A stretch of 64,000 nt of DNA from Anaerolinea sp. (GTDB lineage Bacteria > Chloroflexota > Anaerolineae > Anaerolineales > Anaerolineaceae). Both the position numbers and the translations under genes were made by a program. Each line of letters begins with the position of its first letter. Positions within the stretch are counted from its first letter, which is position 1. Positions 1-64,000 of this stretch are shown here, piece by piece. The notes beneath the pieces are model-generated. The model had not been told where the DNA came from. It worked only from the letters and a program-made list of their open reading frames with translations, and did not search any database. The stretch covers positions 1-64,000 of the forward strand of contig PNON01000007.1 of the NCBI GenBank assembly GCA_013824865.1, read 5' to 3'.

Positions 1-69
1 CCGGCTGTATTTACATGCCTGGCTGTACATCCAGTTGAGCTGGGGATTGCTGGAGGGGATAATAATGGC

Positions 70-327
70 ATGGTTTATTTACTCAGGCTGATTGGCAGAA
101 ATGCCGGTGTGCCTTACAAGGTGCCATTCAGGATAGGGATGGGGTACAGCGCGATTTGCCCAAAATGCGGATCAAATCTCAACCTGAATGCAGGTATGCT
201 GGGTTCACAGGTCAAATGCACCAATCCCACCTGCAACCAGGTGATGATCATTGACCCAGTTGCGGTAACAATCAATGCCACTCAGACGAAACAGGAAGAT
301 CTCAAAAAGAAACGTTCCTGGTGGTAG
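70..327 (+). CDS. Small zinc-ribbon protein
   Basis: An 85-residue reading frame with a four-cysteine zinc ribbon: CPKCG at about residues 31-35 and CTNPTC at about residues 50-55. A hydrophilic tail ends in KKKRSWW. No catalytic domain is visible, so it is probably a small nucleic-acid or protein adaptor; the function is unknown. The start is uncertain. GGAGGGG at 52-58 lies 11 nt before ATG 70, and ATG 139 would give a 62-residue protein that keeps the whole ribbon. The frame is open back to position 1, so the N-terminus of a longer protein could lie outside the window. It is followed on the same strand by three other uncharacterised genes. Confidence 0.55.
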   Translation: MVYLLRLIGRNAGVPYKVPFRIGMGYSAICPKCGSNLNLNAGMLGSQVKCTNPTCNQVMIIDPVAVTINATQTKQEDLKKKRSWW

Positions 328-388
328 GCAAGTCAGCGCCTTGGGTGCTGACTGTGGATTGAATGATCGGTAAGAGGAGGTAACTCTC

Positions 389-997
389 ATGGGGTTGGAT
401 TTCAGTTACATGCTTTACTTCAAACGGGAAATGATCTGGGATGTACTGCAGGGTGTAATGGAGAACGCAGATCCCCACAAAGAACCCGCCATCATCCATT
501 TTCCTGATCGTGATTGGAGCGTTCCACTGGACACCTGGGGTTTAGAAGGTAACGAATATAAATGCACTGACCCGGAGTTTAGTTTTGCGCTTGTGTTAAA
601 CTTTATTGAGGATGAATCCATCCGTGATTACAAGAACCGCCTTGACCAGGGGGACGAGTTTCGTGGACCGCCTGAACCGGGGGAAGAGCGGGTTATATCC
701 ATTGGATATATCTACCTGACGATATACCAGGAGATTCCTGAGGAACCACCTACTGACCTGGTGTTATTTGATTTTGGTACAACCGGTACACGTATGAGCC
801 TGCTCTTCGAAGAGTCGTCATCCATCCGGGCTTATTTCCTTAGCCTGCTCAAGCGGTATACCGGAAGCTGTGGTGTTTTCAACCGGGAAGATACCGGGGA
901 GGTTTTCTGGCTAAACGGGGTGGAGATGGCTGAGACTATTGACGACGCATATATGCTGCCAGAAGAGATTGAAGAAAAGCTTAAGAGGCACAAATAA
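389..997 (+). CDS. Hypothetical protein, 202 aa
   Basis: I do not recognise this family. The 202-residue product is acidic and soluble with no signal peptide or membrane segment. It begins MGLDFSYMLYFKRE and contains a GYIYLTIYQE stretch and an FDFGTTGTRMS stretch that look like beta strands. AGAGGAGGT at 373-381 is a strong Shine-Dalgarno 7 nt before ATG, which fixes the start. It lies 61 nt after the zinc-ribbon gene and 190 nt before the coiled-coil gene, and may belong with them. Coding character is good (clear start signal, no competing long frame). Confidence 0.75.
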   Translation: MGLDFSYMLYFKREMIWDVLQGVMENADPHKEPAIIHFPDRDWSVPLDTWGLEGNEYKCTDPEFSFALVLNFIEDESIRDYKNRLDQGDEFRGPPEPGEERVISIGYIYLTIYQEIPEEPPTDLVLFDFGTTGTRMSLLFEESSSIRAYFLSLLKRYTGSCGVFNREDTGEVFWLNGVEMAETIDDAYMLPEEIEEKLKRHK

Positions 998-1187
998 ATT
1001 CCGCACGAATGGCTGGTGCAATTTTCACCTATAAAAAACCATGACATGCCAGCTTTAAGAGCGGATTTCTGAACCAATGAAAAAAGGAATGTCAGCAGGG
1101 TAAGGATGATTTCAGTTTATCGATTGATATCTTGATGCATAAAATATGGATACTGACTAATCATTACTGATCACGAGAGGCAACCTT

Positions 1188-2201
1188 ATGCAGGAAGATT
1201 TGGAGAAGCTGGAACAGAGTGTTATCCACTACCGCCGGCTGCTGTCGGAAGCAGAGGAAAGGCGCGCAAAGTATAAGAAGAATATCCCTTCCGAGATTTG
1301 GCAGAAATTTTACGAAATTTCAGAAGGGCTGGAAAAAGCAGAATCCAGGGTAAACGCTACCAGCGACCGACTGGTTGGTGAGGTGAATAAAATCCGGCAG
1401 GAGATTATGCGTTTATTGCAACAATATAATCACTGGCGGGAAAAGATGCGGCATATAGAAAGTTTATTTCTGGTGAATATTGTCAGGCCTGGTCAGCACT
1501 TAAAGCAGGCCATCCGCCAGCGCGAGCAACTGGAGCAGGAGTATCAACGCATCCACCAGACAATTCGTATGGAAGGATATTGTAGCTTGACTGAATTGGA
1601 AGAGGATATCCGCCAGGTTTTGGTGAAGGATGATCAGATCCAGCCAGAAAACGGAGAGGAAGAAAAAGACTTATTAAAGGCGGAAATTGAACTTGAAATG
1701 ATCAAGGACATGACCCTTGAGGATATCGAAGAATCGATTTCCCGGGAAGACCTTGCCAGGGATTTTAAGCGGGTGGTACTTCCGCGTGTGCATCCGGATA
1801 CTTCCAATACGCCAGAAGATATCTTTAATTCTGTGTATGAAGTCTATAAAAAAGGCGACCGGCTGTTAATGGAAGCTTATATCATTGAGTATCGCGGAGA
1901 GGTGCAGCCTGAAGCCAGTGAGGAGCCACTGGAAAAGCTGCATAAAGCCTGGGGATTATTTCAGAAATATCAGCGTCTGGCTTCCAGGTTAAGGCGACGG
2001 GTGGAACACCTTCTGCAAGATCTGACCAAGCAGGAATTGGAGCATCCGGAGAAAATCGAAATGGATATGAGACATCAACGGCAGGAGATCCTAGACCGGA
2101 TCAAGAAGGAGGGAGAGCAGATACTTGTCTGGCGGGAAAAGATTGAAGGGCTTACCCGGGCCTACAAAGAAAGACACCCGCAGCGTGGCAACAATGGCTG
2201 A
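1188..2201 (+). CDS. Coiled-coil protein with a J-domain-like HPD motif
   Basis: A 337-residue, highly charged protein. Residues 1-150 and 245-330 are rich in heptad-like Glu/Lys/Arg/Leu and should form long coiled coils. Between them, residues about 185-235 hold a segment like J-domain helices II-III: basic helix, HPDTSN at 202-207, then a helix with YKKGDRL. HPD is the Hsp70-contact tripeptide of DnaJ proteins, but helix I of a normal J domain is not evident, so this may be a degenerate or inserted J domain. GAGAGG precedes ATG 1188. It overlaps the next gene by 8 nt (ATGGCTGA), which suggests translational coupling. Possible role: a co-chaperone or scaffold for the neighbouring propeller; this is inference. 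Confidence 0.75.
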   Translation: MQEDLEKLEQSVIHYRRLLSEAEERRAKYKKNIPSEIWQKFYEISEGLEKAESRVNATSDRLVGEVNKIRQEIMRLLQQYNHWREKMRHIESLFLVNIVRPGQHLKQAIRQREQLEQEYQRIHQTIRMEGYCSLTELEEDIRQVLVKDDQIQPENGEEEKDLLKAEIELEMIKDMTLEDIEESISREDLARDFKRVVLPRVHPDTSNTPEDIFNSVYEVYKKGDRLLMEAYIIEYRGEVQPEASEEPLEKLHKAWGLFQKYQRLASRLRRRVEHLLQDLTKQELEHPEKIEMDMRHQRQEILDRIKKEGEQILVWREKIEGLTRAYKERHPQRGNNG

Positions 2202-3300
2202 GAAGCAGGTGATGAAGCTGCCGGAACAGGGTGGCGGGAAGCACAGCCTGCGAGCCATGCTCAAGCAGTACTTGCAGGCGAATGCAATCCCCGAGAAGCT
2301 GACCTGGGAAAGTATCACGGTCCGAAACGGATTGCCGCACAACTGGATCTACGATCTATACCAGGATTCTGTTAACCGCATATGGGCGGGAACTTGGGGC
2401 GGTGGTCTGGCTGTTTATGAAGGCAACAGGTGGCGTGTTTATACGCGCAAGGATGGCTTGCACAGCAATGAAGTCACCTGCATCCGCGAGGATAAGGCTG
2501 GCAGGATCTGGATTGCGACCGATAACGGGCTGAACGTTATGGATGGAGAGCACATTGCAGATGCCGGGTTGGCGGGGAAAAGCTTGCTAAACATCACATT
2601 TGACTGGGAGGGCAACCTGTGGGCTGGCTGTTGGCGCGCAGCGCTGAGCGGGGGAGGATTATACAAGTATGATCATCATGCCTGGACTTGCCTGTCCACC
2701 CGGCAGGATCTACCCGGACTTGAGATATTGAAGGTCTTCCTGGATTCCAGGGGGCAGATCTGGGTGGGTACCTACGAGCAGGGCATTGGCGCGGGAGCAG
2801 GATGTTTTGACGGAAAACATTGGAAAAACTACTCCTCACGTGATGGTCTGATTGATGATTGTGTCTATTCCATGTTTGAAGACCCGGCCGGCAATATGTG
2901 GTTCGGTACCATCGGTGGCATCAGTGTGTTTGATGGAAAGCAATGGCATTCCATGACCAGCAAAAATGGATTGGTGGACGACCGGGTGTACTGCATGCTG
3001 ATCGATTCTAAAAAGAAAATGTGGTTTGGAACCGAGGGTGGGGTGAGTCATTTTGATGGTAATGCATGGACTTCATACACAAAACAGGATGGCCTGGTGG
3101 AAAATCTGGTAAGAACCATTGTCGAAAATCGTGATGGCAGCCTGTGGTTTGGTACCTACCCTTACACAGTTGGACAAGGTGGAATAAGCATTTGCCGTTA
3201 CCAGGGGCAAAAAAGCCTGCCTGACTCAATGCTGGATATCTTGCCAGAGCCGCCTAAAACGAGGCAGTTACCGGCAAGCTCCGATAAGGAACATTATTAG
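2194..3300 (+). CDS. Seven-repeat two-component-regulator-type beta-propeller protein
   Basis: The 368-residue product consists almost entirely of seven repeats with the pattern D-x-x-G-x-[IL/M]-W-[AFIV]-[GA]-T followed by GG[LIV]-x-[VHY]-[FY] and W-x-x-[YM]-[TS]-x-x-[DN]-G-L, typical of Reg_prop repeats that make a seven-bladed propeller. WFGT occurs in the last three blades. Unlike most such proteins it has no signal peptide, membrane helix or histidine-kinase domain, so it is a free-standing cytoplasmic sensor or binding platform. ATG 2194 was chosen over an upstream in-frame ATG at 2125 because it overlaps the stop of the coiled-coil gene (ATGGCTGA) and the upstream extension lies inside that gene. 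The binding partner is unknown; the overlap with the HPD protein suggests joint function. Confidence 0.85.
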   Translation: MAEKQVMKLPEQGGGKHSLRAMLKQYLQANAIPEKLTWESITVRNGLPHNWIYDLYQDSVNRIWAGTWGGGLAVYEGNRWRVYTRKDGLHSNEVTCIREDKAGRIWIATDNGLNVMDGEHIADAGLAGKSLLNITFDWEGNLWAGCWRAALSGGGLYKYDHHAWTCLSTRQDLPGLEILKVFLDSRGQIWVGTYEQGIGAGAGCFDGKHWKNYSSRDGLIDDCVYSMFEDPAGNMWFGTIGGISVFDGKQWHSMTSKNGLVDDRVYCMLIDSKKKMWFGTEGGVSHFDGNAWTSYTKQDGLVENLVRTIVENRDGSLWFGTYPYTVGQGGISICRYQGQKSLPDSMLDILPEPPKTRQLPASSDKEHY

Positions 3301-3382
3301 ACCAGGCATTGTACTTGTATTTTGCCTTCCCCCATTTATTTAGGTATTGTCAGTATTTCCTTTTCATGATGTTATAAAAAGC

Positions 3383-4609
3383 TTATTTAACCTCAGATCT
3401 TCCCATGTCCCTACCAAAAAATGCAAAATAAAAAACGCCAAGCACCCCAAAGCCAGCAGCCATAGCAAAATTAGCAAGGGGTGAAATATTCCATAAGTAA
3501 GCCCCACCGACAGCGGCCGCAGCAACGATCACGTCCCGCAGAAGGTAATATAGCCCAAACATCCCCGCCTTTTTATCCTCTGGCGCAAGGTCCATGATTA
3601 ACGCCTTGCGGGTTGGCTCGCCGAATTCTTTTAACCCTCTAATGATAAACGCTATCACTAATAGTCCGAAACTGTTGGAAATAAATAATACAGCAGGGAA
3701 AATAGCGAAAAACCCGAAAGTGATTAAAACAAACGGCTTTTTTGAGGATTTATCCGCCAGGTAAGCCACCGGGATATAGATCAAGACGGCTGTGACCATT
3801 TCAATGGTCGTCAGGATGCCGAACTGGACGGAACTGATGCCTACATTCTTCATTGCCCAGATCACAACAAACGCATAAGGGATCTGCTCCGCGAAACGAA
3901 CCAGGATGTCAGAAATTAATAGGTTGCGCAGATTGGGCGACATATATTTCATCAGCTTGAGCGGATTTCTCTCCGCTTTATGCGCGGGTCTAAAGTCTTC
4001 GATCATCCGTTGCTGGAAGATCAATGCAATCACAGCCAGGATTAGCGCAATACCGAATGCGATCCGCACGCCGTCAGTCTCGCCATACTTGTAGATCATA
4101 TAGCCACCTAGCAGAGGGCCAAGCGCCATGGGTATCCGCTTCATAATGGAATTCATGGAAACGCCCATGGTGCGTTTGTTGTTAGGTATTACCCGGTTGA
4201 CCAGGCTCATCGTAGCCGGAAGTGAGAGAGATGACCAGGAGAGGAAGAATATAGCAGCCACCAGCACGGCTGGCCAGGATGGGAACAGGATGACGATCAG
4301 ATAGCCAAAAATGGCAATGAGATTGAATATTGCCAGCGCTTTTTTGTAGCCGAATCTGTCTGCAATGTAGCCGCCGGGGAAGGAGTAAAGAGCGGAAAGT
4401 AAGTTATCAATCCCATTTAGGATTCCGACAACCAGGGTTGAACCGCCTAGAGCCAGAACATAAATGGGCAGGAATCTTTCAGCCATCTTTTCCCCCAGCC
4501 CAACCAGAATGACCATTGTCAACATGGCCGCCAGGCTTTTTTTCAGCCCGAAGAATTGAAGAATTTTTCGAAAGATGCTGGGATGCTGGCTGTTATCCGG
4601 TGTGCTCAC
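3383..4609 (-). CDS. Major facilitator superfamily transporter
   Basis: A 408-residue integral membrane protein with about 12 hydrophobic helices. A GGYIADRFGYKK loop between helices 2 and 3 matches MFS motif A, which marks secondary transporters driven by proton or solute gradients. The second half repeats the fold with a LADKSSKKP loop. GAGGAAA lies just before ATG 4609. Substrate cannot be deduced; drug or sugar export families are both possible. It is transcribed away from the ABC operon's terminator and faces the propeller gene tail to tail with 82 nt between them. Single-gene unit as far as can be seen. Confidence 0.85.
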   Translation of the reverse strand: MSTPDNSQHPSIFRKILQFFGLKKSLAAMLTMVILVGLGEKMAERFLPIYVLALGGSTLVVGILNGIDNLLSALYSFPGGYIADRFGYKKALAIFNLIAIFGYLIVILFPSWPAVLVAAIFFLSWSSLSLPATMSLVNRVIPNNKRTMGVSMNSIMKRIPMALGPLLGGYMIYKYGETDGVRIAFGIALILAVIALIFQQRMIEDFRPAHKAERNPLKLMKYMSPNLRNLLISDILVRFAEQIPYAFVVIWAMKNVGISSVQFGILTTIEMVTAVLIYIPVAYLADKSSKKPFVLITFGFFAIFPAVLFISNSFGLLVIAFIIRGLKEFGEPTRKALIMDLAPEDKKAGMFGLYYLLRDVIVAAAAVGGAYLWNISPLANFAMAAGFGVLGVFYFAFFGRDMGRSEVK

Positions 4610-4746
4610 ATTTTCCTCGGTGATTATTAATATAGCACCAGTAATGTATTTTACTCCAGCACAGATAAGAGATTAATATTAGAAATCAATAGTTTGGATG
4701 CCAAATTGCTTTAAGTTGAATTGTATTAAAGATAATGGCGCAGGAA

Positions 4747-4793
4747 AAACTAATAAGCCTCCTTGCATAATTTGCAAGGAGGCTTATTAGTTT
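4747..4793 (-). terminator. Intrinsic terminator of the ABC peptide operon
   Basis: A perfect 21-bp inverted repeat (4747-4767 with 4773-4793) around a 5-nt loop TAATT. Read on the minus strand the stem ends in TTTTT just after the last gene of the operon (stop at 4798). On the plus strand the tail is poorer, so the minus-strand operon is the likely user, though it also insulates the MFS gene. Confidence 0.9.
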
Positions 4794-4797
4794 ATAT

Positions 4798-5004
4798 CTA
4801 ACGCCCTTTACGTTTAGAACTGGCGTAGAACGCAGCGCCCAGGGTGCCTAAAATCATGCCAACCAGAGATGACCCATATGAGAAGAAATTCAGGAAGAAG
4901 GTGGACTCAACCACTTTAATCACCATCAGCAGCGGGAGGATCACTCCCATGAGCATCAGGCAGAAGGCAAGCCAGATCATCCTGGTGGGGGTCAGCCAAC
5001 TCAT
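4798..5004 (-). CDS. Small two-helix membrane protein
   Basis: A 68-residue protein with two hydrophobic segments (about residues 9-30 and 40-60) and a basic C-terminus SSKRKGR, so it is probably an inner-membrane hairpin with cytoplasmic tail. ATG 5004 overlaps the stop of the upstream ATPase gene by ATGA, which suggests coupled translation; an alternative start five codons upstream has no better ribosome site. It is the last gene of the ABC operon and ends just before the terminator. I do not recognise the family; a role in assembly or stability of the transporter is only a guess. Confidence 0.65.
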   Translation of the reverse strand: MSWLTPTRMIWLAFCLMLMGVILPLLMVIKVVESTFFLNFFSYGSSLVGMILGTLGAAFYASSKRKGR

Positions 5005-6044
5005 TTTAGCAACCAGCACTTCACCCTGTGGCCGGCTTCCGGCTCGAACTCTGGCGGTTCTTCAACTTCGCAGAGGCTCTGTATTACATGCGGGCAGCGC
5101 GGGTGGAAGCGACAACCAGCCGGCGGATTGACCAGGCTGGGCGGTTCTCCGGGGGGGACTTCCTTTTGGATGATGGCATTGTTGGCATCCGGATCGGAGG
5201 TGGCTTCGAGCAGGGCGAAAGTGTACGGGTGCTTGGTGTTTTGCAGCATCTGTTTCACATTCCCTCTTTCCACCACCTGACCAGCATACATCACGAAGAT
5301 CTGTTCAGAGAAATACCGTACTGTCGAGAGGTCATGAGTGATGTAGATCACACCAAGGTTATGTTTGTTCTGTAATCCACGCAACAGTTTTAATATTTCC
5401 ACACGCACCGAGGCATCCAGCATGGAAACTGGCTCATCCGCGATCAACAACTGTGGCTCCATGATCATGGCGCGGGCAATGACCACGCGCTGCTGCTGTC
5501 CGCCACTTAATTGATGCGGGAACTTGGCCATGAATTCCTCAGCCGGGCTCATTTTGACTTCTTCCAGCGCCTTTTTTACCCGGTTGAAACGTTCAGTTGC
5601 GTCCTTGACACCATTGATCTTCAACGGTTCTTCAAGAATGTTTTGAATATTCATAAACGGTGGCATGGCACCGTAAGGATCCTGTTGAACATAGCCAACA
5701 TGCGAACGATAGTTTTTTAGATCATTCGCTTTCAAGTTATTTATCGCCGCACCCTCAAACGATACTTCGCCTTTGGTTGGTCGGTTTAGCAGCAGTATGG
5801 TGCGCATCAAGCTGGTCTTCCCGCAGCCGCTTTCACCTACGATGGCAATGGTCTCATTATTTCTAAGGTTAAATGTGACGCCATCTACAGCGCGAACAAA
5901 ACCAGCGTGTCTGAACCCCCATTTCCGCATCTCGAACCAAACATGTAAATCGTTGATTTTAAGCAGCTGATCTCCTGCTGTTGACTTTCGATCTGCCTGT
6001 TTATGGGGCGCATTCCCTTGAGTGATTTTATTGATTGGTGTCAT
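5001..6044 (-). CDS. Oligopeptide/dipeptide-type ABC transporter ATP-binding protein (OppF/DppF-like)
   Basis: A 347-residue ATPase of an importer. Visible motifs: Walker A GESGCGKTS, Q-loop region, signature LSGGQQQRV, Walker B LLIADEP and the H-loop THD. The C-terminus carries the oligopeptide-family extension PPAGCRFHPRCP with further cysteines, which in this family can bind an iron-sulfur cluster. It would pair with the preceding ATPase to power the two permeases. The first 25 residues before the ABC domain are longer than usual and could be trimmed by a later start. Twelve nt separate it from the upstream ATPase gene; the downstream small membrane gene overlaps its stop. Confidence 0.9.
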   Translation of the reverse strand: MTPINKITQGNAPHKQADRKSTAGDQLLKINDLHVWFEMRKWGFRHAGFVRAVDGVTFNLRNNETIAIVGESGCGKTSLMRTILLLNRPTKGEVSFEGAAINNLKANDLKNYRSHVGYVQQDPYGAMPPFMNIQNILEEPLKINGVKDATERFNRVKKALEEVKMSPAEEFMAKFPHQLSGGQQQRVVIARAMIMEPQLLIADEPVSMLDASVRVEILKLLRGLQNKHNLGVIYITHDLSTVRYFSEQIFVMYAGQVVERGNVKQMLQNTKHPYTFALLEATSDPDANNAIIQKEVPPGEPPSLVNPPAGCRFHPRCPHVIQSLCEVEEPPEFEPEAGHRVKCWLLK

Positions 6045-6056
6045 TGTATGCTCCCA

Positions 6057-7016
6057 TTAAACATATAACCAACATTTGACCAGATCTTCGCCAATTATTA
6101 CTGTTGGCGGCTCATCTGCACATTTAGCAAAGCGGCGCGGGCAGCGGGCTGCAAAGCGGCACCCGGTGGGCGGGTTGATCAGACTGGGGGGCTGACCGGT
6201 AATAAAATCCGGCTCTGCAGTACCACGAAGTTTTGGAACGCTAGCCATGAGTTTGGCTGAGTAGGGATGGCGCGGCTCTTTGAAGAAATGGAAGGCATCG
6301 CTCACTTCCACGATCTGACCGGCATACATCACCGCCACCCTATCTGCCAGCTCGCTGGAGGTGGCAATATCGTGGGTGATCAGCACAAAGCTGGTAGCCA
6401 TCTCCGACTTGATGCGTTTAAGCAGGTTGAAGATATTAGCCTGGGTCAATACATCCAGCGCGGAAGTAGGCTCATCCAGCATGACCAACGCCGGGGCAGT
6501 CACCAGAGACATTGCCAGTGCAACACGTTGGCGCATCCCGCCGGAAAGCTCGAAAGCGTATCGGTTGATGAAATCCACCGGGACGCCGACATGCTGGAAC
6601 ATCTTGATGGCTTGCTGCATGGCTTCTTCTTTCTTAACGCCATAATGCACCATCATCGGTTCCGCCACCTGGTCGCCCACACGCAACACCGGGTTGAGCG
6701 AGTTCATGGCTGCCTGGGGAACCAGCGACATCTTGACCCAGCGGATCCTTTTGCGATAATCCTCGTCTTCAAGGGCCATGGTTTCAATGTCATCCAGGTA
6801 TACTTTGCCGGAGTATTGTTCCACGTTGCGGGGCAGCAGGCGCAGGACTGCTTTGGCGAGAGAAGTCTTGCCACAGCCGGATTCGCCGACCACGACTACT
6901 GCCTGGTTAGGCTTCAACTGGAAGTTGACGCCATCCACTGCCTGAACAGTCCCTTTCGTTGTCCTAAAGTGGAGCTTGAGATCTTGTATATCAAGTAAGT
7001 AATTATTCTCTGCCAT
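6057..7016 (-). CDS. Oligopeptide/dipeptide-type ABC transporter ATP-binding protein (OppD/DppD-like)
   Basis: A 319-residue ABC ATPase: Walker A GESGCGKTSLAK, signature LSGGMRQRV, Walker B LVMLDEPTSALD, and the C-terminal GCRFAARCPRRFAKC cysteine motif of the Opp/Dpp family. Partner of the following ATPase gene in a heterodimeric motor at the cytoplasmic face. It starts 3 nt after the OppC-like gene and is clearly in the same operon. Substrate class (peptide versus oligosaccharide) cannot be told from the ATPase. Confidence 0.92.
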   Translation of the reverse strand: MAENNYLLDIQDLKLHFRTTKGTVQAVDGVNFQLKPNQAVVVVGESGCGKTSLAKAVLRLLPRNVEQYSGKVYLDDIETMALEDEDYRKRIRWVKMSLVPQAAMNSLNPVLRVGDQVAEPMMVHYGVKKEEAMQQAIKMFQHVGVPVDFINRYAFELSGGMRQRVALAMSLVTAPALVMLDEPTSALDVLTQANIFNLLKRIKSEMATSFVLITHDIATSSELADRVAVMYAGQIVEVSDAFHFFKEPRHPYSAKLMASVPKLRGTAEPDFITGQPPSLINPPTGCRFAARCPRRFAKCADEPPTVIIGEDLVKCWLYV

Positions 7017-7019
7017 GGT

Positions 7020-8384
7020 CTACATACCTCTCAGTTTGGGGTTAAAGATTCGGTCGAGAGCAAAACCCAGCATGGCAAAGCCCAGGCCGGTAAACATCAA
7101 CAGCACAGCAGGCTCAAGGATCCAGTAATAGTAACCTTTATATAGTGCGCCATAAGTCTCTGCATCATTGATGATCTTACCCCAGGTGGGCAAAACCGGA
7201 TCGCCAAGTCCCAGCACAGCCAGTGAGGCTTCCAGGAATACATAGCCAGGAACAGCTGAAACGAGGGCAGGGATGAGGAGTGGGACGATGCGCGGGATGA
7301 GGTATTTAAAGATGATGCGCATGTCCGTCGCGCCATACGCACGAGCTGCTTCTATATAGGTTGATTCTTTCACTTGAAGGAAGATGGCGCGATCAGTTTT
7401 GATTGAGCCGGTGAAAATGCTGAGTAGGATCGTTACACCCAGGATAATCCAGATGCTACGCGAGTAGAATGTACCCACCATGATAAGGATGGCCAGGAAG
7501 GGGAGCACCAGGTTGATCTCGGTGATGCGCTGGATCAGCTCATCCAGCCAGCCGCCAAACCAGGCGCCAATGGCCGCGATGATCATGGAAAGCAGGGATG
7601 TGCCCAGCGCTGCCAGCAAACCGAAAGCCAAAGCAATTGGAGCTCCCCACAGCATGGCCACTGTTAAATCCCTTCTGGTGTGATCTGTGCCAAACCAACC
7701 AGCCACATTTCCATGAAAGACAAACTCAGCATCAATATCCGAATCCTTCTCGAAAGTAACGCCATTTATGATGAGCTTGTAAGTGCCTTTCAGCGGCGTA
7801 GCCGGGTCTGAAGCCGGGACTGCAAAAATCCCATCAACCGGGTGGATCATCTCGCGCTTCATGATGCGATTGATGCGCTTTGCAAATCTTTCATCTTGAG
7901 AGAAACGGTAGGTGTACTTTGTGCTGACGCCAAAATCACCAATTCTTAATTCAGTCCCATCCGGGGTGACCATCGTTACTGAAACAAAAGGTTGCTTTTG
8001 GTCATATTTTGAACTGAAGTACAGAAACAGTTCCGGTGGAAAAACATCATAGTCGAAGGGGAATTCGTATTCAAAATCAATATTGGAACTTCCATCTGCC
8101 TTTGTAGTGATGACTTTGCTAAACTCTTCGCCTACGCCAGCTTTTATTACAAATGATTCAGGCAGTTTTTTCTCACTGAACCAGTTGTACCAGATGGGTG
8201 GTGCATTCTTAGGGTTTTGGTACCAGACATCTTCACCGCCGCGCCACAGACGAATGGCTTCATTGTAAGGGATCTTGATCATCGCGTAGATTGCCAGTAT
8301 GACTAGCAGCATCACGACAATCGAGCCAAAAATAGCAGAGGGGTATCGCGATATTTCACGGAAAGTATTCTTAAGTATGTTCAT
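7020..8384 (-). CDS. ABC transporter permease (OppC/DppC-like) with a large extracytoplasmic insertion
   Basis: A 454-residue inner-membrane permease. The C-terminal 230 residues form a normal BPD_transp_1 domain with the EAA loop at EAARAYGATDMRIIFKYLIP. After the first membrane helix (about residues 17-35) there is an unusual hydrophilic insertion of roughly 190 residues before the permease core resumes at GTDHTRRDLTVAML. Ordinary OppC proteins are about 290-300 residues. The insertion should sit outside the membrane and may contact the likewise enlarged binding protein encoded by the same operon. It begins 2 nt after the other permease gene. Confidence 0.9.
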   Translation of the reverse strand: MNILKNTFREISRYPSAIFGSIVVMLLVILAIYAMIKIPYNEAIRLWRGGEDVWYQNPKNAPPIWYNWFSEKKLPESFVIKAGVGEEFSKVITTKADGSSNIDFEYEFPFDYDVFPPELFLYFSSKYDQKQPFVSVTMVTPDGTELRIGDFGVSTKYTYRFSQDERFAKRINRIMKREMIHPVDGIFAVPASDPATPLKGTYKLIINGVTFEKDSDIDAEFVFHGNVAGWFGTDHTRRDLTVAMLWGAPIALAFGLLAALGTSLLSMIIAAIGAWFGGWLDELIQRITEINLVLPFLAILIMVGTFYSRSIWIILGVTILLSIFTGSIKTDRAIFLQVKESTYIEAARAYGATDMRIIFKYLIPRIVPLLIPALVSAVPGYVFLEASLAVLGLGDPVLPTWGKIINDAETYGALYKGYYYWILEPAVLLMFTGLGFAMLGFALDRIFNPKLRGM

Positions 8385-8386
8385 GG

Positions 8387-9517
8387 TTAGTTATTCCCTC
8401 CACCCACTTTTACGCGTGGATCAACCAGGGCATAAATAAAATCCAATAGAAAGACGGTAAAAGCCAGCAAGTACGCAAAAATTATGGTTGAACCAACAAT
8501 GACAGCAGTGTCATAATAGCCAATTGCACGGTAAATGGTCCGGCCCAATCCGGGCCAGAGGAACACAGTTTCGGTAATGGTAGCGCCTGTCCATAGGCCG
8601 ATGACCAGCAAGGAAAAGTTGGTGATGATGGTGGGCAGAGTGGGGCGCAGGATGTAACGCCGTTCGATATCCCGGGGAGCCAAGCCCTTGGCTTTGGCCA
8701 TATCGACGTAATCTTCACTGGAATAGATGAGGAAGAACGTTCGCCAGGTGTAGATGCTCAAGAAGAAAGAGCTGATAATGAGCGATGAGGCAGGCAGGAT
8801 CAAATGCTTAAGCACATCAAGTGAATAGCCAATAGTTGTTTCAGGTGGGGGCGCAGAAACCATACCGCCAAACGGCAGTATCTTAAATATTGCAGCAAAA
8901 ATCAAGATAAAGAAAATTCCATAAAACCAGGGAGGGGCAGCCGAGGTTGGTGAAAGGGTTATCACCAACTTGTCCCAAAAACTACCGTACGAACGTGAAA
9001 GCATGAGCGCCAGGAAAACGCTGGAGAAGAAAAGAATGAGCTGCGAAGAGCCCATCAACAATAAGGTTGCTGGCAAACGTTCCAGAAGGATTAGCCGGAC
9101 AGTTCGCGAACCGCTGTCGCTGACCATGTATTGCGCCCTGCCAAGGTCAAGTTTCAATGCATTGAATAGGTAACGAAAGGAACGTACGACAAAGGGTGTA
9201 TCGAGCCCCAGCCTCTTTTCTTCCAGCCGGATCAGGTCCCCTACCATTTTTTGGCGGGCTTCAGGGGCAATTGGTTTATTGGCAGTCATCGCCGCGACCT
9301 TCATGATGGTGGTTTCGCGGATGTTGTTCCTCATGATCGTATCCACATACCCGCCCATGTTGGCGATCAGGATGGTGGTATATACCCCGATTACAATTGT
9401 GACAAGCAACATCAGGACTCTAAAAGACATGAACCGGACGACCCTTTTTAGGGTCACGCTTGCCGCTGATTTGAAACTTACTCCAGTACTTTCATTTGGT
9501 TCTGAGGTCATTGACAT
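8387..9517 (-). CDS. ABC transporter permease (OppB/DppB-like)
   Basis: A 376-residue membrane protein with an N-terminal helix at about residues 30-52, an extracytoplasmic segment, and a C-terminal BPD_transp_1 core. The EAA loop is AKAKGLAPRDIERRYILRPTLP, where the permease meets the ATPases. It pairs with the next permease gene. A shorter start at the third codon (also Met) is possible. It lies downstream of the binding-protein gene, separated by an 80-nt gap that holds a strong stem-loop. Confidence 0.92.
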   Translation of the reverse strand: MSMTSEPNESTGVSFKSAASVTLKRVVRFMSFRVLMLLVTIVIGVYTTILIANMGGYVDTIMRNNIRETTIMKVAAMTANKPIAPEARQKMVGDLIRLEEKRLGLDTPFVVRSFRYLFNALKLDLGRAQYMVSDSGSRTVRLILLERLPATLLLMGSSQLILFFSSVFLALMLSRSYGSFWDKLVITLSPTSAAPPWFYGIFFILIFAAIFKILPFGGMVSAPPPETTIGYSLDVLKHLILPASSLIISSFFLSIYTWRTFFLIYSSEDYVDMAKAKGLAPRDIERRYILRPTLPTIITNFSLLVIGLWTGATITETVFLWPGLGRTIYRAIGYYDTAVIVGSTIIFAYLLAFTVFLLDFIYALVDPRVKVGGGNN

Positions 9518-9534
9518 CCCTCTAATATTAGGAT

Positions 9535-9568
9535 AAATAGGGGCAAGTGGTTAAACTTGCCCCTATTT
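9535..9568 (-). terminator. Intercistronic stem-loop after the substrate-binding protein gene
   Basis: Fourteen paired bases (9535-9548 with 9555-9568) around loop GGTTAA, between the binding-protein gene and the permease genes it precedes. On the minus strand the stem is followed by only a short T-rich tail (TATTTATCC), so it may act as a leaky terminator or 3'-end stabiliser that gives more binding protein than membrane parts. On the plus strand it is followed by a run of seven T. Confidence 0.75.
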
Positions 9569-9597
9569 TTTTAGTTAAAGCTGATTAAACCTTGCGA

Positions 9598-12162
9598 TTA
9601 TTGGGTTACGAATTCAACAGCCGCAAAGGTGGGTTGGTTGACAACAGAAGGAACAACTGCAACTTCGAGCTTGTTGGAGCCAGCTGATAACTTGCCAGTG
9701 TCCTCGGCTGTCAGGGTGACGCTGTATTTACCTTCTTCTACCAGGGTGGCTTCAGTCACGAGGACGGTTGCACCAGTGGCATCGTAGAGCATCACCTTTA
9801 CATATTTAACATTGCTATCCAAATAGGGCTCGCCATTGAAGGTTACAAAAACATCAAAGGTGGCTTCCTGCCCAATGGTAACCTGTCCCGGGCCGTCTAC
9901 TTCAACTTCAGCAACCATGGGCACACCGAATGTTGCCCAACGGTCAGACAGGTCGGCGTAGTCAGCATTTTGCTTCAGGGTCAGGGTCTTCTCAGTCAGG
10001 AATACTTTATCAAGCACATATGGACCAGTGCCCATCCAGAAGTGATTGTGCTCAGCGTAGAATGCCTTCAGGTTGGCATAGCGGGCGGCAGCTTCTTCCG
10101 CGGTCAGGTAAGCGCCCATGGTGGGGGCGTACGGGATCAGGGATTCAGCAGCAGCAGCATCCAATTTTGCGGAAAGGATCTCGAGGGTGGGGCCGCCGAT
10201 GTAGCTGGTTTGTTCAATACCAGCGGGTTCAGCCTTGTCGATGGTGTAAGCGGATTCTCCTGCAGCTTCAGCCAGGTTGGCGATGGCAAATGTATGCCAG
10301 GAGGCTTCGCCGAGGTTCCACCAGGGCCAAATACCAGAACCGAGCAATTCAGCATCGGTCAGGAGGGCGTCGCTGTAGATTTCAACCACCAGCGGGTCGG
10401 TGGAAACGATCTTCCAACCCTTGAAGGTGAGCATGAAGGAATCAAACAGAGGGACAGCAGCCTCATCATAGATGGCACTCTCCGGTTTGGCGCGGTCAAA
10501 GGTCATGATCATGCTCATGATAGCATCAGCGAGGGAGAAGTTGGAGCCATCGTGCCACTTGACGGTCTCATACAGGTCAGCCGGATAGTAAGCGACAGTC
10601 TTGCGCTTGGCGGTCTGGCCTTCTGGGAACTTAGTATCAGCAGTGACGAAAGTCTGGGTTGTGGCATCCCAGTCAACCCATGCATCGCCGGGAACTTTGA
10701 TTTCGGGTGCAAAGGACAGGTTGACCCAGTCGAGCGTCTTGCCAACAGCACTACCTTCCTGGACAACGACATCCGCTTTTTCCATGCGCAGCGGCCAGGT
10801 GAGTCCGGTGTATGGATCGTACATGAGGTCAGCGCCCATGGTCATGCCGTAAGCACCATGATCAAATGTCCAGTTGGAGCCACCAATGGGGTTCCAGGGT
10901 TCAGCAAACAATTCCTGGGTAGCCCACTTCATGGTGCCACCTTCCTGGCCTTCAAAGCGCAGGGTGTACGGTCCGATCTGACCGGTTTCAACACCAGCAG
11001 CCAGGTCAGCAGTAGCAACTACATTTTTTTGATAGGGGATGAAACCTTTGCCGTCGATCAGGAACACCTGAAGGGAGTCCTCAAGAGAGAGTACCATGGC
11101 GCGTTTCATCATTTCTTTGCGCTCAGCCAGGTCTTTGTAATCTCCGGCATAGAGGCGGTCGCCCAATGTCTGGAATTCAGGATCAGGTACGTTGGAATAC
11201 CAGGCCGGGATTCCTTGCTGGCTGGAGGGCAGGTACATTTCCTGGAACGCGTTGGCTTCATCGCGGTCGATAATGGATGCTCCCCAGGCAGCGGTGTAGA
11301 CGTGCCACTGACCTTCTTCAGGTACGGAGCCGATCCAGATCGGGGAAGCTTCACCACTGGTCTTCAACTGGCGATCAACTGTGAAGCCGACAGCTTCAAA
11401 CTGGGAAGCGACATATTCGCCGATGGGAATACGGGTTTTGTCAGAGTCAGAGCGGATGATGAGGGTGAGGACAATGGGTGAGTCATTTTTATCATTCCAT
11501 TTTCCGTCAACCAGTTTGGCGCCCATACCTTCCATTTCAGCGGTGATGACTTCCTTGGCCTTGTCTAAGTTATAGGCGTATTTGGTTTCCAGGCTGCGGG
11601 CAACATCGATCAAGTCAACATAATCCGGACCCTGTGTCGTAATGGTGAACCACTTTGCCAGTCCGCCGCCTTCATATACTTCCTGGTTGATATAGTTGCG
11701 ATCAAACAACCAGTTAGTGGCTTCGCGGATCTTGCGGTTGCTGAAGGGGTTCAGCCTGCCATCAGCAAAGACAGCCGGGTTGTAGAGCATGTCGTAATAC
11801 AGGCCATTGTTGGTCGAGTATTTTACGCCAGCTTCTTTAATCGCGGGCAGGTCTTTGGAGGATAGGCCATTGGCATAAATATCAATGGCGCCTGCTTTTA
11901 ATTGGGTAAGAGCGGAGTCGGAATCCACCACAGAGAAGACGATTTCATCCAACCAGCCGCCCTTGCGGGTGGTTGGGACTGCTGTGGGTTCCGGTGGAAC
12001 CTCTGTAGGAGCAGGTGCTTCAACAACCGGTGCTTCAACAACCGGTGCTTCAACAACTGGTTCTTCAACAACCGGTGTTTCCACTTTGGGTTGGCAAGCA
12101 GCGAGTAACATGCTTGCGACAATGAGAAGTGCAACAACAAACATCAGTTTTTTCTTTAACAT
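9598..12162 (-). CDS. Family 5 ABC substrate-binding lipoprotein, apparently circularly permuted, with C-terminal Ig-like domain
   Basis: An 854-residue exported lipoprotein. The signal peptide ends in LLAAC (Cys23), followed by a VVEAP-repeat and Pro/Thr linker to about residue 66. The body carries SBP_bac_5 landmarks in inverted order. Residues 68-380 resemble the second half of the usual family: WLDEIVF, LKAGAIDIY, KIREATNWLFDR (144-155), DPEF (327-330), a late IPYQ. Residues 415-740 resemble the first half: WNPIGGSNW (423-431), KWHDGSNF (535-542), GTGPYVLDK (711-719) and a KQNADY element that normally leads directly into the LDEIVF segment. Residues about 752-854 form an Ig-like beta domain. 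AGGAGG precedes ATG. It is the first gene of the operon and should capture peptides or oligosaccharides at the cell surface. Confidence 0.88.
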   Translation of the reverse strand: MLKKKLMFVVALLIVASMLLAACQPKVETPVVEEPVVEAPVVEAPVVEAPAPTEVPPEPTAVPTTRKGGWLDEIVFSVVDSDSALTQLKAGAIDIYANGLSSKDLPAIKEAGVKYSTNNGLYYDMLYNPAVFADGRLNPFSNRKIREATNWLFDRNYINQEVYEGGGLAKWFTITTQGPDYVDLIDVARSLETKYAYNLDKAKEVITAEMEGMGAKLVDGKWNDKNDSPIVLTLIIRSDSDKTRIPIGEYVASQFEAVGFTVDRQLKTSGEASPIWIGSVPEEGQWHVYTAAWGASIIDRDEANAFQEMYLPSSQQGIPAWYSNVPDPEFQTLGDRLYAGDYKDLAERKEMMKRAMVLSLEDSLQVFLIDGKGFIPYQKNVVATADLAAGVETGQIGPYTLRFEGQEGGTMKWATQELFAEPWNPIGGSNWTFDHGAYGMTMGADLMYDPYTGLTWPLRMEKADVVVQEGSAVGKTLDWVNLSFAPEIKVPGDAWVDWDATTQTFVTADTKFPEGQTAKRKTVAYYPADLYETVKWHDGSNFSLADAIMSMIMTFDRAKPESAIYDEAAVPLFDSFMLTFKGWKIVSTDPLVVEIYSDALLTDAELLGSGIWPWWNLGEASWHTFAIANLAEAAGESAYTIDKAEPAGIEQTSYIGGPTLEILSAKLDAAAAESLIPYAPTMGAYLTAEEAAARYANLKAFYAEHNHFWMGTGPYVLDKVFLTEKTLTLKQNADYADLSDRWATFGVPMVAEVEVDGPGQVTIGQEATFDVFVTFNGEPYLDSNVKYVKVMLYDATGATVLVTEATLVEEGKYSVTLTAEDTGKLSAGSNKLEVAVVPSVVNQPTFAAVEFVTQ
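12014..12078. repeat. 15-bp tandem repeat in the lipoprotein linker
   Basis: Four to five near-identical 15-bp units (GGTGCTTCAACAACC on the plus strand) that encode the VVEAP repeats just after the lipoprotein signal peptide. The unit keeps the frame, so copy-number change would only alter linker length. Confidence 0.85.
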
Positions 12163-12696
12163 GCTTCTTCCTCCTAAAAATATGGTTACTTTGGTTTGAT
12201 GGTGATATAACCGTTCAATTCTCTTACTAGCTATTGTGCAACCACCTCCTTTCAGTAATTTATTTCTTAATGATAACCCTGGTAATTGATTACCTGGAGA
12301 ATACCCATTGTAAACTCATATCTCTATGCTCCCTCGCCTCGCTGGAAGGGATGACGCGAAATAATTGTCCGTATGCTGGGTGAGGGTTTTTTATATTTGT
12401 CTGAATGCTTGGGGAGACTCTGCTTGGTAGTATGGATTTGCGCGTCAATATACCTTCAGGTTTGCATCGTCTGGTTTCTGCCAGATTAACCATGAGGATC
12501 AGCCGTACAGGAGGTTCCGAATCTTTGGAACGCAAATCACACTCCCTGTTTCGGGTATGATGCTTGAATACCAAATAGATTTAGCATCACATTATTTTAC
12601 TACTCTTAAACAACCTTTGTCAACCAAAGGCAAAATACAAATTCATTATACAGAGTCATGATTTGATAGTCAATTTTTTCAATATTTAACTCCGGT
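12163..12696. other. Long leader/intergenic region upstream of the binding-protein operon
   Basis: About 530 nt between divergent genes. On the minus strand AGGAGG (about 12171-12176) serves the binding-protein start. A second ribosome-site-like AAAGGAGGTGG lies about 70 nt further upstream (about 12243-12253) but leads only into frames that stop after four or five codons. An inverted repeat at 12278-12297 (8-bp arms, one mismatch, loop TTGA) lies just upstream of it. Open frames elsewhere in the region show no family features. I could not identify a convincing minus-strand promoter by eye. Confidence 0.4.
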
Positions 12697-12724
12697 TTGG
12701 AAATTAGCACCTAATTGCTATAAT
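12697..12724 (+). promoter_or_regulatory. Extended -10 sigma70-like promoter of the sortase-like lipoprotein gene
   Basis: TGCTATAAT (extended -10; TATAAT at 12719-12724) with TTGGAA at 12697-12702 and a 16-nt spacer. Transcription would start near 12731, giving a leader of about 27 nt before ATG 12758. Confidence 0.65.
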
Positions 12725-12757
12725 GTAGATACGTATTTTGTTATCTCTTGGAAAATC

Positions 12758-13549
12758 ATGAAAGCTGGTGTCAATCAATCTCGCAGTGCCAAACTTGTCA
12801 TTCTGATTTTGATTGCCATATTTACAGGATGCCAGAGTGATGTAACATCCCAGGTTGTTCTGGCGGAGAGTAAGGATGCTGAATTGCCTGCATCCACCCT
12901 GGTTGTTCCACCCGCAGCAGTGCTGACATCTGCACAGGTTAATCCACCAGCAGCAGCCACGGCAACAATAACCAGCACGCTGTCACCTTCCCTGACCCCA
13001 ACACCTGAGTTCACAGCAACCCAACTGCCAACCCTCACGCCTCAAGCGGCTCCGTTCTTTGATCGGTTTGTTGCAGCCATAATGAATGGAGATGCTACGA
13101 AAGTAGTAGGTGTTTACGTCGAAAATGTGCTAGCTTTAAAGGTAGTACAACAGCCCGCAAATAATCCAGCTTTTGTTTCCGGAGTGAGAGGTGTGGCCAC
13201 TTACTTTGCCATGGTGCGCAAACAAACAGGCAACACAGGATTGCTGGCTCATAACTACCTGGCGGGAATCTATTATTATGACTTGCAGCCCGGTCAGATC
13301 GTGGTTCTTATCTATGGCGATGGTCGGACAGAGGATTTCATTGTGGAAAACAGCGAGCAATTTCAAGCGTTGAACCCCACCAGCCCCACCAGCAGTTTTG
13401 TAAATGTAGTTACAGGTGAGAAATTATCCTCCACCTCCCTTTTTAAGCGGGTATATGGTGGTGGTTATAAAACCACCTTCCAAACTTGTATAGCCCAGGG
13501 CAAAGATGCATCCTGGGGAAGATTATTTGTTATCGCACCACAAGATTAA
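12758..13549 (+). CDS. Lipoprotein with a sortase-like domain
   Basis: A 263-residue exported lipoprotein: hydrophobic signal at 10-24 with lipobox FTGC (Cys25), then a Thr/Pro/Ala-rich linker to about residue 95. The C-terminal domain has the layout of a sortase: His165 in LAHNYLAG, a PGQIVVLIYGDG strand, Cys244 in TTFQTC, and Arg254 in WGRLFV, matching the His-Cys-Arg catalytic set (TLxTC then R). Sequence similarity to ordinary sortases is otherwise low, so activity is unproven. No LPxTG substrate was seen in the window. The next gene, starting 26 nt downstream, encodes a Wzz-like protein, so a role in cell-surface polymer or protein anchoring is plausible. Confidence 0.7.
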   Translation: MKAGVNQSRSAKLVILILIAIFTGCQSDVTSQVVLAESKDAELPASTLVVPPAAVLTSAQVNPPAAATATITSTLSPSLTPTPEFTATQLPTLTPQAAPFFDRFVAAIMNGDATKVVGVYVENVLALKVVQQPANNPAFVSGVRGVATYFAMVRKQTGNTGLLAHNYLAGIYYYDLQPGQIVVLIYGDGRTEDFIVENSEQFQALNPTSPTSSFVNVVTGEKLSSTSLFKRVYGGGYKTTFQTCIAQGKDASWGRLFVIAPQD

Positions 13550-13575
13550 TAGTTACGAGTTTTATAGGAGGCATT

Positions 13576-14667
13576 ATGGCAACAGCACGTTCAGGAGTAA
13601 AAGCCATCCAAAATGGTTGGCGTATATTGATCATATCCATTGCCGCAGGTTGTATCGCAGCCCTGTCATGGTCGCTGATAACCATTCCAATGTACCGGGC
13701 TTCTGCAACCTTTCTCGTATTTCCGAATGCAAACCTGACCAGCAGCCGGGATGTGGTCAGCAGCCTGGATACTTTGGAAGGGAAAACGGTCTCAACGACC
13801 TATGCAGATATCCTGGATAGCAACCGGGTGTACCAGGATACGATTGACCGGCTGCAATTGGATGAAGCAGCGCTTAAGAACATCCGGGTATATTCGGATG
13901 TACAAACGGATACCAACATACTGATCCTGTATGTGGAGGGGCCAAATCCGCAGCTCAATACGCTGCTGGCTAATAATATTGGTCAAAATGGCATCAGCTT
14001 TATTAAAAGCATTTACCAGGTATTCGATATCTCATTCCTGGATCTGGCATTGGAGCCAACCAAACCGTATCACCCAAATCCCTGGCTGTATACACTCATT
14101 GCCGCGGGTATCGGGTTGGTGAGCGGGCTGATCTTTTTACTGCTGAGAGAATCTTTGCGTGTGCCGCTGGAATTGCTCAAGGAACGCGCGCTCACAGACA
14201 AGCAATCGCAGGCTTACACCAGGAAACATATGGTGCGTACACTGGCTCAAGAATTGGTGAAGAAGGTGGATGAACCGCTTCCATTTGGTTTGATCCACTT
14301 AACAGGGTTGGAGGATCTCATTGATGGCTTGCCGGAAGGCATGATCGCCAAAGTTATGCAGGATGTTGTAAAACAGCTTCACCACATGCTGCGTGGAAAT
14401 GATCTGGTAGCTCGTTGGGATAAACTTGAATTCAGCGTGATGCTACCTTCCACTCCTGAAACACCAGCGATCAAGACCTTTGAGCGCCTGCTTCAATCGC
14501 TTGAACAACCACTGCAGGTAGATACCGGGGATTTGATCCAACTAGTCCCTGTGGAGGGGGTGGTTATCCGTCGGCCGGAAGATACGGTTGATACCATGAT
14601 CCAGCGCGTAGAAGAAGCATTGAATACCGCGCGCACTGGCCAGACAAAAATTGTGGTCTCGAAATGA
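13576..14667 (+). CDS. Wzz-like polysaccharide co-polymerase fused to a degenerate GGDEF domain
   Basis: A 363-residue inner-membrane protein. Helices at about 18-38 and 170-191 bracket a periplasmic domain typical of Wzz/chain-length determinant proteins (YRASATFLVFP after helix 1, P-x2-P-x4-P-rich PTKPYHPNPW before helix 2). The cytoplasmic residues 215-360 fold like a GGDEF domain but the signature is replaced by WDKLEF (281-286, followed by SVMLP), so it should not make c-di-GMP and may instead sense nucleotide or a partner. AGGAGG 13566-13571 fixes ATG 13576; a longer frame from 13486 lies inside the preceding gene. Its stop overlaps the upstream region of the BcsB-like gene, making an operon. 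Confidence 0.8.
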   Translation: MATARSGVKAIQNGWRILIISIAAGCIAALSWSLITIPMYRASATFLVFPNANLTSSRDVVSSLDTLEGKTVSTTYADILDSNRVYQDTIDRLQLDEAALKNIRVYSDVQTDTNILILYVEGPNPQLNTLLANNIGQNGISFIKSIYQVFDISFLDLALEPTKPYHPNPWLYTLIAAGIGLVSGLIFLLLRESLRVPLELLKERALTDKQSQAYTRKHMVRTLAQELVKKVDEPLPFGLIHLTGLEDLIDGLPEGMIAKVMQDVVKQLHHMLRGNDLVARWDKLEFSVMLPSTPETPAIKTFERLLQSLEQPLQVDTGDLIQLVPVEGVVIRRPEDTVDTMIQRVEEALNTARTGQTKIVVSK

Positions 14668-14681
14668 TCCGGGAGGATGAG

Positions 14682-16883
14682 ATGAACCCTAAATTCCTTA
14701 ACCGTATCTTCGTCACCCTGGCAGTGATAGCTCTCATTGTGGCTATTGGTACCACCGGTCAGGTGAACGCCGCGTTACCAACCGCAGATGCTGAGGCTGT
14801 CCAAGGTAAAAACCTTTCTGCCGGGCAGACTAATCTCACATTCTATGACTTGAATATGGATTTCCCGGTATCGCTGGATGGCCCCGTCTCTGATTTTTCG
14901 ATTAAATTTAATCCCGCTGGCAACTGGCTGCCAACGGGTACTGTCACCATGGATGTGCATATCTCCGCATTTTTTTCCAGCCTGGTGATGCCGGAAGATG
15001 CCGGCGCTGTTTCCGGCCTGGTGGGCGGGGATTTGAGTGTGTACCTTAATGATCAGTTGGTGCAGATCAGCACATTGCAGCAGAGCGGCGACCAGGTTAT
15101 CCACGTGGAATTTGATTCAGCACGATTGAAGGTGCCTTCCCGGGGGGGGATCAATGTGCTGCGATTTCGCTGGGACGGCACTGCATCCTGCAAGATGAAT
15201 TTACTCTCCAGCGTTGTAATTATGCCGGAGTCAACCCTGGCATTCTCCTACGTGGTGAGTGATGCAATTATTTCGCTAAACTCGTTCCCGGTGCCATTCA
15301 TCATAGAGGATTCGCTGCAGCCTGAGCCCTTAATGCTAGTGCTGCCAGACGCACCCAGTCTGGAAGAGCTGCGCGCAGCGTTGATTGTGGCTGCTGGAGT
15401 TGGCCAGTTCAGTGGTGGGACGCAGGATCTGCAGGTATTCCGGGTATCCGATTATGCCCCTGTGGGTAATAACCTGAACTTGATCGTCGTGGCTGATTTT
15501 AACTCTCGTAAATCGGAGAAGGTCCAGAAGCTGGGCAAAATGGTTGAAAATCAGATGAATGCAGGCGAAGGAGCGATCAGCCTTTTTGAGCCGAATATTG
15601 GTGGATTTGGCCTGCTGGTTACAGGTGATGGTGAAGGCATTATCAAAGCTGCCCAGGTATTCAGTGCCAACCAGGTGTTATCTTCAGGTGATTCAGAAAC
15701 AATGATCGTCAGCACGGTTAACCCACAGGTGAAAACATCCGGCGCAGAAGATACCACGCTGAGTGACCTGGGGGTCGGAGATATCCTGCTGACCCACACA
15801 GGAGGATTATCCCAATCTCTTGATTTCTATATCCCAGCCGGACGACAAGCCCGAGCGGATTCATACTTCGGACTGATCATCAGCCATTCACAGCAATTGG
15901 ATTATCTGAGTTCAGGTCTGCAGGTGAAATTAAATGGATCACCCACTGCCAGCATCCGGTTAAATGACAACACTTCAATTCAGAATCTGTTCCAACTGAT
16001 CCTCCCATCCAGCTTGATCCATGCTGGAAGAAATACCATCGAACTGACCGCTGTCCTGAATATGCTGGATATGTGCAGCGCGCCAGAGGCAGGAGTAGCC
16101 TGGTTGCGTGTATCCGCGGATTCATTGCTGCACATTCCACAGGAAGGAGCCGTGGCAAGCGCAGTGACTCCCAGAGAGTTTAAAGATTTTCCAACTTTAT
16201 TCCTGACAGGTTCCAGGCTCGATAACGTACTAATGGTCCTATCTCCCGAAGAGCCAGGTGCATTACAGGCTGCTGGTATGTTAGCTTTTCAGCTTGGGGC
16301 AGCCTTACCGCAGCCAGATATTGTTCAATTACGTGCTGCCTGGTCAGACGCCTATGATACAGATCAGCCAGAAGGTACAAATATCATCCTTATAGGCAAA
16401 CCTTCCTCCTTTGCGCAATTAGCTGAGAAAGATTACTTTCCCGCCATGACCTTCAACCCGGATAATAGATTGAGTCCGGCCAGCAGATTGGAAATTGTGT
16501 TGGATCCGGCTGTAGACACAAATATGGGGTATCTCGCGATTCGTGGTTTTACTGAAGGGACAAGTAGAGTCTTGCTGGCGGTTCTTGGTAATAACCAGGC
16601 AGGCATAAAATACGCGGTGGACGCGATCTCTTCCATGGAAGTGGCAGGTAGTAATTTTGCCATGGTGGTTGGGAAAGGGGTTCAGTCTAGCTGGCTGGAT
16701 CAAGGCATTGCCACCGGAAAAGTCGAAATTGCTGTAACCGAAGAAACTACTATCCCGGAAGTATCCAACGCTACCCGGGAATTTAAGACCGGATTGTTGA
16801 CATGGGCATTGCCGTTGATCATTTCCCTTTTGATTCTTGCCTTTACCATGGTGTTACTGGAAGCGAAGAAGAAAGCGAAATAA
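14682..16883 (+). CDS. BcsB-like cellulose synthase regulatory subunit
   Basis: A 733-residue exported protein: N-terminal signal/anchor (about 8-30), beta-rich BcsB-type carbohydrate-binding and flavodoxin-like segments (an SLDFYIPAGR strand, an LNDNTS turn, the CSAPEAGVAW element and RLDNVLMVLSPEEPG), and a C-terminal membrane helix at about 703-725 with a basic tail EAKKKAK. BcsB proteins sit in the periplasm and bind the synthase BcsA. No bcsA-type glycosyltransferase or PilZ gene is present in the window, so it is an orphan or pairs with a synthase elsewhere. GGGAGG 14671-14676 supports ATG 14682 over the in-frame ATG at 14664. Confidence 0.8.
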   Translation: MNPKFLNRIFVTLAVIALIVAIGTTGQVNAALPTADAEAVQGKNLSAGQTNLTFYDLNMDFPVSLDGPVSDFSIKFNPAGNWLPTGTVTMDVHISAFFSSLVMPEDAGAVSGLVGGDLSVYLNDQLVQISTLQQSGDQVIHVEFDSARLKVPSRGGINVLRFRWDGTASCKMNLLSSVVIMPESTLAFSYVVSDAIISLNSFPVPFIIEDSLQPEPLMLVLPDAPSLEELRAALIVAAGVGQFSGGTQDLQVFRVSDYAPVGNNLNLIVVADFNSRKSEKVQKLGKMVENQMNAGEGAISLFEPNIGGFGLLVTGDGEGIIKAAQVFSANQVLSSGDSETMIVSTVNPQVKTSGAEDTTLSDLGVGDILLTHTGGLSQSLDFYIPAGRQARADSYFGLIISHSQQLDYLSSGLQVKLNGSPTASIRLNDNTSIQNLFQLILPSSLIHAGRNTIELTAVLNMLDMCSAPEAGVAWLRVSADSLLHIPQEGAVASAVTPREFKDFPTLFLTGSRLDNVLMVLSPEEPGALQAAGMLAFQLGAALPQPDIVQLRAAWSDAYDTDQPEGTNIILIGKPSSFAQLAEKDYFPAMTFNPDNRLSPASRLEIVLDPAVDTNMGYLAIRGFTEGTSRVLLAVLGNNQAGIKYAVDAISSMEVAGSNFAMVVGKGVQSSWLDQGIATGKVEIAVTEETTIPEVSNATREFKTGLLTWALPLIISLLILAFTMVLLEAKKKAK

Positions 16884-17049
16884 GCATGAACAGAATTTCA
16901 ATCGGACATGTTTGCTGACCTGACTGATTGTTATACGGAGATGGATCAAGCCAGATGCTACTTGGATAATGAAACCGGCATTTGGATGTCCTTTAATTAA
17001 ATAATCAGGCGTTGAAACAGTTGATCAAATAACACGTTGGGCAAATATG

Positions 17050-17078
17050 TTGATTGTAGTTCCTGATTTCTGTATAAT
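17050..17078 (+). promoter_or_regulatory. Sigma70-like promoter of the GGDEF-hemerythrin gene
   Basis: TTGATT (17050-17055), 17-nt spacer, TATAAT (17073-17078). Predicted start near 17085 leaves a leader of about 75 nt. The rest of the 277-nt gap after the BcsB gene shows nothing I can name; no c-di-GMP riboswitch core was seen. Confidence 0.75.
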
Positions 17079-17160
17079 GATTTAACTTTGTTTGGATTGA
17101 GTGTAGTGAAAATTGTCGGTAAGCAACTTAATGCGATCTTGTTAACAGGGGGTTTGACCC

Positions 17161-18744
17161 ATGCTGTCCAAGCTTAAAATTATATTTCTAGCTCTGAATA
17201 AAATTAAGAAAATAATTGATACAGGTATTGACGGGGAGCAGACTATTGCTGACCGTCAAACCATCCAGTTCACCAATGCTGGCGCCATACTTTGGATAGC
17301 AAGCCTCATTCCGTTTATTCTCCTTTATGTAATCATAAAGCCATCTGCTTTTTGGCCGCTCATTATTGTCCATACTTCCTCGATCTTGCTGTTGCTGCTA
17401 ACATTTCACTTCAACGCCACCCGGCAGTATCTCATTGCCAGTGTGTGGGCGAACATTATGGTTTCTTTGCCAGTTTTTATAAACTTATGGTTTTTCTTTG
17501 GCAACCTCACCAGTAACCATTTTTTCTTTATCCTTTTCGCGCTTTTTCCCATCATCACCATTCCGCGCAAGCAAAAATGGGCCATAGTTGCAATGTTACT
17601 AATGAATCTCGTGTTTTTTACACTCATTTTGGAGCATAAACCGATCTATGACCTCTCCAACCATTTTACCGCTGAAGAATTAACCCTATTCCGAATAGCA
17701 GCAATTCTACTTACCCTGGCATTCGTGATCGGAGCTTTCTACATCTACCAGCAAGTGCTTTACCGCAGCCAGCAAAAGCTTGAAGCGAATAGCACAATAT
17801 TGCAAACTGTACTTGCTGAAGTCAATCAACTGGCTACCCTGGATGCCCTTACCCGCCTCTGGAACCGCCGCAGCATAGAAGAACGGCTGCAAATAGAAAT
17901 CACAAGTGCTAAACGATATAGCAACCCACTCTCCATGATCATGTTTGACCTGGACCGCTTCAAGCATGTCAATGACACCCTGGGGCATGATACCGGAGAT
18001 GAAGTACTGAAAAGGATCGCCGGGTTGGTGAAAACCACGCTGCGTGGCTCTGATATTTTTGGCCGATGGGGTGGCGAAGAATTTCTGGTGATCCTTCCAC
18101 AAACCAGCTTGGAAGGCGCATTATTGGTGGCAGAAAAGATCCGCCACACAATGGAAACATACTGGCATGATCAAGCTGGGGTTGTCACTGCCAGCTTTGG
18201 GGTGGCTGCGTTGGAGCAAGGTGAGAATTCTACTTCTTTTTGGAAGCGGGTGGATAATGCTTTGTACCGCGCAAAAACGAATGGCCGCAACCTCGTCTCG
18301 GTAAGCATTGAAGATCAGAACTTCTCGCGGGTCTTAGCCCATATCGAATGGGTGCCAGAATGGGAAACCGGCGATCAGAAGATCGATCAATTGCATTGCC
18401 AAATCCTGGATTACGCCAATAAATTCTTAGATTACTCACTGACTGAAACCCCGCATAAGGCAATTTTAGCCACACTGGAAGACTTTTACACTCTCTTTCA
18501 GGAGCTATGCTCGTACGAGGAGGAGATTTTAAGGCAGGATAACTATCCTGATCTGGGTATTCTAATCACGGAACATCAGGCAGCATTGCGATCTATCCAA
18601 AGCTTGATTTCGGGCTACCAGCATCGCGAGATCAACCCGGTGACGCTGTATTGCTTTATTACTGACCAGATCGTTGTTGGCCACTTGATCAATTCTGATA
18701 TGAAATACTTCCCTTACCTTGAAACACAAACCAGGGTGGGTTGA
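17161..18744 (+). CDS. Membrane diguanylate cyclase (GGDEF) with C-terminal hemerythrin-like domain
   Basis: A 527-residue protein with about six membrane helices (40-200), a GGDEF domain (about 220-380) with an intact RWGGEEF at 302-308, DLDRFKHVND upstream and an ASFGVA strand, so it should convert GTP to c-di-GMP. Residues 390-525 form a hemerythrin domain: His412 (DQLH), Glu453, His472, His508 and Asp513 match canonical iron ligands, but the positions of two further His ligands are Leu449 and Leu468. An altered or mono-iron site is therefore likely. Oxygen or redox control of the cyclase is the natural inference. Next to an exopolysaccharide-type cluster, although it has its own promoter. 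Confidence 0.9.
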   Translation: MLSKLKIIFLALNKIKKIIDTGIDGEQTIADRQTIQFTNAGAILWIASLIPFILLYVIIKPSAFWPLIIVHTSSILLLLLTFHFNATRQYLIASVWANIMVSLPVFINLWFFFGNLTSNHFFFILFALFPIITIPRKQKWAIVAMLLMNLVFFTLILEHKPIYDLSNHFTAEELTLFRIAAILLTLAFVIGAFYIYQQVLYRSQQKLEANSTILQTVLAEVNQLATLDALTRLWNRRSIEERLQIEITSAKRYSNPLSMIMFDLDRFKHVNDTLGHDTGDEVLKRIAGLVKTTLRGSDIFGRWGGEEFLVILPQTSLEGALLVAEKIRHTMETYWHDQAGVVTASFGVAALEQGENSTSFWKRVDNALYRAKTNGRNLVSVSIEDQNFSRVLAHIEWVPEWETGDQKIDQLHCQILDYANKFLDYSLTETPHKAILATLEDFYTLFQELCSYEEEILRQDNYPDLGILITEHQAALRSIQSLISGYQHREINPVTLYCFITDQIVVGHLINSDMKYFPYLETQTRVG

Positions 18745-18829
18745 TTGCGTCGCAATTGTATAATCGCAAATTGAACAGTGAACAAGATTTATGTGATGAT
18801 TTCATCAGAATTCATTAAGGAGGTGTGAT

Positions 18830-19084
18830 ATGAACTTAACCTATCTATTAATTTGGATCGTTGTGGGTGGGATTGCAGGTTTTCTGGCAGATGCTGTCAT
18901 CCGCGGCATCCGGCTTGGGTTGCTGGGAAAGATTGTAGTCGGCATTTTGGGAGGCTTATTAGGCGGTTGGCTGTTCGGGTTGCTAAACATCCACATCGCA
19001 TCCGGCATCCTTGGTCAGATTATTTATGCATTTGTGGGTGCAGTCATTCTGTTGTTGGTGTTGCGTACGCTGCGCAGGCGATAA
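18830..19084 (+). CDS. GlsB/YeaQ/YmgE-family small membrane protein
   Basis: 84 residues, three hydrophobic segments separated by Gly-rich turns (GGIAGFLAD, GILGGLLGGWLFGLL), as in transglycosylase-associated GlsB/YeaQ proteins, which are stress-linked inner-membrane proteins of unknown mechanism. AAGGAGGTG precedes ATG. A TATAAT at 18759-18764 could serve as its -10, without a clear -35. Confidence 0.85.
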   Translation: MNLTYLLIWIVVGGIAGFLADAVIRGIRLGLLGKIVVGILGGLLGGWLFGLLNIHIASGILGQIIYAFVGAVILLLVLRTLRRR

Positions 19085-19148
19085 TCTTCCCACCGTAAAC
19101 ATAGAATTATCCGCATAACAGACACCTGCAGGAGCTTGGTGGATGATT

Positions 19149-19188
19149 ATTGGCCTGTTAAGATCAAGTTCTACTAATCTTGGCCAAT
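19149..19188. terminator. Bulged stem-loop between convergent genes
   Basis: ATTGGCC (19149-19155) pairs with GGCCAAT (19182-19188), and AAGAT (19060-range, 19160-19164) pairs inside with ATCTT (19177-19181); a 4-nt bulge interrupts the stem. It lies between the convergent GlsB-like and ADP-ribosylglycohydrolase genes and could end either transcript, although T tracts are weak. Confidence 0.4.
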
Positions 19189-19210
19189 CAATTATTTTCA
19201 GACAGTAGTT

Positions 19211-20605
19211 TTATTTACTGTAGGACTTTTCTGCCAACCTCGATGTCATCTCTGCTATGGCTTTGATGGAAAGCCGTTCCTTACCTTTGATGTAGGTTTC
19301 GAGCAGGTCCCCCAGCGGTTCCGCCCATTCCCGCGGGACATCCCTGATCAAACCCAGCACATTTCCTACAAGTCCACCATTGCAATCTACATCATAGCCG
19401 GCTCTGGCCAGCAGTGACATTGTCTCGGTAAAATCTCCGTGACCATACCACAGCGCCAGCACATCTGCTGCCAGGTTGGGGTAAGCATGGATCCAGTTGT
19501 AGCGTTCGAAGTGCTTGTCCAGTTTACCCCAGGCAACAGATGGATCGTCCGTGCTTCGCACCACATCCAGGCAGAAGGCTAGCTTGGCTGCATATTCGCT
19601 TCTGGCAGGGATGTATCGCGCGCCTTCCACCACAATTGCCCGCGAATCATCCAATACAAACGCCAGCGCGGTAAGCACAGCGGCATAGATCTCACCGTAT
19701 ATGCCGTTGCGAGCATGCGAAATTACAGCGTCAATGTGTGCCAGGCGGGCAGCTTCCAGTGGATCGCCGGGTGCCAGCATACCGCACACCATCCCGCGCA
19801 TCTGTGCCCCTATCCAGTCGCAATACGGGTTGAGGAATGAACCCGATTCTGGCGGGTAGATACCCAGGTTCAAGTTGCGGAGCGCCACCCCCTCTGCTGA
19901 GACGCCGAAAGGCAGTTTGCGTATCCACTCGTCGCCCAGCGCTTCAGATGTGATGGATTTGCCCATCTTCTCGTATACATCCAGCAAAAGCAGCTCGTAG
20001 ACCACATCGTCGTTGATCGTTTCCGGGGTGGTGATATAGCCGCGCACCTCGCCATATATTTTAGCGATCTGAGTTCCAATATAGCCTTCCAGGACTGTGC
20101 CAAAGGAGCCACCCGCCAGCTGACCGAGCCACCCATGGTAGATGCGGTGTGGATAATCATTCATCCGCCCGGAAAGTGGTTGATATCCGGTTGAAGCTGG
20201 CATGGCTGCTTTTACGTCCTCCCAGGTGGATGGGTGTTCATAGGAATGATAGGGGTGTCCTTCGATTTTTGGAGCGTCTTTGAGGGCTTTCATGATCCGT
20301 GCTGAAATCACCCGCAACTCTTCGATCTTTCCAGCTGCTTCCAGTGCCCGACCTTCGGGAATCAACACCTCGGCTTCACTCACATCGTAACCCTGATTAG
20401 CCCAATCCTGCACCATGCCCTGAAAGAACACATCCGGTGCCAGCGAACCGGGTACCTTTATGTTCCAGTACCATCGCAGTAATGCATCTCCATGTGGAAA
20501 TTCAACTCCCTGCTGCCAGTTGGAGGATGCCACCCGCCGATCCACCGGGATTGCTGCGTCCCGATATTCCCGTTCAAGTTGCCAGGCTTGTTTTTTCATG
20601 ATCAT
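19211..20605 (-). CDS. ADP-ribosylglycohydrolase-family enzyme
   Basis: 464 residues. The glycine-rich [15 protein letters not shown], an acidic [12 protein letters not shown] segment and a C-terminal [16 protein letters not shown] motif match the two Mg-binding acidic clusters of the ADP-ribosylglycohydrolase (DraG/ARH) fold. The N-terminal 130 residues are extra and of unknown role. It overlaps the preceding permease gene by 4 nt (ATGA) and is the last gene of a nucleoside-uptake operon, so an N-glycosidic bond in a nucleoside or ADP-ribose-like compound is a more likely substrate than modified protein. This is inference from context. Confidence 0.85.
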
Positions 20606-21504
20606 GCTCCGATTATTTTCTGTTTTTTCTTCAAACGAATGGAGTAGACAAATAGCGCGATCAGCGTCGCAATGTAAGGCACCATGGAGGTAAATTGTGG
20701 CGGCATTGTTCGCTGCATAAAGAGACCCAGTCCATCAGTGAAGCCGAACAATAGAGATATAAGCGCTATCCCCTTCGGGCTACCGGAGACCAGGATTACT
20801 GCTGCCAGTGAAATCCAACCTTTGCCGGCGGACATGCCTTCTGTAAAAACGGTCACATAACCCAGGGAAAGGAACGCGCCTGCCAATCCACATAGTATCC
20901 CGCAGATCAACAGTGAAATTATTCGGATACGGTTGGCTGAAACTCCACTTGTATCCAGGCAGGTCCGGTTATAGCCAGCAGCACGTAAACGAAGCCCAAA
21001 GCGGGTTTTAAAAACCAGGTAGTGGACGATGATCACTGCCAGCACGGTCAGGTATACGATCAGGTTCTGTCCACTGATTACATCTCCGATGATCGGGATG
21101 TCCTTGATCAAAGGTATATCAATTTTTGGAATGGGTACAATTTCAAGGCTGGAAAATGCCCCTTTGACTTTGAAGATCTGGCGCAGCATATATGTTGTGA
21201 GTCCAAGTGATAATAGATTTAATCCAATACCAGTAATAAACTCATCCATTTTTAGAACAACAGCAAAAAGGACGAAGATGAGCGCCATCAGGATTGCGCC
21301 CAGAATGGCGAATAGGATACCCACCAGCCAGGAGTGGAAGTAATATGAGCCAAGCACGGCAAAGAAAGCCCCGCTTAACATCATCCCTTCCATGGCAATA
21401 TTAAAGATGCCAGCATAGTAAGTCATCGATCCACCCAATGCTGCCAGCAGGATGGGCGTAGCAGCAGTCAACATTCCATTGATCAGACCAATGACAATTT
21501 TCAA
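20602..21504 (-). CDS. Nucleoside-type ABC transporter permease (YufQ/NupQ-like)
   Basis: 300-residue permease with about nine hydrophobic helices and the conserved [19 protein letters not shown] cytoplasmic loop of the BPD_transp_2 (sugar/nucleoside) family. Partner of the adjacent permease, coupled to it by a 4-nt ATGA overlap. With the ATPase and BMP lipoprotein it forms a ribonucleoside importer. Confidence 0.92.
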
Positions 21505-22538
21505 CTGGTTCTTCCTCTCATTTTGCGTCTCGCTTCCAACAGAGCAAAAAGGCTTTCAAAATATCCACGTCCAGCTACGACTATTAATACAATGACTGCC
21601 TGCAGAACCTTGATCAGCTCTCGTGGAACTTGCACTTGCAATTCCATCCCAAGGGCGCCTGTTTGTAGAATGGCAAAAAATAATCCGAAGACCAGTGTTA
21701 AGATGACGCCGGTGTTAGCAACCATGGCGATCATTACGCCATCCCAGGCGTAATTGGCGCCAATATCTTTGATGAAGCGGTGCGGACCAGCCATAATGAT
21801 CAACCCGCCAGCGAGCCCGGCCAATGCCCCGGTGAGTAGCATAACTGCCAAATAATTTTTCTTCACATTAACCCCGCCCAGCCGGCTGAATAAACTATTT
21901 TGACCTGATATCCGCCATTCATAACCAGATGTTGTGCGATTAACAATGAACCAGATGATACCAAAGGCTAATAACATCACTATAACGTTGGAACTAAATG
22001 AGCCCCATTCCGGCATCCATCCATTTTGGTTGATGAGGGGTGTTTGTGGATGGTTGGCATTTTTTTCAAAAAATGGGTAGCTGATTGCCCAGAGCGTCAG
22101 GTAATCTGCGATCATATTCAGCATCAGGGTGGTGATAAATTCATTCATATTGAACAAGTGCTTTAACAGTGCCGCCACACCTGACCACAATGCCCCGCCC
22201 AGCATAGACAGAATGAGCAGCAGCGGAATCAATAATCCTGGGGGGAGATTAATATATAAACCGCCAACTGTGGCAAAGAGCGCACCCATCAACAATTGGC
22301 CTGGCTGCCCCAGGTTCACCGGCCCAGAGGCAAAAGCCACTGTTGCTGAAAGCCCGGTAAGCACCAACGGAACGGATTTATTCAATGTATAAGCGATCTT
22401 GTTCGGTGTTCCAAGGGAATATTCAAACAGCCGGTAATAGGCTTCTATCGGGTCCTTGCCCTGGATCGCCATCACCAGCGCACCTAAAATGAAGGCGAGT
22501 AAAATACCAACCAGATTGATAAGTATTTTACGCTTCAT
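21501..22538 (-). CDS. Nucleoside-type ABC transporter permease (YufP/NupP-like)
   Basis: 345-residue BPD_transp_2 permease: [22 protein letters not shown] after helix 1 and [18 protein letters not shown] in the core are typical of the larger nucleoside permease. It overlaps the upstream ATPase gene by 11 nt and the next permease gene by 4 nt, so the three are translated together. Confidence 0.92.
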
Positions 22539-24057
22539 AGGTCATCCCTTCCAACATCAGGTAACCCACTTCGGTGATATTTGTTTTATCCGTCACCAGA
22601 TCAGCGACAATCCTTCCCCTGTGCATCACTATCAACCGATCGGTAAGGCGAAACAGCTCTTCAAGGTCAGCAGATATGAGTAAAATACCGCGTTGTTTTG
22701 AACGCATCGTGGTAATCTGCTTGTGCACATACTCAATGGAACCAACGTCCAGCCCGCGTGTGGGTTGGTCCAGCAGGATGAAGGGAGCATCCAACAATAG
22801 CTCACGACCTAAAATCACTTTCTGCTGGTTGCCGCCAGAAAGAGAACGAAATAAAGTCTCTCCGGAGGTCATTTGCACATCAAAAATCTCTTGCACCTCA
22901 AGGGTGAACTGATTCGCTTGTTTGAAATTCAACACTTTGCCGCCCAGGCTGGTAAATCGCGGATTCAACCGATGATGTGTCATAATCACATTTTCAGTGA
23001 TCCTGGCTGGCAGGCAGGCGCTCATATTCCCCCGATCCTGTGAAACAAATGCGATCTTCTTTCGTTTTTCAAGGATGGACTGGGGGATCACATCCTGACC
23101 CATGGCAGAAATTGTCCCGCTTTGCGGTTCGATTAACCCCATGATCACATTGACTAATTCAAGTTGGCCATTTCCTTCCACCCCAGCGATACCGACGATC
23201 TCGCCTGCCCGAACCTGCAAATGAATATTCTGCAATCGCGGTTTTTTGTCTGCATCGGTGTAATTCAGGTTGGAAATTTCAAAGAGTATATCTCCCGGTT
23301 TTTGTGCCTTGCGGATGGATTCAAAGATCACCTTACGGCCAACCATCATCTGTGCAAGGCCGGTCTTGGTGGCTTCCCTGGCTTCGATCGTGCCGATCTT
23401 CTTGCCTTTACGTAGCACCGTGATCCGATCGGAAAGATCAAGCACTTCATCCAGGTGGTGGGAGATGAACATAATGGTATGCCCGTTGTCTCGCAAGCGC
23501 TTAAGCTCGCTGAATAATTGCGGTATTTCCTGGGGTGTGAGAACCGAGGTTGGTTCATCCATGATTAACACTGAGACATTCCGGAATAGTAACTTTAATA
23601 TTTCAACTTTCTGGCGGGCTGCCACTGAGATATCCGCCACTTTCGTATCCGGATCCAGGTTAAAGTGAAATTCCTTGATCTTGGCTTTCACCTGCTCCCG
23701 GGCTTTCTTTGAGTCCAAATGGTCCAAAAATTTCACTGGCTCATTCCCCAAGACCACATTCTCCCAGACAGAATATTCCGGGATGAGCAGGATCTCCTGG
23801 TGGACCATGCCAATTCCACTGGCGATTGCCTCGCCCGGATCGGAGAATTTCACCTTCTCTCCCCGTAAGATGATCTCACCAGAATCTGCAGGCTGCATGC
23901 CATAGAGTATCTTCATCAGGGTGGTTTTTCCAGCGCCATTTTCACCCACAATGGCGTGGATCTCACCCTCGCGGAATGTCACGCTGACGTCATCGAGTGC
24001 CACTAGGTTGGGTGGAAAGATCTTAACGATCCCATTCATTTCGATAATATCACCCAC
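22528..24057 (-). CDS. Nucleoside-type ABC transporter ATP-binding protein (YufO/NupO-like), two ABC domains
   Basis: 509 residues with two nucleotide-binding domains in one chain. The first has Walker [13 protein letters not shown] and a degenerate signature ([11 protein letters not shown]) with [12 protein letters not shown]. The second has VEGNGQLEL in place of a full Walker A and the canonical [15 protein letters not shown]. This asymmetry is normal for sugar/nucleoside (RbsA-like) ATPases. It follows the BMP lipoprotein gene after an 89-nt gap with a stem-loop. Confidence 0.93.
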
Positions 24058-24088
24058 TTACTTCGCCCTTTCATTTCCCTGCTTTGGT

Positions 24089-24122
24089 ATGAAGATGCCG
24101 GAAAATATCCCGGCATCTTCAT
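24089..24122 (-). promoter_or_regulatory. Intercistronic stem-loop after the BMP lipoprotein gene
   Basis: Perfect 13-bp stem (24089-24101 with 24110-24122), loop AAAATATC, no T tract. Its position just after the binding-protein gene mirrors the stem-loop at 9535-9568, and it may protect the 3' end of an abundant binding-protein mRNA. Confidence 0.7.
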
Positions 24123-24146
24123 TAAGGAACACTGCAAAATTGTACT

Positions 24147-25178
24147 TTACGGAACGTAGATCTCAACTTTCATTTCGCCTTTGATGATCTTATCGCGTAA
24201 TGTATTAACCTTGTCCACAATCGCCTGCGGCAATATACCGCCATTGTCATCAAAGACCACACCCACTCCACCTGTCGCCAGACCGTAATTTAGCACCTGC
24301 CCGGGAACATAGGTGCCATCCTTGATAGTCTTGAAGATGTTGGTGATGGCCAGGCCAATATCCTTGATGTCGGATGCGACCACATGGCCGGGAACGAGGG
24401 CATTCTGATTGGTATCCACACCGATAGAGTAAAGATCGCGCTCACCTGAAGCCTGCAATACACCCATGCCAGCAGCCGCTGCAATCTGGAAGACAATATC
24501 AGCGCCCATATCATATAGCTGTAGGGTTGCCTGTTTGCCTTTTGCAGTATCTTCCCAGTCACCCAGGTATTTGCGTTCCATCACGATCGCAGGGTCCACG
24601 TATTTTGCGCCATTTTCGTAGGCGAACATGAATGCATCAATCACGGGATCCTGATCGCCACCCACTGCACCGATGATCTTCTGATCATTGACATTGGGAA
24701 TGGTGGTATCCACGGTCAACATACCAGCCACCACACCCGTCAGGAAAGCGCTTTCCTCTTCAATGTAATCCACCGAAGTGATGGTGTTCTTGTCGTTCTT
24801 AACCACGGTGTCCAGATTCACAAAGATCTTTTCAGGGTACTTATCCGCGTACTCCTTCAGCAGGTCTTCATAACCATAGGAAATAACAAAGATCACGTCC
24901 GCGTATCCCACAGCAGCTTCCAGAGAGGGCTCGTACTGCGCGGGATCATAGCCATCTTCGATGGTGCGGATATCAACTCCATATTCTGCCTTGATCGCAT
25001 CCATGCCTTTTTGGCCGGAATCATAGAAGGCATTATCTCCCAGGGAACCGTTGATCAGGTATACCACCTTTGAGGTATCAGCGCTGGTAGCAGCTGGTTC
25101 AGCAGCTTTCGAGGCACAACCAGCCAGAGCCATGGATAGGATGGTAAAAATGGATACAAGCAACATAAGCTTTTTCAT
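24147..25178 (-). CDS. BMP-family (nucleoside) substrate-binding lipoprotein
   Basis: 343 residues with signal peptide and lipobox ALAGC. Family landmarks: YLINGSLGDNAFYDSGQKGMD near the N-terminus, IFVISYGYEDLL, and a late GVDTNQNALVPGHVVASDIKD. BMP (PnrA/NupN) proteins bind purine and other nucleosides outside the membrane. AGAGGAG precedes ATG 25178. It lies directly downstream of the ribokinase relic and is probably read from the LacI-type repressor's promoter. Confidence 0.92.
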   Translation of the reverse strand: MKKLMLLVSIFTILSMALAGCASKAAEPAATSADTSKVVYLINGSLGDNAFYDSGQKGMDAIKAEYGVDIRTIEDGYDPAQYEPSLEAAVGYADVIFVISYGYEDLLKEYADKYPEKIFVNLDTVVKNDKNTITSVDYIEEESAFLTGVVAGMLTVDTTIPNVNDQKIIGAVGGDQDPVIDAFMFAYENGAKYVDPAIVMERKYLGDWEDTAKGKQATLQLYDMGADIVFQIAAAAGMGVLQASGERDLYSIGVDTNQNALVPGHVVASDIKDIGLAITNIFKTIKDGTYVPGQVLNYGLATGGVGVVFDDNGGILPQAIVDKVNTLRDKIIKGEMKVEIYVP

Positions 25179-25260
25179 AGTTTTCTCCTCTTATTAGATT
25201 TGATCTATTCATTTATGTGAAAAAAGTATGGATTATTTTCCTTTAAACCTCCTTGGCGCT

Positions 25261-25591
25261 TTAGTATGATTGATACATGCTATAAAAACCGCTTGACTGG
25301 ATGAAATTTTCAACCTCATCCCGGGTGGGGATGGAAGTTTGCGCACCCAGACGGGTTAAAGAAATAGCAGAAATCGCGCATAAATCAAAGCTTTCGCCGG
25401 TTTTCTAACATTATGGATGGAAGTAGCGAAACTGCCTGAACATGTGCGTTTATACGCCAGCGCGGCATGCAACTACCGCCTGGTATTGGGTGGAAATCTA
25501 TTCCCGCCAGCGTTTCGCCAGGCTTGGGTACCCTGTGAGTCCTTACCACCAGATCCATATTCTAACTGCCGACTACAGTAATATATCCCAT
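25261..25591 (-). pseudogene. Decayed ribokinase (PfkB family) gene
   Basis: This 331-nt stretch has no long frame but keeps both ends of a ribokinase. From ATG 25591, 1 nt after the repressor's stop, it reads MGYITVVGS, an in-frame TAG (25562-25564), then NMDLVVRTHRVPKPGETLAG and IDFHPIPGG, the classical ribokinase N-terminus. After about 25475 the frame shifts and reads VACRAGV-stop-THM, with the KGANQA segment lost. From about 25404 it reads KTGESFDL, then RLGAQTSIPTRDEVENF and a TAA at 25261-25263, the ribokinase C-terminus. About two thirds of a normal 900-nt gene is missing. A repressor-ribokinase pair is typical of ribose/ribonucleoside operons, so phosphorylation of ribose must now be supplied elsewhere, if at all. 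Confidence 0.85.
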
Positions 25592-25592
25592 T

Positions 25593-26603
25593 TCATCCCC
25601 TTCTGCCAGTGGATTCGCGGGGCACCAACCTGGCTTTCAAGACAACTCTCTGATTGGCTTCCGTCCTGTTCCCTTTGATTCGTTCGATCAGCAGATCAGT
25701 GGCATAACTCGCAATTTCACTAAACGGTTGCGCAACCGTCGTTAATGGAGGCACAACAAGAGAAGCCAGCTCAATATCATCAAAACCGATTATGGAAACA
25801 TCACCAGGGATTGACAGGCCTGCTTTACGAATGGCTGCCATAGCGCCGATAGCCATCATATCATTGAAACAAAAGACCGCAGTTGGAAATTCAATTGCAG
25901 CCAGCAGGCTCTCCATTGCTTTTTCGCCGCTTAAGGTAGTGAAGTCCCCTACGATAATGTTCTCTTGCCTGACTGGAATCCCTGCCATCTTCATCGCTCC
26001 TTCATAGCCTTTTATCCGCTCCATGCTTGGGGAGAGGGTGATTAGCCCGGTAATGCAAGCGATGTTTTTATGACCCAGTTCGATCAGGTACCTGGTTGCG
26101 TCAGATCCAGCCTGCTCATTATCCACCTGTACCACATCTGCCAACTCCAGCGAGATGTTGCGGTCAGCCACCACAACCGGGATCTGGCTTTCAGAGAATT
26201 TCAGCAACTCCTTATCATCACCACCGGATGAAATGAAAATGACACCATCCACCCGCTTGGCAAGCAGGGTATTAATGTAATTGGTTTGTTTTTCGGGGTT
26301 GTTATCGCTGTTGCCAAGGATGACGCTGTAGCCTTGCTGGTAACCGTAATCCTCGATCTTGCGTGCCACTTCAGCAAAGAACGGGTTAGAAGCATCGGGC
26401 ACGATCAAGCCAATGGTTTTGGTGACGCCTGAGCGCAGGCTGCGGGCAACATTATTCGGGTGATATCCCAATGCTTCCATGGAATGGAGGACACGCTGAC
26501 GGGTGGAGGGATCAACCACTCTGGTGTTATTGATCACGTGAGATACAGTGGTGATGGATACGCTGGCAGATAATGCGACATCTTTAATGGTGACTCGTTT
26601 AAT
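25593..26603 (-). CDS. LacI-family transcriptional repressor of the ribonucleoside operon
   Basis: A 336-residue repressor: helix-turn-helix VTIKDVALSASVSITTVSHVIN at the N-terminus, hinge SLRSGVTKTIGLIVPD, and a periplasmic-binding-like effector domain ending in VVLKARLVPRESTG. Placement before a ribokinase relic and nucleoside transporter suggests a ribose or nucleoside effector. The start is unusual: there is no ATG or GTG near the family N-terminus. GAGGAG on the minus strand lies 9 nt before an ATT codon (26601-26603) that gives the usual MKRVTIKDVA-type beginning. The alternative in-frame TTG at 26639 would start about 5 nt from the predicted transcript end, with no ribosome site and the operator inside the coding region. 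Confidence 0.9.
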   Translation of the reverse strand: MKRVTIKDVALSASVSITTVSHVINNTRVVDPSTRQRVLHSMEALGYHPNNVARSLRSGVTKTIGLIVPDASNPFFAEVARKIEDYGYQQGYSVILGNSDNNPEKQTNYINTLLAKRVDGVIFISSGGDDKELLKFSESQIPVVVADRNISLELADVVQVDNEQAGSDATRYLIELGHKNIACITGLITLSPSMERIKGYEGAMKMAGIPVRQENIIVGDFTTLSGEKAMESLLAAIEFPTAVFCFNDMMAIGAMAAIRKAGLSIPGDVSIIGFDDIELASLVVPPLTTVAQPFSEIASYATDLLIERIKGNRTEANQRVVLKARLVPRESTGRRG

Positions 26604-26622
26604 ATTGCCACTCTCCTCTCTA

Positions 26623-26636
26623 CGCAAACGTTTGCG
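26623..26636. promoter_or_regulatory. LacI-type operator
   Basis: Perfect 14-bp palindrome CGCAAACGTTTGCG with the central CG usual for LacI/GalR operators. It lies at about +9 to +22 of the repressor transcript, so repressor binding should block its own operon. I saw no second perfect copy in the window. Confidence 0.85.
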
Positions 26637-26650
26637 CAATCGTTAACATT

Positions 26651-26679
26651 AGGATAGCAATTCTATGCCGTGGTGTCAA
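26651..26679 (-). promoter_or_regulatory. Sigma70-like promoter of the repressor/nucleoside operon
   Basis: On the minus strand TTGACA (26679-26674), 17-nt spacer, TATCCT (26656-26651), with TGC just before the -10. Predicted start near 26644, about 40 nt before the ATT codon. Confidence 0.85.
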
Positions 26680-26895
26680 GTACCAATTAATTATTAACCC
26701 ATCTATTCTAATGGCTTCAGTAAAATGGTATCACAATTGATTGTTTAACAAAAAGGGCATGTTGTTGGATGTAGCAACTTGATATATATTTATCTCATCA
26801 AGAAGGATCAGCTTTCACAGAATGACAATGAAGACCCAGCCTTACATTTGCGCAATGCGGGGTATTGGACATAATTAATGACAAAGGAGTTTTAT

Positions 26896-27546
26896 ATGCT
26901 ATTAGCTGATGAACGAAATTCAATTGTGGAATTTGGGAAGAAGATGCTGTCCAGTCAGTTGACAACCGGTTCGGGCGGGAACCTGAGTATATTCAACCGG
27001 CTACAAGGGTTAATAGCCATCAAACCGAGCGGTGCAGATTACCTTACCATGAAACCTGAGGATGTGGTGGTTGTCTCTCCCAAGGGTGCGATTGTAGATG
27101 GCAAGTATAAGCCTTCGAGTGAATTGCGGTTTCATCTGGCGTTATATGAGAAGCGGGCTGAAGTCAATGCAGTTGTCCACACCCATCAGGTATATGCCAC
27201 TACGGTAGCCTGTATGAACTGGGAGTTACCTGCCGTCCATTACCTGGTTGGTTTTAGCGGAAATAAAGTACCCCTGGCGAAGTATGCCACTTTTGGTACA
27301 CAGGAGCTCTCCGATAATATCGTTACCGCAATAGGGAAATACAATGCCTGCCTGATGGCCAATCATGGCATTGTTACGGTGGGGCAGGATCTGGGTTCGA
27401 CATTTGCCACGGCTGAAGAACTGGAGCTGGTCTCCCGCATTTACTGTCTGGGAAAATGCATCGGCGAGCCGGTGATATTATCAGATACAGAGATGGAACG
27501 GGTGGTTAACAAATTCTCCACCTATGGAAAACAGTCGGTGGAGTAG
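26896..27546 (+). CDS. Class II aldolase (L-fuculose-phosphate aldolase-like)
   Basis: 216 residues, the usual FucA length. Visible: SGGNLSIFN, KPSG, SSEL with catalytic Glu76, zinc ligands His95 and His97 in VVHTHQ, and His157 in MANHGIV. It should cleave a ketose 1-phosphate such as fuculose or ribulose phosphate to dihydroxyacetone phosphate and an aldehyde. AAAGGAG 26883-26889 fixes ATG 26896; the ATG at 26878 is upstream of that site. Divergent from the repressor gene, whose operator region it shares in part, so it may belong to the same pentose/nucleoside pathway. A TTGTTTAACAA palindrome (26741-26751) lies between them. Confidence 0.9.
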   Translation: MLLADERNSIVEFGKKMLSSQLTTGSGGNLSIFNRLQGLIAIKPSGADYLTMKPEDVVVVSPKGAIVDGKYKPSSELRFHLALYEKRAEVNAVVHTHQVYATTVACMNWELPAVHYLVGFSGNKVPLAKYATFGTQELSDNIVTAIGKYNACLMANHGIVTVGQDLGSTFATAEELELVSRIYCLGKCIGEPVILSDTEMERVVNKFSTYGKQSVE

Positions 27547-27553
27547 CTGCATA

Positions 27554-27874
27554 TCATGGCCAGCCGAAGCGTTCCAGGTCAATCTCTCCATCCGGAGTGA
27601 ATTCCACGCCTTCCCCTTCCAGCAGGAGTCGCTGCTGGAGAGAACCATAACCGTAACCGTGGGGACTGATTCTCCCTTTGGCGTTGATCACCCGCTGCCA
27701 GGGTACATCTGAATCCGCTGGCAGGGAGGCCATGGCATAACCCACCATGCGGGCAGTACAACCGCCAGTCAATTCTGCCACGCGTCCATAGTTACATACC
27801 CTGCCGAGTGGTATCTGCCGGACAACATCCTGAATACGGGCATAGATCAAACTGGAAGCAGGCTCTGATTTCAT
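27554..27874 (-). CDS. Alkyltransferase-like (ATL) DNA-binding protein
   Basis: 106 residues resembling the C-terminal domain of O6-methylguanine-DNA methyltransferase: IPLGRVCNYGRVAELTG, ARMVGYAM with the Arg finger, and PWQRV (58-62) where the methyltransferase has PCHRV. The active-site Cys is Trp59, so it cannot remove the alkyl group; ATL proteins bind O6-alkylguanine and pass the lesion to nucleotide excision repair. Overlaps the upstream gene by 4 nt and faces the aldolase gene tail to tail with 7 nt between stops. Confidence 0.92.
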   Translation of the reverse strand: MKSEPASSLIYARIQDVVRQIPLGRVCNYGRVAELTGGCTARMVGYAMASLPADSDVPWQRVINAKGRISPHGYGYGSLQQRLLLEGEGVEFTPDGEIDLERFGWP

Positions 27875-28575
27875 AAGCTCGTTAGCACCTGGGTGCGGTC
27901 GAAGATATCCGGTTTCAAGCTGGGGTTTTCAAAGTACAGCTTGCTTTCTTTAAGAAAGTAGATAAGCGATAGGAAAGCATTGGCAACAATACGCGCTGTG
28001 TTTTCGGTGTTATACCAACCCGAATCAACGAATAAATTTCTGCGGACTGCCACCCAGGCGGAAAGGGTATGCTGCCAATCCGGCACTATATTAGCTCCCT
28101 CATCCAGGTGGCGCAGCCAGCAATCGGGTTGGGAATGGATAGATAGATTTGAACGGTAAGCAGTAATGACAGCTTCACGTGTGAGAGTTTCGGGCAATAC
28201 TGCATCTACACGTTTCAGGTCAGCCACGGTGAAGATCGGCCAGGAAGCCGCGAAGCGTTTGACATACATCCTCATGAGCGATTTTGGGTTATCCATGACA
28301 TTATTGAATCGAGCCGCCCAATCCGCATCTACACAGATAGCCGGGGACCATGATTCCGGGTTCACCTCCCCGGTGGTTATTTCAGCGGTGGCTGCCAGCA
28401 CTGTCCATGCCAGCAAGAAAGCTGGAGCATGCTGTTCAGGGGTTAGCTCACGCTGCTTCCAGGCGGTCTCGAACAGATCATTCAGCATCCTTTTTGGCTC
28501 TTTTGCCAGGCGAAGGAAGTGGGAGAAATCGGATGTGATTTGGGTCTGGCGGAAGATTGTTTCAGGGCAGGGCAT
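27871..28575 (-). CDS. Hypothetical protein coupled to ATL gene
   Basis: 234 residues, all soluble, helix-rich, with no motif I recognise. It contains WAARFNNVMDNPKSLMRMYVKRFAAS-like helices and a Trp-rich SAWVAVRRNLF segment. TTGGAG lies 6-7 nt before ATG 28575; a TTG four codons upstream is a weaker start. Its stop overlaps the ATL start (ATGA), so the two are a unit, and a repair-linked role is possible but unproven. Confidence 0.7.
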   Translation of the reverse strand: MPCPETIFRQTQITSDFSHFLRLAKEPKRMLNDLFETAWKQRELTPEQHAPAFLLAWTVLAATAEITTGEVNPESWSPAICVDADWAARFNNVMDNPKSLMRMYVKRFAASWPIFTVADLKRVDAVLPETLTREAVITAYRSNLSIHSQPDCWLRHLDEGANIVPDWQHTLSAWVAVRRNLFVDSGWYNTENTARIVANAFLSLIYFLKESKLYFENPSLKPDIFDRTQVLTSL

Positions 28576-28645
28576 ACTTAACTCCAATTTAGGTAACTTT
28601 TAGCTAAATATATCATCAATAAGAATAAGCAGTAATAAAAAATAT

Positions 28646-28674
28646 TTGAAACCTGAAACGAGCAAGACTATAAT
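28646..28674 (+). promoter_or_regulatory. Sigma70-like promoter of the ferritin gene
   Basis: TTGAAA (28646-28651), 17-nt spacer, TATAAT (28669-28674). The predicted start near 28681 leaves a leader of about 28 nt. No Fur-type palindrome was noticed. Confidence 0.85.
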
Positions 28675-28709
28675 GTTAGAAACCATGAAGTGAAAGGATG
28701 AATAATACA

Positions 28710-29192
28710 ATGATGATCAGTAAAGAGTTAAACGCATTAATTAATGACCAGATCGGTCATGAGTTTGAAGCTTCACATCAGTACCTCCAGATTGCAGCTT
28801 ATTTTGAATCCCACGCACTCAAGGGTGTCGCTAAAATGTTCATCAAGCAATCTGATGAAGAGCGGGAACACGGCAAAAAGTTTGTGAACTACATCATGGA
28901 AACAGGTGGCGAGTTGAAAGTGCCCGCCATCCCGGCTGGTAAAACGGCATTCGCAACCGCAGAAGAAGCTGTGCAATATGCGCTGGACTGGGAGTGGGAA
29001 GTGACCCGCCGCATCAACACGTTGATGGATCTGGCAATCAAGCAAAATGATCACCTGGCGCGTGAGTTCCTGGGTTGGTTCGTTACTGAACAACTGGAAG
29101 AAGTCAGCCACATGGACACCCTGCTGCGGGTGGTGAAACAAGCCGGTGAGAAGAATCTGCTGATGATGGAAGCCTATCTGGCGCATGAGTAA
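28710..29192 (+). CDS. ftn: Ferritin (non-heme, FtnA-like)
   Basis: 160 residues with the four-helix ferritin pattern. Ferroxidase-centre residues match: Glu18 (GHEFEASHQY), Glu51 and His54 (SDEEREHGKKF), and EQLEEVSH in the last helix. It stores iron as ferric mineral in a 24-subunit cytoplasmic shell. GAAAGG at 28692-28697 suits ATG 28710 or the adjacent ATG 28713; an ATG at 28698 overlaps that ribosome site. Single gene with its own promoter and terminator. Confidence 0.93.
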   Translation: MMISKELNALINDQIGHEFEASHQYLQIAAYFESHALKGVAKMFIKQSDEEREHGKKFVNYIMETGGELKVPAIPAGKTAFATAEEAVQYALDWEWEVTRRINTLMDLAIKQNDHLAREFLGWFVTEQLEEVSHMDTLLRVVKQAGEKNLLMMEAYLAHE

Positions 29193-29240
29193 TTTGCCTT
29201 GGTAGTGAAAGGAATAATTGCCTTGTCATGAGAGTAGAAA

Positions 29241-29278
29241 AAGCGGGCTGTGGAATAAACACAGGCCCGCTTAGTTTT
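29241..29278 (+). terminator. Intrinsic terminator of the ferritin gene
   Basis: AAGCGGGC...TGTG pairs with CACA...GCCCGCTT (29241-29253 with about 29259-29272, one bulged G), followed by TAGTTTTTA. Confidence 0.8.
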
Positions 29279-29294
29279 TATGCAACATCACTTC

Positions 29295-29576
29295 CTATTC
29301 TGATTTCTTTTTCTTCATACCCCACAAAAGCAAAGCCAGGCCGGTACCCAGCACCAACCCACCCAACAGCCCAGGTGAAGATTTCCAGAAAACAGATGCG
29401 AAGAACCCAAAGAACACCACCAGTAATGCTGCCTGGTAATACCATCCTAATTCCTTTTTGAAAGCTTCAAGGGTAAACCAGCCAATTGCCAGGCCAAACA
29501 CGACTACACCCGCGAAACGGACCTATACACCCAGGATGAATAACACCTGGTTTATAACTTCATATGCCTCACCCAT
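29295..29576 (-). pseudogene. Small membrane protein gene interrupted by an in-frame TAG
   Basis: ATG 29576 is preceded by a good ribosome site (GGAGGAAC) and reads MGEAYEVINQVLFILGV, then TAG (29523-29525), then in the same frame VRFAGVVVFGLAIGWFTLE and on to a two- to three-helix membrane protein ending WGMKKKKSE. The intact product would be 92 residues. The only internal start, GTG 29501, has no ribosome site and cuts into the first helix. So this is a nonsense-mutated gene, a readthrough case or a sequencing error. It follows the DUF456-type gene by 12 nt in the same operon. Confidence 0.65.
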
Positions 29577-29587
29577 TGTTCCTCCTT

Positions 29588-30088
29588 CTAAACTAGATGC
29601 CAGATTAACCACGACAATATCATTATAGCACCTAGAGCAATCCGGGAAACGACAGCCCAACCGATGCCAAAGGCCATGGCTTTTGTGGTCACCCAGGCCA
29701 GCTTCCAGTCTTTCGTGCGCAGCATTTCTATTAGCAGCACACCCAGAATGGTAAATACGACTCCCCCAATAATCGGCAGCAAGAAAGTACCGATGATGCC
29801 AGCCAGGTAGCCGAAGGTGATAGACCACCAACTGGCTCCGGTTTGGCGGGCTTTTGTGCCAACGAAGAGGTTATCAGCCAGGTTGCCGGCAATCATCAAT
29901 AGGGTGATGAAGGTGAAGAACAACCATGCTGGCCAGGCAAATCCGTCCACGATTGCATAGACCAGCGCTGCAAGCCAGATGATATTTAGTCCGGGGTAGA
30001 TCGGGATGATCAAACCCAGCCACCCGACAAGCATGGTAAGGAAAACCAGCCCGGGCAACAGATATGGTGTGATGGCGCTCCAATCCAT
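29588..30088 (-). CDS. DUF456-family membrane protein
   Basis: 166 residues and about four to five hydrophobic helices. The pattern LVGWLGLIIPIYPG-LNIIWLAALVYA at the N-terminus, then GNLADNL and a central GYLAGIIGTFLLPIIG, matches the DUF456 family of small Gly/Pro-rich membrane proteins of unknown function. ATG lies immediately after the serS stop, so it is probably read from the serS transcript. Confidence 0.8.
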   Translation of the reverse strand: MDWSAITPYLLPGLVFLTMLVGWLGLIIPIYPGLNIIWLAALVYAIVDGFAWPAWLFFTFITLLMIAGNLADNLFVGTKARQTGASWWSITFGYLAGIIGTFLLPIIGGVVFTILGVLLIEMLRTKDWKLAWVTTKAMAFGIGWAVVSRIALGAIMILSWLIWHLV

Positions 30089-31360
30089 TTAGTTGCTGAT
30101 CCGTTCGATGCCGCCCATCCATGGTTTTAGCACATCAGGCACGATAATGGAGCCATCGGCTTGCTGGTAGGTCTCCATCACAGCGATAAGGGTACGTGGC
30201 AACCCAAGGCCGGAGCCATTGAGGGTGTGTACGAAGCGCGGTTTACCGCCATCAGCGGGGCGATATTTGATGTTTGCGCGCCGCGCCTGGAAATCACCCA
30301 CATTTGAGATGGAAGAGACTTCCAGCCACTCTCCGCAGCCAGGCGCCCACACCTCCAAGTCATAGGCGATCATCCCATTGAATCCCAGGTCGCCGGTGCA
30401 CTGCTGGATCATTCGGTAGTGCAGCCCGAGGTCCAGACAGGTTTGAGCAGCATCATGGACCATCTTCTGGAGTTCCTTCATCGACTCTTCTGGTTTGCAG
30501 TATTTGTACATCTCCACCTTGTCAAACTGGTGGCCGCGCTTGATGCCGCGTACATCCCTACCCGCGCTCATTTTTTCACGCCTGAAACAGGGTGTATAGG
30601 CGGTGTAGTTAAGTGGCAGGGCAGCTTCATCCATGAAGTCACCCATGTGGATGCCGGTTAATGGCACTTCCGCTGTGGGAACCATCCAGAAGTCTTCCTC
30701 CGCGTCATGGTACAGGTTATCGCGGAATTTGGGCAGCTGCCCTGAGGCGAAGAGCACATCACTCTTCACCATGAAGGGTGTGTATTTCTCGGTGTAACCT
30801 TGACGAATATGAAGGTCCAGCATCCACGCAATCAGGGCGCGCTGCAGCCGGGCGCCGGCGCCAGTCAATACATAGAAACGTGAGCCGGTCAGTTTGATTC
30901 CTTCTTCGAAGTTGATGATACCCAAATCCGGGCCGAGATCCCAATGAGCTTTGGGGGTGAAGTTGAACTCCCTGGGTTGACCCCAGGTCTGGATGACCGG
31001 GTTGTCGTGGTCGTCTTTGCCCAGCGGTACTGCAGCATCCGGGATGTTCGGGATGGTGTGGATGATGGACTGCAACTCTTCGTCCAACTGCTTGAATTGC
31101 TCGTCCAGTTGGCTGATGCGGTCACCCAGGCTGCGCATGGCGTCGATCTTTTCCTGGCGGGCGGCCAGATCTTTTATCTGGCTGATCTCTTTTGAAACAA
31201 TATTTCGTTGCGCCTTGAGAGACTCCACTTCAGATTGGGCAGCGCGACGGCGGGTGTCAATCCCCAGCACTGCATCCACAGGGGATGGATCCATCTGGCG
31301 CTTGCGCAAAGCCTCGCGGACGATTTCTGGTTTGTCTCGAATAATATTGATGTCTAACAT
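30089..31360 (-). CDS. serS: Seryl-tRNA synthetase
   Basis: 423 residues. N-terminal coiled-coil tRNA-binding arm (about 30-105) and class II core with motif 2 FRREKMSAGRDVRGIKRGHQF and motif 3 GSGLGLPRTLIAVMETYQ. It charges tRNASer with serine. GGAGGTG directly upstream fixes ATG 31360; the frame continues 26 codons further only by running back through the T-box leader. Regulated by the serine T-box described at 31373-31636. Confidence 0.97.
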   Translation of the reverse strand: MLDINIIRDKPEIVREALRKRQMDPSPVDAVLGIDTRRRAAQSEVESLKAQRNIVSKEISQIKDLAARQEKIDAMRSLGDRISQLDEQFKQLDEELQSIIHTIPNIPDAAVPLGKDDHDNPVIQTWGQPREFNFTPKAHWDLGPDLGIINFEEGIKLTGSRFYVLTGAGARLQRALIAWMLDLHIRQGYTEKYTPFMVKSDVLFASGQLPKFRDNLYHDAEEDFWMVPTAEVPLTGIHMGDFMDEAALPLNYTAYTPCFRREKMSAGRDVRGIKRGHQFDKVEMYKYCKPEESMKELQKMVHDAAQTCLDLGLHYRMIQQCTGDLGFNGMIAYDLEVWAPGCGEWLEVSSISNVGDFQARRANIKYRPADGGKPRFVHTLNGSGLGLPRTLIAVMETYQQADGSIIVPDVLKPWMGGIERISN

Positions 31361-31372
31361 AGCACCTCCACA

Positions 31373-31636
31373 TAAGAATGAATACAGCCCACTCGCCTTG
31401 CAGGACGAGGGGCTGCCCGTGGTGCCACCTGCTTTCATCCCGACGGGGCGGGACCTTTGAACGCGATAACGGGCGTACCCGTTTCCCTTACGAACGCCAG
31501 TAATGGCGTGTCCTTGCGGGAAAGCCGGCCCAAATCTGGGCGCTGAAGCGGAAGGATGCTGCTGCTCGACCTGCTTGCACCGGCCGCAGGCTCTCTGATC
31601 ATGCTGATGGCATCCACTCTCCAGGTTCGGAGTATT
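31373..31636 (-). ncRNA. Serine T-box leader of serS
   Basis: Read on the minus strand, the roughly 260-nt leader has: a stem I base GGATGC/GCATCC (the latter at 31554-31559); an AGAGAG bulge and GGCCGGTGCAAG distal loop (31574-31585); the specifier side with AGC serine codons (31561-31566) followed by A; the T-box AGGTGGCACCACGGG (31416-31430); and a following hairpin 31385-31415 (CAGCCC pairing with GGGCTG) with a short T-rich tail. The T-box bulge TGGC pairs with GCCA-3', which fits the discriminator G73 of tRNASer. Uncharged tRNASer should favour serS expression. Confidence 0.88.
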
Positions 31637-31642
31637 CCTGAA

Positions 31643-31670
31643 ATTATAGCGGGATTGGGTGAAAAGTCAA
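31643..31670 (-). promoter_or_regulatory. Sigma70-like promoter of serS
   Basis: TTGACT (31670-31665), 16-nt spacer, TATAAT (31648-31643) on the minus strand; start near 31636, directly before the T-box stem I. Confidence 0.88.
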
Positions 31671-31893
31671 TCATCCAGAGTAACAGCTGGCTGATTTCTG
31701 TAAATCACCCAAGCTGGTGGAGTGAGGGGTTTCTGATGGTACCCAAACAAACCCCATCCAGGTAGGATGCTTTTGATGTGGTAATAATCTGCGTGTAAGT
31801 AGTCAATTCATCGATGCTGTAATATCACTATTCATGGCAGGTCGGATTGGTGTACCCGCCATGGTGATTGAAGTGAATTTTTGATTTGAATAA

Positions 31894-31928
31894 TAAAAAG
31901 AGCTGGCGGTATTAATTCAACCTGCTCT
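31894..31928 (-). terminator. Probable terminator of the small lipoprotein gene
   Basis: On the minus strand AGAGC (31928-31924) pairs with GCTCT (31903-31899), with GG/CC continuing inside across bulges, followed by TTTTTATT. The remaining gap up to the serS promoter (31681-31893) shows nothing I can name. Confidence 0.6.
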
Positions 31929-31944
31929 GTCTTTCTTGCATTCC

Positions 31945-32349
31945 TTACTGGACTTCAAATTCCAGCGTCTTGTTTAACTCGTCGTTCAAGTAGATGTCAA
32001 CTTTGTATTTGCCAGTAGGCCAAAGATTGTCGTTTGAAAGGCTGAATGGGATGGTAGCATCGCCACTGGTCATTGAGAATTCATCAATTACCAGACCTTT
32101 TTCTGTGTCGACCACATCCACTGCTGTCCATACGGCTTTGACGGTTGTGTCATCAGGTGCATTTTTCAATTCAATGATGGCGTAAAAGGTGGCATCCTGG
32201 CTGAACACACTGGTCTGCTGGCTGCCTGTGTCATCGGCTGACATGACTGCACTGGAAATATTGGCAGTGCTGGCACTGAATCCACAGGCTACAGTGATAA
32301 TGCCGATCAGCAGCGCAACCATAAGTAATTTAAATGTCGATTGTTTCAT
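31945..32349 (-). CDS. Small hypothetical lipoprotein
   Basis: 134 residues: signal peptide with lipobox ITVAC (Cys22), Ser/Thr-rich linker, then a beta-rich domain (FYAIIELKNAPDDTTVKAVW, TGKYKVDIYLND) that resembles an Ig-like fold. AAGGAG precedes ATG 32349. Monocistronic. Function unknown; probably exposed at the outer face of the membrane. Confidence 0.8.
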   Translation of the reverse strand: MKQSTFKLLMVALLIGIITVACGFSASTANISSAVMSADDTGSQQTSVFSQDATFYAIIELKNAPDDTTVKAVWTAVDVVDTEKGLVIDEFSMTSGDATIPFSLSNDNLWPTGKYKVDIYLNDELNKTLEFEVQ

Positions 32350-32536
32350 AGGTTCTCCTTTTACCTTTTATTTTACTCATCGATTCAAACAGATGCAACC
32401 TTGATTCAGGATTTTTCGCGGAGTGTAGAGGCTTTAATTAGACAGTTAATAGAAACTTAATGCTTAGACGGTGGACACTTTCCTGCCAATGATAAACATT
32501 TATTGCAATATTTTCCCATTTCTATGCGAAAATTAT

Positions 32537-32565
32537 TTGTCAGAAATAATTGCAGGTTTTATCAT
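32537..32565 (+). promoter_or_regulatory. Sigma70-like promoter of the phosphatase-superfamily membrane gene
   Basis: TTGTCA (32537-32542), 17-nt spacer, TATCAT (32560-32565), giving a leader of about 27 nt. Confidence 0.65.
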
Positions 32566-32598
32566 CCGGAATAATGAGAATGAGGTCTTGTCTAAAGT

Positions 32599-34497
32599 AT
32601 GAGTACCTTTTTCAGGGGTAAGTGTGCTTCGCTTAATATTCCTTGGCCTGTTATATATGGTTACACCTTCATCTCTGCCAGCCTGTATGTATTTTTTGAG
32701 TGGCTGTTCGTCATCACCAAACCATCCTTCTTAAACACAGTCTCAATACTGCGTAAAATCGGAATATTAATATTTACCTGCTCAGTTATCACCGGACTGC
32801 TCTTTGCCATCTTGGGTGTGATCTATCTTCTCAGTTTACTACTACGGGATAAGGCAAGTGCCAGGTTTCTTATTGGAATTGGGATGTTAATCCCAGCCTT
32901 GATCCTTGCCTCGATGGCTGTGTTGCTGGTTGATAATTTCACATATACTGTGTTTAGATTTGGGATAGTCTCTTCAAGTGGATTCACTACGGGCGTGTAT
33001 ATCTGTATTTTCCTGTTGCTTGTATATGCCTTTTATTGCAGGTCAACAGGGATCGTAACGTGGCTGAAAAAGATATCTCTGTTTAACCACAGGCTTTCCA
33101 TCCCCGGTATGGTGATGGCGGTTATCCTTTTGTTTTTGATTTCTTATTACAGTGCCAGCGCCACAAACCTTGCTGCAGTATCCGAAGCAGACCAGGCAAA
33201 CGCGAGGTATCCCAATATCCTGCTCATCACAAGTGAGGGTCTTGATGCCAATCATCTGTCCATTTACGGGTATGACCGGGAAACGACCCCGCATATTTCT
33301 GAGTTGGCGCAGACATCACTGGTGGTTGAAAATGCTTTCACCAATGCCGGGCATACAGCCGGCTCGCTGATTTCCATCTATACAAGCAAATATCCCACCA
33401 AAATGCGAGTGCTTTATCCGCCGGATATCTTGAAGGGCATGGATTCGTATCAGCATTTGCCTGGGATATTGAATACACTGGGATATTTGACGGTCCAATA
33501 TACAACCCCGTATTTTGGAGACGCCTATACCCTAAACCTGCTCTACGGGTTCGATATTGCCAATGGCCGTTCCATCAACCAGAGCTCCGTCTACAGTAAG
33601 ATCAGCCACTATATCCAGACAGATTACGCCTATTTCTTATATGAGATTACCAACCGGTGGTTTGACCGGATCCGCCACATTTTCTTCATCAAGAAGATGG
33701 ATAACTATCAGGCGCTGATCCAGGGGAAAGCGCAAAGGTTTGATGACACGGAGAAAGTGGATAGCATCCTCTCACTGATCTCTAAGAAAAACAGGCCTTT
33801 CTTCATTCACCTGCACTGGATGGGTACCCATGGACCAACCTACCTTCCGCAGGTGCGGGAGTTTTCAAAAGGAAAGAGTGTTGAGACCCAGAAATTGCTG
33901 GATGACGACTTTTATGATGACTCCCTGTTGGAGTTTGACGAAAAGGTTGGGAAGCTGGTGGAGAAATTGTCCCGATCCGGCTTGTTAGGTGATACGATGA
34001 TCATCATCGGCAGTGACCACAATCGCGGATGGAGCACCACCCAGAAGATACCCCTGTTGATCCATTTTCCGGGGGAGCAATATGCCAGGGTCAGGAAAGC
34101 GAATATACAGAATATGGATATTGCGCCTACGGTACTGGATTACCTGGGGATTAATAAACCAGCCTGGATGGCAGGCACTTCTTTTTTGCGGAATGAACCC
34201 GAAAACCGCCCGATCTTCAGCGGCGGAGCGGATATTGAAGAGCTGGTGAGTAGCAGCGCAGTTGCGGAAGTGGTTCACCCACCGTTTTACCAGTTCGGTT
34301 ATGTTAGCATGGTCTATTGCGACACTTGGTACCGGCTGGATCTGAGCGCCTATGAGCTGACTTCAGGTCAGGTATCCGGGCATAATGACGGATGCGAGGA
34401 TAGTATTACCCGGGAACAGGCACTGGGGTGGATGATCCAACACCTGAAGGAAGGGGGCTTTGATGTGTCAGAGTTGGAAATTGGAGAAAGTAAGTAA
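32599..34497 (+). CDS. Membrane-anchored alkaline phosphatase superfamily enzyme (sulfatase/LtaS-like)
   Basis: 632 residues: about five membrane helices (18-190), then a sulfatase-like domain outside the membrane. Seen: metal-site ITSEGLDANH (Glu213 where most members have Asp), nucleophile region TNAGHTAGS with Thr253 in the position of the sulfatase Cys/Ser, HWMGTHGP (His411) and SDHNRG (Asp473, His474). A Thr nucleophile is known in LtaS-type phosphoglycerol and phosphoethanolamine transferases, and argues against a true sulfatase, which needs a formylglycine-forming C/S-x-P-x-R motif. Probably it decorates a lipid or glycan with a phospho-group. Stands alone, between the T-box/serS region and nusA. 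Confidence 0.8.
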   Translation: MSTFFRGKCASLNIPWPVIYGYTFISASLYVFFEWLFVITKPSFLNTVSILRKIGILIFTCSVITGLLFAILGVIYLLSLLLRDKASARFLIGIGMLIPALILASMAVLLVDNFTYTVFRFGIVSSSGFTTGVYICIFLLLVYAFYCRSTGIVTWLKKISLFNHRLSIPGMVMAVILLFLISYYSASATNLAAVSEADQANARYPNILLITSEGLDANHLSIYGYDRETTPHISELAQTSLVVENAFTNAGHTAGSLISIYTSKYPTKMRVLYPPDILKGMDSYQHLPGILNTLGYLTVQYTTPYFGDAYTLNLLYGFDIANGRSINQSSVYSKISHYIQTDYAYFLYEITNRWFDRIRHIFFIKKMDNYQALIQGKAQRFDDTEKVDSILSLISKKNRPFFIHLHWMGTHGPTYLPQVREFSKGKSVETQKLLDDDFYDDSLLEFDEKVGKLVEKLSRSGLLGDTMIIIGSDHNRGWSTTQKIPLLIHFPGEQYARVRKANIQNMDIAPTVLDYLGINKPAWMAGTSFLRNEPENRPIFSGGADIEELVSSSAVAEVVHPPFYQFGYVSMVYCDTWYRLDLSAYELTSGQVSGHNDGCEDSITREQALGWMIQHLKEGGFDVSELEIGESK

Positions 34498-34566
34498 AGA
34501 TGGGTGGCAGGAAAACAGCGCGGGAATGACGGATGATCTGCGCGTGCAGGAGGAATGATTTCCTTC

Positions 34567-34595
34567 TTGATTATCGCACGAACCTGTGCTAAAAT
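34567..34595 (+). promoter_or_regulatory. Sigma70-like promoter of the nusA-infB operon
   Basis: TTGATT (34567-34572), 17-nt spacer, TAAAAT (34590-34595) with TGC just before it (extended -10). Start near 34602 leaves a leader of about 100 nt. Confidence 0.85.
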
Positions 34596-34631
34596 AGCTT
34601 TGTTGTAACACTTACCGATATGGCTTTCACC

Positions 34632-34656
34632 GAAAAGTGGGTATCCCCCACTTTTC
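34632..34656 (+). promoter_or_regulatory. Hairpin in the nusA leader
   Basis: GAAAAGTGGG (34632-34641) pairs with CCCACTTTTC (34647-34656), loop TATCC, about 30 nt into the leader. It resembles a short terminator whose T's are in the stem; it could attenuate nusA or end readthrough from upstream. Confidence 0.55.
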
Positions 34657-34701
34657 TGCATCTAACCCTTTTAAGACAATCATAGTGGAGATTGAGCAAG
34701 A

Positions 34702-36564
34702 ATGAAGAACGAGTTTGTACTGGCTTTCAATGAAGTCCTGGAAGAGAAGCAGCTTCCGAAAGAGATCATCCTGTCGGCCCTTAAATCCGCCATGGAGTCA
34801 GCCTATAGACGCGCGGTGAATGCCCCGCAGAAGCAACCGGTGGAAGCCACGATCGATCCGGAAACCGGCAAGGTGACCGTATACGCTGAAAAGGAAGTGG
34901 TGGAAAGCGTAATGCTGGAAGGCACCGAGGTTGTTCTAGAAGAGGCCCGCAAAGTCAACCCGGAAGCTGAGCTGGGGGACATGGTGATGGTGGAATCCAC
35001 CCCGGCTGATTTTGGCCGAATTGCCGCGCAAACAGCCCGCCAGGTTATCCAGCAGCGCATCCGCGATGCGGAACGCTCCTCGCAAATGGAATACTTCGAA
35101 AAGCAAAAAGGGGAGATCACTTCTGGTATTGTACAGGCGACCAATGTGACCGGTACAACTGTAAGCCTCGATTTGAAAGCAGAAGGCATCATGCCGCGGA
35201 AAGAATCCATTCCGGGCGAGCGCTTTCGTCAACGAGAACGCGTGCGGGCGCTATTGTTGGAGGTAAATGACAACCCCCGCGGTCCACAGATCATTCTTTC
35301 ACGCGCGCACCGCAACTTCTTGCGCCGCCTGCTCGAAACCGAGGTGCCGGAAATCTATCACGGCGTGGTGGAGATCCGAGCCATATCCCGCGAACCCGGT
35401 CAGCGTGCCAAAGTAGCTGTGGCAGCCGCCCAGCAGGGTATTGACCCGGTTGGCGCCTGCGTGGGCATTCGCGGTGTGCGTATCCAGGCGATTGTGCGTG
35501 AGTTGCACGACGAGAAGATCGATGTTATCGAATGGAACAGCGACCCTGCTATCTATATTTCCAAAGCCATCAGCCCGGCGCGGGTGAACGGCGTTTACCT
35601 GAATGACAACCTGGTTGGCAGCAAGACCGCCACCGTGGTGGTACCCGAAGATCAACTGAGCCTGGCCATTGGTCGGGATGGACAGAATGCCCGCCTGGCA
35701 GCAAAACTGACCGGCTGGCGCATTGACATTAAGAGCCTGCCTGAAGCGGCTGGCGACGCGATGGCCAAGCTAAAGAGTAATGAAGAGTATAAAGTCATTG
35801 CTGAAGCCGAAGCGGAGAATATCCCCGCGATTGAGGGGTACCTGCAGAAGAAGGTGGAAGGACGCCCGCTGCAGCCGGAAGAATACGATCAACTGGCACG
35901 CTTCGTGGACAGGGTGGAGCGGAAATCGGCTGTGAAGCGCCAGGCTGAGAAGAAGCCGGAAGACCTCCAGCGCGCAATGGTGATGGCTACCATTCCAACC
36001 CGGGCTTTTGAAACCGGCCTCGATGAGTTGAAACTGGATGACCATATTACCAGCCCCTTACTGGAAGCTGGTTATGTTACCCAGGGAGACCTGGCTCTCC
36101 AATTCAAGCTGGATCCAGATGCGATCCTTGGACTGCAGGGTTTTGGCCCCCGGTACATGATTACCATTGAAGAAGCGCTTCGCAAAGCCAATTTGATTGA
36201 AGAACTACCGAAGGAAGTCGAGACGGTCGTTGAAACTGAGGATGCTGTTGAATCTCAACCGCTGCAAGCTGTGGAAAGCGAAGCTGCACCCCAGGAAATT
36301 GTGGCGGAAGGTGAGCCTTCCACTATCACGCAAGAGGAAGAAGTACCAGTAGATCTTGCGAAGATCTTTGAAATGAATCCGGACGTGTTGGTGGCCAACG
36401 CCGCTGTTGAAGAGGAAGATGAAGAAGGCCAAAAGAAGGATGGCGGCAAGAAAAAGAAAAAGAAGCATGTTGAAATCACTTATGATCCAGATCGGGATTT
36501 GACGATTGTAAAAAAGAAACACAAACAGGGTTCCGCTGGCGCCTGGAATGAGTGGGAAGAATAG
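34702..36564 (+). CDS. nusA: Transcription termination/antitermination factor NusA
   Basis: 620 residues. N-terminal RNA-polymerase-binding domain (1-125), S1 domain (about 133-200), two KH domains (about 225-345) with [14 protein letters not shown] and [12 protein letters not shown] GxxG-type loops, a helix-hairpin-helix-like region near 430-500, and an acidic tail ending in a Lys-rich patch and a [14 protein letters not shown] motif. The C-terminal extension is longer than in most firmicute NusA. GTGGAG lies 12 nt before ATG. First gene of the operon; no rimP precedes it, unlike the common order. Confidence 0.97.
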
Positions 36565-36591
36565 TAACCACTTCATGAATGGAGTAACTAT

Positions 36592-36909
36592 ATGACTCCC
36601 CGGCTTGCTGTTCACAAAGCTAAGAAGGTGCCACAGCGGACCTGCGTGGGTTGTCGTCAGGTGCTTCAGAAACGGCAATTGATCCGCCTGGTGCGAACCC
36701 CTGAAGGAGTGAGGATAGACCCGACCGGGAAGCTGGCTGGCCGGGGGGCCTATCTTCATGACAGCCGAACATGCTGGGAGAAAGCTCTCAAGGGAGCCAT
36801 GGGGGCGGCTCTGAAGATGGAGCTGACAGAAACGGATAAGTTGGTATTAAAAGAGTATGCTTCCAGGTTACCGGAAGCTGACACGAGCGATGGAGATCAG
36901 GTGCAGTAA
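36592..36909 (+). CDS. ylxR: YlxR-family RNA-binding protein
   Basis: 105 residues with the family signature RTCVGCRQVLQKRQLIRLVR and GRGAYLHDSRTCWEKALK. YlxR is a small DUF448 RNA-binding protein, almost always between nusA and infB, as here. It lies 27 nt after nusA. Confidence 0.94.
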   Translation: MTPRLAVHKAKKVPQRTCVGCRQVLQKRQLIRLVRTPEGVRIDPTGKLAGRGAYLHDSRTCWEKALKGAMGAALKMELTETDKLVLKEYASRLPEADTSDGDQVQ

Positions 36910-36957
36910 CAGGATATCGAATGGCAACCTGAACACCTGAGGAAATCTCGCTCATAG

Positions 36958-36975
36958 AGGTATCTAAGGATACCT
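36958..36975 (+). promoter_or_regulatory. Small hairpin in the ylxR-infB gap
   Basis: AGGTATC/GATACCT (7 bp, loop TAAG) in the 112-nt gap ahead of infB. No T tract; it may be an RNA-processing or protein-binding site, or nothing. Confidence 0.35.
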
Positions 36976-37021
36976 ATAAAACATAATTGCAAGTGAGCAC
37001 GTAGAATTAAGGAGGTGCTAC

Positions 37022-38821
37022 ATGGGCGAGAATAATAACACCATTGTATTACCGGGAAACATCACCGTACGTGAACTGGCGGGATTGCTGGCAGCAAGCC
37101 CGATCCAGGTGATTAAAACCTTGATGACCAATGGCGTCATGGCTAATATCAACCAGATGATTGATTTCGACACTGCGGCCATTGTAGCTTCAGAACTGGG
37201 TTTTGAAGCGGTGATGGAACAGATGGTCGAGGAAGAACAAAAAGAAGAAGGAGCGCTGGCCGGTTGGAAGAAGGAGATCGAAAAGGAAGATCCCAAAAAT
37301 CTGGTCAAGCGTCCGCCGGTGGTCACCATCCTCGGGCACGTGGATCACGGCAAGACCACCCTACTGGATGCCATCCGCCATACGGATGTGGCCAGCGGCG
37401 AAGCTGGCGGCATTACCCAGCATATCGCGGCTTACCAGGTGGAGCACAAAGGTCAGCTGATCACCTTCCTGGATACTCCCGGTCATGCAGCTTTTACAGC
37501 CATGCGTGCCAGAGGTGCCCAGGGAGCAGATATCGTTATTCTGGTGGTAGCAGCTAATGACGGCGTAATGCCCCAGACAAAAGAAGCCGCGGCACATGCC
37601 AAGGCAGCCCAGGTGCCCATCATCGTGGCATTGAATAAGATCGACCGCCCGGATGCCAACCCGGATTTTGTTAAAAAACAGTTGGCGGATATTGGCCTGG
37701 TGCCAGAAGATTATGACGGCAACACCATGGTTATCCCGGTATCAGCCAAGCAGAAACTTGGGATTGAAGACTTACTGGAAGCCATCATTCTTGTTGCCGA
37801 TTCAGCAGAGATCCTGGGTAATCCGAAAGGGCGCAAGCTGGGGTCTGTGATCGAAGCAGAACTGGACAAGGCAAAAGGAGTGATCACCACACTGCTGGTC
37901 CAAAATGGCACACTGGAGATGGGGGACGTAGTTGTGGCAGGTACCGCACTGGGCAAGATCAAAGCCATGTTCGATTATAAAGGCAAACAGATCCGAACTG
38001 CCGGGCCGTCCACGCCAGTAGCTGTGATGGGATTGAACGATGTACCAACCGCTGGAGATGTTTATGAAGTGGTGCCATCCGAGAAGGATGCTCGCGTAAA
38101 AGTGGATGCCTTGCGGAATGCCAGGATTGTCAACCTGCAAGCACCAAAAGCGACACTGGAAGATATATTCAAGCTGATCAAAGAAGGGGAAGCCAGGGAA
38201 TTGAACCTGATCATTAAAGCAGATGTACAGGGGTCTCTGGAGCCCATTGTCACATCGCTGCAGGATCTGAATAAAGGTACGATCAAGATCAACATCCTGC
38301 ACGCGACCACTGGGAATATCAGCGAGAGCGACATTCTGTTAGCATCAGCTTCGCAGGCTGTTGTCATCGGATTCAATGTAACAGCAGATACTGCTGCCCG
38401 CCGCCTGGCGGAAACAGAGGGAGTATCCATCCGTCTCTATACCATCATTTACCGACTGATCGAAGATGTTGAAAAAGCATTAAAAGGTATGCTGGCGCCT
38501 GAATTCAGAGAAGAAATCATTGGCCAGGCTGTCGTTCAGGTCGTCTTTAAGATTGGCAAAGTGGGCAACATTGCTGGCTGCCGGGTTACCAGTGGAGAAA
38601 TTCGCCGCAACGCGAAGATGCGCGTGACACGCAACAGCCAGGTGATCCACGAGGGTGAGGTGGGTTCATTAAAGCATGAGAGGGACGATGTTAAGGAAGT
38701 GCGGCAGGGTTTCGATTGTGGGATTGCGTTGAAGAACTTCACAGATTATACTGCCGGAGACACCTTGATCAGCTACACTATTGAGAAAGTTGGCGCTCTG
38801 AAGAGCGGGCTACTGGAGTAG
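37022..38821 (+). CDS. infB: Translation initiation factor IF-2 (short form)
   Basis: 599 residues, near the lower end for bacterial IF-2, as the N-terminal region before the GTPase is only about 100 residues. G motifs: GHVDHGKT (105-112), [14 protein letters not shown]. The C-terminal domains bind fMet-tRNA. AAGGAGGTG gives a strong start. Operon member. Confidence 0.97.
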
Positions 38822-38823
38822 AA

Positions 38824-39210
38824 ATGCCATCAACTGTCAGACTCGAACGAATAGCTGACCGCATCAAACAGATGCTGGCTACTTTGGTCATGCAAAAGGT
38901 CAACGATCCGCGCCTGGAAGGGGTCTTTATTAACGATGTCAAAGTAGACCGGGAGCTGGCATACGCAGACGTGTATGTATCAGCAGTGGAAGGCGTTGAA
39001 CGTGCCAAAGACATTGTGGATGCTCTTGAGCATGCCAGCGGTTTCTTACGGCATGAACTGGCGGGGCAAATTGACCTGCGCAGCTTTCCGCGCCTGAGAT
39101 TTCATTGGGATCCGACACCCGAACATGCCGATCATATTGAAAAAATCCTGGCCAGCATTCGGCCTGAACTTGATAAAGCAGAGGATGAAAAAGGTGATAC
39201 TGGCAGATAA
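38824..39210 (+). CDS. rbfA: Ribosome-binding factor A
   Basis: 128 residues; PSTVRLERIADRIKQ-LATLVMQKVNDPRL near the start and a KH-like core DVYVSAVEGVERAKDIVDALEHASGFLRHELA are typical. RbfA matures the 30S subunit. Starts 2 nt after infB and overlaps the next gene. Confidence 0.95.
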   Translation: MPSTVRLERIADRIKQMLATLVMQKVNDPRLEGVFINDVKVDRELAYADVYVSAVEGVERAKDIVDALEHASGFLRHELAGQIDLRSFPRLRFHWDPTPEHADHIEKILASIRPELDKAEDEKGDTGR

Positions 39211-40168
39211 CATTCACTCGCGAATTTGGAGCGAGGTAAGAAAAGCCAACCGGGTATTGGTGGTATCACATGTGCGTCCAGATGGCGACGCAGTGGGGGC
39301 TTTGCTGGCAATGGGGCTGGGGCTGCAAGCGTTGGGAAAACAAGTCCAAATGGTGCTGACAGATGGCGTTCCCGGCAGCTGCAAGCATCTGGAAGGTGCA
39401 AACCAGGTAAAGCACAAACCGGAAGGTGATTTTGACCTGATCATCGCGCTGGATGCTTCAGACCTGCGCCGAACCGGATCCGCGCTGGAGGGATATCGCA
39501 AGCCGGATATTAATATAGACCACCATGTCACCAATGACGGCTTCGGACACCTTAATTTCATTTTGCCAAAAGCTGTAGCCACCTGTGAAATATTAACGGA
39601 GTACATATCCCACTGGGGATTGGAAATCACCCCCGGTATGGCAAATGCGCTGCTCACTGGTATCCTGGCGGATACGTTAGGCTTCAGAACCGCTAACATG
39701 AAACCGCAAACACTTCGCCTGGCAGCGGACTTGATGGAAAAAGGAGCAGACCTGCCTGTGCAGTACACGCATGCGTTACTGCGGCGATCATTCAATGCCG
39801 CAAAATATTGGGGCGCGGGTTTATCCTCCCTTGAACGAATGGATCGAATGGTGTGGGTGACACTAGATCTGGCATCCCGTGAACGAAGCAGCTATCCAGG
39901 CAATGACGATGCTGACCTGATTAATGTCATTTCATCGATTGATGATTTTGACATTTCACTGATATTTGTTGAGCAAAAAAATGGTACAGTTAAGGTAAGT
40001 TGGCGTTCCATTCCAGGGTATGATGTTTCCACAATTGCCCTCCAATTTGGGGGAGGTGGGCATCCGGCAGCAGCCGGCGCTGATATTCCTGGTAAACTCG
40101 AAAATATTCAAAAAGACGTGCTGGAAGCCACCCAAAAACTGTTGAATTCACATCAATCTCAGGGATAA
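39185..40168 (+). CDS. nrnA: DHH-family phosphoesterase (NrnA-like nanoRNase/pAp phosphatase)
   Basis: 327 residues. DHH motifs: SHVRPDGDAVGA, ALDASD, NIDHH, and the DHHA1-domain motif GGGHPAAAGA. NrnA degrades short oligonucleotides and 3'-phosphoadenosine 5'-phosphate. The gene usually sits after rbfA. ATG 39185, inside the last codons of rbfA with AGAGG just upstream, gives the standard N-terminus; the longer frame from 39125 would overlap rbfA by 86 nt. Confidence 0.93.
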   Translation: MKKVILADNIHSRIWSEVRKANRVLVVSHVRPDGDAVGALLAMGLGLQALGKQVQMVLTDGVPGSCKHLEGANQVKHKPEGDFDLIIALDASDLRRTGSALEGYRKPDINIDHHVTNDGFGHLNFILPKAVATCEILTEYISHWGLEITPGMANALLTGILADTLGFRTANMKPQTLRLAADLMEKGADLPVQYTHALLRRSFNAAKYWGAGLSSLERMDRMVWVTLDLASRERSSYPGNDDADLINVISSIDDFDISLIFVEQKNGTVKVSWRSIPGYDVSTIALQFGGGGHPAAAGADIPGKLENIQKDVLEATQKLLNSHQSQG

Positions 40169-40191
40169 ACGAAGATTGGAGTAAATGAAAG

Positions 40192-41103
40192 ATGAACTCA
40201 GAAAATCGCTTTAATATGCAAAATGCCATATCCGGTGTGCTGGTGGTGGATAAACCTATCGGTCTGACCTCCCACGATGTTGTTCAGGTGATCCGCCGGG
40301 GAACGAACATTCAGCGCGCTGGCCATACTGGAACACTGGATCCACGCGCTTCAGGCGTATTGGTAATCCTGATCGGCCCGGCAGTGAGATTGAGTGAATA
40401 TGTCTCTGCGTCCGATAAGCGTTACCAGGCCATTATTCGATTGGGAGCCACCACTGATACCTACGATGAGGAAGGTAAAGAAACGGCCTCCACCCCCGTT
40501 GAAATTACAGAAGCCCAATTTGAAACTGCCCTGAAAAAATTCATCGGTGAGATTGAGCAAGTTCCTCCCCCGTACTCTGCGGTTAAAGTGGATGGCAAAA
40601 AAGCTTACGACCTTGCGCGTAAGGGAGAGGAAGTGGAACTGTCTCCACGCATTATCAATGTCTACAACTTGGAACTGCTGGAATGGGCTCCGCCTGAAGC
40701 CGTTATCGATGTGTATTGTTCTTCTGGCACATACGTTCGCTCACTGGCGAATGACCTGGGCAACGAATTGGGCTGCGGCGCTCACCTGGTGGGATTGCGC
40801 CGTACGAAGAGTGGCCGCTTCACCCTGCGCGATGCAGTACCCCTGCGCAAACTGAGGGATGCATTTGAAGCAGGAAATTGGTACCAGTATCTCATCCCGG
40901 CGGCTGAAGCGCTTTCCGACTGGCCGGCTGTTGAACTGGACCCGCAGGAGTTGGAAACCATCAAGCATGGCAACAAGATCGCATCCAAACCAGGATCTAC
41001 GGGTTGGGTGAGAGGAATTTCCCAACAAGGCGAGCTGGTGGCGCTGCTTGAGCATAATGATGAAACGAATGAGTGGCAGCCTAAAAAAGTCTTCTTCTCA
41101 TAA
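40192..41103 (+). CDS. truB: tRNA pseudouridine(55) synthase TruB
   Basis: 303 residues; GLTSHDVV, then GHTGTLDPRASGVL with catalytic Asp50, and a C-terminal PUA-like extension. It makes pseudouridine 55 in the T-loop of tRNA. TTGGAG precedes the start at 12-nt distance; an internal ATG at 40216 is possible. Confidence 0.96.
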   Translation: MNSENRFNMQNAISGVLVVDKPIGLTSHDVVQVIRRGTNIQRAGHTGTLDPRASGVLVILIGPAVRLSEYVSASDKRYQAIIRLGATTDTYDEEGKETASTPVEITEAQFETALKKFIGEIEQVPPPYSAVKVDGKKAYDLARKGEEVELSPRIINVYNLELLEWAPPEAVIDVYCSSGTYVRSLANDLGNELGCGAHLVGLRRTKSGRFTLRDAVPLRKLRDAFEAGNWYQYLIPAAEALSDWPAVELDPQELETIKHGNKIASKPGSTGWVRGISQQGELVALLEHNDETNEWQPKKVFFS

Positions 41104-41141
41104 ACATTGATAGGTTCAAATCACTCAGAGTGGGTCGTGAA

Positions 41142-42059
41142 ATGCAACACCATACACAGCTATCAGACGTCCAACTGGGTAAGACATGGTTGACAATCGG
41201 ATCATTTGATGGTGTCCACATTGGACACCAGTATTTAATTAATCAGATGGTGAATGGAGCGCATGCCAACGGGGCAGGCACGGCGGTTTTAACATTTCAT
41301 CCACATCCGGCGGTAGTGTTGCGGGGAAAGCAGGATTCCTTCTACCTGACTGGACAGGAAGAGAAAAGAGAACTGCTGGAAGATCTGGGGGTGGATATAT
41401 GCATTTCCATGGAATTCAACCTCACGGTGGCTTCTTACACTGCGCAGTTCTTTCTCGAAATGCTTTCCCACCAGATGGAATTGAGAAAGCTGGTTGTTGG
41501 TCAGGGATTCGCGCTTGGCCGCGGACGTACGGGTGACATCCCTATGCTGGAGCATATTGGCGCAGAGCAGGGATTTGATGTGGATGTGATCCGTCCTGCA
41601 CAAACTGGTAACCTGATTGCTTCGTCCAGCCAGGTACGTCAATTACTCTCAGACAGGGATGTGGAGAAAGCCGCAGAAATGTTGGGGCGGAGATACTCGC
41701 TTCCTGGTATTGTTACCCATGGCGATGGGCGGGGGCGAGGGTTGGGATTTCCCACCGCGAATATTGCAACCTCAAAAATGAGGCTGCTGCCAGGCAGCGG
41801 TGTTTACGCCTGCATCGTTACCTCGGAGGAGAAAAAATATAAAGCCGTCGCCAATATCGGTGTGCGGCCGACTTTTAACCTCCCTGATAAAACCACCCAC
41901 CTTGAAGTACACCTGTTGGATTTTGATCGCGAAATCTTTGGCGAGTTGATCACTGTGGAATTTGCACATTTTCTAAGGAATGAGATAAAGTTTGCATCAG
42001 CATCCCAGCTTACAGCCCAGATCCAGATGGATATTCAGTCAGCGAGAGAGATCTTATGA
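41142..42059 (+). CDS. ribF: Bifunctional riboflavin kinase/FAD synthetase
   Basis: About 305 residues: N-terminal nucleotidyltransferase with GSFDGVHIGHQ and SSSQVR, C-terminal riboflavin kinase with GDGRGRGLGFPTANI and NIGVRPTF. It converts riboflavin to FMN and FAD. ATG 41142 is the first ATG; a GTG four codons upstream (41130) is an alternative. It overlaps the next gene by 4 nt. Confidence 0.94.
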   Translation: MQHHTQLSDVQLGKTWLTIGSFDGVHIGHQYLINQMVNGAHANGAGTAVLTFHPHPAVVLRGKQDSFYLTGQEEKRELLEDLGVDICISMEFNLTVASYTAQFFLEMLSHQMELRKLVVGQGFALGRGRTGDIPMLEHIGAEQGFDVDVIRPAQTGNLIASSSQVRQLLSDRDVEKAAEMLGRRYSLPGIVTHGDGRGRGLGFPTANIATSKMRLLPGSGVYACIVTSEEKKYKAVANIGVRPTFNLPDKTTHLEVHLLDFDREIFGELITVEFAHFLRNEIKFASASQLTAQIQMDIQSAREIL

Positions 42060-43483
42060 ATTCGACCGAGCGGCAAATATACCTGCTTAACCCGCGCGAG
42101 TACAGCCCCGAAATCATCGCGGTGGCATTCGCCAAGACTTCGCGCTCTCCGGAGTCCTTTCGGGATATTGCCAGCGACCTGAATGATGAAAAGAGCGCGG
42201 ACTTCCATGAGAAATGGGTGGTTGGTTATGGTCACTCCTCGGTGGCGGAACATGCTGTTCTCCATATGGCTTTTGAGAATGTTTCGCGCCTGGCGGTGGA
42301 AACAATCGAATCCAACCGATTAGCTTCTTATACCGAAAAATCCACCCGCTATCAGAAATGGACTGCAGGTGCGTATTACACACCATTTGAGGTAACGCAA
42401 GCTGGGCTGGAAAAGGAGTACCGGAAACTCACCGGGATGCTTTTTGAGACCTACGCCAGATCACTGGAGATGTGCAAAGTAATAGTCCAGGGCGAAAATC
42501 CCCGTAAGGTGGAAGAGACTGAGGCTATTTGGGAAAGACGCATCCGCTCAGAATATGTGGATGTATGCCGGTTCCTACTGCCAGCCGCTTCTCTGGCCAA
42601 TCTGGGTATGACTGCCAACGCCCGTGTGTTGGAAGGGATGATCCGTAAAATGCTCTCCCATCCCCTTGACGAAGTCCGCGCGATTGGCAGCCAGGTGAAG
42701 AAAGTAGCTGTTAAAGAAGTACCGACCCTTCTTAAATACGCGGACGCTATGCCCTACCTGGTGGATACTCCCGCACTGCTTTCGATGGATGCCCAAAGTG
42801 TAGGCCTGAAGGCTGGTCGTAGTTCAGACTGGTGTACGTTGCTAAACTGGCAACCGGACGGGGAAGATGAACTGATCGCTGCGGCACTTTTCCGCTTTTC
42901 CGGGGGATCTTATGAAGACGCTTTGAGCAGAGTGAAACAATTCAGCCCCGAACAAAAACAGCAGGTCTTTGAGCACCTGTTAGGCGGCCTGGGCAAATTC
43001 GATACACCCCTGCGGGAACTGGAACACATCACCTATACCTTCGCTATCGTCATGGATCAAGGCGGATATTTTGAAGTCAAACGGCACCGGATGATGACTC
43101 AGACGGTTCAACCATTAACCAGCCGGCTGGGATACACCATCCCGGTGAAAGTTATGCAGGCTGGTTTTTACGATGATTATTGCCGCGCCATGGACAGCGT
43201 GTATGAAGGTTATCAAAGGCTGGAACCCGCGCTCGCTGAGGCTGTCAGCTATCTTATCCCCAATGCTTTTAACCGACGGGTGCTGTTGAGCATGAACTTC
43301 CGCGAGGCATTCAATTTCTGCGCTTTGCGCAGCGCCTCCAACGCCCACTTTTCTGTCCGCCGGGTGGCGCGCAGGGTGGCTGAGGAAATTCAGAAGGTAC
43401 ACCCCATGCTGGGCAGGTATATTCAGGTGAGCGCTGATGAGACCTGGCAGAGTGTTGAGCGGGATTATTTCCTGCAGGTATAA
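42056..43483 (+). CDS. Two-domain ThyX-like (flavin-dependent thymidylate synthase family) protein
   Basis: 475 residues, twice a normal ThyX. The N-half has GYGHSSVAEHA (58-68), SNRLASYTEKSTRY (86-99) and RFLLPAASLANLGMTANARVLEG. The C-half has LEHITYTFAIV, KRHRMMTQTVQPLTSR (342-357) and LRSASNAHFSVRR. The ThyX signature RHRxxSxNExSxRY is thus split: the first half lacks RHR, the second lacks the Ser/Asn-Glu/Arg-Tyr part. It may form a composite active site or be a non-enzymatic paralogue. It overlaps ribF, the FAD source, which fits a flavoprotein. No classical thyA or thyX is in the window. Confidence 0.85.
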   Translation: MNSTERQIYLLNPREYSPEIIAVAFAKTSRSPESFRDIASDLNDEKSADFHEKWVVGYGHSSVAEHAVLHMAFENVSRLAVETIESNRLASYTEKSTRYQKWTAGAYYTPFEVTQAGLEKEYRKLTGMLFETYARSLEMCKVIVQGENPRKVEETEAIWERRIRSEYVDVCRFLLPAASLANLGMTANARVLEGMIRKMLSHPLDEVRAIGSQVKKVAVKEVPTLLKYADAMPYLVDTPALLSMDAQSVGLKAGRSSDWCTLLNWQPDGEDELIAAALFRFSGGSYEDALSRVKQFSPEQKQQVFEHLLGGLGKFDTPLRELEHITYTFAIVMDQGGYFEVKRHRMMTQTVQPLTSRLGYTIPVKVMQAGFYDDYCRAMDSVYEGYQRLEPALAEAVSYLIPNAFNRRVLLSMNFREAFNFCALRSASNAHFSVRRVARRVAEEIQKVHPMLGRYIQVSADETWQSVERDYFLQV

Positions 43484-43522
43484 ATACATAATACATAGTA
43501 AATCAGCTTCATAAGTGAGATT

Positions 43523-43999
43523 ATGACCCATCCCAGATTAGTAGTAGAACTTGTTCCCAGGTCTTGTTTTTTCTCCAACTTGCGCTCCAATCTCTCTAAA
43601 CGAGATTGGGATTATTTAAGAACGATCACAATAGCACAAGCCAGGAATCGCTGCGAGGTTTGCGGATCGGACGGCACTGGATATCCATTGGAATGCCATG
43701 AGATTTGGCTTTATGATGACGAAAGCCAGGTGCAATCGCTAGGTGGTTTATTGGCACTCTGCAAAGCTTGTCACCGCTCCAAACACATGGCACTGGCGCG
43801 TCATAAGGGGTGGGAAGATGTAGCTGAGCGGCATATGATGCGTGTCAATGATTGGGACCGGGAAACACTGGAAGTATATCTTGAAGAATCCTTCCAAGTT
43901 TTTGAGGAAAGAAGTGAAAAGACCTGGCGGCTGGATATCTCCTGGCTCAGGTCTTTTAACGTAGCCATTCCGGACGTGCTGGATCGAGATGCAGAATAA
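43523..43999 (+). CDS. HNH-like Cys4 metal-binding protein
   Basis: 158 residues. Two CxxC knuckles, CEVCG (44-48) and CKACHRSKH (80-88), enclose an ECHEIW segment (57-62), the pattern of HNH nucleases, where His59 would be the catalytic general base. The C-terminal 60 residues are unrelated to known nuclease partners. No ribosome site is obvious. Follows the ThyX-like gene by 39 nt; may be a stand-alone DNA repair or defence nuclease. Confidence 0.75.
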   Translation: MTHPRLVVELVPRSCFFSNLRSNLSKRDWDYLRTITIAQARNRCEVCGSDGTGYPLECHEIWLYDDESQVQSLGGLLALCKACHRSKHMALARHKGWEDVAERHMMRVNDWDRETLEVYLEESFQVFEERSEKTWRLDISWLRSFNVAIPDVLDRDAE

Positions 44000-44048
44000 G
44001 CCCGGTTAGATGGAAGATCTGGTGTGTGGGAGGGAACAAGGTTGATGA

Positions 44049-44732
44049 TCAATCAACGAACCGATATTTCAGGAGAGCCCAGACTGCGTAGAAAGCATCT
44101 TTCATGTGGATCTTTTTCCCCTGAGAATAATCCCGAGGGTTAAATGCAATGGGAATTTCGTAAATACGGAAATGGCGTTTCAATACTTTGGCGGTGAATT
44201 CGGGTTCAAAATCAAAGCGCTTGGAGTGCAGCGGCATATCTTTGATCACCTCGCGTTTGAACACCTTATAACCAGTTTCCATATCGCTCAGGATGTTGTT
44301 ATAGAGGATGTTGGTGATAAAGGTGAGAATCTTGTTGGCCACCATATTCCAATAAAGGATGGGCCGTCGCGCGCCGCCTAAAAAGCGTGAACCGTAGACG
44401 ATATCTGCTTTGCCTTCCTCAATGGGGAGCAGCAAAGCCGGGTACTCGCGGGGGTCATATTCCAGGTCAGCATCCTGGATGATAATGACATCCTTGGTGG
44501 CAGCCGTAATGCCGGACACGACTGCAGCCCCTTTCCCCTGGTTCACCTCATGCAGGATCAAGCGGATCTCTCCAGCTTTTTCCATTCTCATCAGAATCTC
44601 GCGGGTCCCATCTTTTGACCCATCATCGACTACGATCAATTCATCGACCCGGCCAGTGGCTTTTACCTGGCTAATGATCTTTTCAATTGTGTTGATTTCA
44701 TTATATACAGGGATTACGACTGTGGTTTGCAT
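44049..44732 (-). CDS. Family 2 glycosyltransferase (polyprenyl-phosphate sugar transferase-like)
   Basis: 227 residues: VVIPVYNE at the start, [19 protein letters not shown] (DxD-type) and [10 protein letters not shown] as in dolichyl/polyprenyl-phosphate mannosyl/glucosyl transferases; no C-terminal membrane helices, so it is a cytosolic or peripheral enzyme. ATG 44732 is supported by TATAAT 6 nt upstream; the longer frame from 44759 contains the -10 box. Convergent with the HNH gene. Confidence 0.9.
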
Positions 44733-44738
44733 AACTGG

Positions 44739-44767
44739 ATTATAAGCATGCAATGGCAATTGGGCAA
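44739..44767 (-). promoter_or_regulatory. Leaderless-type promoter of the glycosyltransferase gene
   Basis: TTGCCC (44767-44762), 17-nt spacer, TATAAT (44744-44739), then CCAGTT and ATG on the minus strand. Transcription should begin at or next to the A of ATG. Confidence 0.8.
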
Positions 44768-44873
44768 GGTGCAGTCATCAGGTGCATTGACAGGTGCTAA
44801 CAGTGCAGACAATTACCATAAAGCATTGGCATTCAGCCGGGGTTCTCAATCCAACAAAAAAACATTTATTCGC

Positions 44874-44879
44874 TATAAT
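44874..44879 (+). promoter_or_regulatory. Probable -10 box of the GDPD operon
   Basis: TATAAT about 105 nt before the GDPD start; no good -35. The leader would contain a six-codon frame ATG-CTT-AAA-ATC-CCT-GCT-TGA (44889-44909). Confidence 0.5.
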
Positions 44880-44983
44880 TAGCACATTATGCTTAAAATC
44901 CCTGCTTGAGGTGATTCCAGGCAGGGGCCAGTATTAGACTCGCGCTTTCGAAACATCCCAGTCTTAATGTGTCTGAGGTTTAT

Positions 44984-45721
44984 ATGATGCAACCACTGAT
45001 TTACGCTCACCGGGGGGCTTCTGCTTATGCCCCTGAGAATACCATCCCTGCGTTTATCCTGGCTGCAGACCAGGGAGCAGATGGCATCGAGTTGGATGCC
45101 AAATTGACCCGCGATGGCCGGGTGATCGTTTTGCATGATCCAACCCTGGATAGGACAACGAATGGCAGCGGGAATTACAAGAAATATGGATTTGAAGAAT
45201 TGCGAAGGTTGGATGCAGGCGCATGGTTTTCGGATCACTACAGGGGAGAAAAGATTCCCACATTAGAGGATGTATTGGACGGGGTTGGAGATCGCCTGGG
45301 GGTCAACATTGAGCTGACCAATTACACCACGCTTCATGATGACCTGGTGGAACATGTTGTAGAGATACTGAAGGACATTAAGAACACATCCCGGATCATG
45401 TTCTCTTCTTTCAGCACGGGAAACCTACACAAGGCCAAGCAGTTACTCCCTCAGATTCCCTGCGGTTTGCTGGCTTTTCCTGGATGGTCTGGATGGTGGG
45501 CCAGGGAGGTATTGATCCATACTCCTGGTTACTCAGCCCTGCATCCCTTCCATAAGGATATTAATGCCCGTATGGTCGGAAAGCTTCATCAAAGGACACA
45601 CCAGGTGAATGTCTGGACGGTGAACGATCCGGCAGAGATGCGGCGCTTGAAGATGTTGGGAGTGGATATGCTCATGACAGACGACCCGCTGCTGGCGAGA
45701 ACAACCCTGGGGATGGAATAA
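44984..45721 (+). CDS. Glycerophosphodiester phosphodiesterase
   Basis: 245 residues. HRGASAYAPENT, GIELDAKLTRDG and VLHDPTLDRTT carry the active His and metal-binding Glu/Asp of the GDPD family; a C-terminal TVNDPAEMRRL segment closes the barrel. No signal peptide, so it acts in the cytoplasm on glycerophosphodiesters from phospholipid turnover. TGAGG precedes ATG 44984; a GTG at 44969 is also in frame. TAATG links it to the next gene. Confidence 0.92.
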   Translation: MMQPLIYAHRGASAYAPENTIPAFILAADQGADGIELDAKLTRDGRVIVLHDPTLDRTTNGSGNYKKYGFEELRRLDAGAWFSDHYRGEKIPTLEDVLDGVGDRLGVNIELTNYTTLHDDLVEHVVEILKDIKNTSRIMFSSFSTGNLHKAKQLLPQIPCGLLAFPGWSGWWAREVLIHTPGYSALHPFHKDINARMVGKLHQRTHQVNVWTVNDPAEMRRLKMLGVDMLMTDDPLLARTTLGME

Positions 45722-46662
45722 TGATCCCAACACAGTGGATGGAGCAGGCAGCGGAACGAATAGCGCCTTATCTTCTCAAGACGCCTGTGACATACGATCC
45801 TGGCCTGGATATTCACTTCAAGTGGGAGAGCAAACAGGTTACTGGCTCGTTTAAAGCTAGGGGAGCGCTGAACAAAGTGCTTAGCCTGCAGGAATGGGAG
45901 CGGAAACCGGGGTTAGTGGCAGCTTCGGCTGGCAATCATGGCCAGGGGGTGGCGTTAGCTGCTGATATCACTGGATGTAATGCAGTGATATATTTACCAG
46001 AAACCGCCTCAAAAATCAAAGTGGAAGCTATTGTCAAAGCTGGCGCGCAGGTGGAATTTGTTGCGAGTGGATACGAGCAGGCGGAAAAAGCCGCGCAGGT
46101 TTGCAGCCAGGAAACTGGCAGGGTGTGGATCTCTCCTTACAATGACCTGCAAGTCATCTGCGGTCAGGCGGTGATTGGCCTGGAATTGATGGAGCAGTTG
46201 GATATGCGCGAAATTCGCCTGGTAATTGTGCCTATTGGTGGCGGAGGTTTGATTGCCGGGATCGGCGCCGCGATCAAGGAAAAGCATCCAGATATCCGTT
46301 TGATTGGCGTGCAGGCTGAAACATCGCCCTACTTTCACAGCCTGTTCACACGCCACACGCAGGATGGCGTGATTGAATCCCCGGGTCTCGCTGATGGGCT
46401 GGAAGGGAGAGTGGAGGACGACTCCCTAACCATCCCGTTGGTGAACCGGCTGGTGGATGATATTCTGGTGGTTTCGGAAGAAGATATCAAGAGAGCCATG
46501 CGTTATGCATGGATGCATTACGGGGAAATCATCGAGGGCTCAGCGGCAGTGGGGCTGGCTGCCCGGCTCAATGGTAAAATGGAGGCAGCGCCGGCTGTGA
46601 TCATTATTTCCGGTGGAAATATCGTGAAAGAATTACATCAATCGATCGTACTTAACTCATGA
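45721..46662 (+). CDS. PLP-dependent threonine/serine dehydratase-like enzyme
   Basis: 313 residues, fold type II: Lys45 in SFKARGA binds pyridoxal phosphate, SAGNHGQGVA holds the cofactor phosphate or substrate carboxylate, and PIGGGGLIAG is the glycine loop. Lacking a C-terminal ACT domain, it is like catabolic threonine dehydratase or serine racemase. Overlaps the GDPD stop (TAATG) and the next gene by 4 nt. Confidence 0.9.
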   Translation: MIPTQWMEQAAERIAPYLLKTPVTYDPGLDIHFKWESKQVTGSFKARGALNKVLSLQEWERKPGLVAASAGNHGQGVALAADITGCNAVIYLPETASKIKVEAIVKAGAQVEFVASGYEQAEKAAQVCSQETGRVWISPYNDLQVICGQAVIGLELMEQLDMREIRLVIVPIGGGGLIAGIGAAIKEKHPDIRLIGVQAETSPYFHSLFTRHTQDGVIESPGLADGLEGRVEDDSLTIPLVNRLVDDILVVSEEDIKRAMRYAWMHYGEIIEGSAAVGLAARLNGKMEAAPAVIIISGGNIVKELHQSIVLNS

Positions 46663-49469
46663 CGAACCGTAAACCATACCTTCCAGCATTTATCCAAAAA
46701 GCATGCATTTTGTTGCTGCTAATTACGTTGTCGGCGGGATTTCTGCTGCCAATCCAGAGCTGTACTGCTTCAACCGGGAACCAGGTTGAACTTGCCCAGA
46801 AGCGCGCTCAGGATATGCTGGCCCGGATGTCCACCCAAGAAAAAGTCGGGCAATTGTTTCTGGTGACCATGGATGGCATGGAAACTACTGAGGGTTCACA
46901 AATCCGCTCGCTGATCAGCACCTACCATGTTGGCGGGGTCATGTTGCAGCGAGCGAATGATAACTTTACCAATGGCTATACCACCATCCAATCCGCATAT
47001 GATTTGATCTCCAGCCTGCAGCAATCGGAATGGGAAGGTTCGCTGGTTACAAGCAGTGAGGGGGTCACGCCGGTGTATATTCCACTCCTGATCGGCGCTG
47101 CTCAGGAAGGCGATGGAGCACCGTATTCCCAACTGTTATCCGGTTTTACAGACATTCCTAACGAGATGACGCTGGGAGCCGCCTGGAATACTGGTCTGGC
47201 GGAGCAGAACGGACAAATACTGGGGGATGAATTGCAAAAAGTGGGAATCAATTTGCTCATTGGTCCTTCTTTGGATGTACTTGAACTGCCAGGATTGGAG
47301 GGCGGGGAAGACCTTGGCACGCGCACCTTTGGAGGTGATCCATACTGGGTTGGAGAGATGGGCAAAGCTTTCATTAAGGGCATCCATACTGGCAGCGAGA
47401 GCAAGGTTGCTGTCATGGCCAAGCATTTTCCCGGGAGGGGGGGTTCCGACCGGCCCACGGAAGAAGACGTGGCAACGGTGCGCAAATCGCTGGAACAGTT
47501 GAAACAGATCGAATTGGCTCCATTCTTTGCCATTACCAGCATGTCAGACCCACTTGCAGTGACGGATGGACTGTTGGTTTCTCATATCCGCTACCAGGGA
47601 TTCCAAGGCAACATCCGCGTTACCACCAGACCGGTCAGCTTTGATTCCACCGCGCTTTCACAGATACTATCACTGCCTGAATTCACTGGTTGGCGTGATG
47701 CTGGCGGTATCATCCTGAGTGAAGACCTGGGCAGCTCTGCGGTCCGCAAATTCATTGACCCCACTTTACTGAACTTTGATGCCAGGCAAACTGCCCGTAA
47801 TGCCTTGCAGGCCGGGAATGACATCCTGTATGTGGATAATTTTACTGCGTCTGGCGACCCTGATTCATACACTTCCATCGTACGGACTCTCGATTACTTT
47901 ACCCAAAAATATGACGAAGACCCTACATTTGCCCAGCGGGTGGATGCCTCGGTTCTGCGCATTCTCGCTCTGAAATATGAGCTGTATCCATCTTTTAACC
48001 TCTCAGCCATCATTCCGCCAACTGATGAATTGAATGAAATTGGAAAACCCAGCCAGATTATCCTGGATACAGCGCAATCCGCAGCCGCCCTCATTAATCC
48101 CTCCCACGCGGAGCTGCCAAACGTATTGCCGGATCCACCGGATTATACGGACCGGATCGTTTTCCTGATGGATTCCAGTGAATATCAGCAATGCGCCAGT
48201 TGTGCAAAGCAAGTGGACCTGGCTTCAGATTCATTACGAAACGCGGTGCTGCGATTATATGGGTCAGCAGCCAGCGGACAGGTAAATCAGCAGCGGTTGT
48301 CTGCTTTTTCGTTTGAGAATCTGTCCCAATTCCTGGCGGGGACTGCAGTAGATGGGACCCTGGAAGCTGAGATCAAAAAAGCAAACTGGGTGGTGGTCGG
48401 CCTGCAAAAACTGGACCCGAACCGGCCAGCATCTTCAGCTTTTCGGCAGTTATTGGCTGAGCGGCCAGAAATCTTAAGAAATAAGAAGGTAGTGGTATTT
48501 GCGTTCAACGCACCCTATTACCTTGACGCGACCGATATCTCTAATATCACCGCTTATTATGCTTTGTACTCCAAATCCCAGCCTTTCATTGACCTGGCAG
48601 CGCGGATCTTGTTCCAGGAAGTATCTCCACGCAGTGCACCGCCCGTATCCATTGTAGGCGTGGGTTATGATCTGATCACCGCTACGTCGCCTGATCCGGC
48701 ACAGGTGATCCTTCTCCGGTTAGACCTGCCTGAAACACCGGCTACCACGCCGACTGCAGATATTGTCGCTGGCGTCGCCACCATGCCGGTTTACAGCATG
48801 GGAGACAACATCCCATTGCGCACTGGTGTGATTCTGGATCATAATCAACATCCAGTTCCAAATGGGACGCCGGTGCGGTTCATTATCAAGACCGGGGCTG
48901 ATTCCAGTACAACCCAACAATTGGAAGCCACAACTTTAGGCGGCATCGCCCGGGCGGCTTATCGCATTTCGACCAATGGTTTCATCGAAATTCGGGTAGT
49001 CAGCGAACCCGCTGGAACCTCGGAAATCCTGCAACTGGATATTCCGATTGGCGCTGGGGCGGGGATTACCGCAATTGCTCCAACAGCCATACCCAGCGAG
49101 ACACCCGTGCCAAGCGAGACACCCCTGATCACACCCACCATAACGCCATATGATGCTAAAGACAACAGCGGCCAGCCAACCTTCTGGGAATGGCTGTTGG
49201 TAATGCTAATTATCGGCATATCCGCCTCGATGGTTTACAGTCTGGGAAAACGAATTCATTCCATGCGTTGGGGCATTCGCTGGGCGCTATGTGCCATCAT
49301 TGGGGGCGTGGCCAGTTATATATATCTGGCTGTTGGTATGCCCGGTGGGGCAGCCTGGTTGAAACTGACAGGCACCACAGGAATGCTTGTGGTGGTAATC
49401 CTGTGCATGTGTTTGGGATTTGCTGTTGGGATCCTTTGGCATGCCATTCATGGCCGACCAGGAAACTGA
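46659..49469 (+). CDS. GH3-like (NagZ-type) envelope protein with altered catalytic residues
   Basis: 936 residues: signal peptide 12-35 (LPIQSC, possible lipobox), a GH3 barrel (about 50-400), a second alpha/beta domain (400-690), an Ig-like domain (about 700-820), a Thr/Pro linker, and three membrane helices at the C-terminus (about 846-930). The barrel has KHFPGRGG (255-262), like the NagZ KHFPGHGD motif, but His is Arg and the acid/base Asp-His pair is replaced by SDRPTEED. The nucleophile position reads LSEDL (353-357) rather than SDDL. So activity on N-acetylglucosaminides is doubtful. Ends 6 nt from the stop of the kinase gene. Confidence 0.82.
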   Translation: MTNRKPYLPAFIQKACILLLLITLSAGFLLPIQSCTASTGNQVELAQKRAQDMLARMSTQEKVGQLFLVTMDGMETTEGSQIRSLISTYHVGGVMLQRANDNFTNGYTTIQSAYDLISSLQQSEWEGSLVTSSEGVTPVYIPLLIGAAQEGDGAPYSQLLSGFTDIPNEMTLGAAWNTGLAEQNGQILGDELQKVGINLLIGPSLDVLELPGLEGGEDLGTRTFGGDPYWVGEMGKAFIKGIHTGSESKVAVMAKHFPGRGGSDRPTEEDVATVRKSLEQLKQIELAPFFAITSMSDPLAVTDGLLVSHIRYQGFQGNIRVTTRPVSFDSTALSQILSLPEFTGWRDAGGIILSEDLGSSAVRKFIDPTLLNFDARQTARNALQAGNDILYVDNFTASGDPDSYTSIVRTLDYFTQKYDEDPTFAQRVDASVLRILALKYELYPSFNLSAIIPPTDELNEIGKPSQIILDTAQSAAALINPSHAELPNVLPDPPDYTDRIVFLMDSSEYQQCASCAKQVDLASDSLRNAVLRLYGSAASGQVNQQRLSAFSFENLSQFLAGTAVDGTLEAEIKKANWVVVGLQKLDPNRPASSAFRQLLAERPEILRNKKVVVFAFNAPYYLDATDISNITAYYALYSKSQPFIDLAARILFQEVSPRSAPPVSIVGVGYDLITATSPDPAQVILLRLDLPETPATTPTADIVAGVATMPVYSMGDNIPLRTGVILDHNQHPVPNGTPVRFIIKTGADSSTTQQLEATTLGGIARAAYRISTNGFIEIRVVSEPAGTSEILQLDIPIGAGAGITAIAPTAIPSETPVPSETPLITPTITPYDAKDNSGQPTFWEWLLVMLIIGISASMVYSLGKRIHSMRWGIRWALCAIIGGVASYIYLAVGMPGGAAWLKLTGTTGMLVVVILCMCLGFAVGILWHAIHGRPGN

Positions 49470-49475
49470 TACCCT

Positions 49476-50465
49476 CTATCTAACCAGGGTAATGATCAAA
49501 CTTAAGCCAATCAGGATGGCTGACGATATAGCCAGGTATCTTTCCGGCCGGGCGTTGAGGTAGTTGCGGATGCGTATGGTAGGGCGGCTGAATTGCGTGC
49601 GGGTGGTGGGGATGTAATCTCCCAAAAGGGACTCGCGGAACTCCTCCACGGTTTGCGGACGTTCGTCCGGGTGCAGCCCCATGGCCCACAGGATGGCGCG
49701 TTCGGTACGCAGGCTTATGGACTGGTTTATCTGACGGGGCAGGACCATAATTTCCGGATGTAAAAACCTTTCGCGGGCATCGACAGGCTGCTGATTGGTC
49801 AGAATATGATAAAGGGTAGCGCCGAAGGAATAGATATCCGACCGGGCATCGGTGTGGCCGCTATCGCCGCCATATTGTTCCAAGGGGGTGTACAAGGCGG
49901 TGCCGCGGCCCTGCAGGATGGTGATGGTGATTTCTCCAGGGGCAGCCAGCTTGACCAGCCCGAAATCCACCAGTTTCAGCAGGTTGGTGGGGGTGACTTT
50001 CAAGTTCCCAGGTTTGATATCCCGGTGTAAAATGGCAGGTTCCTGTCCATGCAGGTATATCAACGCGTCTGCCAGTTGACTGGCCCAATCCAGCACATCT
50101 TTTTCGGGTAGAAAAGTATCGGTCTTGCGTGCTTCCAGCATCAATGTGCGCAAGTCTTTACCGGGGACATAATCCATCACCAAGTAATCTCGCGGGCCGA
50201 TGGAAAAGTAATCTGATACTTTGGGCAGATTGGGGTGATCCAACCGGGCGAGGACAGTCGCTTCCCGTTGGAACTGGTCGCGCGCCTGGCGGATCATCTC
50301 CGCTGGCAGGGTTTTATCATGTTCCACTTCTTTCACGGCGCACTGGCGGCCTTCCAGGCGCAGGTCATCCGCCAGGTAGATGCTGCCCATTCCACCCTGG
50401 CCAATGATCTTGAATATCTTATAACGCGCCCGCAGTACTTCACCGGTTTTAAGCGATGCTGGCAT
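49476..50465 (-). CDS. Membrane-anchored Ser/Thr protein kinase (PknB-like)
   Basis: 329 residues: glycine loop GQGGMGSIY, Lys45 (AVK), HRDIKPGN (147-154), DFG (167-169), TxxYxxxEQY activation-segment region and an arginine in DERP. C-terminal single membrane helix at about 307-326 with almost nothing outside, so it lacks PASTA repeats. AAAGGG precedes the start. Divergent from an FHA-domain regulator, a likely partner that binds phosphothreonine. Confidence 0.93.
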   Translation of the reverse strand: MPASLKTGEVLRARYKIFKIIGQGGMGSIYLADDLRLEGRQCAVKEVEHDKTLPAEMIRQARDQFQREATVLARLDHPNLPKVSDYFSIGPRDYLVMDYVPGKDLRTLMLEARKTDTFLPEKDVLDWASQLADALIYLHGQEPAILHRDIKPGNLKVTPTNLLKLVDFGLVKLAAPGEITITILQGRGTALYTPLEQYGGDSGHTDARSDIYSFGATLYHILTNQQPVDARERFLHPEIMVLPRQINQSISLRTERAILWAMGLHPDERPQTVEEFRESLLGDYIPTTRTQFSRPTIRIRNYLNARPERYLAISSAILIGLSLIITLVR

Positions 50466-50593
50466 AAACCCTTTCCATCTATTTCGTTATTCTTATCTCT
50501 TTGAACCTTGAAATTCTTGTCATTCTGGAGTTTCTGATATATTATACCTTATGGCGGTTTTAATGATTTTCACCTGCAGGCGGAGGGATGGGT

Positions 50594-51262
50594 ATGTCTC
50601 AAAGGAGTGAGGAAGTTCCGGTTGTCATTGGTCAGGGCGGACCCTTGAATGGGGTGCGCTGGCAGATCAATAAAAGTTTAGTGGTCGGGCGGGATACCAC
50701 CTGTGACATCGTGATCCCAGACCGCCAGATTTCACGCTTCCACGCCAATATCTCACCCTCCAAGCAGGGAACAATACTGACAGACCTGGGCAGTAAAAAT
50801 GGCACCTATATCAATGGACAGAAAGTGGATACTGCCAGCCTGCTACAGGATGGGGATGTGGTTCAGGTCGCGCTTTTCCAGCATTTTGTGTATCTAAGCT
50901 CCGAAGCGACCGTCCCTTTGGATGCTGGTTTGCTGCCAAGTGAGAGGCAGCGTAATAACCGTTTATTTTTTGATCAACGCTCACGGCGGGTGTGGATTGG
51001 TCAAGCAGAAGTGCTGCCACCACTCTCCGCGGCGCAACTGAGAATGCTGCAGCTACTATTCGACCGGGAAGGGGAAGTGGTCTCCCGTGACGAGTTGATC
51101 ATAGCGGTGTGGGGGGAGGACGAATCGGTGGGCGTTTCAGACCAGGCTTTTGACGCGCTGGTGCGCCGCCTGCGCAAGCGTATAAACGATATCGATGCCG
51201 GGCACAACTACATCACCACCGTGCGCGGGTACGGGGTTAAGTTTGAAAACCGGACGGGATAA
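50594..51262 (+). CDS. FHA-domain winged-helix transcription factor
   Basis: 222 residues: FHA domain (about 20-100) with VGRDTTCDIVI, SRFH (47-50) and SKNGTYING, which binds phosphothreonine, followed by an OmpR-type winged helix (about 125-220) with LSAAQLRMLQLLFDREGEV and TVRGYGVKF. It has no receiver domain, so phosphorylation-dependent binding rather than phosphotransfer should control it. GGCGGAGGG precedes ATG 50594; an ATG at 50588 overlaps it. The divergent kinase gene is the obvious partner. Confidence 0.93.
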   Translation: MSQRSEEVPVVIGQGGPLNGVRWQINKSLVVGRDTTCDIVIPDRQISRFHANISPSKQGTILTDLGSKNGTYINGQKVDTASLLQDGDVVQVALFQHFVYLSSEATVPLDAGLLPSERQRNNRLFFDQRSRRVWIGQAEVLPPLSAAQLRMLQLLFDREGEVVSRDELIIAVWGEDESVGVSDQAFDALVRRLRKRINDIDAGHNYITTVRGYGVKFENRTG

Positions 51263-51292
51263 CTTTCTCTTGATTATTAACTGAAAATCGTT

Positions 51293-54242
<2,950 letters not shown>

Positions 54243-54252
54243 ACAATACTTG

Positions 54253-54283
54253 ATTTTACCATAAGGGGGAATCAGAGTAAAAT
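54253..54283. promoter_or_regulatory. Overlapping divergent promoters
   Basis: Plus strand: TTTACC (54255-54260), 17-nt spacer, TAAAAT (54278-54283), then 6 nt to ATG 54290. Minus strand: TTTACT (54281-54276), 17-nt spacer, TAAAAT (54258-54253), then 10 nt to ATG 54242. Each -10 overlaps the other promoter's -35, so the two cannot be used at once. Confidence 0.75.
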
Positions 54284-54289
54284 CATCGC

Positions 54290-55102
54290 ATGGAGAAGCG
54301 CGGCTGTCTGCCAGACCCCGATCAGCTCAGCATGGTGACTGGCATCATCCTCATTGCCTACGCTGTTTCCCAGTATCTGGTGGTGCCAGTTAACACGATT
54401 GGGCTGCAATTACCGGGATTATACATTCCCATCGATTTCCAATTTAAAAATCTAGTCTCCATCACCGTGGCTATCCTGGCTGCAGCCGGCATGGATTGGA
54501 TCATCTCAAGCCATCCGGAAAAACAGGCAGGCGGAGGTATGCAGCACTGGTTACTACCCGCCCTCTCGGCCTGGGTGATTGGCATCCCTTTGTATTCAAT
54601 TCCTGCCGGGATAGCCTGGTGGGGTGTCTTTATCTTCGGTGGTCTGCTGATGCTGGTGGTGATCACATCGGAATTCATCACGGTGGATCCAAATGACAAC
54701 CGCAGCACGCTGGCAGGGATTGGTCTTTCTGCTTTATCGCTAGTTCTCTTTCTGATACTGGCTACCAGCATTCGCGCTTCCGGGGTAAGGCTTTACATCA
54801 TGGCCACCGCCATTGGACTGGGCAGCGTGCTGGTTTGCCTGAGGGTATTCTACCTGCGGTCCGGCTACCAATGGCGCTATGCCTGGAGCATCGGTATCAG
54901 CTTGTTGATGGTGCAAATTGCCACTGGGTTTCACTACCTGCCGCTTTCATCCGTACAATTTGGGTTGCTATTGGTTGGCTTGTTATATGGGCTGCTAGCG
55001 ATATCAGAGAGCATTCTCCAGGGTCACTTTGCTCGAAGAGATCTGATTGAACCGGGTATCGTTATTCTTCTAACCGCCATTATGGCTCTCCTGCTCGGAT
55101 AA
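54290..55102 (+). CDS. Polytopic membrane protein of unknown function
   Basis: 270 residues, about eight to nine hydrophobic helices with very short loops; PVNTIGLQLPGLYIP after helix 1 and a long LGSVLVCLRVFYLRSG loop. I cannot assign a family. No ribosome site: TAAAAT is 6 nt before ATG, so the message is likely leaderless. First gene of a unit with the JAMM protease and plsY. Confidence 0.75.
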   Translation: MEKRGCLPDPDQLSMVTGIILIAYAVSQYLVVPVNTIGLQLPGLYIPIDFQFKNLVSITVAILAAAGMDWIISSHPEKQAGGGMQHWLLPALSAWVIGIPLYSIPAGIAWWGVFIFGGLLMLVVITSEFITVDPNDNRSTLAGIGLSALSLVLFLILATSIRASGVRLYIMATAIGLGSVLVCLRVFYLRSGYQWRYAWSIGISLLMVQIATGFHYLPLSSVQFGLLLVGLLYGLLAISESILQGHFARRDLIEPGIVILLTAIMALLLG

Positions 55103-55113
55103 GGTAAAACGCT

Positions 55114-55533
55114 GTGAAGATTATCATCCCTTCCGGGATTTATAAGGCGATGCTGGCACAGGTGGAGGCTGCATATCCTGAAGAAGCTTGTGGCTTGCTG
55201 AGCGGCAAGGGGGGCAAGGTCAAGTTCCATTTCCCTGTGACCAATACCCTGCACAGTAAAAAGAGATTTAATATGGAGGGGAAAGAAATGATTGCTGTTT
55301 TTGAATGGATGGAAGCCAGGTCTCAGGAGCTGACAGCTATCTACCACAGTCATCCAGGCGGGAAGCCGGAACTGTCAAGAACAGACCTTGCGGATGATCA
55401 CTATCCGGAGGTGGTTAAGATTATAATTGCTGGGCAGCCAGGTGCCTGGCAGGTCAGCGCTTTTCACATCATATCCAGCAGCGAAATCTTGCCGGTTGAA
55501 ATACACCAGGATCTGGCAACTAAATATATATAA
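55114..55533 (+). CDS. JAMM/MPN+ metalloprotease-like protein
   Basis: 139 residues, GTG start. EEACG (Glu near 23-24) and HSHPGGKPELSRTD with His78, His80, Ser88 and Asp91 complete the zinc JAMM motif E-x(n)-HxH-x7-S-x2-D. Prokaryotic JAMM enzymes cut isopeptide or thiocarboxylate-linked proteins (ubiquitin-like or cysteine synthesis carriers). No ubiquitin-like protein or ThiF/E1 gene is visible nearby. It follows the membrane protein gene by 11 nt. Confidence 0.9.
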   Translation: MKIIIPSGIYKAMLAQVEAAYPEEACGLLSGKGGKVKFHFPVTNTLHSKKRFNMEGKEMIAVFEWMEARSQELTAIYHSHPGGKPELSRTDLADDHYPEVVKIIIAGQPGAWQVSAFHIISSSEILPVEIHQDLATKYI

Positions 55534-55563
55534 AAGTGTTATTGCTTTTGTTAGGAATCACAA

Positions 55564-56253
55564 ATGAATTATATAAACTTGCTTACAGTATTATTTTGTG
55601 CCTACCTCATCGGGTCAATCCCATTCGGGTTGATTATCGTTAAGATCTTAAAAGGGCATGATATCCGCACAATACAAAGCGGCCGCACCGGGGGAACCAA
55701 TGTCGGCCGGGCTGCGGGTTTCGGGGCTGGTGCCCTGACCGGGGTGTTGGATTTTTTCAAAGCGGTCATCGCGGTGATGATTGCCCAGGAGCTGATACCA
55801 GATGGGAGCTGGAGACCATGGGTGATAGGTGCATCCGGGCTGCTGGTGATTCTTGGTCACAATTACTCCGTTTTTCTTATGGAACGGCTATCACCGGGAA
55901 AATTTCGCTTACGAGGTGGGGCTGGAGGAGCTGCATGCCTGGGAGGATCGGTGGCTATGTACCCGCCGGCATTGTTGATCCTTTTGCCGGCAGTGCTGCT
56001 GGTTTTACTGGGGGTGGGGTATGCCTCGCTCGCCACATTATCTATTGCATTCATCGCATTCATCATCTTTACCATCCGGGCCATCTACTATGGCGCTTCC
56101 TGGGCGTATGCGATTTACGCACTGCTAGCTCAGGTACTGCTGGTGATCGCCCTAATTCCCAATATTAAGCGGCTTATCCAGGGGAATGAGCGGGTGGTTG
56201 GCATCCGCACCTGGATCAAAGCGAAGCAAGATTCAAAAAACAATCCAGATTAA
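55564..56253 (+). CDS. plsY: Glycerol-3-phosphate acyltransferase PlsY
   Basis: 229 residues and about five to six helices. Motif 1 GSIPFG, then GHDIRTIQSGRTGGTNVGR (normally GSGNxGxTNxxR; Asn is here Thr-Gly), and GHNYSVFL. PlsY uses acyl-phosphate to acylate glycerol 3-phosphate at the inner membrane, the first step of phospholipid synthesis. Its stop overlaps the MBL gene's stop by 4 nt (convergent). Confidence 0.93.
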   Translation: MNYINLLTVLFCAYLIGSIPFGLIIVKILKGHDIRTIQSGRTGGTNVGRAAGFGAGALTGVLDFFKAVIAVMIAQELIPDGSWRPWVIGASGLLVILGHNYSVFLMERLSPGKFRLRGGAGGAACLGGSVAMYPPALLILLPAVLLVLLGVGYASLATLSIAFIAFIIFTIRAIYYGASWAYAIYALLAQVLLVIALIPNIKRLIQGNERVVGIRTWIKAKQDSKNNPD

Positions 56254-57107
56254 ATGGTTTTATCATCAGGAATGTTTTCCTGTTCGGTAAATAACTGATA
56301 GAGATAATGTAAATTTCGCTTGTGCAGGTCTGAAGCCAGTCCACCCAGGTGAACGCGGCTCTTCCCACAGGATTCGATATCCACCTCTGCTAAATACTCC
56401 CGGGGGTCGCGCTTCTTCATAGCGGTTTTAACCGCTTTGCGAATGGCACTCAGATAATTCAGGTTGTCTTTGCAGGCATCTTCGATCTCACCGCGCAGGA
56501 TGATATCCCCATGTCCCTGTACAATGTTTTCCAACCCCATTTTGGAGATATCCTTAAGGGCGTTGACCATCTGGTCTATATTGCCGCCGACAATAAAGGG
56601 CAACGGCATGAAAGTATCACTGGCAAATAGGATGCGGTCTTCTTCCACCAGCACGCTAATACCATCCTCGCTATGGCCAGGCATCGGGCTGAGAATCAGA
56701 TTCTTTTTTCCCACCCGCAACGACAAGTAGCCTGAATCGAAAGTCAGGTGCGGGGAAACGATTTTGACCTGGCGCAAAGACTGGTTGGTTTTTTTTGCCT
56801 GCTCCAGGGCAGCAATACCTTTTTCTAATAATAATTTCCGACAAAGTTCATGGCCGATGATGGTGGAGCCCGGGAAAAAGCTGCTGCCCCAGCTGTGATC
56901 AGCATGGTGGTGGGTGTTGATCACATAGCGGACAGGAACATTGAGTTCGCGTTCAATATAATCACGCATTTCCAGTGTTTCTTCTGGCAAAGCCAGGGTA
57001 TCGATCAACACTGCCCATTGTGGACCAACAACAACACCTGCGGTGACCTGCGCATAGATTTCACTCTGAAACCAGTAAACATTTTCCGAAACGCGTTCTC
57101 TTTGCAT
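56250..57107 (-). CDS. Metallo-beta-lactamase-fold hydrolase
   Basis: 285 residues: THHHADH (65-71), SPMPGHSEDGISVL and VQGHGD supply the His/Asp metal ligands. Probably a cytosolic hydrolase similar to glyoxalase-II-like or quorum-quenching families; substrate unknown. AGGCAGG lies near ATG 57107. The frame extends 19 codons further upstream but this part is unlike the family. Confidence 0.88.
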   Translation of the reverse strand: MQRERVSENVYWFQSEIYAQVTAGVVVGPQWAVLIDTLALPEETLEMRDYIERELNVPVRYVINTHHHADHSWGSSFFPGSTIIGHELCRKLLLEKGIAALEQAKKTNQSLRQVKIVSPHLTFDSGYLSLRVGKKNLILSPMPGHSEDGISVLVEEDRILFASDTFMPLPFIVGGNIDQMVNALKDISKMGLENIVQGHGDIILRGEIEDACKDNLNYLSAIRKAVKTAMKKRDPREYLAEVDIESCGKSRVHLGGLASDLHKRNLHYLYQLFTEQENIPDDKTI

Positions 57108-57211
57108 ACGACCTGCCTGATAATAAGATGCACTTAAAATAGCATAATTAAGCATTAATGTCAAAAAATGAACGGGAAAGGTTACAGTTCCAAATTAGTA
57201 GGCGCTAAAAA

Positions 57212-58237
57212 CTAGTTCGCGTTGGTTCGGGGTATTTCTGTCTGCTTGGCGTGGGAAGTAATACGGAAAGCAATGAAACCAAATAGTAAAGGCAGCCAGA
57301 AGGTGATCCCTCGGTAAGCCAGGACAATGATTCCTGCGGCCTCAAGCGGAACATACAAGGATTTTAAGCTGAGGGTCAGCATGCCTTCCACGATTCCGAT
57401 ACCATTTGGCGTGGGCGAAACGATAAGGAAAAGGTATCCGATACTGAATCCGGCAATGATCGTCCCCGCGGAAAACGGAACTTTAAAAGCCAGGAAGACC
57501 ATCATCAGGATGGTGATCAACAATGCCTTACTGCTGAAAGCCAGCAGAAATGGTTTGATCCAATTGCGGGGATTCATCCTGAGTGCTTGAATTCCTTCTG
57601 CAGCTTCTCTAGCAAAAGAATACGCTCGTTCAATGGATAGGTAATCTTTCTTGATGAATGGAAAGAGGATATTATTTACCAATCTGGCCAACCAACCCAG
57701 AGCTTTCCCCAGATGAGCAGCGGATTTCGCTCCCAAGTAGAGGAGGCTGGTCAGGAATAACGCGATCAATACCAAAATCACAGAGGCTGAGATTTCTGGC
57801 CAATCAAGCTTGTTTCGACGGGCTAGCACAGCCAGTCCGAGCAGGAGAACCACCAGGAAACCAGCATAATCGAAAACGACAAACAATGCACCCGCAATGG
57901 TGATCTTTGCAGGGGAGTGGTTGTTGCTGTTGCCATTTCCAACGAACACAGCCACGCCACCGACTCCAGCGGATGGCGCAATGATATTAACAAAAAAGGC
58001 AGCCATTGAAAGTAATGTCAGGCGGCTCAATTTCTCATCCATGCCTAGAATCTTGTATATTGCCTGGTAGGATGCGCCAATGTTGATATACCACAGTATT
58101 TCCAGCAGGATTCCCGCCAGAATGAACCAGAGCACCCCTTTTTGAAGGGTATCCGCCACTTTCTCAACCTCAGAGAAGCGATAGTAGAGAAAGAAGATGC
58201 CCAGTAGCAGGGCGATTGCCAGCAGGAATTTCCGCAT
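57212..58237 (-). CDS. Flippase-like membrane protein (UPF0104/LPG-synthase TM family)
   Basis: 341 residues with about eight helices. SMAAFFVNIIAPSAGVGGVAVF, the central GFSIGYLFLIVSPTPNGIGIVEG and late YRGITFWLPLLFGF are family landmarks of the lysylphosphatidylglycerol synthase membrane domain, often a lipid flippase. No aminoacyl-transferase domain is attached. Start ATG 58237 is 6 nt after a TATAAT, in the leaderless style; a TTG two codons upstream would lie inside that gap. Confidence 0.88.
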   Translation of the reverse strand: MRKFLLAIALLLGIFFLYYRFSEVEKVADTLQKGVLWFILAGILLEILWYINIGASYQAIYKILGMDEKLSRLTLLSMAAFFVNIIAPSAGVGGVAVFVGNGNSNNHSPAKITIAGALFVVFDYAGFLVVLLLGLAVLARRNKLDWPEISASVILVLIALFLTSLLYLGAKSAAHLGKALGWLARLVNNILFPFIKKDYLSIERAYSFAREAAEGIQALRMNPRNWIKPFLLAFSSKALLITILMMVFLAFKVPFSAGTIIAGFSIGYLFLIVSPTPNGIGIVEGMLTLSLKSLYVPLEAAGIIVLAYRGITFWLPLLFGFIAFRITSHAKQTEIPRTNAN

Positions 58238-58243
58238 ATTCAA

Positions 58244-58249
58244 ATTATA
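58244..58249 (-). promoter_or_regulatory. Leaderless-type -10 box of the flippase-like gene
   Basis: TATAAT on the minus strand, then TTGAAT and ATG 58237. No good -35. It follows directly after the terminator at 58271-58297. Confidence 0.6.
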
Positions 58250-58270
58250 ATGGATATTATGCTATCAAAA

Positions 58271-58297
58271 ACTAACCACCCCAACAGGGTGGTTAGT
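58271..58297 (-). terminator. Intrinsic terminator of the S41 protease operon
   Basis: Perfect 11-bp stem ACTAACCACCC/GGGTGGTTAGT (58271-58281 with 58287-58297), loop CAACA; on the minus strand followed by TTTTGATAG. Confidence 0.85.
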
Positions 58298-58328
58298 CAG
58301 CATTTGGATCGGATTAGTTCGTTATTGA

Positions 58329-59603
58329 TTATTGTTGCATTAACAATTCAATTGCCTTTTCTAATTGTGGGTCGCGATCATTAGTAACATCCTCCTCAGT
58401 GATCTCTACGATTACATCCGGAGTCAGACCGACCTCGTTAATCTGTCGTTTAAGGGGTGTTAGCCAGCGGGCGATGGTTACCCGTATCGCGCCCTGGTCA
58501 TCCTTTAAATCGATCCAGTTCTGAACTGATCCTTTCCCATAGGTCTGTATACCCACCAGCTTGCCCCGTCCATAGTCCTGGATGGCACCGGCAACGATTT
58601 CAGATGCGGAAGCTGTCCCGTCGTTCACCAGCACCACCAGTGGTATATTCCTGGCTAACCCAACGCCCTCCGCTGTTAATTCATTCAATGTACCATCCCC
58701 AAACTCTTCATACATAATGACATCCTCGCTGAGAAACTGTGATGCAACCTCTTGGGCAGTGGTAAGGAGACCGCCGCCATTGTAGCGTAAATCCAAAATC
58801 AGCCCGGCAGGATCATTAGCCATTAATTCTTTCAGCTTCATCTTTACATCTTGACCAGTGGTTTCTCCAAAAGAACTAATTTGGATATAGGCGATATTGT
58901 TCTCGAGCATCTCAGCGGTAACACTCGGTACGATGATCTTTGCCCGGGTAATGGCAACATCGAAGGGTTCTTCTACCCCTTCCCGTTTGATCGTCAACAC
59001 CACCTCTGTGCCAGCCGGGCCCAGGATTTTATTCAGGACTATATTGCCGTCCAGCCCGGTCATATCCTCACCGTCAATGCCAACCACCAGGTCGTCTGGT
59101 TTTAATCCAGCCTTCTCTGCGGGTGAATCAGGCATCGGGCTGATGACCACCAGATAATCACCGGTGATATCCACCCAGGCGCCTATGCCTTCATATTCTC
59201 CTTCCAAGGAAATGTTAGCCTGGCGTAGTTCATCCGGGTCCATGTAAGATGTATGCTTATCGCCCAGGGATTGCAGCATCCCCTGGATGGCGCCTCGCAT
59301 CATGCTCACATCATCCACAGGTTGATCCACATAGATTTCATGCACGATATCCCAGGTTTCCCAGAAAGGTGAGAATAATTTGGTAGTGTCTTCCTGGGAT
59401 GTGGCCAAAGCAGCCTCACCTGTTGTGGCCGCCTGTTCTTCTGTGGCGGAATTGCTGGAGGCCGCGGTCGTAGGCAACAAGTTGCCTTCTCCGGTGATGG
59501 CTGAAAAAGCATTGCCTGCCAGGAAACCTCCGGAGAATGCTCCGACGATCACAATGAGAATTGCGACTGCGATAACAATGAATTTAATGGCTTTATTGTT
59601 CAT
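58329..59603 (-). CDS. S41-family C-terminal processing protease (CtpA-like)
   Basis: 424 residues: N-terminal signal anchor (8-32), Ser/Thr/Ala linker, PDZ domain (about 132-210), and a Ser-Lys protease core with Ser332 in NDGTASASE and Lys357 in YGKGSVQ. It cleaves exported or membrane proteins near their C-termini. AGGAGTG precedes ATG. Overlaps the small membrane gene by 11 nt. Confidence 0.95.
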   Translation of the reverse strand: MNNKAIKFIVIAVAILIVIVGAFSGGFLAGNAFSAITGEGNLLPTTAASSNSATEEQAATTGEAALATSQEDTTKLFSPFWETWDIVHEIYVDQPVDDVSMMRGAIQGMLQSLGDKHTSYMDPDELRQANISLEGEYEGIGAWVDITGDYLVVISPMPDSPAEKAGLKPDDLVVGIDGEDMTGLDGNIVLNKILGPAGTEVVLTIKREGVEEPFDVAITRAKIIVPSVTAEMLENNIAYIQISSFGETTGQDVKMKLKELMANDPAGLILDLRYNGGGLLTTAQEVASQFLSEDVIMYEEFGDGTLNELTAEGVGLARNIPLVVLVNDGTASASEIVAGAIQDYGRGKLVGIQTYGKGSVQNWIDLKDDQGAIRVTIARWLTPLKRQINEVGLTPDVIVEITEEDVTNDRDPQLEKAIELLMQQ

Positions 59604-59871
59604 TTACACTCCTGATATCGTTATTATTTTCTTTCGTCCTCCCGGAATCCTCCGGGTTGATGGTTTTAACAATGCTGGATAATTCATCCAGGGCTGCATT
59701 CTCTACCTGCCAGGGATTTTTTACAGTATCGAAGGCGGATTGATACATTTTCATAGTTTTATTTCTGCTTTTGTTCCTAAATGCAGAAAACAAACTGACA
59801 TTGATGGCCACGATCATCAAGCCGAACAAGCACATGATCAAGTAGCCGACAAAGTCTTGCGGGATATTCAC
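59593..59871 (-). CDS. Small single-helix membrane protein
   Basis: 92 residues, one hydrophobic helix at about 8-30, then a charged cytoplasmic tail. Linked by ATGA to the HAD gene upstream and overlapping the protease gene downstream, so it is translated with both. Family not recognised; a protease adaptor is possible. Confidence 0.7.
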   Translation of the reverse strand: MNIPQDFVGYLIMCLFGLMIVAINVSLFSAFRNKSRNKTMKMYQSAFDTVKNPWQVENAALDELSSIVKTINPEDSGRTKENNNDIRSVNEQ

Positions 59872-60521
59872 CCGTTGCTCTCCTTAAAATAATCCGGTAA
59901 GACTTCCATTATTCCATGAATACTGTAAGCATGCGGCTGGTGGTCTAAAGTGATGGCGTTTGGAGAAACCAGGATGGCTGCCATGCCGTGTTCCCGTGCA
60001 GTCTGCACATTCCTGAGCGAATCATCCAATAGCAGGTAATGAGCCGGATCGGGATCGTTCACCAGATCCATGGCTGCTTGAAATGCATCGGGTTGTGGTT
60101 TGCAATAAGGCGCCATGTCAATCACATCTATGATCTGAGAAAAGAATGTTTCCACCCCCAGGGCATCCAGAACCCGTTGGGCGTGCGCGCGGCTGGCATT
60201 GGTAAAGACCACCTTGTTTCCGGGGAGTTTCGCCAGGATGTGTTGCAAAGTCTCATCCGTTTGGATGAAATCAGAGATGCAGATGTCATGCACATATTCC
60301 AGATATTCATCCGCGTCAATGCCATAATGAATTTGCAATCCGCGCAAGCTTGTTCCGTAGGTGTGAAAGTAGGATTCCCGTAGATCTTCCACTTTGTCCT
60401 CCGGGATACCCAGTTTGGTATGGATGTAGGTATTCATCCTGCCGCCTAACACTGGCCATAAGCCGGTATTCGGTGGATAAAGTGTCTCGTCCAGATCAAA
60501 TAAGAGATGACGGATTCTCAT
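59868..60521 (-). CDS. HAD-family phosphatase (pyrimidine 5'-nucleotidase-like)
   Basis: 217 residues. DLDETLYPP with nucleophile Asp9 and Asp11, FTNASRAH (motif II), KPQPDAFQ (Lys, motif III) and LLLDDSLRN (motif IV) match the SDT1/YjjG pyrimidine nucleotidase subgroup. First gene of the unit; divergent from mutL. TAAAAT 6 nt before ATG suggests a leaderless message. Confidence 0.92.
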   Translation of the reverse strand: MRIRHLLFDLDETLYPPNTGLWPVLGGRMNTYIHTKLGIPEDKVEDLRESYFHTYGTSLRGLQIHYGIDADEYLEYVHDICISDFIQTDETLQHILAKLPGNKVVFTNASRAHAQRVLDALGVETFFSQIIDVIDMAPYCKPQPDAFQAAMDLVNDPDPAHYLLLDDSLRNVQTAREHGMAAILVSPNAITLDHQPHAYSIHGIMEVLPDYFKESNG

Positions 60522-60527
60522 TTGCTA

Positions 60528-60533
60528 ATTTTA
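60528..60533 (-). promoter_or_regulatory. Leaderless-type -10 box of the HAD-protease operon
   Basis: TAAAAT on the minus strand, then TAGCAA and ATG 60521. No convincing -35; a TATAAA further upstream is an alternative. Confidence 0.5.
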
Positions 60534-60587
60534 CCCGGTTTATACGTGAGTGGCGGGGTGTTGTTTCAGCCCTCTCTGGTGTTCAGG

Positions 60588-60593
60588 TATAAT
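60588..60593 (+). promoter_or_regulatory. Leaderless-type -10 box of mutL
   Basis: TATAAT, then CTTCGT and ATG 60600. There is no ribosome site. The -35 is poor (TTTCAG with 18-nt spacer at best). Confidence 0.65.
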
Positions 60594-60599
60594 CTTCGT

Positions 60600-62354
60600 A
60601 TGCCCATTCATATTCTTTCTGACCAGGTTTCGTCGCAAATCGCGGCTGGCGAGGTGATTGAACGACCGTCATCAGTGGTGAAGGAATTGATGGAGAATGC
60701 CATTGATGCTGGTGCAACTGAAATCACCGTCACTCTGCAAGGTTCCGGGCAGCCATTTATCGAAATCGCGGATGATGGCGAGGGTATCCCTGAAAATGAG
60801 CTGGGACTTGCCGTAGCCCGGTTTGCCACCAGCAAGCTGCAAAGTGCAGATGACTTATTCAATATCCAGACTCTGGGATTCAGGGGTGAAGCGCTGGCGT
60901 CCATTGGGTCGGTATCCCACCTCACCCTCACCTCGCGGGTGGAGAACGCGGCAGTGGGCGGAAGGATACATGTGGAAGGTGGGAAAATCATCAACCGCAG
61001 CCAAATCGCGCATCCGCGCGGCACAACCATCCAAGTGGAAACGCTGTTCTTTAACGTCCCTGCGAGGCTAAAATTCCTTAAGAAAGATTTTACTGAAAGG
61101 CAGGCCTCACTTGGCTTGCTCACCCGGTATGCGCTTGCATACCCATCCATCAGGCTGAAAGTGATCCAGGATGGTCGAAACATGCTCCAAACCAATGGAT
61201 CGGGAAACCGTCGGGAGATCATCGGCAACCTGTTCGAGCCTGAGCTGGCAAGGCAACTGATCACAGTGGTAGGATTGGATTACGGCATCCGTTTGGAAGG
61301 ATTTATCAGCCCGATTAATGTTACCCGCTCCAACCGCAGAGATATCACTTTCTTCGTGAATGGGCGCTGGGTGCAGGATACCACTCTTTCCACTGCGCTA
61401 CTCCAGGCTTACCATACCTATCTTATGGTTGGCCGCTACCCGATGGCGGTCATCTTTTTACATATTCCACCCGAAGATATTGATGTGAATGTCCATCCTG
61501 CCAAAGCAGAGGTTCGGTTTCGGTCACCAGACCAGGTGTTTTCGGTCATCCAGCGTTCTGTTCGCAAGGCATTGCTCGCCAGTTCCCCTTTACCGCAGGT
61601 CGAGCTGGTTAGAACTTTCTGGTATCAACCGCAATCCAGCCAAACCCAACTCGATCCGGCCTGGGGAATGGCAGTTGAATCCATATCTGCAGGAGATGAG
61701 CGTCCATCTCAACCGCCTGGTGGGGGAGACCTGTCTGCGGACGCCGAACCTATAAACGGGATGGTAAATCGCATTCCCTTGCTGAGACTGGTGGGCCAGG
61801 TGGGAGCTGCTTACCTGGTGGCGGAAGGTCCGGACGGGCTGTACCTTATCGATCAACATGCAGCTCACGAGCGGGTGCTGTATGAACAATTCATTCGGCA
61901 AAAGGATGAACGGCTGATCTCTCAGCAGCTATTGGAACCAGCAACTGTCCACCTTTCCACGTCTCAGGCAGATTTACTGGAAAGTCAGCTTGCGCTGCTC
62001 AATCGCTTGGGTTTCTCAGTGGAACACTTCGGCAGCGACACCTTCCTTATCCGCTCAATTCCAGCGATATTTTCGCATCTTACTCCTGAATCAGCGCTAA
62101 GAGTGCTGGTTGAGGATTTTGAAGAAGACGAAACACCTTTGAAACAGGAGTTGGAAACCAGAATCGTAGCCAGGATCTGCAAACGGGCAGCAGTGAAAGC
62201 TGGACAAGTCTTGACCTTGGAAGAGCAGCGGCAGCTACTGGCAGATCTGGAAACTTGTTTTTCCCCGCGCACCTGCCCGCATGGCCGTCCAACCATGATA
62301 CATCTCTCGGTGGATCTGTTGGAACGTCAGTTTGGCCGCCGGGGTGCCCGTTAA
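60600..62354 (+). CDS. mutL: DNA mismatch repair protein MutL
   Basis: 584 residues. GHKL ATPase motifs ENAIDAGA, DDGEGIP and GFRGEAL, then a C-terminal dimerisation/endonuclease domain with the DQHAAHERVLYE nuclease motif (DQHA-x2-E-x4-E), ICKRAAVKAG and CPHGRP, so it should nick DNA itself, as in bacteria lacking MutH. ATG 60600 gives the conserved MPIHILSDQVSSQIAAGEVIERP start; the frame extends 31 codons upstream across the promoter. No mutS in the window. Convergent with the CpaE-like gene. Confidence 0.97.
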   Translation: MPIHILSDQVSSQIAAGEVIERPSSVVKELMENAIDAGATEITVTLQGSGQPFIEIADDGEGIPENELGLAVARFATSKLQSADDLFNIQTLGFRGEALASIGSVSHLTLTSRVENAAVGGRIHVEGGKIINRSQIAHPRGTTIQVETLFFNVPARLKFLKKDFTERQASLGLLTRYALAYPSIRLKVIQDGRNMLQTNGSGNRREIIGNLFEPELARQLITVVGLDYGIRLEGFISPINVTRSNRRDITFFVNGRWVQDTTLSTALLQAYHTYLMVGRYPMAVIFLHIPPEDIDVNVHPAKAEVRFRSPDQVFSVIQRSVRKALLASSPLPQVELVRTFWYQPQSSQTQLDPAWGMAVESISAGDERPSQPPGGGDLSADAEPINGMVNRIPLLRLVGQVGAAYLVAEGPDGLYLIDQHAAHERVLYEQFIRQKDERLISQQLLEPATVHLSTSQADLLESQLALLNRLGFSVEHFGSDTFLIRSIPAIFSHLTPESALRVLVEDFEEDETPLKQELETRIVARICKRAAVKAGQVLTLEEQRQLLADLETCFSPRTCPHGRPTMIHLSVDLLERQFGRRGAR

Positions 62355-62399
62355 GTTTTCTAATTCCGAAATCTTTCCGATCGAAAATTACCTCATCAT

Positions 62400-63539
62400 C
62401 TATACCCGAATAATGGCCTGTGCAATCTGATTGTATTGTTGAGCTGTCAAACTGTTTGGATCAAGTTCAATCATAGGTATTTTCTTAGTCCACGCTTGAG
62501 CTGCAAACTCTGGTACAGGTGAAACTGCCAGATTAATCTCACTATGAAGATTTTCCTGTAGATTTGTCATAGTCAATTGCATCTCAGAGCGGATTCGATT
62601 AACTATTATGATACTTAATGGACGGGATTGAGGGAATCCGCGTGCTTCCAGATATTCTAGTAATTTCTTGGCGCGACTCAAGGAATTAGCAGCAGGTTCA
62701 ATCGTAAGCAGAATTTGGTCACATAGAGCGATTATGGTATCCAGATCTGACAAGACGTTCATGCCGATATCTAAGATAACATATTCATTATGTCGCTTTA
62801 ATATCTTCACTATTTCCGCTATCTTTGCAGTATCTTTTTGATAGATGATTGCGTCTGGGTCAGATGAACAGAGAAGCAATTTGATACCAGTGGTATGCGG
62901 AATGATCTCGCTTTGAATGGCAGCATCATTCAGGCTGCCAACATATGGTTGCAGTAAATTCTCAAGCACGTGATCTTGTGGCAGCCCTAAATCCTCTGCC
63001 AGAGAGCCAAGGGATGGTCGTAATTCAACCAGCAACACATTCACACGTCTGGTTTTCTTTAATCCTATGCTGGTGTTTAGCGCTAAAGTCGTCGTACCAA
63101 TCCCTCCTTTAACTGACAAGATGCCAATTACCTTATGCTTGCTGCTATCAGGTGTAATTTTTAGGTTGGGACTATTTGCCAGAAGGTTTCTTACGACTGC
63201 TAATAATTCATCAGGGTGGGTGGGTTTTGTAATGTAACTGTCCCCTCCAGCTGCGTATCCAGATACTTTATCTTCAACCTGGCTTTTCGCAGAGAACATA
63301 AGAATAGGAATGTGGGTTTGGATTTCATTTCTTCGTATTCGCTGTGCAACCTCATATCCATCCATTCCTGGCATCATGAGATCTAACAGAATTAAATCAA
63401 GGGTATTTGTTTTTACCATGTCCAATGCTTGTTCCCCATTGCTTGCTTCTACAATCTCATAACCCTGTTTCTGTAAAACAAGGCGCACCAGGCGTAAAGT
63501 GTCCAGATCATCATCCACAATTAGTATTTTTTCTGCCAT
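62400..63539 (-). CDS. CpaE-like protein: receiver domain fused to a MinD/ParA-type ATPase
   Basis: 379 residues. Receiver domain 1-120 with acidic pocket DDD, phosphoacceptor in LLDLMMPG, Lys in TKP; then MinD-like ATPase with deviant Walker A KGGIGTTT, and ILDIG as the Walker B-like strand. The usual VDxD after strand 2 is VELRPSLG, with Glu for Asp. CpaE proteins place the Flp/type IV pilus machinery at a cell pole. No pilus genes are in the window. GGGAAAG precedes ATG. Divergent from tilS. Confidence 0.92.
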   Translation of the reverse strand: MAEKILIVDDDLDTLRLVRLVLQKQGYEIVEASNGEQALDMVKTNTLDLILLDLMMPGMDGYEVAQRIRRNEIQTHIPILMFSAKSQVEDKVSGYAAGGDSYITKPTHPDELLAVVRNLLANSPNLKITPDSSKHKVIGILSVKGGIGTTTLALNTSIGLKKTRRVNVLLVELRPSLGSLAEDLGLPQDHVLENLLQPYVGSLNDAAIQSEIIPHTTGIKLLLCSSDPDAIIYQKDTAKIAEIVKILKRHNEYVILDIGMNVLSDLDTIIALCDQILLTIEPAANSLSRAKKLLEYLEARGFPQSRPLSIIIVNRIRSEMQLTMTNLQENLHSEINLAVSPVPEFAAQAWTKKIPMIELDPNSLTAQQYNQIAQAIIRV

Positions 63540-63590
63540 AGCCGTCTTTCCCGGAAATGATGGTGACCAAGATTAAGATATCTGCTTGAA

Positions 63591-63599
63591 TGCTATAAT
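63591..63599 (+). promoter_or_regulatory. Extended -10 promoter of tilS, leaderless type
   Basis: TGCTATAAT (TATAAT at 63594-63599), 7 nt before ATG 63607. The extended -10 TGC may make up for a weak -35. Confidence 0.7.
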
Positions 63600-63606
63600 C
63601 TCAATC

Positions 63607-64000
63607 ATGGATGTAAATACTATCTCTTATATTTTACAGGAAAAATGCCAGCTTGGCACCACCAAATTATTGGTGGTGGGTGTTTCCGGCGGGGCGGATA
63701 GTATGAGCCTATTACACATGCTTTGGCAGCATGGTTACCCGATCGTAGCAGCTCACCTGGATCATGGCTTGAGAGTAAATTCTGCCAGAGATGCCGCATT
63801 TGTTAAAGCACAGTGTCTGGAATGGGGTATTAAGCTGGAAACCAGATCAGTGGATGTCAAGGGGTACTGTCTTCACAATCATCTGGGTGTTGAAGAGGGC
63901 GCTCGCGAGCTGCGCTATTCCTTTCTATTCGAGATTGCACGAGCCGTAGGTGCAGCAGCGGTTGCCGTTGGACACCACGCAGACGACCAGGTGGAAACTG
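63607..64000 (+). CDS. tilS: tRNA(Ile)-lysidine synthase TilS (N-terminal part)
   Basis: 131 codons before the window ends. PP-loop motif SGGADSMSLLH, then AAHLDHGLR, LGVEEGARELRYSF and GHHADDQVET are typical of TilS, which attaches lysine to C34 of tRNAIle so that it reads AUA. The gene is cut by the end of the window. ATG 63607 has no ribosome site and lies 7 nt after a TATAAT. Confidence 0.95.
   Translation, partial: MDVNTISYILQEKCQLGTTKLLVVGVSGGADSMSLLHMLWQHGYPIVAAHLDHGLRVNSARDAAFVKAQCLEWGIKLETRSVDVKGYCLHNHLGVEEGARELRYSFLFEIARAVGAAAVAVGHHADDQVET

Follow-up and report, generated by a model that had tools for sequence, protein, structure and literature searches.

A circularly permuted family-5 substrate-binding lipoprotein in an Anaerolinea Opp-type operon, and evidence for repeated permutation of its fold in Chloroflexota

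Gene content of the locus

The 64,000-nucleotide stretch of Anaerolinea sp. DNA analysed here (the window) carries a minus-strand gene for an 854-residue substrate-binding protein (SBP), with four transporter genes next to it (Table 1). A lipobox, read by eye, occupies residues 20-23 and marks the product as a bacterial lipoprotein. The two permeases and two ATPases, the latter with oligo_HPY domains, make up one operon of the OppABCDF importer kind, and because all four genes lie downstream of the lipoprotein gene on the same strand, the lipoprotein is identified as the component that binds substrate for a full importer of the Opp type. Its family, its operon and its similarity to a solved oligopeptide-binding protein (PDB 7fi3, see below) all point to a role as an OppA-like peptide receptor, and peptides are most likely the substrate of the importer. 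The long form of OppC is also seen in related operons of types A and B (defined below), mostly at 445-514 aa. Beside the Opp operon, at 13486-16883 on the plus strand, a protein with Wzz-like and GGDEF parts is encoded directly next to a gene for a BcsB-like cellulose synthase subunit.

Table 1. Positions in the window of the permuted SBP gene, the parts of its product and the adjoining transporter genes
Feature	Position	Strand	Basis
OppF-type ATPase	5001..6044	-	PF00005 + PF08352
OppD-type ATPase	6057..7016	-	PF00005 + PF08352
OppC-type permease, 454 aa, ~160 extra residues between first TM segment and core	7020..8384	-	PF00528 at 267-452
OppB-type permease, 376 aa	8387..9517	-	PF00528; Opp4B-like; sits beside type A/B SBP genes in almost every flank read
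Type A circularly permuted SBP_bac_5 lipoprotein gene, 854 aa	9598..12162	-	ORF; PF00496 in two swapped stretches; 45 collinear homologues
Lipoprotein signal peptide, lipobox LAAC, Cys23	12094..12162	-	Sequence; retained in most type A members
Pro/Ala/Glu-rich tether after lipid cysteine, residues 24-67	11962..12093	-	Sequence
Canonical second half placed first, residues 68-404 (LDEIVF ... IPYQ ... LRFE)	10951..11961	-	Pfam profile 148-355; model match to 7fi3
Canonical C-terminus/N-terminus join, residues ~400-410, LRFEGQEGG	10933..10965	-	Sequence; conservation in 45 members
Canonical first half placed second, residues 405-752 (WNPIGG, HDG, GTGPY, NADY)	9907..10950	-	Pfam profile 23-141; model match to 7fi3
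C-terminal Ig-like domain, residues 753-854	9601..9906	-	FlgD_ig near cut-off; beta domain in model

The halves of the protein stand in swapped order

An earlier sequence-only reading of the window had proposed that the motifs normally late in this family come first in the protein and the normally early ones come last, ahead of an Ig-like tail. This order was borne out in full, with WLDEIVF at 70-76, LKAGAIDIY at 88-96, KIREATNWLFDR at 144-155, DPEF at 327-330 and IPYQ at 375-378, followed by WNPIGG at 423-428, KWHDG at 535-539, GTGPYVLDK at 711-719 and KQNADY at 730-735. The break points that it named, NADY on one side and LDEIVF on the other, are correct, and the tail is present from about residue 753, where FlgD_ig matches weakly (26.6 bits when the tail is scanned alone, slightly below the cut-off of 27) and the structure model has a beta domain (pLDDT ~85).

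Scanned as a whole, the protein matches Pfam SBP_bac_5 (PF00496) at 100.3 bits (E=1.7e-28; curated cut-off of the family 32.4) in two stretches, profile positions 148-355 at residues 71-302 and positions 23-141 near residues 530-736. The same reading had predicted that each half scanned separately would hit the opposite half of the profile, and this is what was found: residues 60-400 matched positions 148-355 (86.9 bits) and residues 415-760 matched positions 23-141, at a score (23.9 bits) that is below the cut-off on its own, in the expected place. Each half maps once, giving neither a single collinear match nor two complete tandem domains. Since profile positions 148-355 precede 23-141, the protein is a permuted variant and not an ordinary member of the family.

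A collinear match to the SBP_bac_5 profile failed in the native order and was obtained only after the sequence was rotated in silico. Likewise, a phmmer search of the PDB gave as its top match 7fi3, the OppA of Thermococcus kodakarensis, in two swapped pieces (31.7 and 33.4 bits), which rotation turned into a single collinear match of 66.5 bits over chain positions 65-569. In hhalign, a profile of the 45-member family described below scored 153 against 17 canonical SBPs in native order, in pieces of swapped order, and 190 once rotated, with one main piece spanning the new join. One rotation thus regains the canonical order both in the match to 7fi3 and in hhalign, as expected of a circularly permuted SBP. 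For residues 405-454, the assignment to the canonical N-terminus relies solely on their position and on a weak similarity (hhalign probability 0.6%). The swap is not a chance result, since 45 type A genes share it over their full length, and among 120 other SBP open reading frames of the loci examined none showed it with the canonical HMM.

AlphaFold models were built from 7 and 5 sequences and were poor overall (pLDDT 50 and 45, respectively), and we therefore used only the fold ranges of their better parts and did not take a missing match elsewhere as evidence. In these low-confidence models, residues 117-372, aligned apart from the other half, matched 7fi3 residues 401-721 (Z 21.4, 249 residues, 2.7 A), and residues 455-641 matched 7fi3 residues 73-231 (Z 8.5, 132 residues, 3.3 A), the next best chain reaching Z 4.1. 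Fold matches of the window protein model were to cluster C proteins throughout and not to the cluster B fold, and Pfam also assigns family 5. The swapped order itself is confirmed, and its reading as circular permutation of a family-5 SBP is supported by the HMM order, the rotation test, the profile-profile alignment and the fold comparison of each half.

Spread and variation of the window arrangement

With the window protein (P0001, whose arrangement we call type A) as query (E <= 1e-20), 38 of the 400 genomes sampled from Chloroflexota, several of them single-contig, gave relatives; most of these are full length, at 24-73% identity. A full-length alignment of 45 type A members shows one shared order, with the Ig tail present in most, and at the join R402 and G408 are at least 85% conserved among them. 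A search of a plasmid collection found no relatives. When a rotated query was run against 200 genomes, strong matches were to permuted genes only, the best canonical protein reaching E=2e-10, and in the tree the closest canonical relative known is 7fi3.

Transporter genes usually lie 3' of the SBP gene in the flanks read; at L003 they precede it, and none were seen beside L054. The latter locus holds a 1075-aa protein (L054:3978-7205, minus strand) whose type A part follows a metallopeptidase domain of matrixin type at the N-terminus (PF00413, HEIGHTLGLDD), so that one chain joins a peptidase and a lipoprotein that putatively binds peptides; it was considered as a duplication intermediate and rejected, the extra N-terminus being the peptidase. 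Within the canonical first half, near P0001 position 512, two type A genes of one genus (L055:5512-8406 and L056:5351-8248) have an insert of ~95 residues.

Anchor types also differ among type A members. Most have a lipobox, three (L045, L099, L100) have an N-terminal hydrophobic segment without the cysteine, and four distant members (L059, L060, L061, L063) have no lipobox and carry a C-terminal transmembrane segment, which places their anchor at the opposite end of the permuted chain.

Further cut points in the same fold

At least four cut points were found in this fold in Chloroflexota, one each for types A, B and D and one shared by types C, E and F. On a canonical model of 531-533 positions they fall at ~150 (D), ~233 (A), ~300 (C/E/F) and ~368 (B), the shared site being the loop that precedes the helix VRQA..DR.

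Type B (L003, L004, L057) starts, behind its own signal peptide, at the strand after DGKW (P0001 residue ~229). From there it crosses the join, continues with the canonical first half and stops at P0001 residue ~217. The OppB and OppC of its operons are 46-54% identical to those of the window, and the genome of L057 (G393) has a type A gene as well (L054). Within one transporter lineage, then, the cut site appears to have shifted from A to B with the kind of permease partner unchanged.

Type D has profile positions 62-365 followed by 2-56 in a single frame. A description of it as two genes, with positions 62-366 and then 1-56 in two different frames, was rejected, as the open reading frames show one frame. 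The genome of the window holds a type D gene as its second permuted gene (G000:C42:180-1859), with its own OppB, OppC, OppD and OppF. As counted from match rows, the type D homologue does not stop at the canonical C-terminus but reads on into the canonical N-terminus in 37 of 301 Chloroflexota genomes, that of the window included, whereas canonical proteins match the type D query only to residue ~432. Three type D genes (L097:4039-6666 on the minus strand, L107 and L129) have ~200-320 extra residues ahead of the SBP part, which could reflect start sites called too far upstream or else fused domains.

Type C (L095 and L176, 548-553 aa) was found in two genomes of a single genus and has profile positions 216-365 followed by 1-211; its canonical sister is 40-44% identical to it, and downstream of L095 come genes for OppB, OppC and an ATPase. 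Type E (L187 and L194; 682 aa) adjoins OppB and two ATPases, and is 42-43% identical across both halves to a canonical sister in the same locus. That locus (L194:1630-17572, G248) has four family-5 SBP genes, the permuted one and three canonical ones, interspersed with genes for Opp permeases and ATPases. Type F comprises L190, L191 and L192.

Outside the phylum, types A and B were seen among 120 Pseudomonadota genomes only in G401, a metagenome-assembled genome titled Rhodobacteraceae, where the contigs concerned measure 3.7 and 10.8 kb, and in G489, where the contig measures 35 kb. The presence of such genes in genomes assigned to Pseudomonadota (L188:8033-10618 on the minus strand, and L189) reflects either contamination or horizontal transfer. 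A type D search of the 120 genomes gave 57 matches in 27 genomes, all ending near the canonical C-terminus, and no permuted gene.

Independence of the events

Trees were built on rotated sequences; they are quick trees with some long branches. Type C groups with the canonical L137 (support 99), type E with the canonical L194_15557 and L209 (100), and type F forms one clade in a group with nine canonical proteins (100), while type D is one clade (100) inside canonical ones (95-96). Type A is a deep clade in which type B is nested at two places. The AU test rejects a single clade for B (p=3e-8) and for C, E and F together (p=4e-36). From these trees we estimate at least five to six independent permutation events in Chloroflexota, at four places. 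Type B may represent two gains or, alternatively, one gain plus a return to A.

In the tree 7fi3 falls with types A and B against the other canonical proteins (100), next to a remote type A lineage (support 96, on a long branch). With this placement, type A may have had one origin, two origins or a reversion. The type A permutation is old and widespread, and probably dates back to a common ancestor of many Chloroflexota.

Origin of the permuted chain

Taken as a whole, the best explanation, to which we assign a probability of about 0.95, is a permuted cluster C lipoprotein of an OppABCDF-type importer, within a fold that was permuted repeatedly in Chloroflexota. The window protein would keep the two-lobed family-5 (cluster C) fold, with a chain that begins at the canonical second half, finishes with the canonical first half and the Ig-like domain, and links the old C- and N-termini via few residues. 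With its binding mechanism presumably unchanged, it would work as an ordinary OppA, closing on its ligand, docking on OppB/OppC and releasing it. Permutation would then alter only where the chain starts and ends, and with these points the position of the lipid anchor moves.

Could the swap be an artifact, in which two truncated neighboring SBP genes were joined into a false frame by misassembly or annotation? The window genome is a draft in 57 contigs and relatives do have tandem SBP genes, yet the same full frame, lipobox included and free of internal stops, recurs at 41-73% identity in many genomes, some of one contig. Because independent genomes carry this frame, and because 38 of the 400 Chloroflexota genomes hold relatives, an assembly error is refuted and its chance is practically nil. 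A reading of the SBP gene as decayed or without function has nothing beyond the odd order in its favor, and with conservation across many genera, conserved motifs, an operon of its own and an intact lipobox against it, we regard decay as extremely improbable. A fusion of half-domains from two SBP lineages (domain shuffling), and not rotation of one gene, could account for the first half matching its profile more weakly than the second (23.9 versus 86.9 bits). However, 7fi3 is the best solved relative of both halves by sequence and by fold, one alignment spans the join after rotation, and for each of types C, D, E and F a single canonical sister matches both halves, which makes shuffling quite improbable.

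Given rotation of one gene, the likely route is duplication followed by trimming of the ends. Tandem intact type A copies exist (L053, 47% identical; L058, 52% identical), and these, with a type E gene near its canonical sister, are what this route would need. The type E join reads SKAAGAKNPTTFTY, and the canonical sister ends in SKGQ and resumes at AIKNPDTLVY after an Ala/Pro tether, a junction that would fit the C-terminus of a first copy running into a second copy minus its signal peptide. The same product could also have come from gene fission and refusion in reverse order, through a two-gene intermediate. No fused tandem duplicate intermediate was found among the genes examined, which favors fission; the intact tandem copies, and the fact that split halves were not seen as neighboring genes, speak against it, and we consider it unlikely, though still a route to keep in mind. 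Over the whole phylum, we tentatively suggest up to seven events (A, B twice, and C to F) in four loops, one of them used three times, each with a new export signal and mostly in an Opp operon; their recurrence would reflect selection on the site that the membrane anchor takes on the binding protein, in cells that fasten this protein to the membrane of the permease itself. This fuller account is possible, and we would not call it probable.

Relation to known systems and significance

The canonical members of SBP_bac_5 and cluster C (OppA, DppA, AppA, NikA) share with the window protein the Pfam family and the adjoining Opp-type permease and ATPase genes; they differ from it in that its halves are swapped, its canonical termini joined and an Ig-like tail added. 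The archaeal oligopeptide-binding protein 7fi3 has, like the window protein, a helical stretch ahead of G(T/Q)GPY, but its halves are in canonical order and its identity to the window protein is only ~18-24%.

A known example of natural circular permutation in an anchored ABC-importer binding protein is Tp0684 (MglB-2) of Treponema pallidum, a glucose-binding lipoprotein described as 'Type Ic / Cluster Bc', whose permuted relatives are widespread in some bacteria; its authors tie the permutation to membrane tethering, and domain shuffling had been raised for it (PMC4990184). Tp0684 differs in its cluster B (type I) fold, its one cut point and its sugar ligand, whereas the proteins studied here belong to cluster C, in which a single phylum shows several independent events at four cut points. 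Permutation is thus known in cluster B, and the surprising part here is its repeated independent origin in family 5; in a literature search limited to open papers, we found no report of a permuted family-5 or cluster C SBP.

To our knowledge, natural circular permutation is usually met as single ancient cases without a close unpermuted sister. In the present case, one fold in one phylum has several independent permutations, some of them recent (types C and E, with close canonical sisters), and consequently it becomes possible to test directly by which route they arose, which cut sites the fold allows and how the position of the anchor affects an ABC importer. The permuted genes are misread by HMM-based annotation, the window gene showing up as a partial SBP. 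They also reveal sites at which nature has permuted cluster C binding proteins, a class that serves in biosensor design, and recurrent re-cutting of the same fold amounts to a natural experiment in protein rewiring.
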